DNA from: Lysobacter auxotrophicus
Lineage (GTDB): Bacteria; Pseudomonadota; Gammaproteobacteria; Xanthomonadales; Xanthomonadaceae
DNA length: 64,000 nucleotides
Direction: 5' to 3'
Assembly: GCF_027924565.1 (NCBI RefSeq)
Contig: NZ_AP027041.1
Location: forward strand, 2,604,001-2,668,000
A model generated the notes under the pieces. It saw only the letters and a program-made list of their open reading frames with translations. It did no database searches and was not told the DNA's origin. Of the stretch, positions 1 through 64,000 are shown one piece after another. Within the stretch, counting starts at the first letter, position 1. Every line of letters begins with the position of its first letter. The translations under genes and the position numbers were made by a program.

Positions 1-1
1 A

Positions 2-955
2 CGGTTGCGCCTCCCGCATGCCAGCGAGGGTGTGCGCATCGATTCGGGCGTGGTGGAAGGCGACACCGTCACCATCTTCTACGACCCGATGATCGCCAAG
101 CTCATCGTCCACGCCGCCGACCGCCCCGCCGCGCTCGCGCGGCTGCGCAGCGCGCTGGCGTCGTGCGACATCGCCGGTCCGAAATCGAACATCGAATTCC
201 TCGAACGCCTCGCGCGCCATCCGGCGGTGGTGGATGGCACGATCGATACCGGCTACCTCGACCGCCACCTCGACGAGTTCCTCGCGACCGCCGAGGAAGA
301 CATCACGGAGCGGCTGCTTGCCGGCTCCACCGCGCTGCTGCTCGCGCAGGAACACGACACCCGTACGCGCGCGGCGGCGTCGACCGACCCGACCTCGCCG
401 TGGGCCATCGCCGACGGCTGGCGCCTGGGCCACGGCGGCCACCGCAGCCTGGCGTTCCTGCACGGCGACACCCGCGTCGAACTGCACGCGCAAGGCGCCG
501 CGGGCGAGTACCGGATCGAGCTGGCCGGCCAGTCGCATCGGGTCGAGGGCGCGCGCATCGGCCCGGAAGGCACGCTCAGCCTGCGCATTGGCGGACATGG
601 ACGCCGCTTTACGTTCGAACTGGATACGCTGGCCGAAGGTCGCCAGCGTCTGGTGGTGCACGATGGCGAACGCCGCCTGCGCCTGCTGGGGGTGCCGATG
701 TATCGCCACGAGCGCAGCGGCGGCGGCAGCGCCGGCCACCACGTGCTCGCGCCGATGCCGGGGCGCGTGGTGCTGGTGAAGGCCGCCGAGGGCGATGCCG
801 TGGAGTCCGGACAGGAGCTGATGGTGATCGAAGCGATGAAGATGGAGCTCAGCCTGAAGGCGCCGCGCGCGGGGACCATCGCGCAGGTGCGCGCGGCCGC
901 GGGCGACTTCGTCGAGGCCGATGCCGTGCTCGTCGCGCTGGCGCAGGACGAATGA
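2..955 (+). CDS. liuD: 3-methylcrotonyl-CoA carboxylase, biotin-containing alpha subunit (3' part only)
   Basis: This is the last 317 codons of a biotin-dependent acyl-CoA carboxylase alpha subunit; the reading frame enters open from the left edge. The visible part starts in the end of the biotin carboxylase domain (RIDSGV and FYDPMIAKLI are typical of that region) and ends in a biotinyl domain whose motif EAMKMEL places the biotinylated lysine at 839-841. Known role: carboxylation of 3-methylcrotonyl-CoA in leucine breakdown. The following gene is HMG-CoA lyase, the last step of the same pathway, and this favours methylcrotonyl-CoA over propionyl- or geranyl-CoA carboxylase. The stop codon overlaps an in-frame ATG of the next gene by ATGA, which suggests one operon. 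Confidence 0.88.
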   Translation, partial: RLRLPHASEGVRIDSGVVEGDTVTIFYDPMIAKLIVHAADRPAALARLRSALASCDIAGPKSNIEFLERLARHPAVVDGTIDTGYLDRHLDEFLATAEEDITERLLAGSTALLLAQEHDTRTRAAASTDPTSPWAIADGWRLGHGGHRSLAFLHGDTRVELHAQGAAGEYRIELAGQSHRVEGARIGPEGTLSLRIGGHGRRFTFELDTLAEGRQRLVVHDGERRLRLLGVPMYRHERSGGGSAGHHVLAPMPGRVVLVKAAEGDAVESGQELMVIEAMKMELSLKAPRAGTIAQVRAAAGDFVEADAVLVALAQDE

Positions 956-966
956 GGCCGGCCACC

Positions 967-1860
967 ATGAAGTCCTCCGTCCGCATCGTCGAAGTCGGCC
1001 CGCGCGACGGGTTGCAGAACGAAAAGGCGACGATAGCGACCGCCGACAAGATCGAGCTGATCGACCGGCTGTCCGACACCGGCCTCCGCAGCATCGAGGC
1101 GACGAGTTTCGTCAGCCCGAAATGGGTGCCGCAGCTGGCCGACGCGGCGGACGTATTCGCCGGCATCCAGCGCAGACCCGGCGTGCGCTATCCCGTGCTG
1201 GTGCCGAACGAACAGGGTTACGAACGCGCCCGCGCGGTTGGCGTGGACGAGATCGCCGTGTTCACCGCGGCGTCGGAGGCGTTCAACCGCAAGAACATCA
1301 ACGCCTCCATCGACGAGTCGCTGCAACGCTTCGCGCCGGTGATGGAACGCGCGCGCGCCGACGGCGTCGCCGTGCGCGGTTATGTCTCCACCGTGCTCGG
1401 ATGCCCCTATCAGGGCGAGGTGCCGCTCACCGACGTGGTGCGCGTCGCGCGTGCGCTGCACGAGATGGGCTGCTACGAGGTCTCCCTCGGCGACACCATC
1501 GGCGTCGGCACGCCGGGCAAGGCGCGCGCGATGCTGCTCGCGGTCGCGTCCGAAGTGCCGGTCAACGCGCTCGCCGTGCACTTCCACGACACCTACGGAC
1601 AGGCGCTCGCCAACGTGCTCGCGTGCCTGGAGGAAGGCGTGGCGGTGGTGGACGCCGCGGTGTCCGGCACCGGCGGGTGCCCGTACGCCAAGGGCGCGAG
1701 CGGCAACGTGGCGACCGAGGACGTCGTGTACATGCTGCACGGCCTCGGCATCGAGACCGGTATCGACCTGCCCAGACTCGCCGACACCGGCCGGTGGCTC
1801 GCCTCGAAACTCGGGCGCGAAACCGGCAGCAAGGTCGGCAAGGCACTGACCACCACCTGA
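967..1860 (+). CDS. liuE: Hydroxymethylglutaryl-CoA lyase
   Basis: A 297-residue TIM-barrel lyase (also called mvaB or hmgL) that splits HMG-CoA into acetoacetate and acetyl-CoA, the end of leucine catabolism. The N-terminal motif VEVGPRDGLQNE carries the catalytic Arg-Asp pair, a metal-binding HFHDTYGQ lies mid-protein, and the C-terminal loop GGCPYAKGASGN holds the active-site cysteine. Length is normal for the family. I chose ATG 967 because a GAGG at 954-957 sits 9 bases upstream. An in-frame ATG at 952 overlaps the stop of the carboxylase and would add five residues, but it has no well-spaced ribosome site. Confidence 0.93.
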   Translation: MKSSVRIVEVGPRDGLQNEKATIATADKIELIDRLSDTGLRSIEATSFVSPKWVPQLADAADVFAGIQRRPGVRYPVLVPNEQGYERARAVGVDEIAVFTAASEAFNRKNINASIDESLQRFAPVMERARADGVAVRGYVSTVLGCPYQGEVPLTDVVRVARALHEMGCYEVSLGDTIGVGTPGKARAMLLAVASEVPVNALAVHFHDTYGQALANVLACLEEGVAVVDAAVSGTGGCPYAKGASGNVATEDVVYMLHGLGIETGIDLPRLADTGRWLASKLGRETGSKVGKALTTT

Positions 1861-1872
1861 CCGGTCGACCAC

Positions 1873-4434
1873 ATGAAGCGACGCACGCCCGCGCAGGACA
1901 CCGCCCCGCCCACTCCGGCGGACGCGACTTCCACGCTGGCGGCGTTGCAGGAGGCGGCCCGCGACGAGGCCCTTCCCGCCGCAACGCGCGAACTGCTGCT
2001 GCAGGCGCATGCGGCGCTGGCGACATCGCTGGCCGAATGCGAAGCCGAACGCGCGCGGTATCGCACGCTGTTCGACGCGGTCCCGGATCCGGTGAGCATC
2101 ATCGCGTGGGACGGCACCGTGCTCGACCTCAACAAGGCCGGCATGGATGCGTACCGCCGGCCGCGCGAGGAAATCGTCGGCCAGCCGATCGAAACGCTCA
2201 ATCCCGACCTGCCGCAGGACCACATGGTCCCAGTGTGGGAAACACTCAATCGCGGCGACACCTATGTCGTGGAAGTCACCAACATGCGCGGCGACGGCAC
2301 GCGCTTTCCGGTCGAAGTGCACACCGCCGGGCTCACCTTCGACGGCCACAAGGCGATGGTCGCCGTCGCGCGCGACCTGAGCAGCCGCCACACCGCCGAA
2401 CTGCGCTATCGCGAGCTGATGGAAGCGGTGGATCGTGGCATCCTCGTGCAGGACGCGGACCTGCAGATCACCTACGCCAACGTCGCGGCGATGAAGATTC
2501 TCGGCGTCGGCGAAGGCGAACTGGTGAACGACGCGCTGCGGGCCGACCAGTGGCTGGTCGTGGACGAGCGCGGGCGCGAGCTGCCGAGCGAACGCTATCC
2601 GTCCACGCGCGCGCTGCAGACCGGTCGCATCATCGAAAGCACCCTGCTCGGCCTGTACCACCGCACGCGGCAGCAGCTGATGTGGTTGTCGGTCACCGCG
2701 GTGCCGCAGTTCCCGCCCGGCGGCGACAAGCCGCAGCAGGTGTTGTCGCTGTTTTCCGACGTCACCGCGCTCAAGCGCGACAGCACGCTGTTCGATCGCG
2801 CGCAGAGCATGGCGCACATCGGCGGCTGGGAATGGGACGTCACGCCCGACCGGCTCTACCTCACCGAGGAAGCGCAGCGCATCCTGGGACATCGCCCGGC
2901 GCCGGACACCATCGAAGGCATGCTCGCCTGCCTGAGGAGCGAGGATCGCGAACGCCTGCGCGCCTCGCTCGGGCAGGCGATTTCGTTCGGCCGCAACCTC
3001 GATCTGGAAGTCCAGGGCCATCGCGCCGACGGCCGCTCGTTCTGGGTGCGCGTGATTGGCGAGGCCGAAGCCGGCGATCCGCTCAACTCGCATCTCACCG
3101 GCACGCTGCAGGACATCACCGAACGCAAGCACGACGAGGAAACCCTGCGCGTGCAGGCGCGCAGCGATCCGCTCACCGGGCTGCTCAATCGAGACGCCGT
3201 GCTGGCGGAACTGGAAAGCCGGCTCGACGATCCGCTGCGCTCGCAATTGGCGGTGCTGTACGTCGACCTCGATCGTTTCAAGGTCGTCAACGACGTGCTC
3301 GGCCACGCCGCGGGCGATCGCCTGCTCGCCTCGGCCGCGCGCCGCATCCAGCGCGCCATCGGCAACGAAGGCCTGATCGCGCGCTTCGGCGGCGACGAGT
3401 TCCTGATCCTGTGCGATACCGGCAGCGATCCGTCGCGCCCGGAGCGGATGGCCGACGCGATCCTGGAAATCTTCGGCGACAGCTTCCGCCTGGACGGCGA
3501 GGAATTCAGCATCACCGCGAGCATCGGCATCGCGCAGGCGCCGCTGGACGGCGTGCGTTCGCAACAGTTGATCCAGAGCGCCGACGTGGCGATGTACGAC
3601 AGCAAACGCCGCGGGCGTAACGGCTGGCAGACCTTCACGCCGGAGCTGGCCGAGCAGCAGTTGCATCGTCTCCAGCTGGAGACGCACCTGCGCCGCGCGG
3701 TGAACAACGAGGAGTTCCACCTCGTCTACCAGCCGCAGATCGACATGCGCGACGGCAGCGTCGTGGCCGCCGAAGCGCTGATCCGCTGGCGCAATCATTC
3801 GCTCGGCGAAATCCGCCCGGACAAGTTCATCGACCACGCCGAAACCACCGGCGACATCGTCGGCATCGGCGATTGGGTGCTCAACGAAGCCTGCCGCCAG
3901 ATGCGCGAATGGCAGGACGCGGGGCTGAACATCCCGCGCGTGGCGGTGAACGTCTCGTACCGGCAGTTTCTCGGCGAGGACCTCGCCAGCACGGTCGGCG
4001 CGGTGCTCGCAGAGTACGGCCTGCCCGGCCACGCGCTGGAACTGGAATTCACCGAACGCGTGCTGATCGAGGACGCGCCCGACACGCTTCGCACCTTCGC
4101 CGCGCTGCGCCAGCTGGGCGTGATCCTGACGATCGACGATTTCGGCGAGGGTTACAGCGCGCTGAACTACCTGCGCCGCCTGCCGATCCACGGGCTCAAG
4201 CTCAGCCAGCTGTTCGTGCAGGGCGTGCCGGACAACCAGTCCGATGTCGCGATCTGCCAGGCGGTCACCGGTATCGCCCGCAGCCTTGGGCTGGCGCTGG
4301 TCGCCGAGGGCGTGGAGACGGAACAGCACCGCGATTTCCTGCTGCAGCTGGGCGTGAACGTGGGCCAGGGCTTCCTGTTCGCCCCCGGCATGACGCCTGA
4401 AGAGCTGCGCGAGCGCTATCCGACGGTTGCGTGA
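1873..4434 (+). CDS. Soluble PAS-PAS-PAS-GGDEF-EAL cyclic-di-GMP protein
   Basis: An 853-residue cytosolic signalling protein with no signal peptide or membrane helices. Order: a variable N-terminus, three PAS-like sensor domains (about 65-170, 180-300 and 310-415), a GGDEF domain (about 425-585; GGDEF itself intact at 506-510) and an EAL domain (about 605-850; EAL at 634-636). The inhibitory RxxD site usually just before GGDEF is absent. In the EAL domain the Glu, Asn, Glu, double-Asp, Lys and late Glu/Gln positions are present, but the Asp of the usual LKID motif is Ser (LKLS, about 775-778). Diguanylate cyclase activity is therefore likely, while phosphodiesterase activity is uncertain. 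It begins 12 bases after HMG-CoA lyase, so it may be cotranscribed. Confidence 0.9.
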   Translation: MKRRTPAQDTAPPTPADATSTLAALQEAARDEALPAATRELLLQAHAALATSLAECEAERARYRTLFDAVPDPVSIIAWDGTVLDLNKAGMDAYRRPREEIVGQPIETLNPDLPQDHMVPVWETLNRGDTYVVEVTNMRGDGTRFPVEVHTAGLTFDGHKAMVAVARDLSSRHTAELRYRELMEAVDRGILVQDADLQITYANVAAMKILGVGEGELVNDALRADQWLVVDERGRELPSERYPSTRALQTGRIIESTLLGLYHRTRQQLMWLSVTAVPQFPPGGDKPQQVLSLFSDVTALKRDSTLFDRAQSMAHIGGWEWDVTPDRLYLTEEAQRILGHRPAPDTIEGMLACLRSEDRERLRASLGQAISFGRNLDLEVQGHRADGRSFWVRVIGEAEAGDPLNSHLTGTLQDITERKHDEETLRVQARSDPLTGLLNRDAVLAELESRLDDPLRSQLAVLYVDLDRFKVVNDVLGHAAGDRLLASAARRIQRAIGNEGLIARFGGDEFLILCDTGSDPSRPERMADAILEIFGDSFRLDGEEFSITASIGIAQAPLDGVRSQQLIQSADVAMYDSKRRGRNGWQTFTPELAEQQLHRLQLETHLRRAVNNEEFHLVYQPQIDMRDGSVVAAEALIRWRNHSLGEIRPDKFIDHAETTGDIVGIGDWVLNEACRQMREWQDAGLNIPRVAVNVSYRQFLGEDLASTVGAVLAEYGLPGHALELEFTERVLIEDAPDTLRTFAALRQLGVILTIDDFGEGYSALNYLRRLPIHGLKLSQLFVQGVPDNQSDVAICQAVTGIARSLGLALVAEGVETEQHRDFLLQLGVNVGQGFLFAPGMTPEELRERYPTVA

Positions 4435-4590
4435 CGTAAACCTCCGAGCTCCTCTCAGGCCTGGCGAGGCGTTGGGTGGGGTCGAGGCACGACGGTGGCT
4501 CCGATCGCCACACGGACGCTGCGCCGATCGCTGCGGGAACCGGCATTCCAACGCTAAAATCCCGCCTTTCCGCGACCAGGACCTGAGCCC

Positions 4591-5361
4591 ATGCAACTTC
4601 AATCCGCCCGCGCCATCGTCACCGGTGGCGTTTCCGGCCTTGGCCTCGCCGTCGCCCAGCACCTGGTCGCCCACGGCGGCAAGGTCGCGCTGTTCGACGT
4701 GAACGACGAGAAGGGCACCGCCGCCGTCGCCGAACTGGGCGAGGCCAACGCGCGCTACTTCAAGACCGACGTCACCAGCGAAGCCGGCGTCGTCGAGAAC
4801 GTCAAGGCGGCGCGCGACTTCCTCGGCGGCCTGAACGTCACCGTCAACTGCGCCGGCATCCTCGGCGCCGGCCGCGTGCTCGGCCGCGAGGCCGCGATGC
4901 CGCTGTCGCAGTTCCAGTCGACGGTGATGGTCAACCTCGTCGGCAGCTTCAACGTCGCCAAGGCCGCGGCCGAACTGATGCAGCACAACGAAGCCGGCGA
5001 CGACGGCGAGCGCGGCGTGATCGTCAACACCGCCTCGGTGGCCGCGTACGAGGGCCAGATCGGCCAGGCCGCATACTCCGCTTCGAAGGGCGGCGTGGTC
5101 GCCATGACCCTGCCGATGGCGCGCGAACTGTCGCGTTTCGGCATCCGCGTGATGACCATCGCCCCGGGCGTGTTCTGGACGCCGATGGTCGACGGCATGC
5201 CCGAATCCGTGCAGCAGTCGCTTGCCGCCTCCATCCCGTTCCCCTCACGCCTGGGCCAGCCGAAGGAGTTCGCCGACCTGGTCGCGTACATCCTCGGCAA
5301 CACGTATCTCAACGGCGAGACGATCCGCCTGGACGGCGCTACGCGGTTGGCGCCGAAGTAA
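4591..5361 (+). CDS. Short-chain dehydrogenase, probable 3-hydroxyacyl-CoA dehydrogenase
   Basis: A 256-residue classical SDR. The NAD-binding glycine motif TGGVSGLG lies at residues 11-18, an Asp that favours NAD over NADP ends the second strand (LFDVND), NCAG follows, and the catalytic YSASK has Tyr162 and Lys166. The overall pattern resembles the HSD17B10 / 3-hydroxy-2-methylbutyryl-CoA dehydrogenase group, which oxidises 3-hydroxyacyl-CoA in branched-chain amino-acid and fatty-acid breakdown. The nearby leucine-catabolic genes fit this, but the exact substrate is inference. It is preceded by 156 non-coding bases with a TAAAAT box around 4554-4559 that could be a -10 element. Confidence 0.85.
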   Translation: MQLQSARAIVTGGVSGLGLAVAQHLVAHGGKVALFDVNDEKGTAAVAELGEANARYFKTDVTSEAGVVENVKAARDFLGGLNVTVNCAGILGAGRVLGREAAMPLSQFQSTVMVNLVGSFNVAKAAAELMQHNEAGDDGERGVIVNTASVAAYEGQIGQAAYSASKGGVVAMTLPMARELSRFGIRVMTIAPGVFWTPMVDGMPESVQQSLAASIPFPSRLGQPKEFADLVAYILGNTYLNGETIRLDGATRLAPK

Positions 5362-5377
5362 GCCGGGAACCGGCAGT

Positions 5378-5466
5378 GGGGAATGGTGAATCGTGAAAAC
5401 GAAAGCGCCTTCCCATTCGATGCACCCCTGCCTTACCCATTCCCTGTTCCCGATTCCCCATTCCCG
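5378..5466. repeat. Low-complexity GGGAATGG/GATTCCCC inverted repeat between genes
   Basis: The gap before efpL holds an imperfect inverted repeat. GGGAATGGTGAATCG at 5379-5393 is complementary, with one mismatch, to CGATTCCCCATTCCC at 5451-5465. Between them lie further CCCATTCC fragments. The transcript could fold into a long hairpin. Related GATTCGGGATTCG and GAATCACGAATCAC strings occur at about 46420-46440 and 46510-46535, around the start of argG. No function is assigned. Confidence 0.6.
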
Positions 5467-5474
5467 AAAAAGCC

Positions 5475-6041
5475 ATGAAAGCCTACGACGTAAAGAAAGG
5501 TAACGTTGTCGAGTACAACAACGCGGTCTACCAGATCCGCGACATCGAGCGCAGCTCGCCGCAGGGTCGCGGCGGCAACGTCAAGTTCCGCTTCACGATG
5601 TACAGCGTGCCGGGCGGCACCAAGCTCGACGTGAGCATGGGCGCGGAAGACGAGCTGAAGGAAGTCGAACTCAGCCGCCGCCAGGCGACGTTCTCCTACA
5701 AGGACGGCGACGCGTTCGTGTTCCTCGACGACGAGGACTACACGCCGTACACGCTGGACGCCGACGTCGTGGGCGACCTGGCCGGCTACATCGTGGCCGA
5801 CCTCACCGGCTGCTACGTGCAGATCATCGACGACGCGCCGGTCGCGCTGCAGCTGCCGCAGAGCGTGGCGATCGAAGTGATCGAGACCCCGCCGGAACTC
5901 AAGGGCGGCACCGCCACCAAGCGCCCGAAGCCGGCGAAGCTGTCGACCGGCATCGAGATCATGGTCCCGGAGTACATCGGCAACGGCGAACGCGTGCTGG
6001 TGAACACGACGACGGGCGAGTTCGCCGGTCGCGCGGACTGA
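5475..6041 (+). CDS. efpL: Elongation factor P-like protein EfpL (YeiP)
   Basis: A 188-residue EF-P paralogue with the three-domain beta architecture: a KOW-like N-domain and two OB folds. The tip loop reads [11 protein letters not shown]. The Arg there matches the YeiP/EfpL branch and differs from the modified Lys or Arg loop of true EF-P. The family helps ribosomes stalled at proline stretches and some other motifs. A genuine efp gene ends at 63821, so this strain carries both. A 10-bp hairpin follows the stop. Start is the ATG at 5475; length is normal. Confidence 0.92.
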
Positions 6042-6050
6042 GGTCGCAAG

Positions 6051-6076
6051 GGCGATGCGCCGCCGCGCGCATCGCC
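6051..6076 (+). terminator. Hairpin after efpL
   Basis: A perfect 10-bp stem, GGCGATGCGC (6051-6060) pairing with GCGCATCGCC (6067-6076) around a 6-base loop, begins 9 bases after the efpL stop. Only TGTTG follows, with no real U tract, so termination is possible but not certain. Confidence 0.5.
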
Positions 6077-6089
6077 TGTTGCCTGCGCC

Positions 6090-6536
6090 ATGTTGAGCTT
6101 CAGGCCCGCGACGCTTCCTGATCTCGCGACGCTATTGCCCGTGGTCCGGCAGTTCCATTCGGACGAACGCATCGAATGGAACGAGCCCGGCGTCCGTTCG
6201 GCGATGCAGGCACTGATCGGCGACGCAGCGAACGGGAAGCTCGTGCTGATGGAACTCGACGGCGAACTCGCCGGCTATCTCGTCGTCGGATTCTGCTTCA
6301 GCCTGGAATTCGGTGGACGATTCGGCCTGCTCGACGAGTTGTACGTGCTGCCCGCGCATCGTGGCGGCGGCATCGGCAAGCGTGCGCTGGAGGAAGTCGA
6401 GTCCCTCTGCATCGCCGCAGGACTGGAATGCGTGCGGCTGGAAGTCAGCGACGACAACGAGCACGCGCGCGAGATCTACCGTCGGCGCGGCTACACGCTT
6501 CACCCGCGGCGATTGATGTCGAAGCGGCTCAAGTAG
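6090..6536 (+). CDS. GNAT-family N-acetyltransferase
   Basis: A 148-residue single-domain GNAT protein. The acetyl-CoA-binding motif A is visible as the LYVLPAHRGGGIGKRALE segment (pattern R/Q-x-x-G-x-G/A at about residues 90-96), followed by the motif B region NEHAREIYRRRGY. The acceptor substrate cannot be told from sequence. It starts 48 bases after efpL and may share its transcript, although a hairpin lies between them. The next gene converges on it. Confidence 0.85.
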   Translation: MLSFRPATLPDLATLLPVVRQFHSDERIEWNEPGVRSAMQALIGDAANGKLVLMELDGELAGYLVVGFCFSLEFGGRFGLLDELYVLPAHRGGGIGKRALEEVESLCIAAGLECVRLEVSDDNEHAREIYRRRGYTLHPRRLMSKRLK

Positions 6537-6593
6537 CCTCACGCGAATGTTGTCGTAGCCCGGCAAGCCCCGCCGCCAGCGCGAAAGACAGAC

Positions 6594-8423
6594 TTACGGC
6601 AACCGCAAACCACCCTGCTCCGCATGCAACGCACGCAGCCGTTTGCCCAGCAGTTCCGAATTGGCGGCGATGCCGTCGAGGCGCTCGCGGCGCTGCGGGC
6701 CCATCCATTCGCGTGCACCCTGCTCGAGTGCGGCCCGCATCGATTGCAGATCGGCACGCAGGGTGGCGCTTCGCGCCTCCAGCGCCGCGCGCTCGTCGGC
6801 CTGCGGAATGCCGTAACCGCTGCCATCGAGCAGGCGCGACGGTCGGCCCAGATACGCGCTTTCCTGCATCAGGCGACGCACGACGTCGGGCGCGTCGCCC
6901 TCGTTGCGATCCGACGCGAGATAGCGCCTCTTCAACGTCTCGCGCACCTGCGCGAGCGTGCGCCGCTGTGCCGCCTGCTCGAGGATCAGCAGCGCGGCGC
7001 TGGTACGCAGGTCGGCGCGCTCGATCCACGGCCGGCGTTGTTCGGGCGCGAGATCCATCCACTGCGTCACCGTGCGAGACGGCAGCGAAAGCGCCGTTCG
7101 GGCGGATGCGTAGAGCTGGTCGAAGTACGCGCGCTGCGATTCGAATCGGTAGCCCAGGCGCAGGGCACCGTCGCGATCGTCGAACACCGACGCGTCGGCC
7201 ACGCCGGCGTTCTGCAGCCGGCGCAGCAGCCCGGTGGGCGTGATGCTGCCGATGCCCTGCCCCGCGAGCCGCGGCACGCTGTCGTGCAGCAGTTTCCAGG
7301 TTTCGGCGGCGCAGTTGTTGCCGAGGAAGTAGTAGCGGCCGTCGTAGCTCCAGTGCAGCTGCGCGGCCCGTTCCAGCACGGCGGCGATCTCCCCGCGCGA
7401 CAACCGCAACGGCACCGATCGCAGGCCGCGCAGTTCGACCTTCGTGTACTCGTCGACGACCTGCTGCATCGGCAACACGAACAGGCGGGACGGATAACGC
7501 CCGGCGAGCCCGCGCCAACTGGAAATCCGCACGTCGTCGACGAACGCGCGGAACGACAGCACGCGATGGTGCGACAGGTCGAGCCGGCAATCGGGTCCGG
7601 GCGGACGACCCGGCGCGCACACCACCAGGCGCAGCATGCTGTGGCCCCATCGGCTCATCGGTTGCGCATTGCCTTCCGCGAGCAGGTACTCGATGGCGTA
7701 GACGCGCGAGGGATCGATCGCCGCCAGCGCGCCGCCCTCGCCTTCGCCTGCATCGACGTAAAGCAGGTCGTTCGCGCAGGACGCACTCGCCTTCGACGCG
7801 CCGAGCCGTTCTTCCAGATACCGCTGCATGGCCGGGCGGCGGCAGGCGTATTGCGGATCGAGCAGGTAGTGCTCGACGTTGACGGCGAAATACTCCGACG
7901 GCCGGGTCAGCTCGTACGGATCGGGGCTGCGCTCGACGAAGCGGTTCTCGCGCACGCGCCCGGCCACGCGCGTGTTGAAGCGCGTCGCGCGCACCTGCCA
8001 GCCGGCGAGGTCGAGGAAGCGCGGATCGCGCGACACGCCGTCGATGCGGTCGTGGAAATGCGCGAGTTCGTGAAGCATCGCCGCGAGCGCCGCCCGGTGC
8101 GCCGCCGCATCGCCGGCCACCATCGGGGCGAGCAGTCCGCGGTTGAGCTGCAGTTCCGCCCGGCCGGCGTGGCCATGCACGTCGGCATCCAGCGCGTCCC
8201 AGCGGACGGCGATGTCGCGATCGGCCAACGCACGCATGCGCGCCGGCAATCGCGCCTGTGCCTCATCCAGAAGCCCCTGCGTGGCGAGGCGTTCCTGCGG
8301 CGACAGACCGGTCGGATCGAGGTTCAGCGATGCGTGGGCGCCGCCGCTCCACGCCACCGTCGCCAGCACGAGCGAAACGAGGCCGCCGCGAAAGGTTCCG
8401 CGGCGGCCGGTCACTGCATTCAC
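6594..8423 (-). CDS. Exported DUF4105-type protein with an HExxH motif
   Basis: A 609-residue protein with a Sec signal peptide (VSLVLATVAW then cleavage near GGAHA-S). An N-terminal region carries HELAH at residues 118-122, the classical zinc-peptidase signature. A central and C-terminal DUF4105 region includes WGHSMLRLV and the FLGNNCAAETWKLL segment (conserved Asn-Cys, reminiscent of papain-like/NlpC folds; this comparison is inference). The GTG start at 8423 overlaps the stop of the upstream DUF2388 gene as GTGA, so the two are translationally coupled. Both products appear exported, which suggests a shared envelope or periplasmic role. The function is not established; a cell-envelope hydrolase is the best guess. 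Confidence 0.8.
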   Translation of the reverse strand: MNAVTGRRGTFRGGLVSLVLATVAWSGGAHASLNLDPTGLSPQERLATQGLLDEAQARLPARMRALADRDIAVRWDALDADVHGHAGRAELQLNRGLLAPMVAGDAAAHRAALAAMLHELAHFHDRIDGVSRDPRFLDLAGWQVRATRFNTRVAGRVRENRFVERSPDPYELTRPSEYFAVNVEHYLLDPQYACRRPAMQRYLEERLGASKASASCANDLLYVDAGEGEGGALAAIDPSRVYAIEYLLAEGNAQPMSRWGHSMLRLVVCAPGRPPGPDCRLDLSHHRVLSFRAFVDDVRISSWRGLAGRYPSRLFVLPMQQVVDEYTKVELRGLRSVPLRLSRGEIAAVLERAAQLHWSYDGRYYFLGNNCAAETWKLLHDSVPRLAGQGIGSITPTGLLRRLQNAGVADASVFDDRDGALRLGYRFESQRAYFDQLYASARTALSLPSRTVTQWMDLAPEQRRPWIERADLRTSAALLILEQAAQRRTLAQVRETLKRRYLASDRNEGDAPDVVRRLMQESAYLGRPSRLLDGSGYGIPQADERAALEARSATLRADLQSMRAALEQGAREWMGPQRRERLDGIAANSELLGKRLRALHAEQGGLRLP

Positions 8424-8740
8424 TGCGCGAGGATGGCCTGCGCCAGTTCGAGATCGCTGGCCTCGCGCGCCTGCGGCACCTGCTCGCGCAGATGATGCAG
8501 CGCCGCTTCCAGCTGCGCGCCGCGGATCGCGCCGTTGCTGGCGACGAAGCTGGCGGCGTCCTCGCGCGCGGCCTGCACCACCTTGTCGTCCTTGCCGGAG
8601 CTCGAATCGGAGCTGGCGCCGCTGGACGCCGAGCTGCCGCCGGCGGACGAGCCCGCCGACGTACCGGCGAAACTGGAGGCGAAGGCGGCCGGCGTGGCGG
8701 CCATCAGGGCGAGAGCAAGCAGCAGGGCGGAACGCTTCAT
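8420..8740 (-). CDS. Small secreted DUF2388-family protein
   Basis: A 106-residue exported protein. A signal peptide (MKRSALLLALALMAATPAAFA) is followed by a Ser/Gly-rich stretch and then the conserved segment KVVQAAREDAASFVASNGAI, typical of the DUF2388 family known from pseudomonads and xanthomonads. The C-terminal half looks helical. It starts at ATG 8740 and overlaps the DUF4105 gene by four bases. Its partner gene suggests it acts with that exported protein, but no biochemical role is known. Confidence 0.8.
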   Translation of the reverse strand: MKRSALLLALALMAATPAAFASSFAGTSAGSSAGGSSASSGASSDSSSGKDDKVVQAAREDAASFVASNGAIRGAQLEAALHHLREQVPQAREASDLELAQAILAQ

Positions 8741-8889
8741 CAGGATTTCCCGGTTCGTTGGAAGGCCGCATCGCGGCCGGCGTGCGAAGGGTAACGGGTT
8801 ACGGGCCGAAAATCGGTGCGCGGCACCTCGCATCCGCGGGGCGTTCACTTGTCGGGCGGGCACGGTTGGCCGTCATCCCGACTGCGCTC

Positions 8890-8975
8890 TTGTAGCCCGG
8901 GTAAGGCCAAAGGCCGCACCCGGGGAACGTCTGAGGCGAGAAGCCCCGGGTGCGCTTCGCTTACCCGGGCTACAA
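8890..8975. repeat. Pair of inverted GTAG-headed palindromic repeats
   Basis: Two REP-like units face each other: TTGTAGCCCGGGTAAGG... at 8890-8925 and its inverted partner ...TTACCCGGGCTACAA at 8944-8975. Each folds into a CCCGGGT/ACCCGGG hairpin, and together they can make a long cruciform. The loop of the first copy differs from the standard one (GGCCAAAGGCC instead of GCGAAGCGC). It lies between two minus-strand genes. Confidence 0.8.
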
Positions 8976-8991
8976 ACGCGTCAACACGCAA

Positions 8992-10395
8992 TCAGGCGTC
9001 GAATACCTTCCCCGGATTCAGCAGCCCCTTCGGATCGAGCACGCGCTTGATCCCGCGCATCGCCTCGATTTCCGCGGCGGAACGCGTGCCCAGCAGATAG
9101 GGCTTCTTCACCAGGCCGATGCCGTGCTCGGCCGAGATGCTGCCCCCATGGCGAGCCAGGGCATCGGACAGCAGCTGCGTCACGTGTTCGCACTGGTCAA
9201 CGAACACGGCGTAGTCCGCATCGTCCGGCTTGAGCACGTTGATGTGCAGGTTGCCGTCGCCGATGTGGCCGAACCAGACCACCTCGAACTGCGGGTACTC
9301 GCGCGCCAGCAGCGCCTGCGTTTCGGCCAGGAACGCCGGCATGGCCGAGATCCGCACCGACACGTCGTTCTTGTACGGCTTGTACTTCGCCAGGCTTTCG
9401 GTGATGCCTTCGCGCAGGCGCCACAGCTGCGCGGCCTGCGCGTCGCTCTGGCTGATCACGCCGTCGCTGACCAGCCCGTTCTCCAGGCAGTATTCGAACG
9501 CCGCCATCGCCGCGGCGTCCTCCGCCTCGTCGCCGACCGCGAACTCGGTGACCACGTAGAACGGATGCACCTCGTCGAACGGCTTCTGCGCGCCATGCGC
9601 GAGCACGTGGCGCAGCGCGCGGTCGGTGAAGAACTCGAACGCCTCCAGCGTCAGGCGCTCGCGGAATGCGGCGAACACCTGCATCAGCATCTCGAACGAC
9701 GGCAGCGCCAGCAGCATGACGTTGGTCGGCGGCGGCGGATCGGTCAGCCGCAGCGTCGCCTCGACCACGATGCCGAGCGTGCCCTCGGAACCGATCATCA
9801 GCTGGCGCAGGTCGTAACCGCTGGAGTTCTTGATCAGCGCGCGATTGAGCTCGAGCACGTCGCCGTTGCCGGTCACGACCTTGAGCCCGGCGATCCACTC
9901 GCGCGTGTTGCCGTAGCGGATCACGCGGATGCCGCCGGCGTTGGTCGCGATGTTGCCGCCGATGGAACACGAACCGCGGGCGGCGAAATCCACCGGATAC
10001 ACCAGCCCGTGTTCGCGCGCCGCGTTGTGCACCGCCTCCAGCGCGATGCCGGCCTGCACGGTGAGCGTGCGATCCACGAGGTCGAAATCGAGCACGCGGT
10101 TCATCCGTTCCAGGCTGAGCACGAGCTCGCCGTTCGCGGCCACCGCGCCGCCCGACAACCCGGTGCGTCCGCCCGACGGCACGATGGCGACGTCTTCCTC
10201 GACGGCCCAGCGCATGATCGCCGCGACCTCGTCCACCGAGCCCGGCAGTGCGACGGCCAGCGGGGCGGGCGTCCAGCGGCGCGTCCAGTCGCGGCCGTAG
10301 TGCTCGGCATCGGCCGGATCGGTGGTCAGCCGCAATCCCGGCACCTGCGTCTGCAGGCGTTCCAGGCGGGCATCGAGGGGACGCGGATCGGTCAT
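8992..10395 (-). CDS. FAD-linked oxidase, probable D-2-hydroxyglutarate dehydrogenase
   Basis: A 467-residue flavoprotein of the GlcD/D-lactate dehydrogenase class. The N-terminal PCMH FAD domain shows PSGGRTGLSGG and GSCSIGGNIATNAGG; the C-terminal cap has HIGDGNLHINVL and EHGIGLVKK, whose His residues bind metal in relatives; the end LDPKGLLNPGK is standard. It is divergent from serA across 134 bases. In other bacteria D-2-hydroxyglutarate dehydrogenase removes the D-2-hydroxyglutarate that SerA makes, and this neighbourhood points to that role. D-lactate or glycolate oxidation remains possible. Confidence 0.8.
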   Translation of the reverse strand: MTDPRPLDARLERLQTQVPGLRLTTDPADAEHYGRDWTRRWTPAPLAVALPGSVDEVAAIMRWAVEEDVAIVPSGGRTGLSGGAVAANGELVLSLERMNRVLDFDLVDRTLTVQAGIALEAVHNAAREHGLVYPVDFAARGSCSIGGNIATNAGGIRVIRYGNTREWIAGLKVVTGNGDVLELNRALIKNSSGYDLRQLMIGSEGTLGIVVEATLRLTDPPPPTNVMLLALPSFEMLMQVFAAFRERLTLEAFEFFTDRALRHVLAHGAQKPFDEVHPFYVVTEFAVGDEAEDAAAMAAFEYCLENGLVSDGVISQSDAQAAQLWRLREGITESLAKYKPYKNDVSVRISAMPAFLAETQALLAREYPQFEVVWFGHIGDGNLHINVLKPDDADYAVFVDQCEHVTQLLSDALARHGGSISAEHGIGLVKKPYLLGTRSAAEIEAMRGIKRVLDPKGLLNPGKVFDA

Positions 10396-10529
10396 GGGCG
10401 GGAGGCGCGACGGCGGCCGGACGGGAGCCCCAGCCTGCCACCGGCCGCGCGCCGCCGTCCAGTGATGCAGCGCAGCAACCGGGTCGGATTTCTGACATAG
10501 TCCAAGGCCCGCCCACACCCGATACCGTC

Positions 10530-11768
10530 GTGAGCCCGACGACCTCGTTCCCGAAGTCCGACATCCGCGTGCTGCTGCTCGAAGGCGTCGCGCCGACCGC
10601 CGTGGAAAGCTTCCGCAACGCCGGCTATTCGAACATCCAGCTCTACGACAAATCGTTGCCGGCCGACCTGCTGCAGCAGGAGATCGCGCAGGCGCACATC
10701 GTGGGCATCCGCTCGCGCACGCAGCTGACCGCCGAGGTGCTGTCGCACGCGCGCCGCCTGATGGCGATCGGCGCGTTCTGCATCGGGACCAACCAGATCG
10801 ACCTGGACGCCGCCGAACTGGCCGGCATCCCGGTGTTCAACGCGCCCTACTCCAACACGCGCAGCGTCGCCGAACTGGTGGTCGCCGAGGCGATCATGCT
10901 GATGCGCGGCATCCCGCAGAAGAGCGCGCAGTGCCATCGCGGCGGGTGGTCCAAATCCGCCGCCGGCAGCCACGAGGTGCGCGGCAAGACGCTGGGCATC
11001 GTCGGCTACGGCCACATCGGCACGCAGGTCGGCGTGATCGCCGAGGCGCTCGGCATGCAGGTGATCTTCCACGACATCGAAACCAAGCTGGCGCTCGGCA
11101 ACGCGCGCATGGCGCTGGGCCTGGACGACCTGCTCGAACGCAGCGACATCGTGACGCTGCACGTGCCGGAAACGCCGGCGACGCAGGGCATGTTCGGCGC
11201 GGCGCAGGTCACGAAGATGAAGCCGGGTGCGCACCTGATCAACGCCTCGCGCGGCACCGTGGTGGATATCGAATCGCTGGCGGGTGCGCTTGCATCCGGC
11301 GCCATCGGCGGCGCGGCCATCGATGTGTTCCCGGTCGAGCCGCAGGGCAATGCCGACCCGTTCGTCTCGCCGCTGATCGGCCTGGACAACGTGATCCTCA
11401 CGCCGCACATCGGCGGCAGCACGCTGGAAGCGCAGGAAAACATCGGACTGGAAGTGGCGGCCAAGCTGATCCGCTACAGCGACAACGGTTCGACGCTATC
11501 GGCGGTGAACTTTCCCGAAGTGACGCTGCCCGAACACACCGGCAGCACGCGCCTGCTGCACATCCACCGCAACGTGCCGGGCGTGCTGTCGCAGGTGAAC
11601 GACGTGTTCTCGCGACTGGGCGTGAACATCGACGGCCAGTTCCTGCGCACGCACCCGAAGGTGGGCTACGTCGTCATCGACGTCACCGCCACGCAGGAAC
11701 AGGCCGCGCAGGTGCGCGAGGAACTGGCGCGCATCGCGGGAACGCTGCGGACGCGCGTCCTGTATTGA
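10530..11768 (+). CDS. serA: D-3-phosphoglycerate dehydrogenase
   Basis: A 412-residue NAD-dependent dehydrogenase making 3-phosphohydroxypyruvate, the first step of serine synthesis. It contains GYGHIGTQV (NAD-binding glycines), the catalytic Arg in RSVAELVVAE, the Glu-His dyad (PVEPQGN... and TPHIGGST) and a C-terminal ACT domain (VPGVLSQVNDVFSRLGVNI) that usually mediates serine feedback. I place the start at GTG 10530: this gives the E. coli-like length (410 there) and an N-terminus leading into KSDIRVLLLEGV. No clear Shine-Dalgarno precedes it. It is divergently arranged with the FAD oxidase. Confidence 0.95.
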   Translation: MSPTTSFPKSDIRVLLLEGVAPTAVESFRNAGYSNIQLYDKSLPADLLQQEIAQAHIVGIRSRTQLTAEVLSHARRLMAIGAFCIGTNQIDLDAAELAGIPVFNAPYSNTRSVAELVVAEAIMLMRGIPQKSAQCHRGGWSKSAAGSHEVRGKTLGIVGYGHIGTQVGVIAEALGMQVIFHDIETKLALGNARMALGLDDLLERSDIVTLHVPETPATQGMFGAAQVTKMKPGAHLINASRGTVVDIESLAGALASGAIGGAAIDVFPVEPQGNADPFVSPLIGLDNVILTPHIGGSTLEAQENIGLEVAAKLIRYSDNGSTLSAVNFPEVTLPEHTGSTRLLHIHRNVPGVLSQVNDVFSRLGVNIDGQFLRTHPKVGYVVIDVTATQEQAAQVREELARIAGTLRTRVLY

Positions 11769-11806
11769 GGCGTTTGTATTGAAAGCACCGCTCGGCGGAG
11801 CCTGAG

Positions 11807-11829
11807 CCCCTCTCCCGTCGGGAGAGGGG
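11807..11829 (+). terminator. GC-rich hairpin downstream of serA (repeat family)
   Basis: A perfect 10-bp stem, CCCCTCTCCC/GGGAGAGGGG, with a 3-base loop lies 39 bases after the serA stop and is followed by TTGGGGTGAGGGG. A near copy with the same downstream GGGTTGGAGTGAGGGG lies at 19225-19261. It is thus a repeated intergenic element that could also work as a terminator. Confidence 0.55.
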
Positions 11830-11924
11830 TTGGGGTGAGGGGCAACGAAGCCGGATCGATGGGACGTTAGTGCCGCGCAACGCTGCACTGTGTTTCCCGA
11901 TGTGCGAACACGCGGATCAAAAAA

Positions 11925-12044
11925 ATTCCGGCTTTCGCTGGAATGATGCGATGCGGCCTGCGACCGTTTCGACCTGCTCCCATCACGGCGAATCCGAACG
12001 CGATCGTTGCATGCCCGGGTGCGCTTCGCTTACCCGGGCTACAA
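11925..12044. repeat. Two intergenic palindromes: CTTTCG hairpin and GTAG repeat
   Basis: ATTCCGGCTTTCGCTGGAATG at 11925-11945 is a small hairpin of the CCxGCTTTCGCxGG family that recurs at 47902, 56970, 57020 and 63695. At 12014-12044 there is a single GTAG-type unit, CCCGGGTGCGCTTCGCTTACCCGGGCTACAA written in inverted sense. Both lie between serA and the NUDIX gene; nothing else is visible in this gap. Confidence 0.75.
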
Positions 12045-12052
12045 AGCGCGGA

Positions 12053-12670
12053 TCAGCGCGGTTGCGACCGCGCCTTCCACTTTCCTGCCATGCGCCGCAT
12101 CGATTCATCGCTGGACGGATCGGCGAGGATCTCGTCGACCGGACGCCACGCGAGATCGTGCGATTCCTCGCTGACGACATAGTCTTCGCTGCCCTGCGCG
12201 TGCACCACGTAACGCACGTCCCAGTGCCAGTGGCCGGGGACGTCGCCGCGCTCGGGGATCCAGTGGCGATCCAGATCGAAGATCTCCGGCTCCACGTGCA
12301 GGTCCGTCAGCCCGGACTCTTCTTCCGCCTCGCGTAACGCGACGGCGGCCAGGTCGCGATCCCCGTCGGCGTGACCGCCGAGCTGCAGCCATCGCTCGAG
12401 CTTGCGGTGATGCGTGAGCAGCGCGCGCGTGCCGCTGCGATCGACCAGCCACGACGACGCGGTGAAGTGCCCTTCCAGGTGGATGCGCTCGAACACCGTC
12501 GGCGCCTGGTCGAGGAACGCCGCGAACGAACGCGCGACCGCCTCCTCTTCGGGCCAGCGCCGCGCATACGAAACCAGCGCGTCGCGCAGCGAGGCGATCT
12601 GCGAAGACGATGCGGAAGTGTCCAAGGGCGATGCCTGTCCGTCGGGCGCGCCAGTGTACTTCGGTGTCAT
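12053..12670 (-). CDS. NUDIX hydrolase
   Basis: A 205-residue NUDIX-domain protein. The catalytic box is GGHADGDRDLAAVALREA followed by EEESGL. The REuxEExGu core that binds Mg is complete, while the first Glu of the consensus (G-x5-E) is Arg here. The N-terminal 70 residues precede the fold and include FERIHLEGHFTASSW. Related proteins are generic NUDIX hydrolases of unknown nucleotide preference. The start is ATG 12670. It stands alone between repeat-rich gaps. Confidence 0.82.
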   Translation of the reverse strand: MTPKYTGAPDGQASPLDTSASSSQIASLRDALVSYARRWPEEEAVARSFAAFLDQAPTVFERIHLEGHFTASSWLVDRSGTRALLTHHRKLERWLQLGGHADGDRDLAAVALREAEEESGLTDLHVEPEIFDLDRHWIPERGDVPGHWHWDVRYVVHAQGSEDYVVSEESHDLAWRPVDEILADPSSDESMRRMAGKWKARSQPR

Positions 12671-12808
12671 TTCCCGGCGCGCGATGCCTGCCAATTGCCG
12701 CTTGCATGTCGTCGCAACGAGAGGATGACGATTTTCGGAATCGTCCGATGCCGCAGCGCGACGCCAGTCGGCAACTTCTTCGGTGTTCATCAACGCAAGA
12801 AGGCCCAC

Positions 12809-13813
12809 ATGGCAGTACTTCGTTCCACTTCGCACCGCGCCGCCCCCGCGCACGCACTTTCGACCGTCGCCGGTCTGGCGCTGGGCCTGCTCGCCGTGTC
12901 GGCCCACGCCGATACCGGCGTGTCCGCCGAACCGGACGTCCGCTTCACCGGGCCGCTGGCCACCGGCGGCCCGCCGCTGCCCAAGGGCCTGGCGAACGTC
13001 GAGCCCTACCTCATCAACACGCAGGTCCACGGCGTGTACGACGAACACGGCGACCGCCACCACGTCGACGGCGTACCGGACGGATGGGCGCTCGTCGTGC
13101 CGATGGGCTACGGCCTCACCGATCGCCTCGGCGTCGGCGCCACCTTCTCCGCGAACGACGCGAGCACCGTCTCCGGCGGTCGCAAGTGGGAACTCGGCGA
13201 CACGAGCGTGTCGGCCGGTTACCTGCTGGCGAGCGGCGAGAAGCACAACTCGTCGCTGACGGCCACGATCAAGCAGAACATCCCGAGCGGCCAGGCCGAT
13301 CGCCTGCATCGACACGGCCTCGCCGAAGCCACCGGCACCGGGGCGGCGACCACGCAGCTGTCGCTCTCCGGCCAGGCGTACTTCCTCGCCGACCGCAACC
13401 TGCGCGGCCGCTTCAGCGCGGGCTGGCGCCTGCCGGGCCGGCACGCGTCGCTCGACGGCGACAGCGGTTACGGCACGCCGGAGGGTTTCCGCGGGCAGGC
13501 CGAACTGCACGCGGCGTCGCACGCATCGATCGGCCTGGAGTACAGCTTCAACCCCGAATGGGTCGTCGCCACCGACGTCATCTACGAACAGGATCGCGGC
13601 GCGCACGTGCGTGGCATCGTGACCTCGTCGGATGGCGTGCGTTCGGCCTACGACACGGAGCTTCCGATGTCCTGGCGCGTGTCGTTGGCACCGGCGGTGG
13701 AATACAACCTCAGCGACAAGGTCGGCGTCATCGCCGGCGCGCAGGTCTCGCTGGATGGCCGGAATGCCGCGGCGATCTTCGCTCCGCAGATCGCGGTGAA
13801 CATGGTGTTCTGA
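12809..13813 (+). CDS. Probable outer-membrane beta-barrel protein
   Basis: A 334-residue exported protein. The signal peptide runs to about SAHA-D. The mature part is rich in alternating-polarity strands (GVGATFSAND, SVSAGYLLAS, RFSAGWRLPG, LAPAVEYNL) and ends in a terminal Phe (QIAVNMVF), the usual outer-membrane insertion signal. Similar proteins are annotated as transporters of the MetA/phenol-degradation type, but I cannot name a substrate. An AAGAAGG ribosome site at 12797-12803 supports ATG 12809. A terminator-like hairpin follows. Confidence 0.7.
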   Translation: MAVLRSTSHRAAPAHALSTVAGLALGLLAVSAHADTGVSAEPDVRFTGPLATGGPPLPKGLANVEPYLINTQVHGVYDEHGDRHHVDGVPDGWALVVPMGYGLTDRLGVGATFSANDASTVSGGRKWELGDTSVSAGYLLASGEKHNSSLTATIKQNIPSGQADRLHRHGLAEATGTGAATTQLSLSGQAYFLADRNLRGRFSAGWRLPGRHASLDGDSGYGTPEGFRGQAELHAASHASIGLEYSFNPEWVVATDVIYEQDRGAHVRGIVTSSDGVRSAYDTELPMSWRVSLAPAVEYNLSDKVGVIAGAQVSLDGRNAAAIFAPQIAVNMVF

Positions 13814-13823
13814 TGCCCCTCCA

Positions 13824-13852
13824 AGCCCTCGCGACACCGTGGCGCGAGGGCT
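13824..13852 (+). terminator. Intrinsic terminator after the outer-membrane protein gene
   Basis: A perfect 10-bp stem, AGCCCTCGCG (13824-13833) with CGCGAGGGCT (13843-13852), around a 9-base loop, followed by GTTTCCC. It begins 10 bases after the stop codon. Confidence 0.65.
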
Positions 13853-13990
13853 GTTTCCCGGCGGTTCCCACCGTGACCTCGCGCGCTTGCCGGTACTTTC
13901 CCGCGTGGGTTATGGTGGCCCGCCCCCCACGGCCATACGCTTCATCGCCCGCCTGAACGGGCGCAGATCTTCCATTCCCAGGGGAATTCG

Positions 13991-15475
13991 ATGTTCAAGA
14001 ACCTGTTCCTCACCAAGCCGGTCGAGCCTGCCGGGCACGTCGACGCCGGTGAGCCCGTCGAGGGCAGCCTCCAGGGCGAGGCCACGCTCAAGCGGTCGCT
14101 CACCGCAACGCAACTGGTCATGCTGGGCATCGGCGCCGTGATCGGCGCGGGTATCTTCGTCCTCTCCGGCCATGCCGCCGCCGAACACGCCGGCCCGGCC
14201 ATCGTCATCAGCTTCATCATCGCCGGCTTCGCCTGCGCCCTCGCGGGCCTGTGCTACGCGGAGTTCGCGGCGATGCTCCCGGTTTCGGGCAGCGCCTATT
14301 CCTATTCCTACGCGACGCTGGGCGAGTTCGTCGCCTGGTTCATCGGCTGGAACCTCGTGCTGGAGTACATGTTCGCCGCCTCCACCGTCGCGGTGGGCTG
14401 GTCGGGGTACCTCAACAGCTTCCTGGGCGATATCGGCCTCGCATTGCCGACAGCGCTCGCAGCGGCGCCGCTCAACGTCGTGGACGGTTCGATCGTCTAC
14501 ACCGGCGGGCTGATCAACCTGCCAGCGGTCGCCATCGTCGCAGCGCTCAGCGGCCTGTGCTACGTCGGCATCACGCAGTCGGCGATGGTGAACTCGGTCA
14601 TCGTCGCGATTAAAGTCATCGTCATCGTGATGTTCATCGCCTTCGCCGCCCAGTACGTCAACACGGCGCATTGGCATCCCTTCGTTCCCGACCGCATCAT
14701 CGATGCCAACGGCGTCGGCCACTACGGACCGCAGGGCATCATCCGCGGCGCTGCCACCGTGTTCTTCGCCTACATCGGCTTCGACGCGGTCTCCACGGCC
14801 GCCGGTGAAGCAAAGAATCCGCAGCGCGACATGCCCATCGGCATCCTGGGTTCGCTGGTCATCTGCACGATCATCTACATCGTCGTCGCGCTGGTGCTGA
14901 CCGGCCTGCTGCCGTACTACGAGCTGTCCACGCCGAAGCCGGTCGCCACCGCGCTGGAAGCGTATCCGTCGCTGTTGTGGCTGAAGAAGATCGTCGAAAT
15001 CGGCGCCATCGCCGGCCTCAGCTCGGTCATCCTGGTCATGCTGATGGGCCAGCCGCGCATCTTCTACTCGATGGCGAAGGACGGCCTGCTGCCGAAGGTC
15101 TTCGCCAAGGTCCATCCGAAGTTCCAGACCCCGTATGTCGGCACGATCATCGTCGGCGTGTTCGCCTGCCTGCTGGCCGGCTTCCTGCCGATCGGCCTGC
15201 TGGGCGATCTGGTCTCGATGGGCACGCTGCTCGCCTTCGCCACCGTGTGCGTTGGCGTACTGGTGCTGCGCTACAAGCGTCCCGACCTGGTGCGTCCGTT
15301 CCGCGTGCCGGCCGTGTGGATCGTATGCCCGCTGGGCATGGCGGCGTGTCTGTACCTCTTCTGGCAGCCCTTCTCGGAGCATTGGCACCTGATGACCGGC
15401 TGGACGGCCATCGGCATGCTGATCTACTTCTTCTACGGCTACCGCAACAGCAAGGTGCGCAAGGCTGCGCGCTGA
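13991..15475 (+). CDS. APC-superfamily amino-acid permease (first of two tandem copies)
   Basis: A 494-residue inner-membrane transporter with about 12 hydrophobic helices. The helix-1 unwound motif GIGAVIGAGIFVLSG and the helix-6 region FFAYIGFDAVSTAAGE are the substrate-site signatures of the cationic amino-acid transporter (CAT/YfnA-like) branch. The short His/Gly/Glu-rich N-terminus is cytoplasmic. The substrate is not predictable with confidence. A clear terminator (15491-15519) separates it from a second, closely similar permease gene, so the pair looks like a tandem duplication with separate transcription. Confidence 0.88.
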   Translation: MFKNLFLTKPVEPAGHVDAGEPVEGSLQGEATLKRSLTATQLVMLGIGAVIGAGIFVLSGHAAAEHAGPAIVISFIIAGFACALAGLCYAEFAAMLPVSGSAYSYSYATLGEFVAWFIGWNLVLEYMFAASTVAVGWSGYLNSFLGDIGLALPTALAAAPLNVVDGSIVYTGGLINLPAVAIVAALSGLCYVGITQSAMVNSVIVAIKVIVIVMFIAFAAQYVNTAHWHPFVPDRIIDANGVGHYGPQGIIRGAATVFFAYIGFDAVSTAAGEAKNPQRDMPIGILGSLVICTIIYIVVALVLTGLLPYYELSTPKPVATALEAYPSLLWLKKIVEIGAIAGLSSVILVMLMGQPRIFYSMAKDGLLPKVFAKVHPKFQTPYVGTIIVGVFACLLAGFLPIGLLGDLVSMGTLLAFATVCVGVLVLRYKRPDLVRPFRVPAVWIVCPLGMAACLYLFWQPFSEHWHLMTGWTAIGMLIYFFYGYRNSKVRKAAR

Positions 15476-15490
15476 TCCCTGATGCGATCA

Positions 15491-15519
15491 CGAGGCCGGC
15501 GGCATTCCCGCCGGCCTCG
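15491..15519 (+). terminator. Intrinsic terminator between the two permease genes
   Basis: A 12-bp perfect stem, CGAGGCCGGCGG (15491-15502) with CCGCCGGCCTCG (15508-15519), and a 5-base loop, followed by TTCCTTT. It begins 15 bases after the first permease stop. Confidence 0.75.
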
Positions 15520-15575
15520 TTCCTTTCGGCTCCACATTTCGCCGGCCATCGCATGCGTCGGCTTCGGGAATCACG

Positions 15576-17003
15576 ATGTTTCAACAACTCTGGGCGACCA
15601 AGCATCCCCATGCCGCTCACGCCGAGGCCGAAGGGCTGAGCCTCCACCGCACGCTCGGGCCGTGGGGCCTGACGGCGCTGGGCATCGGCGCGGTCATCGG
15701 CGGCGGCATCTTCGTCATCACCGGCCAGGCCGCGGCGAACCACGCCGGCCCGGCGATCATGCTGTCCTTCGTCCTCGCGGCGATCTGCTGCACCTTCTGC
15801 GCCCTCGCCTACGCCGAGTTCGCCTCGATGGTGCCGGTCTCCGGCAGTGCCTACACCTACACCTACGCGACGCTGGGCGAACTGGCGGCGTGGTTCATCG
15901 GCTGGATGCTGGTGCTCGAATACGGCGTGTCCGCATCCGCGGTCGCGGTCAGCTGGACGGGCTACTTCCTCAGCCTGTTGCAACACTTCGACATCACCTT
16001 GCCGAGGGAACTCGTCAGCGCGCCGCTCGACGGCCAGCTGCGGCCGACCGGCGCGATCGCAAACCTTCCCGCCGCGGCCATCGTGCTGCTGCTGACGTGG
16101 CTGTGCTATGTCGGCATCCGCAAGTCCTCGGCGATGAACATGGCGATGGTCGTGCTGAAGACCGGCCTGATCCTGCTGGTGATCTTCGTCGGCTGGAAGT
16201 ACGTGAACCCCGACTACTGGCACCCCTTCATCCCCGCGAACGAAGGGCCGGGCAAATACGGCTGGGAAGGCGTGTTGCGCGGGGCGTCGATGGTGTTCTT
16301 CGCCTACATCGGGTTCGAGGCCGTCTCCGTCGCGGCGCAGGAATCGCACAAGCCGCAGCGCGACCTGCCCATCGGCATGCTCGCCTCGCTCGCCATCTGC
16401 ACGGTGCTGTACATCGCGATGGCCGCGGTCATGACCGGACTGGTACCGTTCAACCTGCTGGGCACCGACGAACCCGTCGTCACCGCCGTGGCCGCGCATC
16501 CCGAGCTGGGCTGGTTGCGCGTCGTGGTCGAGATCGGTGCACTGATCGGCCTGTCGTCGGTGGTGCTGGTGATGATCATCGGTCAGCCGCGCATCTTCAT
16601 GATCATCGCGCGCGACGGCCTGCTGCCGCCGGTGTTCACCAAGATCCATCCCGAATACCGCACGCCGCACATCAACACGGTGATCACGGGCATCGGCATC
16701 GCGCTGCTGGCGGCGCTGTTCCCGCTGGACGTGCTGGGCGAACTCACCTCGATGGGCACGCTGATCGCCTTCGCCGCGGTCTGCGGCGGCGTGCTGATCC
16801 TGCGTCGCACGCAGCCCGACCTGCCGCGACCGTTCCGCATCCCGGCGGCGTGGCTGATCTGCGGCGCCGGCATCCTCAGCTGCCTCGCGCTGCTGTCGAC
16901 GATGACCGCGCACAACTGGTTCCTGATGATCGTCTGGACCGCCGTCGGCTTCCTGATCTACTTCCTCTACGGCTACCGGCACAGCCGCCTGCGTCGCGGC
17001 TGA
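15576..17003 (+). CDS. APC-superfamily amino-acid permease (second tandem copy)
   Basis: A 475-residue paralogue of the permease ending at 15475, again with about 12 membrane helices. It has [19 protein letters not shown] in helix 1 and [16 protein letters not shown] in helix 6; the last residue of the helix-6 site pattern differs (Gln-Glu in place of Gly-Glu). It shares the [12 protein letters not shown]-type C-terminus. The small changes around the substrate-site helices suggest diverged specificity within the CAT/YfnA branch (inference). A hairpin follows. Confidence 0.88.
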
Positions 17004-17022
17004 CGCGGCTCCGGCATCGCCC

Positions 17023-17047
17023 GAAGGCGCCCACGCGGCGCCTTCGT
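17023..17047 (+). terminator. Hairpin terminator after the second permease
   Basis: A perfect 10-bp stem, CGAAGGCGCC (17023-17032) with GGCGCCTTCG (17038-17047), and a 5-base loop, followed by TCGTTTCC. It lies between the permease and mtnB. Confidence 0.6.
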
Positions 17048-17145
17048 CGTTTCCGCCGAGTGAACGACGCGGCATCCCGCTGGCGGCACGCCGGATTTCC
17101 CCTTCCGGAACGGTCTCTTACCCCCGGTCCGCTACACTTGCGGGC

Positions 17146-17784
17146 ATGAACACCCCCGTCCCCTACGATCCCCAGCGCCTGGCGCACTGCGCCGGGGAAA
17201 TCATCGTGAACGTGCGCGAGCTGTCGGCGCTGGGCTGGACGCCGGCGACCAGCAGCAACTTCTCCCGTCGCATGGACGAGCAGCACATCGCCATCACGGT
17301 GTCCGGGCGCGACAAGGGCAAGCTGACCGAAGCCGACATCATGGTGGTCGACCTCGACGGCGAGCCGGTCGCGACCGCGCAGAAGTCCTCCGCCGAGACC
17401 CTGCTGCACACGCAGCTGTACAAGCGTTTCCCCGAGATCGGCTGCGTCCTGCATACGCATTCGAAAGTGCAGACCGTGGCGTCCAGGCTGTACGCCGGCC
17501 CGGGGCACGTGCACCTGGAAGGCTATGAACTCCTGAAAGCCTTCTCCGGCAACACCACCCACGAAATCAGCGTCGAGCTGCCCGTGCTGCCCAACAGCCA
17601 GGACATGCACACGCTCGCCGCGCAGGTCGATTGCCTGCTCGACCGCCAGGCGATGTGGGGCTACCTGATCGACGGCCACGGCCTCTACGCATGGGGCCGC
17701 GACATGCCGGAAGCCCGGCGCCACCTTGAAGCATTCGAATTCCTGCTCGGCTGCGAGCTTGAACTGAGGAGACTGCAGCGATGA
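17146..17784 (+). CDS. mtnB: Methylthioribulose-1-phosphate dehydratase
   Basis: A 212-residue class II aldolase-fold enzyme of the methionine salvage pathway that dehydrates 5-methylthioribulose 1-phosphate. Zinc-ligand histidines are visible in [10 protein letters not shown] and in the C-terminal [21 protein letters not shown] near the N-terminus is the phosphate-binding loop. Length is typical. It is followed by mtnD with a 4-base ATGA overlap, and mtnC completes the set. A TACACT box about 15-20 bases before the ATG could be a -10 element, giving a very short leader. Confidence 0.95.
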
Positions 17785-18338
17785 GCCGCCTGCGCATCTT
17801 TACCGAGAACGATCCGTCCAACCCGCGCCTGTCCACGTCCGACCACGCCGAAATGGCGACGGAACTGGGGAAGATCGGCGTGGCGTTCGAGCAGTGGCAG
17901 GCAACCGCGCCGGTCAAGCCGGGCGACGCGCCCGAGGCGATCATGGATGCCTATCGCGCCGACATCGACCGCCTCGTCGCGCAGCACGGTTTCAAGACCG
18001 TTGACGTGGTGAGCATCGCACCGGACAACCCGCAGCGCGAGGCGATGCGCACGAAGTTCCTCGACGAGCACTTCCACAAGGAAGACGAGGTCCGCTTCTT
18101 CGTTGCGGGCTCCGGCCTGTTCACGCTCCACGTCGAGGGCGAGGTGTACGAGGTGAAGTGCGAACAGGGCGACCTGATCGCGGTTCCCGACAGCACGAAG
18201 CACTGGTTCGACATGGGTCCGGAGCCGAGTTTCGTCGCGATCCGCTTCTTCACCGAGCCGGACGGCTGGGTCGGCCATTTCACCGGCACCGACATCGCCC
18301 AGCGCTTCCCGCGCTACGAGAAGGGCCAGGCCGGCTGA
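17781..18338 (+). CDS. mtnD: Acireductone dioxygenase
   Basis: A 185-residue cupin metalloenzyme (Fe or Ni dependent) that oxidises the acireductone of methionine salvage. The metal site is seen as [17 protein letters not shown] (two His and a Glu) with the fourth ligand in STKHWFDMG. It is translationally coupled to mtnB by ATGA. In this family the bound metal decides whether methylthio-oxobutyrate or an off-pathway product with CO is made; sequence alone does not show which applies. Confidence 0.95.
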
Positions 18339-18518
18339 CAGCGCCCGGAACGAGTGGGACGGAACGAGGACGATCAAGCGCTCCGCACGTTCAAGCCTCC
18401 CGACTCCTTCCGCATCGGAGCGACTGACGCGCAGGCCGTCCGTTCGGCCTGGCTCGCCGCATCCACTCGTTGCTCGTTCCAGTTCTCCTTTCTTGCTTCG
18501 CACCCAATCGTTCGCGCC

Positions 18519-19217
18519 ATGACCATATCCGCCATCCTCACCGACATCGAAGGCACCACCAGCAGCATCTCGTTCGTGAAGGACGTGCTGTTCCCGTACG
18601 CGCGCCGTGCCCTGCCCCGCTTCGTCGCCGCGCGCGGCAAGGAGCCGGGCGTGCGCAAGTGGCTCGACGCGGTGGCGACCGAGAATGGCGGCATGTGCCA
18701 GGACGAGATGATCGTGGAGGTGCTGCAGGGCTGGATCGATGAGGACCGCAAGCACACGGCGCTGAAGGCGCTGCAGGGCATGATCTGGGCCGACGGCTAT
18801 CGCAGCGCCGATTTCACCGCACACATCTATCCCGACGCGGCCAAGGCGCTGCGCGACTGGCACGCGGCCGGCCTGCCGCTGTACGTGTATTCCTCCGGCA
18901 GCGTCCCCGCGCAGCGCCTGTTCTTCGGCCATAGCGACGCCGGCGACCTGACGACGCTCTTCTCCGGCTGGTACGACACCGAAATGGGCGGCAAGCGCGA
19001 GGCGCAGAGCTATCGCAACATCGTCGAATCCATCGGCCTGCCGGCCGGCGAGATCCTGTTCCTGTCCGACGTCGTCGAGGAACTCGACGCCGCGCGCGAA
19101 GCGGGATTGCAGACGGTGCTGATCGACCGTCTCGAGGATTACGCGACGCCACGCTCCGGCGACGCCACGCATGGCCACACGCGCGTCGAGACGTTCGCGG
19201 ACGTGTCGGTTCGCTGA
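18519..19217 (+). CDS. mtnC: Enolase-phosphatase E1 of methionine salvage
   Basis: A 232-residue HAD-family enzyme that both enolises and dephosphorylates 2,3-diketo-5-methylthiopentyl-1-phosphate. The N-terminal [20 protein letters not shown] carries the first HAD Asp and is diagnostic for Mtn[17 protein letters not shown] is motif 2 and [12 protein letters not shown] is motif 4. Start is ATG 18519. The 180 bases after mtnD show no gene, so mtnC may be at the end of the same transcript or have its own promoter. Confidence 0.94.
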
Positions 19218-19224
19218 ACGCTAA

Positions 19225-19440
19225 CCCCTCTCCCTTCGGGAGGGGGGTTGGAGTGAGGGGCGGCGCGCGCGAACGCGTTGACATTCGCGGTGCCCGCTTC
19301 ACACGGCAAGCTTCATCGCGCGCTTCGCCGAAGTTCAACTCGGCGTACCACCGCTGAGCCTTTGTAGCCCGGGTAAGCGAAGCGCACCCGGGATCGACGC
19401 TCCCAAGGCCCCGGGTGCGCTTCGCTTACCCGGGCTACAA
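19225..19440. repeat. GC hairpin repeat plus perfect inverted pair of GTAG repeats
   Basis: At 19225-19247 an ACCCCTCTCCCTTCGGGAGGGG-type hairpin, followed by TTGGAGTGAGGGG, matches the element after serA and may terminate mtnC. At 19362-19392 and 19410-19440 two 31-bp GTAG units (TTGTAGCCCGGGTAAGCGAA...) form a perfect inverted pair 17 bases apart, which can fold as one long stem or two hairpins. No coding sequence is seen in this gap. Confidence 0.85.
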
Positions 19441-19485
19441 CAGCAGCCCACACCACCACGCACGCCCGCCGGCCAACGCGGGCGA

Positions 19486-20070
19486 TCACCCGTGGATCCT
19501 CTCCCCGCGCTCCAGCATCCCGATGAACTTCTCCACGCGCGCGGCCTTCGTTTCGGGCTTCTTCGAGGTGTGCACGCGCCAGCAGAACGCGTAGCGGTTG
19601 GTGCGATCCAGCGCGTCGAACGCCTTTCGGGCCTTCGCATTCTTCGCCAACGCGGCGGCGAGTTCAGGCGGGACTTCCATGACGCTCGCCGCCTGGTACG
19701 CCGCATCCCAGCGGCCATCGGCCTTCGCCGCGTCGACCTCACGCAACCCCGCCGCCTGCATGCGACCGGCCGCGACAAGCTTCTCCACGCGCGCGACGTT
19801 GAGCTTCGACCACAGGCTTTTCGCCTTGCGCGGCGTGAAGCGCTGCAGGAAATACCGCGCGTCGCAGCTGCGCTTGAGGCCGTCGATCCACCCGTGGCAC
19901 AACGCCACGTCGAGTGCCTGCGAATAGCTGACCGACCTCGCGCCGGTGTCCTTCTTGGCGATCTTCAGCCAGACGCCTGCCTGATCGCCATGTGCGGCCA
20001 GCCACGTTTCCCACGCCGCTTCCGTCTTGAACAGCTTGATCGGCAGGTCGGTCGGCAGCTGCGCGGTCAT
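19486..20070 (-). CDS. YdeI/OmpD-associated-family protein
   Basis: A 194-residue cytosolic protein. Family marks include VWLKIAKKDTGARSVSYSQA, ALCHGWIDGLKRS and RFTPRKAKSLWSKLN, ending in a segment rich in Pro-Glu-Leu (VPPELAAALAKNAKARKAFD) and RVEKFIGMLERGERIHG. Members are linked by annotation to YdeI-type stress or bacteriocin-tolerance proteins; no enzymatic activity is established. Start is ATG 20070. It follows the phosphoesterase gene by 5 bases, so the two are probably cotranscribed. Confidence 0.85.
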   Translation of the reverse strand: MTAQLPTDLPIKLFKTEAAWETWLAAHGDQAGVWLKIAKKDTGARSVSYSQALDVALCHGWIDGLKRSCDARYFLQRFTPRKAKSLWSKLNVARVEKLVAAGRMQAAGLREVDAAKADGRWDAAYQAASVMEVPPELAAALAKNAKARKAFDALDRTNRYAFCWRVHTSKKPETKAARVEKFIGMLERGERIHG

Positions 20071-20075
20071 GGCAC

Positions 20076-21662
20076 CTACTCCTTCGCGTCGTCCAGGCGA
20101 TAGCTCGACTGCGCGCGCTGCTCGCCCTGCCAGCGGTCGAACGCGCGCACCTCGATCCGATGTTCGCCAACGGGCAGGTCGGTCGGCAACGCACCGCGCC
20201 ACAGATGCGTGGACGGATCGGCTTCGGGCGAACGATCGTAGCCGCGCAGCGCCGGCGACATATCGTCCGCGATGTTCTCCACGACCAGCCGCGGATCGGG
20301 CTGCTCGACGCGCTTCATCGGCTTCCATTCGCCGCCGTCGATGCGGACCTCGACGCGCGTAGCGGCATCGCCCATGAACACGTTCGCGAAGACGCCGAAC
20401 GCCGGGTAGGCCCCGCGCCGCAGCACCTTCGGCGCGTGCAGGCCGATCGCCTCATCCTTCGCGCCCCGTGCGACCTGGTAACGCAGCGAGTACGAGCCGT
20501 CCGGCTTGAACGTCGCCCACGCATAGCCGTTGGGCGTGCCGTCGCTCATCGTCGTGTCGGGAATGTCCTGCGCGTCCTTCACGCCGGACCAGAACGCGCC
20601 GCAGGTCGCGCCGACGTTGTACTCGTGCAGTGGCTTCGCGCCGTGCCAGCCGGTGGAGGCGTCGTGGAAGTAATGACGCTGGTTGTGCGTGTGCGCGCTG
20701 AGCAGCAGCACGTTCGGGCGATCGGCCAGCATCGCGAACAGGCGGTCGCGGTCGGCACGCCGGAAGGTTTCCACGCCGGGCACCGGCTCGAAGAACGGGA
20801 TGTGCACGGCGATCACGACGCGGCGTTCCTTCGGCAGCGTCGCCAGGTAGGCGTCGAGGAACGCGAACTGGTCCTCGCGCAGACCGCCCACGTACGACGG
20901 CTTCTTCCCCGGCATGTACACCACGTCGTCCATGACGATGAAGCTTGCCTGCGGTTCCTCCCACGCGTACGTATCGGGACCGAACACGTTGCGGAAACCG
21001 AGCAGTGCTTCCTCGTCGCGCTTCGCGTCGAAATCCAGGTCGTGGTTGCCCGCCACGTGCAGCCACGGCACGCCGAGCTTCGCGGTGACGCGATTCACCG
21101 CCGGATACAGCGAGAGGTCGTCGTTGACGATGTCGCCCATGCTCACGCCGAGCTGCGCATCGTGCTTGCCGACGATCGGATCGACGATGTCGCGTTCGTA
21201 ATACCCCACATCGACCAGGCTCTTGGGCTGCGGATCGCCGAACACCAGCAGCTTCAGATCGCCCTTGCGTTGCGCGATCGGACGAAGCGGGAAATCGTAC
21301 GAGGCCAGCGGCGCGGTCGCGGCGATCCCACCGAACCGCAGCGGAGGCGAGCCGTCGGGAAACAGGTGATGCCAGAACAACGGCAAGCCATTGGCGCCCG
21401 ACGCGGTGGCGTAATGCGGCGGCTTCACGACGAACGCCGTCGCGCCCTCGCGCATCGGAACGGTGTAGCGCCCCTGTGCGTCGGTCACGGCGAGATCGCG
21501 ACCGTTGGACACCTTGACGCCGGCGATGCCGCGTTCGCGAACGTCATACACGCCATTGCCGTTGGCATCGTCGAACACGCGCCCGGCGATCGGGGTCTGC
21601 GCCGCAGCGCCGCCCGACGTAGCCAACAGGGCGATGAGGACGGCTGGAACGGCATGCGGCAT
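20076..21662 (-). CDS. Exported calcineurin-like metallophosphoesterase
   Basis: A 528-residue secreted protein. The signal peptide ends near TSGGAAA-Q, followed by a small N-terminal beta domain with FDDANGNGVYD (calcium-loop-like, SdrD-B/MetallophosN type) and then a calcineurin-like catalytic domain. Metal-binding motifs are GDPQPKS (Gln in place of the usual His), GDIVND, GNHDLDFD, AVHIPFF and SAHTHNQ. A C-terminal MetallophosC-like beta domain follows. The substrate is unknown; a periplasmic or surface phosphodiesterase is likely. It starts 72 bases after hisIE and may be read through from the his operon. Confidence 0.85.
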   Translation of the reverse strand: MPHAVPAVLIALLATSGGAAAQTPIAGRVFDDANGNGVYDVRERGIAGVKVSNGRDLAVTDAQGRYTVPMREGATAFVVKPPHYATASGANGLPLFWHHLFPDGSPPLRFGGIAATAPLASYDFPLRPIAQRKGDLKLLVFGDPQPKSLVDVGYYERDIVDPIVGKHDAQLGVSMGDIVNDDLSLYPAVNRVTAKLGVPWLHVAGNHDLDFDAKRDEEALLGFRNVFGPDTYAWEEPQASFIVMDDVVYMPGKKPSYVGGLREDQFAFLDAYLATLPKERRVVIAVHIPFFEPVPGVETFRRADRDRLFAMLADRPNVLLLSAHTHNQRHYFHDASTGWHGAKPLHEYNVGATCGAFWSGVKDAQDIPDTTMSDGTPNGYAWATFKPDGSYSLRYQVARGAKDEAIGLHAPKVLRRGAYPAFGVFANVFMGDAATRVEVRIDGGEWKPMKRVEQPDPRLVVENIADDMSPALRGYDRSPEADPSTHLWRGALPTDLPVGEHRIEVRAFDRWQGEQRAQSSYRLDDAKE

Positions 21663-21734
21663 GGCGGGCTCGGCGCGGCGGGTTCGCGCGATTATCGTCC
21701 GCGCCGGAGCCCGCCGGAAGCGGGAGGCCTTGCC

Positions 21735-22361
21735 TCAGCGGGCGTGACGGTTCCGCAGCAGCGCCTCGACATCCGCGAGGCCAAGCCCGCGCGCCCGCAA
21801 CAGCACGAGCAGGTGGTACAGCAGGTCGCCGGCCTCGCCCAGCAGCTCCGCATCCGACTGCGCGACGGCCGCCAGCGCGGTTTCGACGCCCTCCTCGCCC
21901 ACCTTCTGCGCGATGCGGCGAATGCCGCCATCGAGCAGCTGCGTCGTGTAACTGCCCGCGGGACGATCGCGTTCGCGACTGGCGACCAGCGCATCGAGCT
22001 CGTGCAGGAACGACGGCGGTGTACCGGGCGCGTCCGCAAAGCAGCTTGTGCGACCCAGGTGGCAGGTCGGACCGTGCGGTCGCGCGGTCACCAGCAGCGT
22101 GTCGCTGTCGCAATCGACGTCGATGGCGACCAGGTCGAGGAAATGCCCCGAGCTTTCGCCCTTCGTCCACTGCGTGTTGCGGCTGCGGCTGAAGAACGTG
22201 ACGTGGCCGGTGTCCAACGTCGTGCGTAGCGCGGCCGGGTCCATGTAGCCGAGCATCAGCACGCGCAGCGTGTCGGCGTCCTGCACGACGGCTGGCAGCA
22301 GGCCGCCCTGCTTGTCCCATGCGAGCGCGTCGATCGCCCCGGACGTCATGTCACGCGACAT
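21735..22361 (-). CDS. hisI: Bifunctional phosphoribosyl-AMP cyclohydrolase / phosphoribosyl-ATP pyrophosphatase
   Basis: A 208-residue fusion (hisIE) catalysing steps 2 and 3 of histidine synthesis. The N-terminal HisI part (about 1-115) has [20 protein letters not shown] and the zinc-site Cys in [11 protein letters not shown]. The C-terminal HisE part (about 120-208) has [13 protein letters not shown] and [13 protein letters not shown]. Its start at ATG 22361 overlaps the hisF stop and has a GAGG six bases upstream. The next ATG (22349) would avoid the overlap. It is the last biosynthetic gene of the operon. Confidence 0.96.
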
Positions 22362-23127
22362 CGCGCACCTCGATGCCCTGCCCGCGCAGGTAGGTTTTGA
22401 GTTCGGGAATCTTCACGGCGCCGGAGTGGAACACGCTGGCGGCAAGCGCCGCGTCCACGTCCGCGTCGCGGAACGCATCGGCGAAGTGCGCGATCGTGCC
22501 CGCACCACCGGACGCCACCAGCGGCACCGCGCACCGTTCGCGTACGGCTCGCAGTTGCTCAAGGTCGTAACCCTGCCGCACGCCGTCGCTACCCATGCAG
22601 TTGAGGACGATTTCGCCCGCGCCGCGCTCCTGCGCCTCGACGACCCAGTCGAGCGTGCGCTTCGCCAATGCCCGCGTGCGCGAGGGATCACCGGTGTACT
22701 GGCGCACGCGCCATTGGCCGTCCTCGTCGCGCAGGCTGTCGATGCCGACCACCACGCACTGCACGCCGAAGACCTCGGCGATCTCGCCGATCAGTTCCGG
22801 CCGATCGAGCGCCGGCGTGTTGATCGACACCTTGTCCGCGCCGGCGTGCAGCACGGCTCGTGCGTCGTCGACGGAACGGATGCCGCCCGCGACGCAGAAC
22901 GGAATGTCGATCACGCGCGCCACGCGCTCGACCCACTGGCGGTCGACGCTGCGGCCTTCGGGGCTCGCGGTGATGTCGTAGAACACGAGTTCGTCCGCGC
23001 CCTCATCGCGATAGCGCAGCGCGAGTTCGACGATGTCGCCCATGTCGACGTGGTCGCGGAACTTCACGCCCTTCACGACGCGACCGTCGCGCACGTCCAG
23101 GCACGGCACGATGCGGCGGCTCAGCAT
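22351..23127 (-). CDS. hisF: Imidazole glycerol phosphate synthase, cyclase subunit
   Basis: A 258-residue (beta-alpha)8 barrel that joins HisH to turn PRFAR plus ammonia into imidazole glycerol phosphate and AICAR. The catalytic Asp in [15 protein letters not shown] and the second Asp in NTPALD/VVGIDS are present; phosphate loops [10 protein letters not shown] and [12 protein letters not shown] are intact. It overlaps the end of hisA by 7 bases. Confidence 0.97.
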
Positions 23128-23897
23128 CGCTGCGTCCTCCGCATAGCATCTTCCAGTGCGAAGCGACCTTCGATCAGCGCCTTGCCGAGCACCGCGCCGG
23201 CGCAGCCCGCGTCGCGCGCGCCTTCGATGTCGTCGACATCGCGCACGCCGCCGGAGGCCTGCACGGACAGTTCGGGCGCAAGGTTCGATAGATGGCGATA
23301 CAGCGCGAGGTTCGGGCCGGCGAGCATGCCGTCGCGCGCGATGTCGGTGCACAGCAGATGCCGCAGCCCGCCATCGGCGAAACGACGCACCAGCGTTTCG
23401 AGTTCGACGCCGCTGTCCTGCGTCCAGCCGGCGGTCGGCAGGCGCCACGCGCCCGATGCGTCCTGGCGCGCGTCTAGCGCGACGGTGATGCGATCGGCAC
23501 CGAAACGCGCGATCCAGCCCAGCACGCGCTCGGTTTCGCGCACCGCGAGCGACCCGACGACGACGCGTCGCGCACCCGCATCGAGGATCAACGCGACGTC
23601 GTCCTCGCTGCGAACGCCGCCACCGGTCTGCACGTTCAGGCCGGTGTGCGTCACAACCTCGCGCACGAGCGCGCGCAGCGTGTAGCCGCCTTCCCGCGCG
23701 GCGTCGAGATCGACCAGGTGCAGCCAGCCGGCGCCGCTTTCGGCGTATTGCGAGGCCAGCTCAATCGGCGACGGCGCATACCGCGTCTCGCGTTCGTAGT
23801 CGCCCTGATGCAATCGCACGACGCGGCCGTCGCGTACGTCGATCGCGGGATACAGTTCGAACGCCCGACGCGGCGTCGTGGAAGCAAACGCGTTCAT
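23121..23897 (-). CDS. hisA: ProFAR isomerase
   Basis: A 258-residue barrel enzyme that isomerises ProFAR to PRFAR. It has the catalytic Asp in [20 protein letters not shown] and the second in [12 protein letters not shown]; phosphate loops [12 protein letters not shown] and [12 protein letters not shown] are typical. The start is ATG 23897, overlapping the hisH stop by 4 bases. The first dozen residues (before FELYPAID) are slightly longer than usual. Confidence 0.96.
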
Positions 23898-24496
23898 GCG
23901 GCCTCCATCGCGAGGAAATTCGCGAGCAGGCGCTGCCCGGTGGCCGCGGAGCGCTCGGGATGGAACTGCGCGCCGAAGCGGCGACCACACCCCGCCACGG
24001 CAGTGAATTCACCGCCGTACTCGCTGCTCGCCAGCGTGTCATCGCTCATCGGCGCAACGAAACCGTGCACGAAATACGCCCATTCGCCGTCTTCGATGCC
24101 CTCGAGCAGCGGCGATGCGCGTTCGCGCCGGAGGCGGTTCCAGCCCATGTGCGGCACTCGCACGCCGGGCGCGGCCTCGATGCGGCGGACGCGCCCGCGC
24201 AGCACGCCAAGGCCTTCCACGTCGCCTTCTTCCGAGGTCTCGTACAGCAGTTGCATGCCCAGGCAGATGCCGAGCAGCGGCGCGTCGAGCGTGCGGATCG
24301 TGTTCACCAGATCGAGTTCGTGCAGGCGCTGCATTGCCGGGGCCGCCGCGCCAACGCCAGGAAGGATCACGCGCGGCGCGTTGGCGATGGTGTCGGCGTC
24401 GGCGCTGAGAACGGAGCGCGCACCCAGTCGATCCAAGGCGTAGCGAACCGAGCCGATGTTGCCACCGCCCCAGTCGATGAGGACGACGTCGGTCAT
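23894..24496 (-). CDS. hisH: Imidazole glycerol phosphate synthase, glutaminase subunit
   Basis: A 200-residue class I glutamine amidotransferase feeding ammonia to HisF. The nucleophile elbow is [11 protein letters not shown] with the active Cys. The His and Glu of the triad lie in [13 protein letters not shown], and the oxyanion strand is near [11 protein letters not shown]. It has ATGA overlaps at both ends with hisB and hisA, so expression of the subunits is coupled. Confidence 0.96.
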
Positions 24497-25572
24497 AGCG
24501 TGCCCTTCGTGCTCGGCAGCTCGCGCCCTTCGCGTTTCACGGCCTGGCGCAATGCGCGCGCAACGGCCTTGAAGCAGGCTTCGACCTTGTGGTGGTCGTT
24601 CTCGCCCTGCACGCGCAGGTTGAGGTTCAGGCCGGCGGTTTCGCACAGCGAACGGAAGAAGTGAGGGACCAGCTCGGTCGGCAAGCCGCCGACGCGATCG
24701 CGCGCGAACGCGCCGTCGAACACGAAATATGGCCGGCCGGAGAAATCCAGCGCCGCGCTCGCGAGCGACTCGTCCATCGGCAGCGTGAAGCCGTAACGGC
24801 CGATGCCTCGCTTGTCGCCCAGCGCTTCGCGCAGCGCCTGCCCGAGCGCGAGCGCGCTGTCCTCGACGGTGTGGTGTTCATCGATGTGCAGGTCGCCTTC
24901 GCAGCGCAGTTCCAGCGCAATACCGCCGTGTTTTCCGATCTGCTCGAGCATGTGGTCGAAGAAGCCCAGCCCCGTCGACACCTTCGGCTCGGCAGCGTGA
25001 TCGAGGTCCACTGCAACGTCGATGCGCGTTTCGCGCGTGTGGCGTCGCACGCGCGCGGTGCGCGGCGCGTCGGCCAGTTCGTGCGCGATCGACGGCCAGT
25101 CCCATTCGCCGCCGAACTGCGCGGTGCGCAGTTGGAACGCGCGGATGCCGAGGTTCTTCGCGAAGGCATTGTCGGTTTCGCGGTCGCCGACCATCGCCGA
25201 GCGCGACCAGTCGATGCCGCGATCGCGCAGCAGCGGCGTCGCCAGCGCGATGCCCGGCTTGCGCGTCGGCGCATTGTCCGCCGGCAGGCTCGTGTCGATC
25301 AGCACGTCGCGGAACGCGATGCCCTGGCTTTCGAACACCTGCATCATCAGCGCGTGCGGCCCGTCGAAATCCGCCTGCGGAAACGCGTCCGTGCCCAAGC
25401 CGTCCTGGTTGGTCACCATCACGAACTGGTAGCCCGCATCGCGCAGGCGCAGCATCGCGGGGATCACGCCCTGCACGAAGCGCAGCTTGTCGAAGCGGTC
25501 GATCTGGAAGTCGGCCGGTTCTTCGATCAGCGTGCCGTCTCGATCGACGAACAGGATCGGCGTCGTGCTCAT
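24493..25572 (-). CDS. hisB: Bifunctional histidinol-phosphatase / imidazoleglycerol-phosphate dehydratase
   Basis: A 359-residue fusion. The N-terminal HAD phosphatase (about 1-165) starts [20 protein letters not shown] with both catalytic Asp residues. The C-terminal dehydratase (about 170-359) has the manganese motifs [22 protein letters not shown] and ENDHHKVEA. The zinc loop of the E. coli-type phosphatase (Cys/His after LPADE) is replaced here by [12 protein letters not shown] without Cys, so the zinc site is probably lost; I believe this is common in xanthomonads (recollection, not checked). Confidence 0.96.
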
Positions 25573-26669
25573 GCGCGGGCCTCCAGGATCGACACCACCG
25601 CGGCGTTCTGTTCCGGCGTGCCCAGGCTGATGCGCAACGCATCGCCGAGGCCGGGCGCGGCGCGCATGTCGCGCACGACGAGGCCCGCACCGAGCAGGCG
25701 ATCGAAGGCGGACTGCGCGTCAGCGAAACGCACCAGCACGAAGTTCGCGCGCGACGCGTAGACACGACGTACGCCTGACAGCGACGACAAGCGCAGCGCG
25801 AGCGCGTCGCGCTCGGCGCGCACCGTGTCGATTCGGGCGCGCGTCTGCGCCGCGGCGTCGCGCGACAACGCACGCAGCGCTTCGTCCGTGCACGCCGACG
25901 GCAGCGGATACGGCGCCTGGCAGCGGCGCAGCACCTCGATCAGCTCCGAATCGGCGATCACCGTGCCGATGCGCGCCGCCGCCAACGCGTGCGCCTTCGA
26001 CAACGTGCGCAACACGGCGACGTTGCGGTTCGCGGCGATCAGGCGCGTCGCGGAGGGCGCATCGGCGAACTCGATGTACGCCTCGTCGACGACCACGAGC
26101 GCGCGGCCTTCCAGGCGGTCGGCCAAGGCGGCGATTTCGCCGATGGGGAGCAGCGCGCCGGTGGGATTGCCGGGCGAGCACAGGAACACGATGCGTGCGT
26201 CCTGCGCGAGCGCCGCGTCGCCGATGGCCTCGAAGTCGCAGCGCCATTCGCCGTCGCCTTCGCGCAGCGGAACGTCGATGACGCGCGTGCCGTGCAGGCG
26301 CGCGCTCACCGCGTACATGCCGAACGTCGGCGTGCTGACGACGATGGCGTCGCCGCCCGGGCGGCAGACGGCGCGCACGAGCAGGTCGATGCCCTCGTCG
26401 CTGCCGCGGCCGGCGAGCAGCTGCTCCGGCGCGCAGTCGTACAGCGCGGCAAGCGCGTCGCGCAGCGCCTGCGGCTGCGGGTCGGGATAGCGGCGCAGCG
26501 CGCCGTCGCCATCGGCCAGGTTCGGCCACGGCGATTCGTTGGCATTGAGCCACACGTCGCCCTGCAGGCGATCGCTGCGCGCGGAGCGGTAACCGCCGAA
26601 GTCGCGCAGGTCCTCGCGCACCAGCGCGAGCGGGCTCGCGGCGCGCTTGGTCTCGACCACGGCGTTCAC
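25569..26669 (-). CDS. hisC: Histidinol-phosphate aminotransferase
   Basis: A 366-residue PLP enzyme of fold type I. It shows WLNANESPW at the substrate side, [22 protein letters not shown], and the PLP lysine in [14 protein letters not shown]. It starts at GTG 26669, giving a GTGA overlap with the hisD stop. No ATG in frame lies at a better place. Confidence 0.96.
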
Positions 26670-27997
26670 GACGCCACCGCCTGCAGGCGCAGCGCGACGG
26701 CTTGCAGGTGCGCGTCGAGGCCTTCGGCGCGCGCGAGTTCGACCGCGCACGGGCCGATGGCCTCGATGCCACGCGGCTGCACTTCCTGCACGGTGATCGC
26801 CACCTGGAAACTCGCGATGTTCAGCCCGCCCGCGAAGCGCGCCGCACCGCTGGTCGGCAGGACGTGGTTGGTGCCGCTGCAGTAATCGCCGAGCGCCTCG
26901 GGCGCCCAGTCGCCGAGGAACACCGACCCGGCCGCGGTTACGCGCGGCAAAGCGGCGCGCGCGTCGCGAAGCGCGAGGATGAGGTGCTCGGGCGCGTAAC
27001 GGTTGCTCACCTGCAGCGCCTGTTCGATCGACTCGACGCGGATCGCGCTAGACGACTGCAACGCACGGCGTGCGATATCGGCGCGCGGCAACTGGGCGAG
27101 CTGGACCGCGAGCTGCCCGCTCACCGCGTCGAGCAACGCGTCGTCGTCGCTGAGCAACAGCACCTGCGAGTCGGGGCCGTGCTCGGCCTGCGACAACAAA
27201 TCGGCCGCGACGAACGCGGGATTCGCGCCCGCGTCGGCGATGATCAGCACTTCTGACGGGCCGGCCGGCATGTCGATGGCCGCCCCGTCCACGTCCATCG
27301 CAACCTGCCGCTTGGCTTCGGTCACGAAGGCGTTGCCGGGGCCGAAGAGCTTGTCGCAACGCGGAATGGTCGCGGTGCCGTAGGCCATCGCGGCGATCGC
27401 CTGCGCGCCGCCGACCTTGAACACGCGCGTGATGCCGCAGCGTCGGGCGGCGTAGAGCACGGCCGGATCGGCGCTGCCGTCGCGGCGCGGCGGCGTGCAC
27501 AGCACGACATCGGGACAACCGGCCAGGCGCGCGGGAACGCCGAGCATCAGCGCGGTCGACGGCAGCGGTGCCGAACCGGCCGGCACGTACAGCCCGACGC
27601 GCTGGATCGGCCGCAGCACGCGCTCGCACCGCACGCCCGGCGCGGTGTCGACGCTGTACGGCGCGGTCATGCCGGCGCGATGGAAGGTGGCGATGCGTTC
27701 GGCCGCTTCGTCGATCGCGGCGCGCAACTGCGGCGACAACGTCGCTTCGGCGGCGGCGAACTCGGCGTCGGCCACGGCGAAATCGGCCAGCGCCACGCCG
27801 TCGAAACGCTCGCCGTACGCGCGCAGTGCGACGTCGCCGCTGTCGCGTACTTCGTCGATGATCGCGGTGACGGCCGAGGCGGTCGTACTGGACGTGAGCT
27901 GCGCCGGACGACGCAGCAGCTGCGTCTGCGTGCGGTTGTCGAGCAGGCGCCAGTCGACGCGGCGCATCAGCGGCTCGCTGGTGACGACGGCGCTCAT
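26666..27997 (-). CDS. hisD: Histidinol dehydrogenase
   Basis: A 443-residue zinc enzyme that oxidises histidinol to histidine in two NAD-dependent steps. It has the signature [12 protein letters not shown], the catalytic Glu-His region [23 protein letters not shown], and the C-terminal [19 protein letters not shown] with its zinc His. ATG 27997 overlaps the hisG stop by 4 bases. Confidence 0.97.
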
Positions 27998-28908
27998 GCC
28001 AGCATGCCCTCGACTGGCAGCACCATCAGGCCACGCGCGCCCGCGCGCTTGAGTTCCTCCAGCCGCTGCCAGGTCACGGCGCCGTGGCAGAGCGCCTGCA
28101 GCGCGAGGTCGTCGTTGTCGTCCAGGCGCATCACGGTCGGGGCTTCGGCATCGGGCAGCAGCGGCAATAGATCCGGCAGCACGCGGCGCGAGGCCTGGAA
28201 CAGCAGCAGCTTGCTGTGGCGGATGCGCAGCGCGCCGTCGAGGCGGCGCAGCAGCAGGTCGGCGAGTTCGCCACGCGTGGCGTCCAGCGGCTCCGCCGGG
28301 CCGGCGAGCACCGCTTCGCTTTCCAGCAGCGTCGTCACCGGCTTGAGCTGGTTCGCCGCGAGCGTCGCGCCACTGGAGACCAGGTCGCAGATCGCGTCGG
28401 CCTGGCCCAGGCGCGGCGCGATTTCGACAGAACCGGAGAGCAGCACGACCTTCGCATCGATGCCCTGCTCCGCGAGCCAGCGCGTCAACGACGCCGGGTA
28501 ACTGGTCGCGATGCGCTTGCCGGCGAGCTGCTCCGGGCCCTGCCAGTCCCAGCCGTCGGGCACGGCGAGCGCCAGGCGGCAGCCGCCGAAGCCGAGCGCG
28601 CGCCATTCGCGGAACGCAGGCGGGTTGCCGTTAACGACGCGGTCGTAACCCTGCTCCAGCAGCACGTTGCGACCGACGATGCCCAGGTCGCACACGCCTT
28701 CGGCGATCAGCCCGGGGATGTCGTCGTCGCGCACCAGCAGCAGGTCGACGGGCAGCGATTCGCCGTAGCAGAACAGGCGGTCGCGGCTCTCGCGCCAGCT
28801 CAGCCCGCAGGAGGTCAGCAGGGCGCGGGCCGGATCGGCCAGGCGGCCGGACTTCTGGATCGCGATGCGCAGGCGGTCTCGCGCCGGCGTGTTGGGGGAC
28901 GGGCTCAT
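27994..28908 (-). CDS. hisG: ATP phosphoribosyltransferase (long form)
   Basis: A 304-residue long-form HisG that starts histidine synthesis by joining ATP and PRPP. The N-terminal IAIQKSGRL and [14 protein letters not shown] are conserved. The PRPP-binding loop corresponds to [17 protein letters not shown] (Gly-Ala-Thr core). The extra C-terminal ACT-like domain (about 225-304) is where histidine feedback acts in long forms, so no HisZ is needed. It starts 25 bases after the regulator gene. Confidence 0.96.
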
Positions 28909-28933
28909 GGGGATCTCTGGGAACCGAAGCGGA

Positions 28934-29260
28934 TCAGCCGGCGTTGACGGCGGCGGGAGGCGTGGAAAGGCGGGAAGCGGCGATGCCGTAACCGCCGGCG
29001 CCCCGCTCGAGCGTGCGCGCGACGCGGCCGATGGTGGTGACGCTCACCTGCGTACGTTCGTGGATCTCGCGATACGGGACGTTGTCCTGCAGCAGCGGGA
29101 CTACGCGCCATCGATCACCCATCGCTTCCAGCTCGGCGGGCGTGCAGAGGTCCTCCAGGAAGGCCTGGACCTCCTCGACCGAGCGCAGGCTCGCGAGCGC
29201 CGTCGCGAGGAAGGCGAGGTTTTCGGCACTGCGTTCGTTTTCGAGCGGACGACGCTTCAT
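28934..29260 (-). CDS. TrpR-like (YerC/YecD family) regulator heading the his operon
   Basis: A 108-residue helical DNA-binding protein of the TrpR superfamily. The core is [17 protein letters not shown] followed by the helix-turn-helix [20 protein letters not shown]. YerC/YecD members often sit beside histidine genes. It is the first gene of the transcript, 25 bases before hisG, and a perfect 28-bp palindrome (29267-29294) ends seven bases before its ATG. Autoregulation and histidine-responsive control of the operon are inferred from this layout. Confidence 0.87.
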
Positions 29261-29266
29261 GGCGGA

Positions 29267-29294
29267 CCAATGTATTAACGCGTTAATACATTGG
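29267..29294. promoter_or_regulatory. Perfect 28-bp palindrome, candidate operator of the his operon
   Basis: CCAATGTATTAACG joined to CGTTAATACATTGG is an uninterrupted perfect palindrome in otherwise GC-rich DNA. It lies 7 bases upstream of the TrpR-like regulator start, where it would cover the promoter or ribosome site. Its core, GTATTAACGCGTTAATAC, has the size and symmetry of TrpR-type operators (GTACTAGTTAACTAGTAC). That TrpR comparison is from family knowledge; binding itself is inference. Confidence 0.8.
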
Positions 29295-29498
29295 ATCATT
29301 CCAAGCCCCGATGCGTCAACCACGACGGTTCCCTTGGACGGGCCGACCTGAACGCTTCGTTCACACCCCTCGCGGCGATAGTGACGACCGCGTCACGACC
29401 GCCTCACCGCGACGCTCGTGGGTCGCGGCCCGCCCCGCGGCACGTCGCCGCCCATCATCGAACGGTCGCCGGGCAAAGCCCGCGACCAAAGGGATGAC

Positions 29499-31331
29499 AT
29501 GGAACGTGCGCCTGCATGGGTCCGGCTCAGCCTCGCGGCGTTGATGACGCTCGCGTGGCCGGCGGCGGGCTCGCCCATGCAGACCGTCGAACTGCGGGGC
29601 GACACCACCGAAGTGACCCTCGCCCCGGCGATGCGCCTTGTCCGCGATGCCTCCGCCGAAGCCGATGTGAACACCGCGATGCGCTGGCTCGACGAAGGCC
29701 GCTTCCAGCCGCTGCCCGGCGGACGGACCTCGCTGGGGTTCCAGACAGGCGCGTTCTGGTTCCACCTGCGCGTGCTCAATCGCGACAGCCCGGAAACGCG
29801 CTGGCTGCTCGTGCAACGTTACGCGCTCAGCGACCGCATCGACGTCCACGTGCGGCACGCCGACGGGCGCGTGTCGCTGCAACGCGGCGGGGACCACCTG
29901 CCCTTCGGCGTGCGCACCATCCGTTACCGGCATCCGAACTTCCTGCTAACGCTGCCGCGCGGCGAAGCGGTGGACGTGTTCGTGCGCGTTCGCAGCGAAA
30001 GTTCGATGCAGGTGCCGCTGTCGCTGCTCACGGTGCCCGCGTTCGCCGAAACCACGCGCGACGCGCAGTTCGTGATCGGCGCGTACTACGGGATCCTGCT
30101 CGCGCTGTTCTTCTACAACATGGCGCTGTGGCTGAGCCTGCGCGATGCGAGCTACTTCTGGTACCTGGTGCACCTGTCGGCGTTCGGGCTGGTGCTGTTC
30201 ACGCTCAACGGTCTGGGCTTCGAATACCTGTGGCCGACGTCGACATGGTTGAACGACCGGATGGTCCCGCTGTCGGTCTGCCTGGCGCAGATCGGCATGC
30301 AGCAGTTCGCCCGCGTGTTTCTCGGGCTGCGCGAACGCTGGCCACCCGGCGATCGCGTGGGCCTGGCGTTGATCGCGTTCTTCGCGCTGCTGGGCGTCGC
30401 CTCGATGTGGCTGCCGTACCGCATCGCCACGCCCGTGGCCGGCGCGGCGGTGTTGGCGAGCATCGCGTGGATCGCGTTCGCCTCGGTGGCGATGGTGCGC
30501 CGCGGCTATGCGCCGGCGCGGCTGTTCCTGCTGGCGTGGGCGATGTTCCTGCTCGGTACGGGACTGTTCGTCGCCGTCGCGTTCGGGCTCGCGCCGAAGA
30601 ACTTCTTCACCGAGTACGGCGTGCAGATCGGCTCGGCGCTGGAAATGCTGCTGCTCTCGATCGCGCTGGGCCATCGTTACGCGCAGTTCCGCAACGAGAA
30701 CGAGCGCATCGCCGGCGATGCGAAAGAGCAGCTGGAGCACAAGGTCGAACTGCGCACCGCCGAGCTGCGCAGCGCGCTGGTGCAACTGGAGGACGCGCAC
30801 GCGCGGTTGCGCGAGTCGAGCCAGCGCGACGCGTTGACCGGGCTGCACAACCGCACGCATTTCCGCGACCGCTTCGATGCGTTGTTGCGCCAGTCGCGCG
30901 AGCACCGCCGGCCGTTGTCGCTGCTGATGATCGACCTGGACAACTTCAAGTCGATCAACGACCGCTACGGGCACCTGATCGGCGACGAATGCCTGCGCTG
31001 GGCGGCACGCACGCTGGGGCATGCGCTGCGCCCGCACCAGGAAACGCTGCTGGCGCGCTTCGGCGGCGAGGAGTTCGTGGTGGTGCTGCCGGGGTTGAAC
31101 CTCGTTGCCGCGACGCAGGTCGCCGAGGATCTACGCGAGCACCTGCGCGAATCGCCGTTCCGCAGCGGCACCTACGAGATCACCGTGACGGCGAGCATCG
31201 GCGTGCATGCGATCGGATCGGCCGCGTTCGGCGGCGTCGATCCGTTGCTGCAGCTGGCCGACCAGGCGCTGTATCGCGCGAAGGCCGACGGCCGCGATTG
31301 CGTGCGCACGTCGCAGGGCGAAGTCGCCTAG
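29499..31331 (+). CDS. Membrane 7TMR-DISM diguanylate cyclase
   Basis: A 610-residue sensor. The signal peptide ends about residue 25. A periplasmic 7TMR-DISM extracellular domain follows (about 35-180; FWFHLRVLNRDSPETRWLL), then seven membrane helices (about 190-395), a short coiled coil (ENERIAGDAKEQLEHKVELR) and a GGDEF domain with active-site GGEEF at 522-526. The inhibitory RxxD site is absent. It should make c-di-GMP in response to an unknown periplasmic ligand. An AAAGGG at 29488-29493 supports ATG 29499. It is divergent from the his operon across 238 bases. Confidence 0.9.
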   Translation: MERAPAWVRLSLAALMTLAWPAAGSPMQTVELRGDTTEVTLAPAMRLVRDASAEADVNTAMRWLDEGRFQPLPGGRTSLGFQTGAFWFHLRVLNRDSPETRWLLVQRYALSDRIDVHVRHADGRVSLQRGGDHLPFGVRTIRYRHPNFLLTLPRGEAVDVFVRVRSESSMQVPLSLLTVPAFAETTRDAQFVIGAYYGILLALFFYNMALWLSLRDASYFWYLVHLSAFGLVLFTLNGLGFEYLWPTSTWLNDRMVPLSVCLAQIGMQQFARVFLGLRERWPPGDRVGLALIAFFALLGVASMWLPYRIATPVAGAAVLASIAWIAFASVAMVRRGYAPARLFLLAWAMFLLGTGLFVAVAFGLAPKNFFTEYGVQIGSALEMLLLSIALGHRYAQFRNENERIAGDAKEQLEHKVELRTAELRSALVQLEDAHARLRESSQRDALTGLHNRTHFRDRFDALLRQSREHRRPLSLLMIDLDNFKSINDRYGHLIGDECLRWAARTLGHALRPHQETLLARFGGEEFVVVLPGLNLVAATQVAEDLREHLRESPFRSGTYEITVTASIGVHAIGSAAFGGVDPLLQLADQALYRAKADGRDCVRTSQGEVA

Positions 31332-31373
31332 CACGTGCGGCAGGCCACGCGGCAATGCCGCATGGGACCTGCC

Positions 31374-33260
31374 TTATCCCCGCGCAGCGCCGAGGATCGT
31401 GCCGTCCTTGACCAGGCGCACCGCGGTGGCGACTTCGCCGTCGAGCGCGCGATCGCGATCCAGGAACGGAATCTCCCGGCGGATCGCCGCATGCGCCGCG
31501 GCCACGGCACGGCCCGGCTGGAATTCGTCCGCGTCCGCCAGCTCGACGCGCAACGCTTCGACTTCGTCGAGGAAGGCGTCGTACTCCAGCGTGCCCGGCG
31601 TCGGGCCGCCGGCGATCTTGGCCGCCAGCGCCGCCGCGTCGGCACGGTTCGCCAGGTCGCGCGCGGCGTTGATCATGTCGCGGCGAAGGTCCAGCGCCTG
31701 CGCGGCGGTGTACAGCTCCAGCGCGATCACCTTGCCCAGGTCGTCGGCCATCGCGAGCACGTGGCGCGCTTCGTTCGCGCCCATCGAGACATGGTCCTCG
31801 GCGTTGGCGCTGGTCGGGATCGAATACACCGACGCCGGATGCGCGCGGCTCGCCAGGTCGTTGACGATCGCCGCGGCCGTGTACTGGACGATCATGTGGC
31901 CCGATTCGGTGGAGTCCTCGTTGCCGATGAGGAAGCCCGGCAGGCCGTCGTTGGTCGACGGATCGACGAGTTTGTTGAGGCGGCGCTCGGAAATGCTTGC
32001 CAGCACCGGAATGGCCGCCTTCACGTAGCTCATCGCCAGCGCGAGCGGCATGCCGTGGAAATGACCGGCGGAAATCACCTGCTGCTCGACGAACTCCGCC
32101 TTCGCATCCGGGAAGACGATGGGGTTGTCGGTCAGCGCATTGAGTTCGATGTCGAGCACGCGCGCGGCCTGCGCGATCGCGTCGCGCACCGCGCCGTGCA
32201 CCTGCGGGATGCAGCGCAGCGAATAGCTGTCCTGCGGCTGGTGCTTCTTGCCGCCGCGGAACGGGCGGAATCGGCGATAGAACTTCTCGCGGCCGTGGCG
32301 CTGCGCCAGCGGCACCCAGTCCCAGCCGATGTCGAAACGCAGCTGCTGCGCCTGCGCCGTATCCCAGCTGCCCGGCTGCCACGCGCGGAACTTCGGCACG
32401 AGGTGGTACGGGATGTCGGCCAGGGTCGAGCCTTCCAGCAGGATGCGCAGGTTCGCCGCGCTGTGCACCTGGCCCGGATGCGGGCGCAGCGCGTGCACTT
32501 CCTCGGCGAATGCGCCCAGCCGGCCGGCGAAGGCGTCGATGGTCATCGCCGCGGCGAGATCGGCCGTGTCGAGCAGGTCTTCCAGCTTGTCCAGCGCGAG
32601 CACGCCGCAGGCGAGCATCTGCGCGGTGCCGTTGTTGAGCGCGAGGCCTTCCTTGTACGAGAGCGTGATCGGCGACAGGCCGGCGCGTTCCAGCGCCTGC
32701 GCGCCCGGCATGCGACGGCCTTCGTAGAACGCCTCGCCGCCACCGAGCAGCACGATCGCAAGATGCGACAGCGGCGCCAGGTCGCCCGACGCGCCGACCG
32801 AACCCAGTTGCGGCACGACCGGGACGATGCCGGCGTTGAGCATCGCCGTGAGGGCCTGCAGCGTTTCCACGCGGATGCCCGAATGCCCGCGCATGAGCGT
32901 GTTGATGCGGATGCACAGCATCGCGCGGACGACTTCCGGCGCGAACGCCTCACCCACGCACACCGCGTGCGTGACGATGAGGTTGCGCTGGAGTTCCTCG
33001 TGCAGCGACTCGTTCGAGCGCGTGCTGCCGGGCAGTTCATCGCGCAGGCGATGGTTGCCGAGCAGGCGGTCCGCGTTGCTGCCGAAACCGGTGGAGACGC
33101 CGTAGATCGGCTCCTCGCGGCTGACCTGTTCGGCCAGGAATTCGGCGGCGCGCGCGACGGCGGGAAGCTGCTCCTGCGCCAGTTCGACGTGCGCGCCGTA
33201 GGCCACGTCGACCAGCTGTGCGCGGGTGAGGGAGCGGCCGTCGAGTCGGATGGGTTTCAT
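31374..33260 (-). CDS. hutH: Aromatic amino-acid ammonia-lyase, histidine-ammonia-lyase-like, enlarged
   Basis: A 628-residue MIO-type lyase. The self-forming cofactor triad Ala-Ser-Gly is at 157-159 in GSVGASGDLAPLSH; the catalytic Tyr is in IYGVSTGFG, with NNGTAQ and YSLRCIPQ further on. The selectivity dipeptide after LQRNLIV is Thr-His (97-98), close to the Ser-His of histidine lyases and unlike the His-Leu or Phe-Leu of tyrosine or phenylalanine lyases. It is over 100 residues longer than typical HutH, with an extra segment at about 280-341 (WQPGSWDTAQAQQLRFDIGW region). No hutU, hutI or hutG lies nearby. Histidine is the likely substrate but not certain. Confidence 0.72.
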   Translation of the reverse strand: MKPIRLDGRSLTRAQLVDVAYGAHVELAQEQLPAVARAAEFLAEQVSREEPIYGVSTGFGSNADRLLGNHRLRDELPGSTRSNESLHEELQRNLIVTHAVCVGEAFAPEVVRAMLCIRINTLMRGHSGIRVETLQALTAMLNAGIVPVVPQLGSVGASGDLAPLSHLAIVLLGGGEAFYEGRRMPGAQALERAGLSPITLSYKEGLALNNGTAQMLACGVLALDKLEDLLDTADLAAAMTIDAFAGRLGAFAEEVHALRPHPGQVHSAANLRILLEGSTLADIPYHLVPKFRAWQPGSWDTAQAQQLRFDIGWDWVPLAQRHGREKFYRRFRPFRGGKKHQPQDSYSLRCIPQVHGAVRDAIAQAARVLDIELNALTDNPIVFPDAKAEFVEQQVISAGHFHGMPLALAMSYVKAAIPVLASISERRLNKLVDPSTNDGLPGFLIGNEDSTESGHMIVQYTAAAIVNDLASRAHPASVYSIPTSANAEDHVSMGANEARHVLAMADDLGKVIALELYTAAQALDLRRDMINAARDLANRADAAALAAKIAGGPTPGTLEYDAFLDEVEALRVELADADEFQPGRAVAAAHAAIRREIPFLDRDRALDGEVATAVRLVKDGTILGAARG

Positions 33261-33371
33261 GGAGGTTCCGTTGTGTTTTTGACTCCCCGCCTGCGAATGC
33301 CGGCGAGGGTTGTGGTGAAGTCGGTCGCCGCAACGCCCGGCGCCTCGCGCCTCACCTGCTTGCTCCTAACC

Positions 33372-33393
33372 TCCCCCTGTAAACAGAGGGAGG
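33372..33393. repeat. CCTCCC...GGGAGG hairpin between hutH-like gene and hisS
   Basis: CCTCCCCCTGTAAACAGAGGGAGG is a short intergenic hairpin close to the hisS stop codon. It resembles the CCCCTCTCCC elements after serA and mtnC and the CTCCCTCCCCTGCCTGCAGGG element near 63567. It may help end hisS transcription; there is no U tract. Confidence 0.45.
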
Positions 33394-33401
33394 AGAAAGG
33401 C

Positions 33402-34793
33402 TTAACGTCCAGCCAGCACGTGCGCCTGCTCGAGCTCCACGCGCAACGTGCTCGCGAGTTCTTCGCGCGCGACTTCGAACTGCTCCTCGCGCAGCAGGTC
33501 CTTCACCGCGACCACGCCGCGTGCGCGCTCGTCCTCGCCGGTCAGCACGACGAAGCGGATGCCGGCGCGGGAGGCGTACTGGAACTGCTTGCCGATCTTG
33601 CGCGCTTCCATCTGCATCTCGGTGTTGATGCCCGCGCCGCGCAGGCGACGCGCGATGTCCAGCGCGTCGGGCAGCGAATCGGCATCCATCAGCGCGACCA
33701 TCGCCTGCACCGTGCTGCCGGTCGCCTTGCCGAGCAGGCCCGCCTCGCGCAGCTGCCAGAACAGGCGCGTCAGGCCGATCGAGATGCCCACGCCGGGCAG
33801 CTTCGACTTCGTGTAGTGGCTGGCGAGGTTCTCGTAGCGACCGCCCGAGCAGATCGAACCGATCTGCGGGTAGTCGTTGAGCGTGGTCTCGTAGACGGTG
33901 CCGGTGTAGTAATCCAGGCCGCGCGCGATGGAGAAATTCAGCGCGTAATGCGTTTCCGGCACGCCGAGCGCGCGCACCAGCTCCAGCACTTCGCGCAGCT
34001 CGGCCACGCCGTCGCGCAACGAGTCGTTGCCCTCGCCCAGCGCATCCAGCTGCGCCATCGCGTCGGCGTGCGAGGTCGACCGCACCTTCACGAAATCGAG
34101 GATCTTCTCCACGCCATCGGCCGGCAGGTTGAAGCCCTCGCCGGTGAGCGTCTCGCGCACGTAGTCCTCGCCGCGCTTGTCGAGCTTGTCGACCTCGCGC
34201 AGCACGAGCGCCTGCAGTTCGCCGTCGGCAACGCCCTGCGCCTCGAAGAATCCGCGCATCAGCTTGCGGTTGTTGAGCTGGATGGTGAACGCGCCGATGT
34301 CCAGCTCGCTGAACACCGCGTGGATCACCGCCGGCAGTTCGGCGTCAAAGCGCACGCTCAGCGCGTCCTTGCCGATCACGTCGATGTCGCACTGGTAGAA
34401 CTCGCGGAAACGCCCGCGCTGGGCGCGTTCGCCGCGGTACACGCGCTGCATCTGGTAGCGACGGAACGGGAACGCGAGCTCATGCTCGTGCTCGGCGACG
34501 AAACGCGCCAGCGGCACGGTCAGATCGAAGCGCAGCGCCAGCTCCGGCATGCCCTCGCCCGCGCCCTCGGCCTTGCCGAGCGCACCGGTGGACTGCACGA
34601 AATACACCTGCCGCTCGGTCTCGCCGCCGGATTTGGTCAGCAGCACTTCCGACAGCTCCATCACCGGCGTTTCCACCGGCAGGAAGCCGAAGCGTTCGAA
34701 ATTTCGGCGGATCGTATCCAGCATGCGCTGGAAAGCGATCTGGTCAGGAGGCAGCAGCTCCATGACCCCGGGCGGGGTACGCGGCTTGATCAA
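33402..34793 (-). CDS. hisS: Histidyl-tRNA synthetase
   Basis: A 463-residue class II synthetase. Motif 2 is [21 protein letters not shown]; the HisA and motif 3 segments are [14 protein letters not shown] and [11 protein letters not shown] with [12 protein letters not shown]. The anticodon-binding domain covers about 370-463. It has the longer, eukaryote-like layout with a helical insertion around 190-260. The start is a TTG at 34793 (reading [14 protein letters not shown]); upstream in-frame sequence has no ATG or GTG, and a start further in would cut motif 1. This fits my recollection of xanthomonad HisRS N-termini. Confidence 0.94.
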
Positions 34794-34928
34794 GCGGAAC
34801 TCCAGTGGATCGGGCGGACGCGCCTGCGGCGGCGCGTCGCGAGGGTGGAAACCGCCACAGTTTAGCGGCTGAGCCCCGCCTTCCCCCAGCGCGCCGACGC
34901 CGGGATGAAGGAAATTGCACGAGACCCC

Positions 34929-34958
34929 TTGCCTCGCCCCGGTCGAACTGACTAGAAT
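34929..34958 (+). promoter_or_regulatory. Promoter of tRNA-Pro
   Basis: A -35 box TTGCCT (34929-34934) and a -10 box TAGAAT (34953-34958) with an 18-base spacer lie 15 bases before the tRNA, consistent with a short 5' leader that is trimmed. Confidence 0.6.
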
Positions 34959-34973
34959 TTGCGGCTCAGCAGT

Positions 34974-35050
34974 CGGGGTGTAGCTCAGCCTGGTAGAGCG
35001 CTACGTTCGGGACGTAGAAGTCGCAGGTTCAAATCCTGTCTCCCCGACCA
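34974..35050 (+). tRNA. tRNA-Pro (anticodon CGG)
   Basis: A 77-nt cloverleaf ending in encoded CCA. The anticodon stem CTACG/CGTAG holds the loop TTCGGGA, with anticodon CGG at 35008-35010. The acceptor begins C1 and ends G72 with discriminator A73, the bacterial tRNA-Pro identity set. The T-loop TTCAAAT and D-loop with GG are present. Position 6/67 is a U-U mismatch. Confidence 0.97.
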
Positions 35051-35079
35051 ACTCCGCAGCGATGCGGTTGCTGACACAG

Positions 35080-35108
35080 AAAACGCCGGCCGATGCCGGC
35101 GTTTTTCG
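35080..35108 (+). terminator. Intrinsic terminator after tRNA-Pro
   Basis: AAAACGCCGGC (35080-35090) pairs with GCCGGCGTTTT (35095-35105) around a 4-base loop, with a run of T residues (GTTTTTCGTT). It lies 30 bases after the tRNA end. Confidence 0.88.
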
Positions 35109-35195
35109 TTGGGGCGCCTTGCTCGCGATGCATCCGGGCGGCGAAGCGATCCGCGCTCGGGCATCATGCGGCGCAGTCCATCCGGCCCCCTCGCC

Positions 35196-36044
35196 ATGTC
35201 CCTGTCCGTCGAGCCCTTCGAACAGCGCGGCCTCTCCTGCGTGCGCCTGCGCCACCCCGGCGGCGCCACGGCCGACGTCAGCCTGCATGGCGCGCACGTG
35301 CTCTCATGGAAACCCGCGCCCGCCCGCGAACGCCTGTACCTGAGCCCCAACGCGAGCCATGCGCCCGGCAGCGCGATCCGGGGCGGCATCCCGGTGATCT
35401 TTCCGCAGTTCGCCGCACGCGGTCCGCTGACCAAGCACGGCTTCGCGCGACTGCTGGAGTGGCGCTTCGCCGGGCTGCGCGACGCCACGCCGTTCGGCGA
35501 GTCGGCCGTGTTCGAACTCGACGACGATGAACACACCCGCTCGCTGTGGCCGCACCGGTTCGGCGCGCGGCTGCACGTCGCGCTGTCGGCCGATGCGCTC
35601 CAGGTCGGACTGGAAGTGATCAACCGCGACGAATCGCCGTTCGCCTTCACCGCTGCGCTGCATACGTATCTTCGCGTCGCGAAGCTGGCTGCGGTGGAGC
35701 TGTGCGGGCTGGAATCCACGCCGTACGAGGACAGCGCCCGCAGGAGCGCGCCGATGCCGGCGTCGGGGGCGCCGGTGCGCTTCGAAGGCGAACTCGACCG
35801 CGTCTATGCCAACGCGCCGCGTGCGCTGGGGCTGCGCGACGGCGACGCGACGCTGCACCTGGACGCCGAAGGCTTCCGCGACACGGTCGTGTGGAATCCG
35901 GGCGCCACGCTGGCGGCCTCCATGGGCGATCTCGGCGCCGGCGAGCACCTGCGTTTCGTCTGCGTTGAAGCCGGGACGGTAGTGGACCCGGTCACGCTCG
36001 CGCCCGGCGAGCGCTGGCTGGGCGTGCAGCGGTTGCGCGAGTGA
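35196..36044 (+). CDS. D-hexose-6-phosphate mutarotase (aldose-1-epimerase family)
   Basis: A 282-residue YeaD-like epimerase that interconverts the anomers of glucose-6-phosphate-type sugars. Visible marks are GAHVLSWKP, IRGGIPVIFPQF, KHGFARLLEW, the catalytic His in FTAALHTYLRV and the catalytic Glu in VCVEAGTV. Start is ATG 35196 after a 145-base gap that holds the tRNA terminator. It converges on proA with 9 bases between the stops. Confidence 0.88.
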   Translation: MSLSVEPFEQRGLSCVRLRHPGGATADVSLHGAHVLSWKPAPARERLYLSPNASHAPGSAIRGGIPVIFPQFAARGPLTKHGFARLLEWRFAGLRDATPFGESAVFELDDDEHTRSLWPHRFGARLHVALSADALQVGLEVINRDESPFAFTAALHTYLRVAKLAAVELCGLESTPYEDSARRSAPMPASGAPVRFEGELDRVYANAPRALGLRDGDATLHLDAEGFRDTVVWNPGATLAASMGDLGAGEHLRFVCVEAGTVVDPVTLAPGERWLGVQRLRE

Positions 36045-36053
36045 ACCCGCGGT

Positions 36054-37322
36054 TCAATCCTCGCGCGACTCCCCATGCCGCACCTGCCCGTCCCCGCGCA
36101 CGACGAAGCGCTCGATCGTCAGCGACTCCGCGCCCATCGGGCCGTAGGCATGCAGGCGCGTGGTCGAGATGCCGATCTCCGCGCCAAGGCCCAGCTGACC
36201 GCCATCGTTGAAGCGCGATGACGCGTTGACCATCACCGCCGAACTGCGCATGCCGCGCACGAAGGCGTCGGCTGCGGCGGCGTCCTGCGTCGCGATCACC
36301 TCGGTGTGATCCGAGCCGAACCGGGCGATGTGCGCCAGCGCCGCGTCGAGGTCGTCCACCACGCGCGCGGCGATTACGAAGTCGAGGTATTCGGCCGCGT
36401 AGTCGTCGTCCGTCGCTTCGCGCGCCTGCGGAACGATCGCGCGCGTGCGCTCGCAGCCGCGCACTTCGACGCCGCGCCCGGTCAGACGCGTCATGGCCCG
36501 CGGCAGGAATTCGTCGGCGATATCGCGATGCACGAGCAGCGTTTCCAGCGCGTTGCACACGCCCGGCCGCGACGCCTTGCCGTCGACCAGCAGGTCCAGC
36601 GCCTGCGCGAGGTCGGCGGACGCATCGACGTACAGATGGCACACGCCCTTGTAGTGCTTGATCACCGGAACGCGCGCATGCTCGGCGACGAAGCGGATCA
36701 GGCTTTCGCCGCCGCGCGGGATCGCGAGGTCGACCAGGTCGGTCAGCTGCAGCAGTTCGAGCACGTGTTCGCGCGCAGGATCCGCGATCAACGAGACCGC
36801 GGCTTCCGGCAGCCCTTCCGCGCGCAGCGCCGCATGCAGGCAGGCCGCGATCGCCGCGTTGCTCGCGCGCGCCTCCGAACCGCCGCGCAGCAGCACCGCG
36901 TTTCCGGCCTTCAGGCACAGCGCGGCGGCATCGGCGGTCACGTTCGGACGCGCTTCGTAGATCATCGCGATCAAACCCAGCGGAATGCGCTGGCGTTCCA
37001 CCACCACGCCATTGGGCCGCACGTCGCGACGCGTGACGACGCCGAGCGGATCGGCCTGCGCCGCCACCTCGCGCACCGCGTGCGCGATCGCGTCGATGCG
37101 CGCGTCGTCAAGCTTCAGCCGGTCGAGCACGGCATCGCTCAATCCGTTCGCCCGGCCGCGCTCCATGTCGTCCGCGTTCGCGGCGAGCACCTGCGCACGA
37201 CGCTCCGACAGCGCGTCGGCCATGCGTTCGATCAACCGCCGCCGCGTGTCGCCGTCGAGCCGCGCGATGACCGATGCGGCGTCGCGCGCGTGCTCGGCGA
37301 GGTTGCGGACGTAACCGGTCAT
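36054..37322 (-). CDS. proA: Glutamate-5-semialdehyde dehydrogenase
   Basis: A 422-residue NADPH-dependent enzyme that reduces glutamyl-5-phosphate in proline synthesis. It shows [21 protein letters not shown] and LLRGGSEA; the catalytic Cys is in [12 protein letters not shown]; the C-terminal [20 protein letters not shown] is diagnostic. Its ATG overlaps the proB stop as ATGA. It is the last gene of the arginine/proline block. Confidence 0.97.
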
Positions 37323-38461
37323 GGCGTCGGTTCCCGGTTCGTGGCCGCATCGAGCAGCACGAGATCATCGCGATGCACCACCGACTCGCCGTAACGGAAT
37401 CCGAGCAGCGCCTCGATCTCGTTGCTGTGCCGGCGCGCGATCCTGCGCACTTCGTTCGCGCCGTATTGCGCGAGGCCACGCGCGAATGCGGCATCGTGTT
37501 CGTCGGCGATCTCCACCACGTCGCCGCGACGGAACTCGCCTTCTACCACCACCACCCCGCCCGGCAGCAACGACGCGCCCTGCCGGTGCAGCGCCGCGAT
37601 CGCGCCCGCGTCCACCCGCAGGCGGCCCGACGACGGGGCGTGGCGCAGCCACTGCTTGCGCGCGCGGAGGCGATCGCCCTGCGCCGTCACCAGCGTGCCG
37701 TGCAGGCGGTCGTCGTGGAGTGCCCGCACGACCTGCGCATCGCGACCGCAGAACAGGGCCGTCGGGATGCCGGCCGCGCCCGCTTTCGCCGCGGCGTCGA
37801 GCTTGGTGCGCATGCCGCCCGTGCCCAGTGTGCCCGCGCCGCCGCTCGCGGCCTGCAGCAGTTCCGGCGTGATCGAGTCCACGCGCGTGATCGGTTGCGC
37901 CGACGGGTCGCGCGGGTGCGCGCTGAAGAGGCCGCCGATGTCGGTCGCGATCAGCAACAGGTCCGCATCCACCAGCGATGCGACCGCGGCGGCGAGGTTG
38001 TCGTTGTCGCCGAGCTTCAGTTCGTCGACGGCGACGGCATCGTTCTCGTTGATGACGGGCAACGCGCCCAGGCGCAACAGTTCGCGCAGCGTCGCGCGCG
38101 CGTTGAGATAACGACGCCGGTTGCGCAGGTCGTCGTGCGTGAGCAGCACCTGCGCGACGGGACGATCGACCAGTTGCTGCCAGAACGTCACCAGCGCGGC
38201 CTGGCCGAGCGATGCGAGCGCCTGCCGCAGCACGAGGCCATCGCCGCCGGCGCCGACGCGGTGCCGCCCCGCGGCGACCGCGCCGGACGACACCAGCACG
38301 ACCTCACGCTGCTGCGTGCGCGCGTGCTCGATGAAGCGCGCCAGCACGCCGGCGTGGCGCGGGTCGAGCCCGTCGTCGCCCGACAACAGGCTGCTGCCGA
38401 CTTTCAGCACGGCGCGCCGCCACGGCGGCAGCGGTTGCGCGGCGAACACCGGGGCGTTCAT
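37319..38461 (-). CDS. proB: Glutamate 5-kinase with PUA domain
   Basis: A 380-residue enzyme that phosphorylates glutamate, the committed and proline-inhibited step of proline synthesis. The amino-acid kinase domain (about 1-260) has [36 protein letters not shown]-type [11 protein letters not shown], and [14 protein letters not shown]-terminal PUA domain (about 285-370) follows. It is coupled by 4-base overlaps to both proA and the serine hydrolase gene upstream. Confidence 0.97.
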
Positions 38462-39594
38462 TGCGTCCCGTACTCCCAGTCGAAGGGCACGCCGGTGTCG
38501 CCCAGCACGAAGCGCACCAGCTGCGGGAACCCGGCTTCGCTGCGCACGTCGTTGGACAGGATCGCCACGCAGCGCCGGTGTTTTTCGACGCAGACCAGCG
38601 TGTTGCCCGTCGTTTCGTTATGTCCGCCCTTGAAGAAGCCGCGACCTTGCGGGCCATCGAACACGACCACGCCGAGGCCCGCCGCAAGATCCTTCCGCCG
38701 CTGCGCCGGCGGAAGCTCCGGCTGCAACGTCGGGAACTGCGATTTCGTGGTGATCGGAAGCTGCGGCCTCACCATCTCCGCACGACTGTCGCGCGTGAGG
38801 CCATCGCCGCGTACGAACGCAGCGACGAACTTCGCGAAATCCGCGATCGTGGTGTCCATCGAACCCGCCGCGCGCACCTTCGAGCGCTCGTCGTGCGGCT
38901 CGATCTTGCCCTGCTCGTCCCAGCCGTCGGCCAGGTTGCCGGCGAAGTCGTCGCGCCAGATCAGGCTGGTGCGCGTCATGCGCAGTTCGTCGAAGATGCG
39001 GGCGGTCTCGCGGCCGACGTCGATCCCCTTGCCGGTCTCCATCGCGAACTGCAGCGTGTTCAGCCCGTCGCCCGAATACGCGTAGCGCGTGCCCGGATCG
39101 AAATGGAAGTGCAGCTTCTCGTCGGGCTCGAGGAAACCGAAGTTGGCGAACCCCGTCGCATGCGTGAGCACGACGCGCGGCGTGAGCTTGCGCCAGCGCT
39201 CGTCGAGCGCGGTCCAGTCGGCGTAGCGATTGGAGATGTCGGCCGATGCGTACGACGGCAGCGGCCTGGGCAACATGTCCGCCAGCGACGTGTCGAGCGT
39301 GAAACGGCCCGCATCGACCTGCCGCATCACGGTGTAGGCGAACACCGTCTTCGTGAGCGACGCGCCGTACATGATCGTGTCGGTTGTCAGCCGATCGCCT
39401 GCCGCGTTGCGTACGCCGTGCGCGGCGACGTGCACCGGCTTGCCGTCGTCGACGACGGCGATCGCCATGCCCTTCGCGCCGGTCTCGCGCATCACCCGCG
39501 CGACTTCGGCGTCGATGGCGGCAGGCGCGGGCACCTCGTGCGCCGCCGCGACAGCAGGCGCGAACGCGAGCAATGCAATGAACCAATGGCGCAC
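38458..39594 (-). CDS. Exported serine hydrolase of the beta-lactamase/PBP-like family
   Basis: A 378-residue secreted protein: signal peptide MRHWFIALLAFAPAVAAA, then a class C beta-lactamase-like fold. The nucleophile motif SxxK is SLTK in MYGASLTKTVF. The second motif is Tyr-Ser-Gly (YSGDGLN) instead of Tyr-x-Asn, and the third is KGGHNETTGN. These suggest an esterase or D-aminopeptidase-like hydrolase more than a drug-hydrolysing lactamase. I choose GTG 39594, preceded by GGGGAG at good spacing. It lies 99 bases after argH and its stop overlaps proB by 4 bases, an unexpected position inside an amino-acid operon. Confidence 0.85.
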   Translation of the reverse strand: MRHWFIALLAFAPAVAAAHEVPAPAAIDAEVARVMRETGAKGMAIAVVDDGKPVHVAAHGVRNAAGDRLTTDTIMYGASLTKTVFAYTVMRQVDAGRFTLDTSLADMLPRPLPSYASADISNRYADWTALDERWRKLTPRVVLTHATGFANFGFLEPDEKLHFHFDPGTRYAYSGDGLNTLQFAMETGKGIDVGRETARIFDELRMTRTSLIWRDDFAGNLADGWDEQGKIEPHDERSKVRAAGSMDTTIADFAKFVAAFVRGDGLTRDSRAEMVRPQLPITTKSQFPTLQPELPPAQRRKDLAAGLGVVVFDGPQGRGFFKGGHNETTGNTLVCVEKHRRCVAILSNDVRSEAGFPQLVRFVLGDTGVPFDWEYGTQ

Positions 39595-39693
39595 GTGGAG
39601 CTCCCCTTCATCATGGTCGAACCGTGTGATGCGGAACCGCGACAGCAACTGCATTGGACCCCTGCGCCCGCATCCGGCGCGCATGGGCGGAGG

Positions 39694-40986
39694 TCAGCCC
39701 GTGAATCGGCCCAGTCGTTCCTTCAACGCATCCAGGCGGAGCTCACCCGACGCGCCGGGCGACACGCGCGCGCGCAGGCTCGCGTCCGGATCCCCTTCCG
39801 CCCAGCGGGCAGGATCGGCGGCCAGCCGGTAGGCCTCGCGGAACGGGAGCCCGTCGCGCGCCATGTCGACGGCCAGGTCCGTCGCATACATCGACGGGTC
39901 GAGCGCGTGGCGCATGCGGTCGGTCTTCCATTCCAGGTTGCGCAGCAGGTCCGGCAGCAGTTCCAGGGCGTCGAGGCCACGGCCGAATGCGTGGAAGATC
40001 GCTCCCTTCGAGAACTGCAGGTCGCGGTGATAGCCCGATGGCAGCGACAGCAGCTGTTCGATCTCGGTGCGGGCCGCCGCGGCGGCGGAGTAGCTCGCGC
40101 GCATCAGTTCGATCACGTCGGGATTGCGCTTGTTCGGCATGATCGAGCTGCCGGTGGTGTACTGCGACGGCAGCGCGACGAAGCCGAATTCGGCACTCGT
40201 GAACAGGCTCAGGTCCCACGCGAGGCGGCGCAGGTCGAGCAGCGCGGAGGTCAGCGCCTCGATGGCGGCCATCTCGAACTTGCCGCGCGACAGCTGCGCG
40301 TACGCGGCCGACACCTGCATCCGCCCGAAGCCCAGCGCCTGCGTGGTGTGGTCGCGCGCGAGCGGCAGGTTCACGCCGTAACCGGCGGCGCTGCCGAGCG
40401 GATTCGCATCGACCCACGCCAGCGTGTCGGCCGCGCGCTGGGCGTCGTCGATGAAGCCTTCGGCCCACGCGGCCCACCACATTCCCAGCGACGACACGAC
40501 GGCGCGCTGCAGGTGCGTGTAACCCGGCAGGGGGACGCCCTGCTCCGCTTCGGCGCGGGCCAGCGCGACCTGCGCGCTTTCGCGGCACGTCGCGAGAAGA
40601 CGCGACAGGCGATCCTTCAGCCACAAACGCGTGGCGACGAGGATCTGGTCGTTGCGGCTTCGGCCGGTATGGATCTTCTTGCCGGCATCGCCGAGGCGTT
40701 CGACCAGTCGCGCCTCGATCGCCGAGTGTCCGTCCTCGTACTGCTCGTCGAGGACGAAGCGGCGGGCGGTGAAATCGTCAGCCAGCACGCTCAGCTCGCG
40801 CTCGAGTCCGGCGAGTTCGTCCGCGGTGAGGATGCCGATCTGCTGCAGGCCCTGCGCGTGCGCGCGGCTGGCCTGGATGTCGAACACGAAGAACTCGCGA
40901 TCGAGGATCACGTCCTCGCCGGCGAGGAACTTCTGGATCCGCGCGTCGACCTTGACGCCGGGTTTCTGCCACAACAGATCGGACAT
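39694..40986 (-). CDS. argH: Argininosuccinate lyase
   Basis: A 430-residue fumarase-superfamily enzyme releasing arginine and fumarate. The signature [12 protein letters not shown] carries the catalytic Ser loop, TGRSRNDQ and GYTHLQRA are the other conserved blocks, and [11 protein letters not shown] is near the N-terminus. It follows argC by 60 bases. Length is slightly shorter than E. coli ArgH (about 457) because of a compact C-terminus. Confidence 0.96.
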
Positions 40987-41046
40987 GACGGCCTCGATAT
41001 TCCGTGATCTTCGTACTCGTCCGCGCTGGCGCGGACGTCGCTGGAA

Positions 41047-42015
41047 CTATGCCGCGTGACGCACCTGCGGAACGCCCCGGTTCTCGTCGAAACCGAACGC
41101 CAGGTTGAGGTTCTGCAGCGCCTGCGTTGCCGCGCCCTTGAGCAGGTTGTCCTCGGTCGCGACCACGATCAGGCGACGGCCATCGGGCGACAGCGTGAAT
41201 CCGCCGATCTCCACGTGATGCCGCCCGGCGATGCGGCTCACCCACGGCGCATCGTCGAGCACGTCGACGAGCGGCTCGCCCGCGTAGCGCTCGCGATAGC
41301 GTGCCATTACGGCGTCGCGTTCGAAGGCCGTGGAAAGCGGCAGATTTGCGGTGATGGTCAAACCGCGGAAGTGCGGCGCGACGTGCGGCAGGAACTGCAC
41401 CTCGTGGCCGAGCTGCCGCGTGACCTCGCGTTCGTGCACGTGGTTGGTCAGCGCGTATGGCATCAGGTTGTCGCGCAGTTTATCGGGATCGTTCTTGTCC
41501 GACGGCGACGTGCCCGCGCCCGAATAACCCGACACGCCGAAGCACTGTACCGGGCCGGCAAGCGCATCGAGCATCGGCGCCACGGCAAGCTGCATCGCCG
41601 TCGCGTAACAGCCGGGATTGCTGATGCGACGCTGGCCGGCGTACTTCGCGCGCGTGAGTTCAGGCAGGCCGTAGTACCACGCGTCGTCGAAGCGGTAGTC
41701 GGCCGAGAGATCGACGATCACGGGATCCATGCCTGCCGCGTCGAATGCCGCCACCGCCGAGGCCGCCTTCCCGTTCGGTAGCGCGAGCACGACGGCGTCG
41801 GCACCAAAATTCGGCAGTTCGTCGTTGGACGGCGACACATAACGCAGCCCGGGATCGATGCCCACCACGCCTTCGAACTGATCGGCGACGCGGTGGCCGA
41901 CGAGTTCGCGCGAGGACACGAACGCGAGTTCGAAATCCGGGTGGCCGGCGATGAGCCGGATGAGTTCGGCGCCGACGTATCCACGCGCGCCGACGATGCC
42001 AACGGACCTGCTCAC
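41047..42015 (-). CDS. argC: N-acetyl-gamma-glutamyl-phosphate reductase
   Basis: A 322-residue NADPH enzyme. The N-terminal Rossmann motif is [16 protein letters not shown], the catalytic Cys lies in [10 protein letters not shown], and the His region is HVAPHFRGL. The start is GTG 42015, overlapping the GNAT stop as GTGA. It produces N-acetylglutamate semialdehyde in the acetylated arginine pathway. Confidence 0.96.
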
Positions 42016-42635
42016 GCGTGGTCGCTCCCCTGTTCGTGTTGTTGCAGCCGGTGCTGGAGATTGCGCTTCACCGCCGGCCATTCGGATTCGATGATGGAAA
42101 AGGCCACCGTGTCTCGCACGCTGCCGTCGGCATGGCGGCGGTGGCTGCGCAGCACGCCGTCCTGCTTCGCGCCCAGGCGCGCGATGGCCGCGCGCGAGGC
42201 GTGGTTGAACCAGCTGGTTTCGAAGCCCACGCACACGCAGCCCATCGTCTCGAACGCGTGCGTGAGCAGCAACAGCTTGGCCTGCGTGTTCAGCCCGGTG
42301 CGCTGCACGCGCGGGGCATAGAACGTGTAGCCGATCTGCACGCGCGGGACAGCCGGATCGAGGTCGTAGAAACGCGTGCAGCCGACCACTTCGCCGTGCG
42401 CGTCGTGCACGGCGAATGCGAGGGCACGGCCCTGCGACTGCATCTGGAGCGCCGAGGCGATGTAGGCCTCCACGTCCTGCGGCGCGGGCACGTTCGTGTA
42501 CCACAGGCGCGACAGCTCGCCATCGCCGAGCGCGTCGCGCAGGCCGGTGGCGTGCTGCGCGCGCAGCGGTTCCAACGCGACATGCTGGCCGCGCAGGTTG
42601 GGAACGGTGTTCCAGTGGTCGACTTGCGCGCCCAT
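42012..42635 (-). CDS. RimJ/RimL-type GNAT acetyltransferase inside the arginine operon
   Basis: A 207-residue GNAT protein related to ribosomal-protein acetyltransferases: [19 protein letters not shown] at the start, [21 protein letters not shown] as the acetyl-CoA site region and [18 protein letters not shown] further on. It is wedged between the NAGS/kinase gene (7 bases before) and argC (4-base overlap), so it is made with the arginine enzymes. Its substrate is unknown. An accessory role in acetyl transfer or protein acetylation is possible. Confidence 0.85.
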
Positions 42636-42642
42636 CGCGTCA

Positions 42643-43965
42643 TCAGTCCTTCAACGTCGCGGTGCGTCCGCCGGAGTGCGCCACGCAGCGGGCGATCTCG
42701 TCGAACGATTCAATGCCATACCAGAACACCTTCCACTTTTCCTGCTTCAGGCAGCCATCGGACTCGGCGTAATAAAACGGATTGACCGGGTTGCCGTGCC
42801 GCGAGCGCCAGAACAGGCGCGGGTTCTGTTCGCGCATCACCTGCCAGACCGCGCGGCCGAGTCCCTCGCCCTGCGCTTCGTCGAGCACGGCGAACTTGTC
42901 CAGATAGATGCCGGCATCCTCGCTGGTGAGGATCACCGCCGCGCGATAGTTCTCGCTCACGTACGCGCGATGCAGCGTAGTGCGCTCGAAGTAGTCCGGC
43001 AGCAGACGGCGGCCGAATGCGGATTCGATGAGTTCGCGCAAACGTTCGAGGTCGAGCTCGTCCCACTTCGACACCTGCAGCACGCGTTCGCCGCGACGCA
43101 CCAGCGTGCCCGAGCCCTTGTGCGTGAACAGCTCCTTCGCCAGCTCGCTCGGCTTGGTGATCGAGACCGAGGAGGTCAGCGGCAGCTTGTCGAGCAGGTC
43201 CTTGATCTGCTCGATCTTCACGCGCATGCCACCGTTGATCCACGGCTGCGACATCAGGTGGTCGTACTCGGTCGACAGGTTGATCGAATCGATCACCCGG
43301 CCGTTGTCGTCGAGCAGGCCGCCGGTGCCGGTGAGGAAGACGATCTTGTACGGCTGCAGCTTCTGCACCAGTTCGTTGGCGGCGAAGTCGGCATTGACGT
43401 TGAGGATCTGCCCGGACGCGGTTTCGCCCAGGCTTGCGATCACCGGAATCGAGCCCGCACGCAGGCTGGCTTCGATCGGCGCGAGGTTCACGCGCTTCAC
43501 TTCGCCGACCAGCCCGTAGGTGTCGCGGTCGAGGTAGTCGGATTCGAACACGCCCGAGACGATCGACGTCGCGCGCGCATCGAACGCCTGCAGCGCTTCG
43601 ACGAGTTTCAGGTTCTGCGACTGGAACACGCGTCGCACGATCGCGAGCGCTTCGGGCGAGGTGACGCGCAGGCCGTTGACCGTCTGCTTGACGATGCCGG
43701 CGGCGGACAGTTCCTCGTCCAGCTGCGGGCCGGCGCCGTGGATGACGATGGGGGTGAGCCCCACGTCCTGCAGGAACGCGAGCGATGAGGTCAGCGCTTC
43801 GAGGTCGTCGCGCAGCACCGCGCCGCCGACCTTCACCACGGCGAAGCGCTTGGCGTCCAGCTGCGAGAAGCGCTTGAGGTATTGCGAGATTTCCTTCGCG
43901 CTGGCCATGCTCGAAAGCAGGCGCACGATGGTCTGGCGGGTCTGGATGTCTCGTGTGTCGTTCAC
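42643..43965 (-). CDS. argB: Bifunctional N-acetylglutamate synthase/kinase (NAGS-K)
   Basis: A 440-residue fusion. The amino-acid kinase domain (about 1-285) has [33 protein letters not shown] and [10 protein letters not shown]. The C-terminal GNAT-type synthase domain (about 290-440) has [17 protein letters not shown] and [21 protein letters not shown]. This fused xanthomonad form resembles vertebrate NAGS and carries both the first and second steps of arginine synthesis; arginine usually inhibits it. It sits between argE' and the GNAT gene. Confidence 0.95.
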
Positions 43966-43978
43966 GTGGTGCTGTCCT

Positions 43979-44007
43979 GTAGCCCGGGTAAGCGCAGCCC
44001 ACCCGGG
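43979..44007. repeat. GTAG-type palindromic repeat inside the arg operon
   Basis: GTAGCCCGGGTAAGCGCAGC...ACCCGGG is one REP-like unit with a 7-bp CCCGGGT/ACCCGGG stem. It lies in the 84-base gap between argE' and the NAGS-K gene, so it would be within the operon mRNA, where such hairpins often protect or separate message segments. Confidence 0.75.
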
Positions 44008-44049
44008 AATCGCGGCGCCGATGCGGCTGGTTGCCGCATCGCGCTGCAG

Positions 44050-45135
44050 TCAATGTTCGAGGATGCGGGTTACCGATTCGGTATAGCGCTGCAACTGCTC
44101 CAGCGCGACCCATTCGTCGGCGGTATGCGCCTGCGCGATGTCGCCGGGGCCGTAGACGATCGCGGTGAGGCCGGCGGCAGAGAACAGCGACGCTTCGGTC
44201 CAGAAATCCACCGCATTGCCGATCGGCAAACCCAGCGCGTCGGCGAGGTCGCGCGCCTCCAGGCGGCGATTCTCCGCATCGGCGATGTCGCCCGACGGCA
44301 GCGACGGACCGCGGAAGGTTTCCTCGTAGCGCTCCACCGCGCCGGCTTCGACCAGCGTGCCGAAACGCTCGTGCAGCGCATCGATCGACATCGACGGCAG
44401 CGGGCGAAACCCAAAACGCAGCTCGGCGCTGGGCGCGATCATGTTCGCCTTGATCCCGCCTTCCACGCGGCCGATGTTGAAGCGCAGGCCCGTCAAACCA
44501 CCGAAACGCTGGTGCGCCTGGCTTTCGACGAAATCCAGCGCGTGGCCGCCCCAGCGGATCGCCTGATGCAACGCGCTGGCCTGCATCGCGTTCGCGCCCG
44601 ATGCATGCCCGGCGATGCCGCGGAACTTCATCAGCACCGAACTGATGCCGCGGTGCGCGAGCACCGCCTCGCACTTCGTCGGCTCGGCGACGATCACGTC
44701 CTGGAACGCATGCGCGGTGGCGAGGAACGCCGCGATGCAGCGGGCATCGTTGGCTTCCTCGTCGGTGGAGAACAGGAACGCGGCATCGCCCTTCGTGCGC
44801 GATGCCGCGGTGACCAGCCCCGCGGCGGCGCCCTTGATGTCGCACGCGCCCAGGCCGATGGCCCGGTCGCCGGTGACGCGCAGCACGTGCGGATCGGCGC
44901 TCCACGCTTCCGACGACGGCACGGTGTCCAGGTGCACGTTGAACAGGCGGTTCGGATTGCCGCGCACCGCGAGCATCGACACGGCGCCGGCACCGTGGTC
45001 GACGACCTCGATGCGGAAGCCGTGAAGCTGCGTGCGCAGGTAATCGAAAATGCCGCCCGTGCCGATATCGCGCGGCGGGTTGCGCGTGTCGAAGGACACC
45101 AGCGCGTCGAGATGTTGGAGGGTCTGGTCGAGCAT
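44050..45135 (-). CDS. argE: N-acetyl-L-citrulline deacetylase (ArgE')
   Basis: A 361-residue M20-family zinc hydrolase. Metal ligands are seen in FNVHLDTVP (His, Asp), GACDIKGAAAG, STDEEAND and the C-terminal VYGPGDIAQAHTADEWV; the dimerisation domain covers about 165-275. In Xanthomonas-type operons containing AOTCase this enzyme removes acetate from N-acetylcitrulline instead of acetylornithine. The neighbouring N-acetylornithine carbamoyltransferase supports that reading. Confidence 0.9.
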   Translation of the reverse strand: MLDQTLQHLDALVSFDTRNPPRDIGTGGIFDYLRTQLHGFRIEVVDHGAGAVSMLAVRGNPNRLFNVHLDTVPSSEAWSADPHVLRVTGDRAIGLGACDIKGAAAGLVTAASRTKGDAAFLFSTDEEANDARCIAAFLATAHAFQDVIVAEPTKCEAVLAHRGISSVLMKFRGIAGHASGANAMQASALHQAIRWGGHALDFVESQAHQRFGGLTGLRFNIGRVEGGIKANMIAPSAELRFGFRPLPSMSIDALHERFGTLVEAGAVERYEETFRGPSLPSGDIADAENRRLEARDLADALGLPIGNAVDFWTEASLFSAAGLTAIVYGPGDIAQAHTADEWVALEQLQRYTESVTRILEH

Positions 45136-45210
45136 GTCGTATGCGGGAGTGAGTGGAGAGGAATGGGGAGCGAGCCGTTTCGCCCGCTTCCCGCTGCTGT
45201 TCCTCGCGTT

Positions 45211-46458
45211 TCAGCCCTTCCGGTTGACCTCGGCCCACAGGGTGCTGCTCATGCCGAACAGCTTGATGAAGCCTTCGGCCTCCGCCACGCCCCAGTCGGC
45301 CGCCTGCGCGTAGGTCGCGCCCTTAGCATTGAGGATGTGCCTGGAGTCGATCGCCACCGCGGTGACGTTGCCGCCCTGCGTTTCCAGCGTGACTTCGCCG
45401 TTGACGGTCGACTGGCTCGACTGCAGGAACGCTTCCAGGTCGGTCTTCAGCGGATCGTGGAAGAAGCCTTCGTACACCAGCTCCACCCACTTGCGCGCGA
45501 CTTCGGGCTTGAAGCGGTTCTGCTGCTTGCTCAGCACGGCTTCCTCCAGCGCGCGATGCGCGGCGAGCAGCGCAGTCAGGCCCGGCGCTTCGAAGATGAT
45601 GCGGCCCTTCAGGCCGATCGTCGTGTCGCCCGTGTACAAACCGCGGCCCACGCCGTACTGCGCGAACAGGCCGTTGAGCTTGGCGAGCATCGCATGGCCT
45701 TCGATCTTCTGGCCGTCGAGCGTCACCGCTTCCCCGTTGACGAAGCCGATCTTCACGCGCAGCGGCTGCGTCGGCCATTCGCTGCGCGGCTTGCACCAGC
45801 CGATCGCGCCTTCGCCCGGCGCCTGCCAGCGGTCGATCTCGCCGCCGGACATCGTCAGGCCCAGCAGGTTCTCGTTGATCGTGTACGCCTTCTGCTTGGC
45901 GCGAACGCCGAAACCGCGGTCTTCGAGGTACTTCTGTTCGTAGGCGCGGACCTCGGTGTGTTCCTTCTGGATCTCGCGGATCGGCGCCACGATTTCATAG
46001 TCGCCCAGCGCCTTCACCGCCAGGTCGAAACGCACCTGGTCGTTGCCCATGCCCGTGCAGCCGTGCGCGATGGCCTTGGTGCCCAGCTCGTTGCAACGCT
46101 TCAGCGCGGCATCGACGATGAGATAACGATCCGACACCAGCAGCGGATACTGCGACTGGTAGCCTTCGCCCGCCCACACGAACGGCTTGACGAAGCCTTC
46201 CCAGATCGCCGGGCCGCCGTCGACGGTGACGTGCGAGGCCACGCCGAGCTCCGCGGCGCGCTGTTCGATGAAGGCGCGTTCTTCCGCGTCCACGCCGCCG
46301 GTGTCGGCGAACACGGTGTGCACGTTCCAGCCGCGCTCCTTCAGGTACGGAACGCAGAAGCTGGTGTCGAGGCCGCCGGAGAAGGCGAGGACGATGTCCC
46401 TGGCGCCATGACTCGGGGTTTGGGATTCGGGATTCGTGGAAGCGTTCTGCTGGGACAT
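45211..46458 (-). CDS. argG: Argininosuccinate synthase
   Basis: A 415-residue enzyme joining citrulline and aspartate with ATP. The P-loop-like [18 protein letters not shown] binds [19 protein letters not shown] and [18 protein letters not shown] are typical of the long (E. coli-like) branch. The N-terminal 20 residues are Ser/Thr/Asn-rich and may be variable. The start is ATG 46458. It follows argF' by 70 bases that contain GATTCGGGATTCG-like repeats. Confidence 0.95.
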
Positions 46459-46528
46459 GGGGGGCTCTATTTCGAAGAGAGGTGGAGAACTGGATCGCGA
46501 CTGTTTTTTCGAAATCGCAATTAGCGAA

Positions 46529-47548
46529 TCACGAATCACGGCCCTGCATCAGCGCGGCCATGATGGCCTTCTGCACGTGCAGGCGATTCTCGGCTTCGTC
46601 AATGGCGATGCACTGCGGCGAATCCATCACCGCGTCGGTGGCCTTCACGTTCCGGCGCAGCGGCAGGCAGTGGCTGAAGACGCCGTTGTTGGTCAGCGCC
46701 ATCTTCGCCTCGTCGACGATAAAGTGCTTGAACTCCTCGCGGATAGGCTTTTCCGGCTCCCAGTTGCCGAAGAACGGCAGCGCGCCCCAGCTCTTCGCGT
46801 ACACGACGTCGGCGCCGTTGTACGCGCTTTCGATGTCGTGGCTGACGCGGAACGAACCGCCGCTCTCGGCGACGTTGCGCTCCGCCCAGCCGATGTAGCG
46901 ATCATCCAGCACGTATTGCGGCGTGGGACACAGCAGCGTGACGTCCATGCCCATGCGCGTGGCGATCGTCAGCGCGGAATTCGCCACGGCGGTGTTGAGC
47001 GGCTTGGGGTGGTAGGTCCAGGTCAGCACGTACTTCTTGCCGCGCAGGTCGCTCGTGCCGAAGTGCTCCTGCAGCGCGAGGATGTGCGCGAGTTCCTGGC
47101 ACGGGTGCGTGATCGTCTCCATGTTGATCACCGGCACCGGCGAGTACTTCGCGAAGCTGTTGAGCACGATGTCCTGGCGGTCGTACTGCCAGTCGACGAA
47201 CTTCGGGAACGCGCGCACGCCGATCAGGTCGACGTAGCGGCCCAGCACGCGCGCGACTTCGGCGATGTGCTCCTCGGTGTCGCCGTCCATGACCGTGCCG
47301 AGGTTGAACTCGATCGGCCACGCGTCCTTGCCCGGCTGCAGCACCACGGCATGGCCGCCGAGCTGGAAGGCGCCCAGTTCGAAGCTGGTGCGCGTGCGCA
47401 TCGACGGATTGAAGAACACCAGCGCGATCGACTTGCCGCGGAGCTGGTCGCCGAGCTTGCTGCGCTTGAACCGCGCGGCCTGCGCGAGCAGCGCGTCGAG
47501 GTCGTCGCGCGACCAGTCCTGGGTATTGAGGAAGTGCCTGAGGGTCAT
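46529..47548 (-). CDS. argF: N-acetylornithine carbamoyltransferase (ArgF')
   Basis: A 339-residue carbamoyltransferase. The carbamoyl-phosphate site is SMRTRTSFE, with THPCQELAH and SHCLPLRRN further on. The Lys in VKATDAVMD is the position carboxylated in Xanthomonas AOTCase, and the long loop [15 protein letters not shown] is typical of AOTCase and unlike ornithine enzymes. It converts N-acetylornithine to N-acetylcitrulline. It is the first gene of the arginine block and is preceded by the attenuator-like leader at 47589-47709. Confidence 0.95.
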
Positions 47549-47588
47549 CGACTGCGTTCCGGTGGGGAGTGGATCGCTGGGCCGAAAA

Positions 47589-47620
47589 GCAAAAAAGCCC
47601 AGCGCGTAGGCTGGGCTTTT
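47589..47620 (-). terminator. Strong intrinsic terminator in the arg operon leader (attenuator)
   Basis: Read on the minus strand, AAAAGCCCAGC and GCTGGGCTTTT form an 11-bp stem (47593-47620) with a 6-base loop, followed by a T-rich run (TTTTTTGCTTTT). It lies about 40 bases before the argF' ATG and after a short ORF, so it would stop the operon transcript unless prevented. The 5' arm (plus coordinates 47610-47616) can instead pair with GCTGGGT of the upstream ORF end (47664-47670), as an attenuator would. Confidence 0.85.
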
Positions 47621-47661
47621 CGTGTGTCACTTCGCCTGTTGCGAATGGCGCGTGCGACCGT

Positions 47662-47709
47662 CTACCCAGCGGATTGGTGGGTGTACGGTCGGCGCGCGCG
47701 CGAGGTCAT
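47662..47709 (-). CDS. Candidate arginine-rich leader peptide of the arg operon
   Basis: A 15-codon ORF reading MTSRARRPYTHQSAG, with three Arg codons at positions 4, 6 and 7. Its stop codon overlaps the segment GCTGGGT that can pair with the terminator arm downstream. ACCCA at 47678-47682, just after the Arg codons, can pair with TGGGT at the ORF end. This gives the classical 1:2, 2:3 and 3:4 alternatives. A GGCGG lies five bases before the ATG; in-frame ATGs at 47721 and 47766 are possible longer starts. Translation is inferred, not shown. Confidence 0.55.
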   Translation of the reverse strand: MTSRARRPYTHQSAG

Positions 47710-47947
47710 CCCCGCCGCCATCCAGGCGGAGGTGAGCACGTCGGCGTCGGCGTAAAGGGGGTTCATGAGGGGGCGAATGCTCGCACGCGATGGAAGGCGG
47801 CGCAACCCATTTGTGGCGCGCAGTTGCAATGGGAAGGTTTCGGCCCCGCGGGAATGGAGCGATCCGGCAAGCCCGCGCGTCATGCCAACGTCGCGTGGGT
47901 ACCCGCTTTCGCGGGGACGATGATCCGGCAAGGCACGCGGGCCGGAC
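47710..47947. other. Upstream part of the arg operon leader, with one hairpin repeat
   Basis: The 399-base region 47549-47947 has no conventional gene. Its lower part is the attenuator and leader ORF. The rest is GC-rich, with a CCCGCTTTCGCGGG hairpin at 47902-47915 (the CTTTCG repeat family) close to the stop of the neighbouring exported-protein gene. A promoter for the arg operon should lie here, but I cannot define convincing -35 and -10 boxes. Confidence 0.5.
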
Positions 47948-48445
47948 CTATCGGCTTCGTGGCGGCTGTACGACCGGCGTCACGGAGACGCGGATGCGCA
48001 GGCGGTTGCCCGGATCGTCCGGCAGGCGCGAGCGGTACTTGGCGCCCTTGTAGGTGTAGTCGACGTCGTAGGCGATCGGGCGTCGGAACTCGCGCTCGAC
48101 CGTCACCGGCTTGCAGTCGGGGACCACCGCGGGCTTGTCGGGCTTTTCCTCGCGGCCGAGCGCTTCCTTCACCGCACCCAGGGCGCGCGACAGCTTGGAG
48201 TCGCCCTTGGCTTCCTCGCACTGTTCCTCGACCGAGCTCGCCTTCAGCGTCTGGTAGACCGGCGTCACGCGCAGCACCTGGGCGTAATCGAAGCGGACGT
48301 TCTCCGCCTGGATGACCGTGGTCTGCGTCGGTGCCGCCTGCTGCGCCTGCGCCGCTGCCGCCCACAGGACCGCCATGGCCATCACGGCGATGCGCCCCTG
48401 CGAGGGAGCCGCTTTCGCCGACAGGGACGGAACTGGAGGGGCCAT
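47948..48445 (-). CDS. Small exported protein of unknown function
   Basis: A 165-residue protein with a signal sequence (AVMAMAVLWAAAAQA then QQA). Two Cys residues (EQCEEAK and PDCKPV) could form a periplasmic disulfide. The C-terminal segment DYTYKGAKYRSRLPDDPGNR followed by LRIRVSVTP resembles the end of 17-kDa/glycine-zipper-type envelope proteins, here without a glycine zipper. It is not recognised as a named family. ATG 48445 is chosen; a GTG lies just before it and an internal ATG would still keep the signal peptide. Confidence 0.65.
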   Translation of the reverse strand: MAPPVPSLSAKAAPSQGRIAVMAMAVLWAAAAQAQQAAPTQTTVIQAENVRFDYAQVLRVTPVYQTLKASSVEEQCEEAKGDSKLSRALGAVKEALGREEKPDKPAVVPDCKPVTVEREFRRPIAYDVDYTYKGAKYRSRLPDDPGNRLRIRVSVTPVVQPPRSR

Positions 48446-48605
48446 CACGCTCGCAAGGTGGGGAAATGTTCAGAAAGTGTAAGCGGATACGGTGGGCCGG
48501 TTCTGAACCCCGCCTTTAGCTTGCCGCCGCCGGCCGCCTCGACCGACCCGCGTCGCGCGTCCGGGCGCTGCCGCTAGAATGGCCGGCACTTCCGGCGGTA
48601 ACCCC

Positions 48606-50162
48606 ATGAGCCTGCACCTTTTCAACAGCCTGACGCGTCGGGTCGAGCCGTTCGCGCCCCTCAATCCCGCCCGCCCGACGATGTACCTGTGCGGGCCGAC
48701 GGTCTACAACTTCGTCCACATCGGCAATGCCCGCGGGCCGGTGGTGTTCGGCGTGCTGGCCGACGTGCTGCGCCGCCGCTACGGCGAGCTGGCCTACGCC
48801 CGGAACATCACCGACATCGACGACAAGATCAACAACGCCGCTCGCGAGCGCGGCGTGCCGATCTCCGAGATCACCGGCCGCTTCACCGCCGCGTACCTGG
48901 ACGACATGGCCGCGCTCGGCGTGAAGCCGCAGAACATCCAGCCCGAAGCGACGGCGCACGTGCCGCAGATCATCGCGATGATCCAGCGCCTGATCGACGC
49001 CGGCCACGCCTACGAGGCCGAAGGCCACGTGCTCTTCGCGGTGGGCACCTTCGCCGGGTACGGCAAGCTCTCGCGCCGCGATCCGGAAGAACTGCTCGCC
49101 GGCGCGCGCATCGACGTCGCGCCGTACAAGCGCGACGCGGGCGATTTCGTGCTGTGGAAGCCGTCGACCGACGATCTGCCCGGCTGGGACTCCCCGTGGG
49201 GTCGGGGCCGTCCGGGCTGGCACATCGAGTGCTCGGCGATGGCCGCCGCGCATCTGGGCGAAACCATCGACATCCACGCCGGCGGCGTCGACCTGCAGTT
49301 TCCGCACCACGAGAACGAGATCGCGCAGAGCGAGTGCGCCCACGGCGGCAAGATCTTCGCCCGCTACTGGCTGCACAACGGCATGCTCAATTTCGGCGGC
49401 GCCAAGATGGCCAAGTCCGTCGGCAACATCCAGCGCGTGCACGATCTGGTCAAGCAGTATCCGCCGGAGGCGCTGCGTTTCGCGCTGCTCTCGGCGCATT
49501 ACCGCCAGCCGCTGGAGTGGTCGGATGGATTGATCGAACAAAGCGTGCGCACGCTGGATCGCCTGTACGGAACGCTGCGCGATCTGGCCGATGTCGAGGC
49601 CGACGCCGCGATTCCGGCCTCGGTCGAGGCATCGCTCGACGACGACCTCAACACGCCGCAGGTGATGGCGGAGATCGCCCGCATCGCCGGCGACGCGCGC
49701 AAGGCGGAGTCGGCCAGCGATAAGGCGCGGCTGAAGTCCGAGCTGCTTGGCGCCGGCCTGGCGCTCGGGCTGCTTCAACAGGAGCCGGCGGCGTGGTTCG
49801 CGCGCGGGGCCAACATCCAGGACGCTCAGCTAGAAAACTTGATTCAACAGCGAGCCGAAGCCAAACAGGCGCGGGACTTCGCGCGAGCAGATGCGATCCG
49901 CGATCAACTGGCCGCATTCGGAGTGACGTTGAAAGACACACCGACAAAGGTGGTAGTTCAGTCGTCCGGAATCATCAGCGTGGGCTATGACGCACAAAGC
50001 AAAATATTGGAAATCGAGTTTGAAAGCGGCGCCGTTTATAAGTACTTCGACGTCTCCCCTGATCTGCACGCTGGGCTAATAAATGCCGCATCAAAGGGAG
50101 CGTATTTTGCCGATCACCTCCGATGGGCATTCGACTACGAAATGGTCAGGTCTTCACGCTGA
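48606..50162 (+). CDS. cysS: Cysteinyl-tRNA synthetase with a C-terminal KTSC domain
   Basis: A 518-residue class I synthetase, about 55-60 residues longer than usual. The catalytic core has [16 protein letters not shown] (HIGN), zinc-site Cys/His in WHIECSAM and FPHHENE, and KMAKS. The helical C-terminal part ends about residue 447. After a short linker, residues 455-515 ([19 protein letters not shown], then YKYFDVS and the [11 protein letters not shown] segment) form a KTSC domain, a module known from the C-terminus of some lysyl-tRNA synthetases. From about 49830 the codons turn AT-rich (hand count about 49% GC over 49981-50160), unlike the rest of the gene. A TAGAAT box at 48575-48580 may be the -10 element. 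Confidence 0.93.
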
Positions 50163-50203
50163 TTTGAAGCTGCGGACGCTGTTAGAGCATTAAAATCGAA
50201 ACA

Positions 50204-50656
50204 ATGAACGCCATCGCCTCCCCCACCAGCCCGTTCCCGCTCGAAGCCAGCACGCACGATGCGCAGCAGGCCATTCGCGATGAGTTCGCTTTCTTCGGCG
50301 ACTGGTCGGAGCGCTACCAGTACCTGATCGACCTCGGCCGCAAGCTGCCGGACCTGCCTGCGGAGTGGAAGACGGAGGAACATCGCCTGCACGGCTGCCA
50401 GTCGATGGTGTGGATCGTCGCGCAGGGCGATGCCGATCGCCTCGATTTCCACGCCATCAGCGACTCGGCGATCGTCTCGGGCCTGATCTACCTCGCCCTG
50501 CGCGTCTATTCGGGCCGCAGCGCGAAGGAAATCGTCGACACGGACGCCGACTACATCGCCGAGATCGGCCTGGCCAAGCACCTCTCGCCGACCCGCAGCA
50601 ACGGCCTGGCCGCGCTGCTGGGCTTCATCCGCGAACGCGCCCGACAGGCCCTGTGA
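50204..50656 (+). CDS. sufE: SufE-family sulfur acceptor
   Basis: A 150-residue SufE fold protein. The active Cys lies in RLHGCQSMVWI; ERYQYLIDLGRKLPDLP, YSGRSAKEI and LSPTRSNGLAALL are family landmarks. SufE takes persulfide sulfur from the desulfurase SufS for Fe-S cluster assembly; no suf genes are beside it here, so it may serve as a stand-alone (CsdE-like) acceptor. A TAAAAT box at 50191-50196 precedes the ATG closely. Confidence 0.92.
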   Translation: MNAIASPTSPFPLEASTHDAQQAIRDEFAFFGDWSERYQYLIDLGRKLPDLPAEWKTEEHRLHGCQSMVWIVAQGDADRLDFHAISDSAIVSGLIYLALRVYSGRSAKEIVDTDADYIAEIGLAKHLSPTRSNGLAALLGFIRERARQAL

Positions 50657-50666
50657 GCGACCGCCG

Positions 50667-51938
50667 GTGAGCGACGCCGCACCTGCCGACGCGCCTGCCG
50701 CTCCCGGCGTCGGCGACCTGCTGCGGAACCGCGGCTTCACCGGGCTGATGACGTATCGCCTGCTGGCGATGCTGTCGTACCAGATCGTCGCGGTCACCGT
50801 CGGCTGGCATGTGTACGAACTCACGCGCGATGCGTTCGCGCTCGGTTTGATCGGCCTGGCCGAGGTCATTCCCTACTTCTGCTTCGCGCTGTTCGCCGGC
50901 TATGCGGTGGACCACCTGCCTCGCCGCAAGCTCGGCATGGCGGCGTGCATCGGCCTGCTGCTGACGACGCTGACGCTCGCAGGCGTGGCGTCCGGCGTGT
51001 TGCCGGCGGGGACTTCGTCGTTCGGCACCTTGACCATCTACGCGGCCATCGCGGTGAACGGCGTGGTGCGCGCGTTCCTCGCGCCGGTGTACATGTCGCT
51101 GTTCGCGCGCGTGCTCAAGCGCGAGCAGTTCGTGCGCGGCGCGGGCGTGAGCAGCGTGGTCATGCAGTCGGGCCTGGTGCTCGGCCCGGCGGCCGGCGGA
51201 CTGCTGGTGGCGTGGGGCGGCAAGAGCGCGGCCTACCTGGTGGCGGCAGCGTTCGCCGCGGCGGCGGCCATCGCCGTCATCACGATCCGCGTGACCGAAC
51301 CGCCCCTGCCCGCCGAACGCGCGCCCATCTTCAAGAGCATCGGCGAAGGCCTGAACTTCGTCTTCAAGACGCAGGTCGTGCTCGGCGCGCAGGCGCTGGA
51401 CATGTTCTCGGTGCTGTTCGGCGGCGCGGTCGCCCTGCTGCCGGCGTTCATCAGCGAAATCCTGCACTACGGGCCCGAAGCGCTCGGCCTGCTGCGCGCA
51501 GCGCCGGCGGCGGGCGCCGTGCTGATGGGCATCTACCTCGCGCGACGCCCGCTGCAGCGCCACGCCGGACGTGTGCTGCTGATCGCAGTCGCGGGCTTCG
51601 GCCTCAGCATCATCGGCTTCGCGTTGTCGCGGGAGCTGTGGGTGTCGGCGCTGATGCTGATGCTCTCTGGCATGTGCGACGGCGTGTCGGTCGTGCTGCG
51701 CTCGACGATCCTCCAGCTCGCCACGCCCGACCATCTGCGCGGCCGCGTGTCGTCGATCAACGGCATCTTCATCGGCTCGTCCAACGAGCTGGGCGCGTTC
51801 GAGTCGGGCGTCGCGGCGCGGCTGATGGGCCTGGTGCCGTCACTGATCTTCGGCGGTTGCATGACGCTGGCGGTCGTCGGCGCGACGGCGAGGCTGGCGC
51901 CGAAACTGCGCCGGCTGGACCTGCGCGATTTGCACTGA
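50667..51938 (+). CDS. MFS transporter of the EntS-like (MFS_3) group
   Basis: A 423-residue membrane protein with about 12 helices. It has VAVTVGWHVYELTRDAFALG in helix 1-2 and the MFS loop GYAVDHLPRRKL (G-x-x-x-D-x-x-x-R-R-K). The C-terminal half has RSTILQLATPDHLRGRVSSI and GSSNELGAFESG, typical of EntS-like exporters of siderophores or drugs. The substrate is unknown. It starts at GTG 50667, 10 bases after sufE, suggesting cotranscription. Confidence 0.85.
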   Translation: MSDAAPADAPAAPGVGDLLRNRGFTGLMTYRLLAMLSYQIVAVTVGWHVYELTRDAFALGLIGLAEVIPYFCFALFAGYAVDHLPRRKLGMAACIGLLLTTLTLAGVASGVLPAGTSSFGTLTIYAAIAVNGVVRAFLAPVYMSLFARVLKREQFVRGAGVSSVVMQSGLVLGPAAGGLLVAWGGKSAAYLVAAAFAAAAAIAVITIRVTEPPLPAERAPIFKSIGEGLNFVFKTQVVLGAQALDMFSVLFGGAVALLPAFISEILHYGPEALGLLRAAPAAGAVLMGIYLARRPLQRHAGRVLLIAVAGFGLSIIGFALSRELWVSALMLMLSGMCDGVSVVLRSTILQLATPDHLRGRVSSINGIFIGSSNELGAFESGVAARLMGLVPSLIFGGCMTLAVVGATARLAPKLRRLDLRDLH

Positions 51939-51954
51939 GCGCCGGCGAATCCGC

Positions 51955-52371
51955 ATGGCCGACATCACCAACGCGAGCGAGCTGGAAACGCATCGCATCT
52001 GCGAAGGCCTGCAGGCGTTCAACCGCGCGGTGGTGGGGTCGATCGAATCCACGCCGATCCAGCTCGCCGCCCGTGACGAGGCAGGCGAACTGCTGGGCGG
52101 CATCGTCGGCGACGTGCTGCTTGGATGGCTCGAAATCCACGTCCTCTGGCTGCGCGACGACGCGCGTGCGCACGGGCACGGCGCTGCGTTGCTGCACGCA
52201 TGCGAGCGGCGCGCGATGCAGGTGGGCGCGCACTCGGCGCGACTGGACACCTTCGACTGGCAGGCCGAGGCGTTCTATCGCCGCCACGGTTACGAGCGCT
52301 TTGCAGTGCTCGACCGTTATCCCGACGCACACACGCGCGTTTTCATGCGCAAGTCGCTCGCGACGGATTAA
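51955..52371 (+). CDS. GNAT-family N-acetyltransferase
   Basis: A 138-residue GNAT protein. The acetyl-CoA-binding loop is LWLRDDARAHGHGAALLHACERRAM, where R-x-x-G-x-G/A reads RAHGHGA, and the C-terminal FYRRHGYERF is the tyrosine motif. It follows the MFS gene by 16 bases, so sufE-MFS-GNAT may form one operon. The substrate is unknown. Its stop overlaps that of the convergent deaminase gene (TTAA). Confidence 0.85.
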   Translation: MADITNASELETHRICEGLQAFNRAVVGSIESTPIQLAARDEAGELLGGIVGDVLLGWLEIHVLWLRDDARAHGHGAALLHACERRAMQVGAHSARLDTFDWQAEAFYRRHGYERFAVLDRYPDAHTRVFMRKSLATD

Positions 52372-52826
52372 CCGCGTCCCGCGGCCCACGCCTCGTACAA
52401 GCCGCCCTCGCCCGCTGGCCGCAGCGCTTGGAGCGCAAGCGTCTGTTGTGCCGGCGGCCGCGCCATCTGCGCATAGACCGCGGCGGTGGACAGCCCGAAC
52501 GGCTCGCCGTCCTCATTCGAATACGCGTAATACGCGCGCGCCACGCCGCACAGGTGCATCGCGGCCAGGCACATCGGACACGGATGGCCGCTGGCGTAGA
52601 TCACCGCGCCGTCGAGGCGCGGCGAACCGGAACGCTGCGCAGCATCGCGGATCGCCAGCAGTTCGGCGTGCGCGGTGGGATCGCCGGTTTCGTGGATGCG
52701 ATTGACGGCACGCGCGAGCACTTCGCCATCGCGCACGAGCACGGCGCCGAACGGGCGGCCGCCCGCGGCGACGTTCGCACGTGCGAGGTCGATGGCTTCG
52801 CGCATGAAGTCGATGGATTCGGGCAT
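52368..52826 (-). CDS. Nucleoside/guanine-type deaminase
   Basis: A 152-residue cytidine-deaminase-fold enzyme. The zinc site is formed by HAE (in DPTAHAELLAIRDA) and PCPMC (in SGHPCPMCLAAMH). The N-terminal GGRPFGAVLVRDGEVL and the C-terminal end resemble guanine deaminase (GuaD-like) more than TadA; tRNA deaminase features are missing. Likely role: purine or other nucleobase deamination. Start is ATG 52826. Confidence 0.85.
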   Translation of the reverse strand: MPESIDFMREAIDLARANVAAGGRPFGAVLVRDGEVLARAVNRIHETGDPTAHAELLAIRDAAQRSGSPRLDGAVIYASGHPCPMCLAAMHLCGVARAYYAYSNEDGEPFGLSTAAVYAQMARPPAQQTLALQALRPAGEGGLYEAWAAGRG

Positions 52827-53003
52827 GGGCGTGGTCCGGACTTGCGGGAGGACCAGCATGCCCCTGCAGCGTCGAGCGCGCATGGACCGGATCGGGCCGC
52901 TCGCGTAGCGAAGGCCCCGGTGGCGTCATCCGTGCGAATGCGGGCGGACCGAGCCGCCTTGCCACCCCTCCGTCCAGGGAGTCTCGCGACGATGAGGCAA
53001 AGA

Positions 53004-53030
53004 AAAAGCCCGGCACGAGGCCGGGCTTTT
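53004..53030 (-). terminator. Intrinsic terminator of dksA
   Basis: On the minus strand AAAAGCCCGGC and GCCGGGCTTTT form an 11-bp stem with a 5-base loop, followed by a T-rich run (TTTTTCTTT). It begins about 30 bases after the dksA stop. Confidence 0.88.
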
Positions 53031-53059
53031 CATGTCGCGATGAACGAAGGATCGGCGGA

Positions 53060-54166
53060 TCAATCGCCCATCTGCTTCTGCAGGTGTTCCCAGCGCTCCT
53101 GCGCGTCGATGGTGCGCTCGGCGGTGAGGCGCGCTTCCAGGCGCTCCAGGCCGATTTCCTCGCCCGTGTCGACGCAGTAGCCGTAATCGCCCGAATCCAC
53201 GCGCTTGAGCGTGCTGTCGATCTTGCTGATCAGCTTGCGGTAGCGGTCGCGCGTGCGCAGTTCGAGCGAGTTTTCGGTCTCGCGGGTGGCGCGCTCGGCT
53301 TCGTCGCCGACGTCGCGGACTTCGTCCTTGAGGTTCTCGATCGTCTGCTTGGATTCCTCGACCAGGTCCGCACGCCACTGCAGCAGGCGCTTGCGGAAAT
53401 ACTCGAGCTGGAGCGGGTTCATGTATTCCTCGTCGACGCCGGGCTTGTAACCCTGCGGGACGAGCGGGCGGCCAGTGGCCTCATCTGTCTCGTACGGCAC
53501 GACTTTGACCTTGCCTTTGGGCGCAGGAGTCTGCGGCTTTGCGACGACGGCCACGGCCACCTTGCCGGCCGGGCGCGGAGCGGTCTTGGTCGCGGGATTG
53601 CTTGCGGCCGCCGCTTTGGTTGCAGGCGCCTTGTTGGATACGGGTTGCGTCACTGGATTCTTGGCGACTTCTGGCTTGCTGGCGACCGGTTTCGCCGCCG
53701 GGGATTCGGCGGCCGGTCGCACTGCTGCGGGTTTCTTGACGACAGGCTTGCTCTCCGGCTTCGCGGCCGTGGGCTTGCCTTCCTGTTGGGGGGCGACCTT
53801 CGCCGGCGTGGACTTCACCGGAGGGGCGGCCTTCTTGGCGGGCGCCGGAGCCTGCTTGGCGACCGGCTTGGCTGCCGGAGCCGCCTTCTTGGCGACCACG
53901 GGCTTCTTCGTGCTGGCGACCGGCTTGGCCGGTGCCTTCTTCGCCACCGCGGCCTTCTTGGCGACGGGCTTGGTGGCGGGAGACTTCTTGGCCGGAGCGG
54001 CCTTCTTGGCCACCGGCTTCCTGGCCGGCGCAGCCTTCTTCGCGGCCGGCTTCTTCACCGCGGTCTTCTTCGCTGCGGGTTTGCTGGACGCGGCCTTCTT
54101 GGCGGCCGGCTTGACGGTCTTCTTGACGGCCTTGGCGGCCTTCTTCGCGGTTTTTTTCACTGCCAC
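53060..54166 (-). CDS. dksA: DksA-type transcription factor with a long histone-H1-like Lys/Ala/Pro tail
   Basis: A 368-residue protein. Residues 1 to about 235 are a low-complexity Lys/Ala/Pro domain made of AKKAAPAKK-like repeats, similar to histone H1 or AlgP tails and probably binding DNA or RNA. Residues 237-368 are the DksA core: a coiled coil with the tip motif DVGDEA (Asp285 and Asp288 match the E. coli tip acids) and a degenerate zinc finger in which only one Cys (YGYCVDTGEEIG) of four remains, as in zinc-free DksA forms. It should act in the RNA polymerase secondary channel with ppGpp. GTG 54166 has an AGAAGGA upstream. Confidence 0.9.
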   Translation of the reverse strand: MAVKKTAKKAAKAVKKTVKPAAKKAASSKPAAKKTAVKKPAAKKAAPARKPVAKKAAPAKKSPATKPVAKKAAVAKKAPAKPVASTKKPVVAKKAAPAAKPVAKQAPAPAKKAAPPVKSTPAKVAPQQEGKPTAAKPESKPVVKKPAAVRPAAESPAAKPVASKPEVAKNPVTQPVSNKAPATKAAAASNPATKTAPRPAGKVAVAVVAKPQTPAPKGKVKVVPYETDEATGRPLVPQGYKPGVDEEYMNPLQLEYFRKRLLQWRADLVEESKQTIENLKDEVRDVGDEAERATRETENSLELRTRDRYRKLISKIDSTLKRVDSGDYGYCVDTGEEIGLERLEARLTAERTIDAQERWEHLQKQMGD

Positions 54167-54324
54167 GAGCGACGTGTCCTTCTGATCCCTGAGGACCTCC
54201 GGACGACGGGTCCGAAGGCGGTGTGGAGCACAGCATGCCCCACTTCGTGTCCGCGCAGCATGACATCGCATGCATGTGCCGGACACCGTCCGCGGAGCCT
54301 CGATCGTGCTGGTTCCGCGAAGGT

Positions 54325-54346
54325 CGTTCGATCCGTGGATCGAACG
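54325..54346. promoter_or_regulatory. 22-bp palindrome between dksA and yidD
   Basis: CGTTCGATCC GT GGATCGAACG is a perfect 10-bp inverted repeat with a 2-base centre. It lies 12 bases before the -35 box proposed for yidD and about 160 bases before the dksA start. It could be an operator for either direction. The binding protein is unknown. Confidence 0.55.
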
Positions 54347-54358
54347 AAAACTGGAGCC

Positions 54359-54386
54359 TTGTGACGGGAAAGCGCGCTGTTATACC
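54359..54386 (+). promoter_or_regulatory. Candidate promoter of yidD-pyrC-peptidase operon
   Basis: A -35 box TTGTGA (54359-54364) and a -10 box TATACC (54381-54386) with a 16-base spacer lie 56 bases before the yidD GTG, giving a leader of about 50 bases. Confidence 0.5.
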
Positions 54387-54442
54387 CTGCCCCGGCACCT
54401 GCGGCAACCGCATATTCAGATGCCTGTCCGCATTAAGGAACC

Positions 54443-54691
54443 GTGATCGACCGTCTGCTCATCGTCCTTCTGCGAGGCTACAAGCGCTGGATCAGTCCGC
54501 TGCTTGGCCCGCGCTGCCGTTTCCATCCGACGTGCTCCGAATACGCCATGCAGGCCATCGCCCGTTTCGGCGCGTTCAAGGGCAGCTGGCTGGCGCTGCG
54601 CCGCATCCTGCGTTGCCATCCCCTTCACCCGGGCGGGATCGATCCCGTGCCGGAACCACCTTCCGGGAAAACCACATGCCATCGACACTGA
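54443..54691 (+). CDS. yidD: Membrane protein insertion efficiency factor YidD
   Basis: An 82-residue protein with the full YidD signature: [40 protein letters not shown] and [14 protein letters not shown]. It is thought to attach to the inner membrane by its amphipathic N-terminus and help YidC-dependent insertion. Start is GTG 54443 with AAGGA just upstream. Usually yidD sits by rnpA-yidC; here it is apart and overlaps pyrC by 16 bases, with its C-terminal tail ([10 protein letters not shown]) inside the pyrC start region. Confidence 0.93.
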
Positions 54692-56022
54692 TCGTCAACG
54701 CCCGCCTGGTCAACGAAGGCCGCGAATTCGACGGCGACCTGCGTTTCGAGGACGGGCGGATCGCCCAGATCGGCACAGGATTGTCGGCGCGCGCGAACGA
54801 CACCGTGATCGACGCCGGCGGGCGTCGCCTGCTGCCGGGCATGATCGACGACCAGGTGCACTTCCGCGAACCCGGTCTGGAATACAAGGCCGACATCGCG
54901 ACGGAGTCGGCCGCGGCCGTCGCGGGCGGACTGACGTCCTTCATGGACATGCCCAACACCAACCCGCCCACGCTCGACGCCGAGGCGCTGGAGAACAAGT
55001 ACCGCCGCGCCGCCGGCCGTGCCTGGGGCAACTACGGCTTCTACCTGGGCGCGAGCAACGACAACCTCGCCGCGATCCAGTCGCTGGATCCGCTCACCGC
55101 GCCGGGCATCAAGGTGTTCATGGGCGCGTCCACCGGCAACATGCTGGTGGACAACCCGGAGATCCTCGACGGCATCTTCCGCGACGCGCCGACGCCGATC
55201 ATCACGCACTGCGAAGACACGCCGATGATCGATGCCGAACTCGCCCGCTACAAGGCGAAGTACGGCGACGACATCCCGGCCGCATGCCATCCAGACATCC
55301 GCTCGCGCGAAGCCTGCATGAAGTCGACGCAGCTCGCGCTGTCGCTCGCGCGCAAGCACGACACGCGCCTGCACGTGCTGCACATCAGCACGGCGGAGGA
55401 ACTGGCGTTGTTCGAAACCGGCCCGCTGATCCGCGCCGACGGCAGCCGCAAGCGCATCACCGCCGAGACGTGCGTGCATTTCCTGCGCTTCGATCGCGCC
55501 GACTACGCGCGGCTGGGGCATCTGATCAAGTGCAATCCGGCGATCAAGGACGCCCGCGACCGCGAAGCGCTGATCCAGGCGCTGGCCGACGACGTGATCG
55601 ACGTGCTCGCCACCGATCACGCGCCGCATACGCTGGAAGAAAAGGCCCGTCCCTACACCGGCGCACCGAGCGGCCTGCCGCTGGTGCAGTACGCGCTGGT
55701 CGCCGCGCTGGAACTGGTGCACGAAGGCCGCCTCACCACCGCGCAGGTCGTGCAGAAATTCGCACACGCGCCGGCGCAGCTGTTCGACGTGAAGGGGCGC
55801 GGTTTCCTTCGCGAAGGTTACGCGGCAGACCTCGTGCTCATCGACGACACGCCGTTCACCGTGCAGCGCGAGGACGTGCTGTCCAAGTGCGCGTGGTCGC
55901 CGTTCGAAGGCACGACGTTCCGTTCGCGCATCGCCTCGACCTGGGTCAACGGCGAACTGGCGTGGGACGGGCGGCAGCTGGTCGGCCAGCCGCGCGGCGA
56001 GCGCCTGGCGTTCGATCGATGA
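54676..56022 (+). CDS. pyrC: Dihydroorotase
   Basis: A 448-residue amidohydrolase that closes carbamoyl aspartate to dihydroorotate in pyrimidine synthesis. It has [12 protein letters not shown] at the first metal site, where the usual DxHxH has Gln for the first His. Other parts are the carboxylated-Lys region [28 protein letters not shown] and [12 protein letters not shown] with the catalytic Asp. It is a class I-like long form, coupled to yidD by a 16-base overlap and to the peptidase gene by ATGA. The DxQxH reading matches my recollection of xanthomonad homologues. Confidence 0.93.
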
Positions 56023-56900
56023 GGTTTGCAAGGACGATCGCGCTGTCGCTGCTGGCGATGGCGTCGACGGGCTGTGCCGCGGCACCGGTGTCGCCGGCGG
56101 TCCCCGCGGTTGCGCAGGCTTCGGCGTCGGCGAACGTGCCGGTCGATACGCGCGTCGTGTTTCCCGCGTCCGTGCAGCAGGGCTCGCTGGTGTTCGGCAA
56201 GGTGCCGGCCGATGCGCGCGTGCGCTACGGCGCGCGTGAATTGCGGCCGACGAACTACGGCACCGTGGTGTTCGGCATCGGGCGCGACGAAGCCGGCCCG
56301 GTGCGCGTGGACGTCACCACCGCCGACGGGCGCACGCAGACCGCGAGCATCGCGGTGACGCCGCGCGACTGGCCGGTCGAAAACGTGCGCGGCGTGCCGC
56401 CCAAGACGGTCGAGCCGCCGCCGGAGATCGCCGCGCGCATCGAGCGCGAACAGGCGCAGGTCACCGCCGCGCGCGGTCGCGACGACGATCGCGCCGACTT
56501 CGCGCAGGCATTCGTATGGCCGGTGAAGGGCCGCATCAGCGGCCGCTTCGGCAACCAGCGCGTCTACAACGGCGTACCGAAATCCCCGCACTCCGGCATG
56601 GACATCGCGGCCCCGACCGGCACGCCGGTGCTTGCGCCGGCATCGGGCGTGGTCACGTTCGTGGGCCCCGATCTCTACCTCACCGGCGGCACGCTGCTGC
56701 TGGACCACGGCCACGGCGTGAGCTCGAATTTCCTGCATTTGTCGCGCATCGACGTAAAAGTGGGCGATCGCGTGCAGCAGGGACAGGTGATCGGCGCGGT
56801 CGGCGCCACCGGGCGTGCGACCGGGCCGCATCTGCATTGGGGGATGAACTGGTTCGACGTGCGCGTGGATCCGTTGCTGGTGCTGGAGCGCACGCAGTAA
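56019..56900 (+). CDS. M23-family peptidoglycan peptidase
   Basis: A 293-residue exported protein. The signal sequence ends near STGC-AA, possibly a lipoprotein box although position -3 is Ser. A beta-rich N-terminal domain (about 40-125) and a Glu/Arg-rich linker precede the LytM/M23 domain (about 170-293), which has all zinc ligands: HSGMDIA (H-x-x-x-D) and PHLHWGM (H-x-H), with FLHLSR between. Predicted to cut or regulate cutting of cell-wall peptide bridges. The ATG overlaps the pyrC stop. Confidence 0.88.
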   Translation: MRFARTIALSLLAMASTGCAAAPVSPAVPAVAQASASANVPVDTRVVFPASVQQGSLVFGKVPADARVRYGARELRPTNYGTVVFGIGRDEAGPVRVDVTTADGRTQTASIAVTPRDWPVENVRGVPPKTVEPPPEIAARIEREQAQVTAARGRDDDRADFAQAFVWPVKGRISGRFGNQRVYNGVPKSPHSGMDIAAPTGTPVLAPASGVVTFVGPDLYLTGGTLLLDHGHGVSSNFLHLSRIDVKVGDRVQQGQVIGAVGATGRATGPHLHWGMNWFDVRVDPLLVLERTQ

Positions 56901-56969
56901 ATACGTAGATGGCGCCGCCTAGGTCGGTGCGTGGAAGGCGGTTGGAGTGCGCTTCGAAAGCAACATGGG

Positions 56970-57047
56970 TTCCAGCTTTCGCTGGAATGACGGAATCATT
57001 GGCTGAGGGCGTGACGGCCTGGATCCCGGCCTTCGCCGGGATGACGG
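56970..57047. repeat. Two CTTTCG-type hairpin repeats
   Basis: TTCCAGCTTTCGCTGGAA at 56970-56987 and TGGATCCCGGCCTTCGCCGG at 57020-57039, both followed by (G)ATGACGG, are members of the same repeat family as the triplicate at 63695-63777. They lie between the convergent peptidase and cyclase genes, where they could end transcription from both sides. Confidence 0.7.
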
Positions 57048-57104
57048 AATGGAACCGCTACGACGCGTTCGCTCACCCCCGTCGTCGACGGATGGCGAAG
57101 TCAC

Positions 57105-58829
57105 TCACACCACCGTGCTCGCCCCGTGCGAGTTCGCCGTATTCGACACTGGCGTCGCCGCCGTGGTGCGCAGGCGGGAGGCGGTGTAGCCGGTAACGCG
57201 GTCGCGGCCGGCGGCCTTGCTCGCGTACAGCGCCGCGTCGGCGCGTTCGAGGAGCTTCTCGACCGTCTCGCCGTAATGCAGCTCCGCCACGCCCAGGCTC
57301 AGCGTGGTGTTGAACAGGCGGTTTTCGATCGACAGCGGCCGGCAGTTCACCGCCGCGCGCAGGTTCTCGGCGACGCACAGCGCCTCGCGCAGCTGCGTGT
57401 CGGGCAGCACGACGAGGATTTCGTCGCCGCCGTAGCGGCCGAACAGATCGTACGTGCGCAGCCGGTTGCGCGTGCGCAGCGCGACGATCCGCAGCGTCTG
57501 GTCGCCCACGCGATGGCCGTGCGCGTCGTTGATGCGCTTGAAGAAATCGATATCGAAGAACACCACCGAAAGCGGGCGGCGACCGCGATGCGCGGCTTCG
57601 GCCAGCGCTTCCAGGCGTTCGTTGATCGCCGAACGCGTGAGCGCGCCGGTGAGCACGTCGTAGGTCGCCAGCCGGCTCGCGTGATCGCGATCGCGACGCA
57701 TCTGGTGCATGTGGTCGGTCAGGCCGATGGTGAGCACCAGGCCGCCCATCGCCAGGCCGATCGGGAAGGCATATTCCATCCACTCCGGATTGCGCCAGCC
57801 GCCGAGCAGTTCGCCCACGCGCAGCAGCACCAGCGCGATCATCGGCGCCCACGACAGCACCATGAAATACGCCTCACGCTGGCGGCCCCAGGCGGCGGTG
57901 ACGCTGACGGCGAAGGTCGTCGCGGCCGACACCAGGAACACCACGTTCGCCACCCACGCCAACCACGTGGCGATCGTGCCGAGGTTGGCCAGCAGCAGCA
58001 CCAGCAGCGCGGCATTGCACCCGTGGAGCACGCGCATGAAGCGCGGATGCCGCTCGGGAAGATTGAGGTAGAGCGCGACGAAGCTGTTGCTCGCCACCAC
58101 GCCAAGCAGGCCGAACATGCGCCCGACGCGCGGATCGGACCCGACCAGTTCGGCCAGCCACGGCAGCGCGCGCACCTCGCCGCCCACGCAGGCGAGGTAG
58201 AACGCCTGCGCGGCGAGCGTGAGCGACAGGTAGGCGTAGGTGCGCTCGCCTATTCCCACCCAGAACCCCACCGCCAGCAGCGCGAGGACCGTGAGCGTGC
58301 CCAGCACGAAGGTGCGCAGCGCGACGTGCCGCAGGTCCTGGCGGTGCACGGCGGCCAGCGGTTCGACCGCGACGGACATCGGCGTCGGCGACAGGGCGGT
58401 CACGCGGAGGTAGATCGATTCGCCGGTCGCCAGGCCCTGCGGGAGCGGGACGACGAGTGCGCGGGTCGAGAAGTCGAGGTCGGCATCGCCGCCGACCAGC
58501 GCGCGGCGCAGCGGGATCGCGTCGCCGGGGCGCCAGACTTCGACGCGGTTGAGGTAGGGAAAGCGCAGGACCAGGTTCGGCGCATCGGCCGGCTGCACCG
58601 CTTCGCGGGCGGTCAGGCGCCACCAGCGCGGGCGGCGGCTCGTCTCGTGGATGGCCTGGCCTTCGACGCTGGCGAACTCGCCCTGGTGCCGGCCGGAGAG
58701 GACTTCCAGCGGGACGGGATCGCCGTCCAGGCGGGACACGTCGAACAGCTGCGCCGACGCGGACGTCGCCACCAGCATGCCGAACGCGGCCAGCATGGCC
58801 TGCCACCACCGACGAAAGGGTTTCCCCAT
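57105..58829 (-). CDS. Membrane 7TMR-DISM-like diguanylate cyclase with a GGDEI site
   Basis: A 574-residue sensor: signal peptide (to about SASA-Q), a periplasmic beta domain (about 28-165), about seven membrane helices (about 175-365) and a C-terminal GGDEF domain. The active-site loop reads GGDEI (467-471), a conservative change of the last Phe. The inhibitory site RTYD (RxxD) is intact just before it, so product feedback is likely. Active c-di-GMP synthesis is probable. Start is ATG 58829; a TTG further upstream could extend it by 12 residues. Confidence 0.87.
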   Translation of the reverse strand: MGKPFRRWWQAMLAAFGMLVATSASAQLFDVSRLDGDPVPLEVLSGRHQGEFASVEGQAIHETSRRPRWWRLTAREAVQPADAPNLVLRFPYLNRVEVWRPGDAIPLRRALVGGDADLDFSTRALVVPLPQGLATGESIYLRVTALSPTPMSVAVEPLAAVHRQDLRHVALRTFVLGTLTVLALLAVGFWVGIGERTYAYLSLTLAAQAFYLACVGGEVRALPWLAELVGSDPRVGRMFGLLGVVASNSFVALYLNLPERHPRFMRVLHGCNAALLVLLLANLGTIATWLAWVANVVFLVSAATTFAVSVTAAWGRQREAYFMVLSWAPMIALVLLRVGELLGGWRNPEWMEYAFPIGLAMGGLVLTIGLTDHMHQMRRDRDHASRLATYDVLTGALTRSAINERLEALAEAAHRGRRPLSVVFFDIDFFKRINDAHGHRVGDQTLRIVALRTRNRLRTYDLFGRYGGDEILVVLPDTQLREALCVAENLRAAVNCRPLSIENRLFNTTLSLGVAELHYGETVEKLLERADAALYASKAAGRDRVTGYTASRLRTTAATPVSNTANSHGASTVV

Positions 58830-58939
58830 AACCCGTCTAGGTCCCCGAGCAAGGTCGGGGAGCATAGCGTAATGAGACGCCGGTCGCGAAACCCTCCGAC
58901 GAAGGGCAGCGACGCCGGGGCCGGCGGTGCCCCGCAGCG

Positions 58940-59875
58940 TCAGGCCTGGGCGGCGCCCTGCCCGGTCACACGCGCGACGGCGTCGTGGGCGTGGAGGCTT
59001 TCAAAGTGCGAGACCTGGGCGTCGAAGCGCTCGATGCGCGGGTCGGCCGACAGCGCGGCGGCGACGCGGCGGGCGGCGTCTTCACAGAACATCAGGTTTT
59101 CGGCGTTGAGGCGGGCGAAGGCCTGCTCGTCCTCGCGCTTCACGGCCGTCTGGACCGGCGTGGCGAGGGCGGCTTCCAGACCGTCGATCAGCGCCGCGAG
59201 CGGCACCTCGTCAAAGGCGGGGCGCAGTTCGACGCGAACGTCGGCGCGGCTGCGCTGGGCATGCGGCGTCGCGGCCAGGCCGCGTTCGGACGCCAGCCAT
59301 TCGCTCACCACGGCCGTGGACAGCGGACGCGCGGCGGCGAAATCCTCGGCGAAACGTTCGGCATTGAGCTGGCGCGACAGCGCGGCCGACGCCGGGCAGG
59401 TGCTGGAGTATTCGACCGAGAAGGCCAGCCCCAGATGCAGGTGGCCGTCGCGCAGGGTCGCGTCGATCTCGACCGGATAGCGCTTCCAGCCGGCGTTTTC
59501 GCTGGCCAGGGCACGGCGCAGCAGCAGCTGCTCGTAGCGCAGGACCAGCCGGGCGGCGCTGGAAATGCCTCCCTGCTTCTCGATGAGCGTCTGCAGCACG
59601 CGACGCAGGCCGGCGGGCGTCACCGTCTCGCTGGCGAAGGCGTTCTGCAATTGCAGGTACATGCGCGACATGTGGATGCCGCGGGCGTTGGCGTCCTTGA
59701 GGTCGACACTGACGTCGACCGAGGCGGCGACGGTGATCGCCTCGCCGTCGGGCCCGGCCACGCGGAGCGGCAGGGCGATGTTGGACATGCCGACCCAGTC
59801 GAGCGGACGCGCCGCGGCCGCGGCATCGAAGGCGACATCGGGCAGACGGCGCGGAGTGGAGGAAGTCGTGGTCAC
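58940..59875 (-). CDS. folE2: GTP cyclohydrolase FolE2 (type IB)
   Basis: A 311-residue enzyme that opens GTP to 7,8-dihydroneopterin triphosphate for folate or queuosine. It shows DWVGMSNIALPLRV at the N-terminus, GIHMSRMY, the active-site Cys in YSSTCPASAALS and ENLMFCEDAARRV near the end. FolE2 works with metals other than zinc and often appears under zinc limitation. GTG 59875 is chosen as the only start before the conserved N-terminus. No Zur-like site is evident upstream. Confidence 0.92.
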   Translation of the reverse strand: MTTTSSTPRRLPDVAFDAAAAARPLDWVGMSNIALPLRVAGPDGEAITVAASVDVSVDLKDANARGIHMSRMYLQLQNAFASETVTPAGLRRVLQTLIEKQGGISSAARLVLRYEQLLLRRALASENAGWKRYPVEIDATLRDGHLHLGLAFSVEYSSTCPASAALSRQLNAERFAEDFAAARPLSTAVVSEWLASERGLAATPHAQRSRADVRVELRPAFDEVPLAALIDGLEAALATPVQTAVKREDEQAFARLNAENLMFCEDAARRVAAALSADPRIERFDAQVSHFESLHAHDAVARVTGQGAAQA

Positions 59876-60015
59876 GGCGGACGATGTGGGGTTGGCGCGG
59901 GGGAGCGCAAGCCGGGCCATTGTAGCGGCCGCATCCGGACGGCCAGTCGGACAGGCTGCAACAGTCAGTTTCGACGCATCGGCGCGCCTATCGTGGCGAT
60001 AGGCGCCGCGAAACC

Positions 60016-60738
60016 TCAGCCGCGGGCGCCACGCCAGGTCGTCCAGAGGGCCGCCCACGGCGGCAGCGGCAGCGAGGCATCGCCTCGCCGCAGGCGCTGG
60101 CGTGCGAGGGCGTTCCAGACGCGGCGCGGACGGCTGGCGTCGCCGTGCGGCCAGTGATCGAGCAGTTCCGCCGCCCAGGCCCGCGTGCTGCCCTCGCCCA
60201 TCCGCGCGATGACGCTCATCGGCACCGACGCCTCACCGGTGTGCGCAAGGCGCGCCTGCAGCAGCCCGGCCTGCACGATGGCGGCATCGGCGGCGCCCGC
60301 GTCGAACAGCGCCGCTTCGATCTGCACCACCGCCTGCGCGAAGGGCGCCAACGCGGCGAAGGCGTCGTCGCGATCGCGCGGACGCTCCCGGCTGTCGCGC
60401 AACGAAGGAATCGCCGCGCCCAAGCTCGTCCACGGCGCGGCGTGCTTCTGCAGCGTGATGCCGAGCGGGTGCCGGCGCAGGCCGCGCGACCAGCCCTGCA
60501 GTTCTTCCATCCACCACGCGAGCTTCGCCTCGCCCGGGCGCGCGTCGCTGCCGCCCCAGGCCGCGTCGGTCAGCTCCTGCTGCAACGCCGCCCATGCGAT
60601 GGCGATGTCGCGCTGCTGCGGCGGCACGAACGCCTGCGCGACCGCCCATTCCGGCCAGCGCGCGCGCCATTTGTCGAGGAAGCTGTCGAGCGCTTCGTCG
60701 CGTGCCGGGCCGGCGGGCTCGTGTGCGGCATCGCTCAT
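60016..60738 (-). CDS. Squalene/phytoene-synthase-like protein without the Asp motifs
   Basis: A 240-residue, mostly helical protein. The segment AWAALQQELTDAAWGGSDARPGEAKLAWWMEELQGWSRG resembles the trans-isoprenyl head-to-head synthase family (also NDUFAF6-like), but the two Asp-rich metal motifs are not present, so it may not be a catalyst. It is translationally coupled to gph by 4 bases and lies in the gph-ubiG cluster. Some homologues are annotated as phytoene synthase, which I consider too strong here. Confidence 0.5.
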   Translation of the reverse strand: MSDAAHEPAGPARDEALDSFLDKWRARWPEWAVAQAFVPPQQRDIAIAWAALQQELTDAAWGGSDARPGEAKLAWWMEELQGWSRGLRRHPLGITLQKHAAPWTSLGAAIPSLRDSRERPRDRDDAFAALAPFAQAVVQIEAALFDAGAADAAIVQAGLLQARLAHTGEASVPMSVIARMGEGSTRAWAAELLDHWPHGDASRPRRVWNALARQRLRRGDASLPLPPWAALWTTWRGARG

Positions 60739-61418
60739 CGCGTGGTCGGCCACGCCTGCGCGGCGATCAGTTGCGACGGCACGTCGATCATGACGTCGCC
60801 CTGCCAGGCGATCGGATCGTCCTCGTCGAGGCGATAACCCCACAGCGCGACCACCGAGGGCATGCCGGCGGCGCGCGCGGCGATGATGTCGCGCTCGTCG
60901 TCGCCGACGTACACGCAGTCTTCCGGGGCGATGCCGATGCGCTCGGCCGCGACGATGAGCGGCAGCGGATCGGGCTTGCGCGCGCTCAGCGTATCGCCGC
61001 CGATCAGCACCGCGCATCGCTGTTCCCAGCCCAGCACGGGCATCAGCTCGCGCGCGAGGTATTCGGGCTTGTTGGTGACGATGCCCCACACGCAGCCGGC
61101 GTCTTCCAGCGCGGCGAGCATCGCGTCCACGCCGTCGAAAAGCGTTCCGTGCTTGCCGAGCGCCTGCTGATAGCAGTCGAGGAATTCGGGAATCCAGCGC
61201 TCGCGTTCTTCCTCCGGTACGTCGCCGAACGCGGCCTTGACCATCGCGCGCGCGCCCTTGGACACATGCGGACGCAACGCCTCCAGCGACATCGGCGGCT
61301 GGCCGCGCGCGGCGCGCATCGCGTCGATGGCGGCGACCATGTCGGGCGCGCTGTCCAGCAGCGTTCCGTCCAGATCGAACAGCACGGCCTTCGGGAACTT
61401 CACCGCCTCGACGGCCAT
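60735..61418 (-). CDS. gph: Phosphoglycolate phosphatase-type HAD hydrolase
   Basis: A 227-residue HAD enzyme. Motif 1 is VLFDLDGTLLDSAPDM; the cap domain follows; motif 2 is IVTNKPEYL; the motif 3 Lys is in ARKPDPLPL; motif 4 is CVYVGDDERDIIAA. It probably detoxifies 2-phosphoglycolate, though some members next to ubiG act on N-acetylmuramate 6-phosphate (MupP-like). Its ATG shares a base with the ubiG stop (TGATG). Confidence 0.88.
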   Translation of the reverse strand: MAVEAVKFPKAVLFDLDGTLLDSAPDMVAAIDAMRAARGQPPMSLEALRPHVSKGARAMVKAAFGDVPEEERERWIPEFLDCYQQALGKHGTLFDGVDAMLAALEDAGCVWGIVTNKPEYLARELMPVLGWEQRCAVLIGGDTLSARKPDPLPLIVAAERIGIAPEDCVYVGDDERDIIAARAAGMPSVVALWGYRLDEDDPIAWQGDVMIDVPSQLIAAQAWPTTR

Positions 61419-62143
61419 CAGGCGGCGTCCGGCTTCGCCGCGCAGGCGAGGTAGTTCACGTCGGTGCGCGGGATGATGCGCGCGCCGTTGCGCCACGGCT
61501 CGTACATCAGGCCGCTCACGTCTTCCAGCGACAATCCGGCCTCGCGCAGCCACGCCGCCAGTTCGTGCGGCTTGATGAAATCGCGGTACTGGTGCGTGCC
61601 GCGCGGCAGCAGGCGCGCGATGTATTCGGCGCCGACGATCGCCAGCGCGAATGCCGCCGGCGTGCGGTTCAACGTCGACAGGAACAGCTTGCCGCCCGGA
61701 CGCAGCAGCGTCGCGCAGGCGCGGATGATCGAACCCGGATCGGGCACGTGCTCGAGCATTTCCATGCAGGTGATCGCATCGAACTGCCCCGCCATTTCCC
61801 CGGCGAGCGATTCGACCGACTGCAGGCGGTAATCGACCTTCACGCCCGATTCCAGGCCGTGCAGGCGCGCGACCTTCACCAGCTCCGGCGCGAGGTCCAG
61901 CGCGGTGACCTGCGCACCTTCGCGCGCCATCGCCTCGCTCAGCAGCCCCGCGCCGCAGCCGACGTCGAGCACGCGCGCACCGCGCAGCGGCATGCGCGCG
62001 GCGACGTAACCCAGGCGTGCCGGATTGAGCGCGTGCAGCGGCTTCTGCGGACCTTCGGGATCCCACCAGCGCTGCGCGAGCGCGCCGAACTTGTCGAGTT
62101 CGGACTGGGTGTAATTGGTGTCGCTGGACGTCTGGGCAGTCAT
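61418..62143 (-). CDS. ubiG: Ubiquinone biosynthesis O-methyltransferase
   Basis: A 241-residue SAM methyltransferase acting on two hydroxyl groups in ubiquinone synthesis. It has the N-terminal [39 protein letters not shown] (substrate and membrane region), the SAM motif [16 protein letters not shown] and [11 protein letters not shown]. Length is standard. It is part of the mtaD-ubiG-gph gene order common in pseudomonads and xanthomonads. Confidence 0.95.
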
Positions 62144-62204
62144 GGGAGTCCTCGTTGAAGCGTCGCCCCCCGCGGGGAGGAAGGCACGAAGCGTCGTTGC
62201 GCCG

Positions 62205-63548
62205 TCAGGTCAAACGGATCGCCGCGATCCGCTCGCGCCACTGCCGCGCGTTGGCGACCAGCGCGGCGGCGTCCATGTCGACGAGCATGCGTTCGCGCAA
62301 CTTCGCGCGGCCGGCGATCCACACGTCGCTCACCTGGTGGCGCCCGGTGGCGTAGATCAGTTGCGAGACGATGTGGTGCAGCGGCTGCGTCTCGATCTGG
62401 CCCAGGTCGACGCAGACCAGGTCGGCCTGCTTGCCCGGTTCGATCGAACCGATCGTCGCGTCGAAACCCAGCGCACGCGCGCCGCCGAGCGTGGCCGCGT
62501 GCAGCGCCGTGGCGGCATCGAACGCGGACGCGTCTTCGGCCACGGCCTTGGCGAGCAGCGCGGCGGTGCGCGTTTCGCCGAACATGTCCAGGTCGTTGTT
62601 GCTGGCGCAGCCGTCGGTGCCGATGGCGACGTTCACGCCGGCCTTCACCAGCTTGCCGACCGGGCAGAAACCCGAGGCCAGCTTGAGGTTGGATTCGGGG
62701 CAATGCACCACGCTCACGCCGCGCTGCGCGCACAGCGCGATTTCCGCGTCGGTGAGCTGCGTCATGTGCACGGCGATCAGGCGATCGTTGATCAAGCCGA
62801 GGCGGTCAAGGCGCGCGATCGGACGCTGGCCATGCTTGTCGTGCGACTCCACGACTTCCTGCGCCGTCTCGTGCGTGTGCAGGTGCACGGGGATGTCGAG
62901 CTGGTCCGACAGCATGCGGATGCGCTCGAAGTTCTCGTCCGACACGGTGTACGGCGCGTGCGGCGCGAAGGTCGTCGCCACCAGCGGGTCGTCGCGCCAC
63001 TGGTCGTGCACTTCGCCGGCGCGCTCGAAATACTCCTCCGACGTCTTCGCCCACGCGGTGGGGAAATCGATCACCGGCAGACCGACGCGCGCGCGGAAAC
63101 CGTGCTGCTTGTAGACCGCGGCCTGCACGTCGGGGAAGAAGTAGTTCTCGTTGGCGCAGGTGGTGCCGCCGCGGAGCATTTCGGCGATGGCCAGCGCGAT
63201 GCCGTCCTCGATGAACTCCGGCCCCATCACCGCGCCTTCGACCGGCCAGATATGGCCCTGCAGCCACTCCATCAGCGGCAGGTCGTCGGCGATGCCGCGC
63301 AGCAGCGTCATCGGGTTGTGCGTGTGCGCGTTGACCAGGCCCGGCACCAACGCGGCGTCGGGACGTGAGACGTTTTCCTTCGCGGCGAAGCGCTCGCGCG
63401 CCTCGCGGATCGGCAGCACGGCGAGGATCGCGCCGTCACGAACGGCAACGGCGTGGTCTTCAAGGACCACGCCGTGCGGGACGACCGGCACGACCCAGCC
63501 GGCTTCGATCAGCAGATCGCAGGATTCGGGCGTGCGGTCGTGGGTCAT
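62205..63548 (-). CDS. mtaD: TRZ/ATZ-type amidohydrolase, probable MTA/SAH deaminase
   Basis: A 447-residue metal-dependent deaminase. It has the first metal site [13 protein letters not shown], then [29 protein letters not shown] and the catalytic Asp in [17 protein letters not shown]. Close relatives deaminate 5'-methylthioadenosine, S-adenosylhomocysteine or 5'-deoxyadenosine. Its place before ubiG, a SAM-dependent methyltransferase, and the mtn genes in the same window fit recycling of SAM by-products. It starts at ATG 63548. Confidence 0.85.
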
Positions 63549-63566
63549 GCGTTCTCGCTTTGTCTG

Positions 63567-63597
63567 CTCCCTCCCCTGCCTGCAGGGAAGGGTTGGG
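63567..63597. repeat. CTCCCTCCCC...GGGGAGG hairpin
   Basis: CTCCCTCCCCTGCCTGCAGG followed by GAAGGGTTGGGGAGG is a hairpin of the same style as the elements after serA and mtnC (paired pyrimidine/purine arms followed by GGGTTGGGG). It lies 20 bases upstream of the mtaD start. Confidence 0.45.
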
Positions 63598-63694
63598 GAG
63601 GAGGCGGGCCGTGGGCGGCCCGCTTTGTTCCAGGATGACTTCCCGGTGTTTGGGGAAGGTCACGGCCCGGTTTCTTCCGGGTCGCGTGACAGCC

Positions 63695-63777
63695 TGGATC
63701 CCGGCTTTCGCCGGGATGACGCTGGATCCCGGCTTTCGCCGGGATGACGCTGGATCCCGGCTTTCGCCGGGATGACG
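63695..63777. repeat. Three tandem 28-bp CTTTCG hairpin repeats
   Basis: Three head-to-tail copies of TGGATCCCGGCTTTCGCCGG followed by GATGACGC lie at 63695-63722, 63723-63750 and 63751-63777; the third lacks only the last base match. Each folds as a CCCGGC/GCCGGG hairpin. No spacers separate them. Confidence 0.92.
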
Positions 63778-63788
63778 ATCTGACAAAG

Positions 63789-63811
63789 CCGTGGCCGCGC
63801 AGCGGCCACGG
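63789..63811 (-). terminator. Hairpin downstream of efp
   Basis: CCGTGGCCGC (63789-63798) and GCGGCCACGG (63802-63811) form a 10-bp stem with a 3-base loop, 9 bases after the efp stop on the minus strand. Only GCTTTG follows, so the U tract is weak. Confidence 0.55.
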
Positions 63812-63820
63812 GTCAGATCG

Positions 63821-64000
63821 TCACTTCACTCGGCTGACGTATTCGCCGGAGCGGGTGTCGACCTTGATCACTTCTTCCTGGCCGACGAACAGCGGCACGC
63901 GGACCACGGCGCCGGTTTCCAGCGTCGCCGGCTTGCCGCCGCCGCCCGAGGTGTCGCCACGGACGCCCGGGTCGGTCTCGGTGATCTTCAGCTCGACGAA
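63821..64000 (-). CDS. efp: Elongation factor P (3' end only)
   Basis: The last 59 codons of a gene that runs off the right edge on the minus strand. The translation includes [29 protein letters not shown] and the C-terminus [15 protein letters not shown], which is the third domain of canonical EF-P. The N-terminal loop that shows whether Lys or Arg is modified lies outside the window. EF-P relieves ribosome stalling at polyproline. Stop TGA is at 63821-63823. Confidence 0.95.

Follow-up and report, generated by a model that had tools for sequence, protein, structure and literature searches.

Synthesis of arginine in gammaproteobacteria is usually described as an ArgR system. In T-boxes, tRNA binds the RNA directly and no leader peptide takes part, which sets them apart from the leader described here. 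Arginine T-boxes resemble it in controlling arginine genes at the RNA level (PMC1262725, available part). The his and trp attenuators of enteric bacteria (PMC1183508, available part, and general knowledge) have regulatory codons over segment 1, a stop codon over segment 2, mutually exclusive 2:3 and 3:4 pairings, and a terminator with a T run before the first gene. The Salmonella speF leader contains a 34-codon ORF (ORF34/SpeFL) with two consecutive Arg codons whose translation reports arginine, and according to the accessible text it acts on ornithine decarboxylase through Rho-dependent termination, release of the RBS and RNase G (PMC6386406). In Staphylococcus aureus, an Arg codon of the uORF rbfL senses arginine limitation, and the excerpt at hand describes pausing that blocks the rbf ribosome site and lowers expression, with no terminator switch (PMC13009471).

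We analyzed a 64,000-nucleotide stretch of Lysobacter auxotrophicus DNA (the window), in which a leader precedes argF'-argG-argE'-argB-argC-argH. The leader shares the four architectural elements of the his and trp attenuators, and differs from them in having arginine codons and an arginine operon, a predicted near-leaderless start, a conserved non-Arg peptide core, a weak 1:2 pairing in most species, and no detected ArgR. It resembles SpeFL in the 34-codon ORF and the two consecutive Arg codons, but here an intrinsic terminator stands before biosynthesis genes. An earlier note made from the sequence of this stretch had read the locus as an arginine attenuator, and this interpretation is supported by conservation, by the stop codon lying over segment 2, and by covarying 2:3 and 3:4 pairings. 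Because of its conservation, geometry and covariation, the leader very probably works as a ribosome-mediated transcription attenuator through which the charging of tRNA-Arg governs the operon; what we infer from this architecture is the response to arginine, where transcription starts and in which order the steps follow. The features are collected in Table 1.

Table 1. Leader elements and arginine cluster genes, with positions in the window
Feature	Position	Strand	Details
Promoter-like site	47777..47805	-	TTGCGC (47800-47805), 17-nt spacer, GAGCAT (47777-47782)
Leader peptide ORF	47662..47766	-	34 codons, MNPLYADADVLTSAWMAAGMTSRARRPYTHQSAG, stop TAG 47662-47664; start codon predicted
Conserved peptide core Met16-Ser22	47701..47721	-	MAAGMTS, directly 5' of Arg codons (codon table)
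Regulatory codons	47689..47700	-	Arg23 CGC (47698-47700), Ala24, Arg25 CGC (47692-47694), Arg26 CGA (47689-47691)
Segment 1	47678..47690	-	GACCG (47686-47690) and ACCCA (47678-47682); 1:2 hairpin -19.7 kcal/mol
Segment 2	47656..47670	-	GCTGGGT (47664-47670, overlaps stop codon) with CGGTC (47656-47660)
Segment 3	47610..47616	-	GCCCAGC
Intrinsic terminator 3:4	47591..47621	-	Segment 4 GCTGGGC 47597-47603; six T at 47591-47596
argF', N-acetylornithine carbamoyltransferase	46529..47548	-	First operon gene; NCBIfam NF003384, 634.8 bits, cut-off 288
Rest of arginine cluster	39694..46539	-	NCBIfam matches above curated cut-off, except GNAT-like gene
argG	within 45211-46539	-	NCBIfam
argE'	44050-45135	-	NCBIfam
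argB	42643-43965	-	NCBIfam
GNAT-like gene between argB and argC	42012-42635	-	No curated family above cut-off
argC	within 41047-42504	-	NCBIfam
argH	39694-40986	-	NCBIfam
Small conserved gene 5' of leader	47948-48448	-	Same strand, adjacent

The leader frame in the window is open upstream as far as the ATG at 47764-47766, and 47766 is most likely the start of the ORF, 10 bases 3' of the promoter-like site. A 15-codon ORF with Arg codons (MTSRARRPYTHQSAG) had been proposed in the earlier note. It is present, as the last 15 of the 34 codons, but its ATG is the internal Met20 (47707-47709) and the start codon probably lies further upstream. We rejected 47709 as the sole start, as 145 of 147 leaders have an in-frame ATG or GTG 12-29 codons 5' of the TSRARR core. 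Conservation of Met20 in 142 of 144 leaders (codon table) means that internal starts such as this one may still be used. TSRARR is invariant in all 144 leaders of families f1, f2, f3 and f12, which comprise 28 selected by the motif and 116 not selected by it (116/116, f7 excluded), and synonymous changes are seen at all six of its codons. The conservation of T, S and A exceeds what codon sensing needs and is the least explained feature of the leader. Three leader peptides were searched against Pfam and NCBIfam, and matched no family up to E = 10. One leader (L109) carries GCTGGGG instead of GCTGGGT, by which the stop codon is lost and the frame extends beyond the terminator; it is either a natural variant or a damaged leader.

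Inspection of the RNA segments in the window located GCTGGGT, GCCCAGC, GCTGGGC and the T run exactly where the earlier note had placed them, and the 2:3 and 3:4 pairings that it named each fold alone. The proposed GC-rich hairpin with a T run is borne out as a terminator by a scan that gives 12 pairs, 6 of them G-C (z = -5.57; 0 of 200 shuffles as good), and the 2:3 hairpin has a z of -2.34 (4 of 200 shuffles). The 1:2 pairing of ACCCA with TGGGT also forms alone (z = -3.76, 0 of 200 shuffles); it is longer than had been described, as GACCG:CGGTC pairs too, and it is weak in most relatives beyond the close kin of this genome. The whole leader fold beats all 200 shuffles (z = -4.18). Between the terminator and the argF' start at 47548 are 42 bases. 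Rfam covariance models applied to the 64-kb window at gathering scores matched tRNA only, with no T-box and no other family. Aside from these elements, a second GCCCAGC is located at 47576-47582, directly 3' of the T run, which offers segment 4 a possible downstream partner as well; a repeated segment 3 no more than 45 nt past segment 4 occurs in 4 of 147 leaders (the window, L002, L085, and L184), and by eye in L001 as well. Directly 5' of the Arg codons, at 47710-47729, lies a further hairpin, CCGCC..GGCGG in the window and CCCGT..ACGGG or CCCGA..TCGGG elsewhere. Its covariation, counted for the Xanthomonas form, is modest, and a version shifted by two columns scores equally high. This hairpin could be a pause signal for RNA polymerase.

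The earlier note had called for an alignment of leaders from relatives, and the idea survived this check. A scan of the genome collection for argF' provided the named loci, taken as the best 80 of 583 relatives and including Lysobacter, Stenotrophomonas, Xanthomonas, Pseudoxanthomonas, Luteimonas, Thermomonas and others. An ORF 5' of argF' has the TSRARR core in 80 of 80 of these loci (best 80 of 583), with Ile in place of the preceding Met in L068. Of 297 own-family genomes, 249 contain a 21-base pattern that spans the Arg codons, mostly as a single copy, and 28 of 30 fetched loci with this motif stand 119-197 nt 5' of argF' on the same strand. L101 and L105 were rejected as leaders, being chance matches to the motif. 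Lack of the exact pattern in the other 48 genomes need not mean lack of the leader, as at least two of them have it with CGACTG (L183 and L184). L101, L105 and the ArgR loci L111-L114 were excluded from all leader sets, and L115-L144 (30 loci from genomes already in the 21-base pattern set) stand outside the analysis.

A covariance model built from 55 leaders was run on 250 genomes of the order. It matched 229 of them at E <= 0.01, where matches up to about 42 bits are indistinguishable from plain terminators, and 21 of the 250 had no match. Among the matches listed are 54 own-family and 51 f12 genomes, all with E <= 1.8e-18. Matches of at least 49 bits come from families f1, f2, f3, f7, and f12, those of f7 being the weakest. 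The fetched loci stand 5' of argF' in 38 of 40 cases; two weak f11 matches (L179 and L180) have no argF' nearby and were discarded. Among 229 genomes of the class, three match at E <= 1e-7, all from the own family and none from outside the order, a null result limited by the fact that distant forms, such as that of f8, would escape the model. The scan of the own genome gave no convincing second attenuator: the next match was rejected because it scores 42 bits versus 142, and with 32 places at E <= 10, weak matches are not separable from plain terminators.

For families f4-f10, argF' positions were used to fetch 20 upstream stretches. An Arg-run ORF with an ATG start is present in 19 of them, and for 16 of the 20 the Arg run is better than in 400 shuffles (p <= 0.05). 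The runs include LRRRRR in f4, PRRRR in f6, RRLRRP in f7, ARRLRRR and VRRRRP in f8, RRRP in f9, and RRRPRPR in f10. A terminator follows these ORFs (that of L202 included), and the leader peptides are otherwise unlike between families. The reverse strand also has an ORF with 3-4 Arg in four residues in 4 of the 20 stretches. The segments of the f8 loci L195 and L196 are CCAGGTT, AACCTGG and CCAGGTT, versus GCTGGGT, ACCCAGC and GCTGGGT, respectively; the script found no strong segment 2 in the f8 loci L197-L198 and the f9 loci L199-L200. The single f5 locus (L188/L205) has neither an Arg leader nor a terminator, and its argF' is 69% identical to that of the window.

Covariation was measured in two alignments. 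The first (A1) comprises the own family, 55 of 109 leaders (<90% alike). The second (A2) comprises four families, 62 of 147 leaders, with the own family thinned to <82% and with L083 and three f7 leaders removed. In A1, the 3:4 terminator covaries, with 32 both-side cells (0 of 500 shuffles), and 2:3 covariation is absent, with one both-side cell and a score of 0.088 versus 0.098 in shuffles, because segment 2 hardly varies there. In A2, 2:3 has 26 both-side cells, all at one pair, with a score of 0.187 versus 0.133 +/- 0.009 in shuffles (0 of 500), and 3:4 has 59 both-side cells at six pairs (0 of 500 shuffles), with 6 of 11 pairs changing on both sides. Parsimony on an argF' protein tree (144 loci, midpoint-rooted) places 12 A/G changes in segment 3 and 11 T/C changes in segment 2, 8 of them on the same branch; a cruder labelling of segment 2 gives 12, 14 and 8, respectively. 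The tree and the A2 covariation thus indicate that segments 2, 3, and 4 change together, as an either-or switch needs. The 2:3 covariation that the earlier note proposed to look for is therefore seen across four families, at one pair, and on the argF' tree, but not within the own family. Covariation of 1:2 is weak, and its count on A1 is affected by a one-base shift that is misaligned for some of the Lysobacter leaders. When each leader is tested singly against shuffles, 2:3 passes 0.05 in 124 of 147, but in none of three from f2 and in two of eight from f3.

For the geometry of the ribosome, segment 2 was taken as the sequence that pairs best with segment 3, and a stalled ribosome was assumed to hold the last Arg codon in its A site and to have a footprint of 15 nt from the P site. 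Segment 2 then begins 8 nt downstream of the stalled ribosome in 113 of 147 leaders, and a ribosome terminating at the stop codon covers at least 80% of segment 2 in 134 of 147. In L007, L008, L047, and L054, the stop codon falls no later than the first base of GCTGGGT (L054 has GCTGGGC), and the segment is kept outside the frame. Segment 2 hence appears to be under selection as RNA, not as the final amino acids of the peptide. If only the RNA that runs from the stalled ribosome's edge through segment 3 is folded, 2:3 pairs in 140 of 147 leaders, and when folding begins at the stop codon, 3:4 forms in 143 of 147. Full-length folds with a stalled ribosome have 3:4 in 134 and 2:3 in 10 of 147 leaders. 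As 3:4 is preferred even when the ribosome is stalled, antitermination must be kinetic, acting during RNA synthesis. The 1:2 helix is present in 51 of 147 leaders folded untranslated as far as segment 3 and in 89 of 147 folded at full length, and 2:3 forms without a ribosome in 84 of 147 leaders. The weak 1:2 pairing and the ribosome-free 2:3 pairing together make default termination without translation doubtful in many species. A terminator between the ORF and the first gene was found by script in 145 of 147 leaders, and in the other two with a relaxed T count.

The promoter-like site is conserved in its spacing. TTGC-17-NANNAT occurs 5' of the Arg codons in 109 of 147 leaders, with 0.5 expected from shuffles, and the same pattern at any other spacer from 12 to 22 occurs in 0-6 of the 147 leaders each. 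A looser scan that slightly favours a spacer of 17 places the site in 139 of 145 leaders. A generic consensus scan of 47300-48300 found no promoter, and loose matches to the site across the window are at chance level (15 versus 13.7 expected). In the own family, the -10 element ends 6-10 nt 5' of the nearest upstream start codon in 108 of 113 leaders; for f12, this distance is available for 19 leaders and is 23-27 nt in 11 of them. Placed in this way relative to the start codon, the site would give a near-leaderless message in the own family, while most f12 messages would not be of this kind.

The proposed attenuator would work as follows. RNA polymerase would start a few bases from the leader ATG, as the position of the promoter-like site suggests. 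When arginine is short, the ribosome would stall at Arg25-Arg26 (CGC-CGA) and cover segment 1, leaving segment 2 free to pair with segment 3; no terminator would form, and the operon would be read. When arginine is plentiful, the ribosome would reach the stop codon and cover segment 2, and the 3:4 terminator would form.

The last of the regulatory codons is CGA in 113 of the 116 leaders not picked by the TSRARR motif (f7 excluded). In 80 argF' genes (best 80 of 583 relatives), which together have 1307 Arg codons, the share of CGA is 0.84%, and across six window genes it accounts for 7 of the 181 Arg codons. In the Salmonella his leader, CGA is the partner with the most de-attenuation for all Arg codons except AGG, and CGU and CGC are read faster (PMC4046918, accessible portion). 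Fixation of CGA fits a codon chosen for slowness. Against the slow-codon reading counts the speF leader, in which rare and frequent Arg codons are reported to be equivalent in effect in the text available (PMC6386406).

We then inspected ArgR in the order. The family PF01316 (ArgR) has no match in the own genome, with control matches in 9 of 14 genomes. PF02863 (ArgR) is present in 8 of 151 genomes of the order, all of them in f11, and has no match in the own genome. In all seven f11 genomes searched, argR and argF' are on one contig, about 1.4-1.6 kb apart. The f11 argF' is divergent in sequence, at only 38-44% identity (L206-L212 and L111-L114). The seven f11 loci have no short Arg-run ORF with a terminator close to argF'; a weak terminator-like site is seen in two of them, at a distance of over 400 nt upstream. 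Attenuator and ArgR are mutually exclusive in the genomes sampled, since ArgR was found only in f11, whose seven argF' loci examined are without the leader. Family f11 looks like the holder of a replaced arginine cluster with its own repressor.

Several other readings of the leader were weighed against arginine attenuation. All 144 leaders of f1, f2, f3 and f12 keep the same T, S, and A beside the Arg codons (in 28 of them the selecting motif fixes these residues) while third positions vary, and sensing of ornithine by the SpeFL leader is known. Both would suit an arrest peptide, in which the nascent LTSARMAxGMTSRARR, perhaps with arginine or ornithine, sets the stall, and the peptide sequence is read beside tRNA-Arg charging. 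We regard this as unlikely, as families f4 and f6-f10 keep the Arg run while the rest of their peptide differs, and arrest under high arginine would raise expression, which is the wrong direction. A broader proposal holds that a single ancestral arginine attenuator replaces ArgR in most of the order, that the four-family peptide core (LTSARMAxGMTSRARR, with the slow CGA as the last Arg codon) adds a nascent-chain or trans function, and that the message is near-leaderless; we offer it tentatively, as possible but doubtful.

The terminator could alternatively serve the upstream gene, with the Arg-rich ORF incidental to it. That gene lies on the same strand and is the syntenic, adjacent neighbour in 79 of 80 argF' loci (best 80 of 583 relatives). 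However, the terminator is more than 300 nt beyond the stop codon of this gene, a conserved promoter-like site and an ORF intervene, just 42 bases would remain for an argF' promoter, and Arg runs recur in the unlike leaders of six other families. This explanation is almost certainly wrong. Another candidate is an arginine riboswitch or RNA-binding protein that acts on the leader, with translation secondary, and the hairpin 5' of the Arg codons has some covariation that would agree with it, but a two-column slide scores as high. The window has no Rfam match except tRNA, conservation tracks codons, and the Arg codons and the stop codon are at fixed distances from segment 2, all of which make such control highly improbable. 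Finally, the locus may encode a trans-acting small RNA, as sRNA-Xoo5 has been described, with no attenuation. A 124-nt RNA was indeed found by 5' RACE and cloning between PXO_00354 and PXO_00353 (PMC3039613, in its available part). Conservation at the codon level, the stop codon on segment 2 and the constant position 5' of argF' make this reading very unlikely, and a terminated attenuator leader is expected to look like such an RNA; both could hold.

According to the accessible text and Table 3 of PMC3039613, sRNA-Xoo5 of Xanthomonas oryzae (2045785-2045908 in PXO99) gives blot signals of about 130 and 100 nt, is 94-100% identical across the tabulated Xanthomonas strains and is absent from Xylella. 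PXO_00353 is named there as N-acetylornithine carbamoyltransferase, and sRNA-Xoo5 is described as a small RNA, with no ORF or arginine link mentioned in that text. By its neighbourhood and rough size, sRNA-Xoo5 is probably the terminated argF' leader. In X. vasicola, the distance from the ATG to the T run is 158 nt, versus 124 nt for sRNA-Xoo5; provided that this RNA ends at the T run, its published 5' end would fall within the ORF, as a possible processing site or second start. The name sRNA-Xoo5 appears in no other paper of the open literature searched.

From gene order and spacing, argF'-argG-argE'-argB-GNAT-argC-argH would be co-transcribed. The upstream stretches of carA and argS contain no convincing Arg-run leader. 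Upstream of carA in the own genome (L213, reverse strand) there is a long near-perfect inverted repeat, CCCTTCCGTCG ... CGACGGGAAGGG, which is possibly another RNA control.

Searches of the open literature brought up no earlier description of attenuation for arginine biosynthesis or of arginine attenuation in this group. Arginine, argF, argC and argG are not mentioned in the available part of PMC2965389, and a carA motif and leader ORFs in other groups are described in that of PMC8632094. The mechanism is known; the amino acid arginine, the operon and the lineage are new as far as searched. Judged from the genomes compared, most of the sampled families have the predicted attenuator, in an order where ArgR seldom turns up. 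The fixed CGA codon allows a direct test of the synonymous-codon theory of attenuator sensitivity. Family f11, with ArgR and no leader, forms a natural experiment against the rest of the order, and the loss of the leader in f5 could reveal what replaces its control. The order that includes Xanthomonas, Stenotrophomonas and Lysobacter would then use a classical attenuator instead of ArgR, which would explain feedback on the operon and reinterpret a published small RNA.
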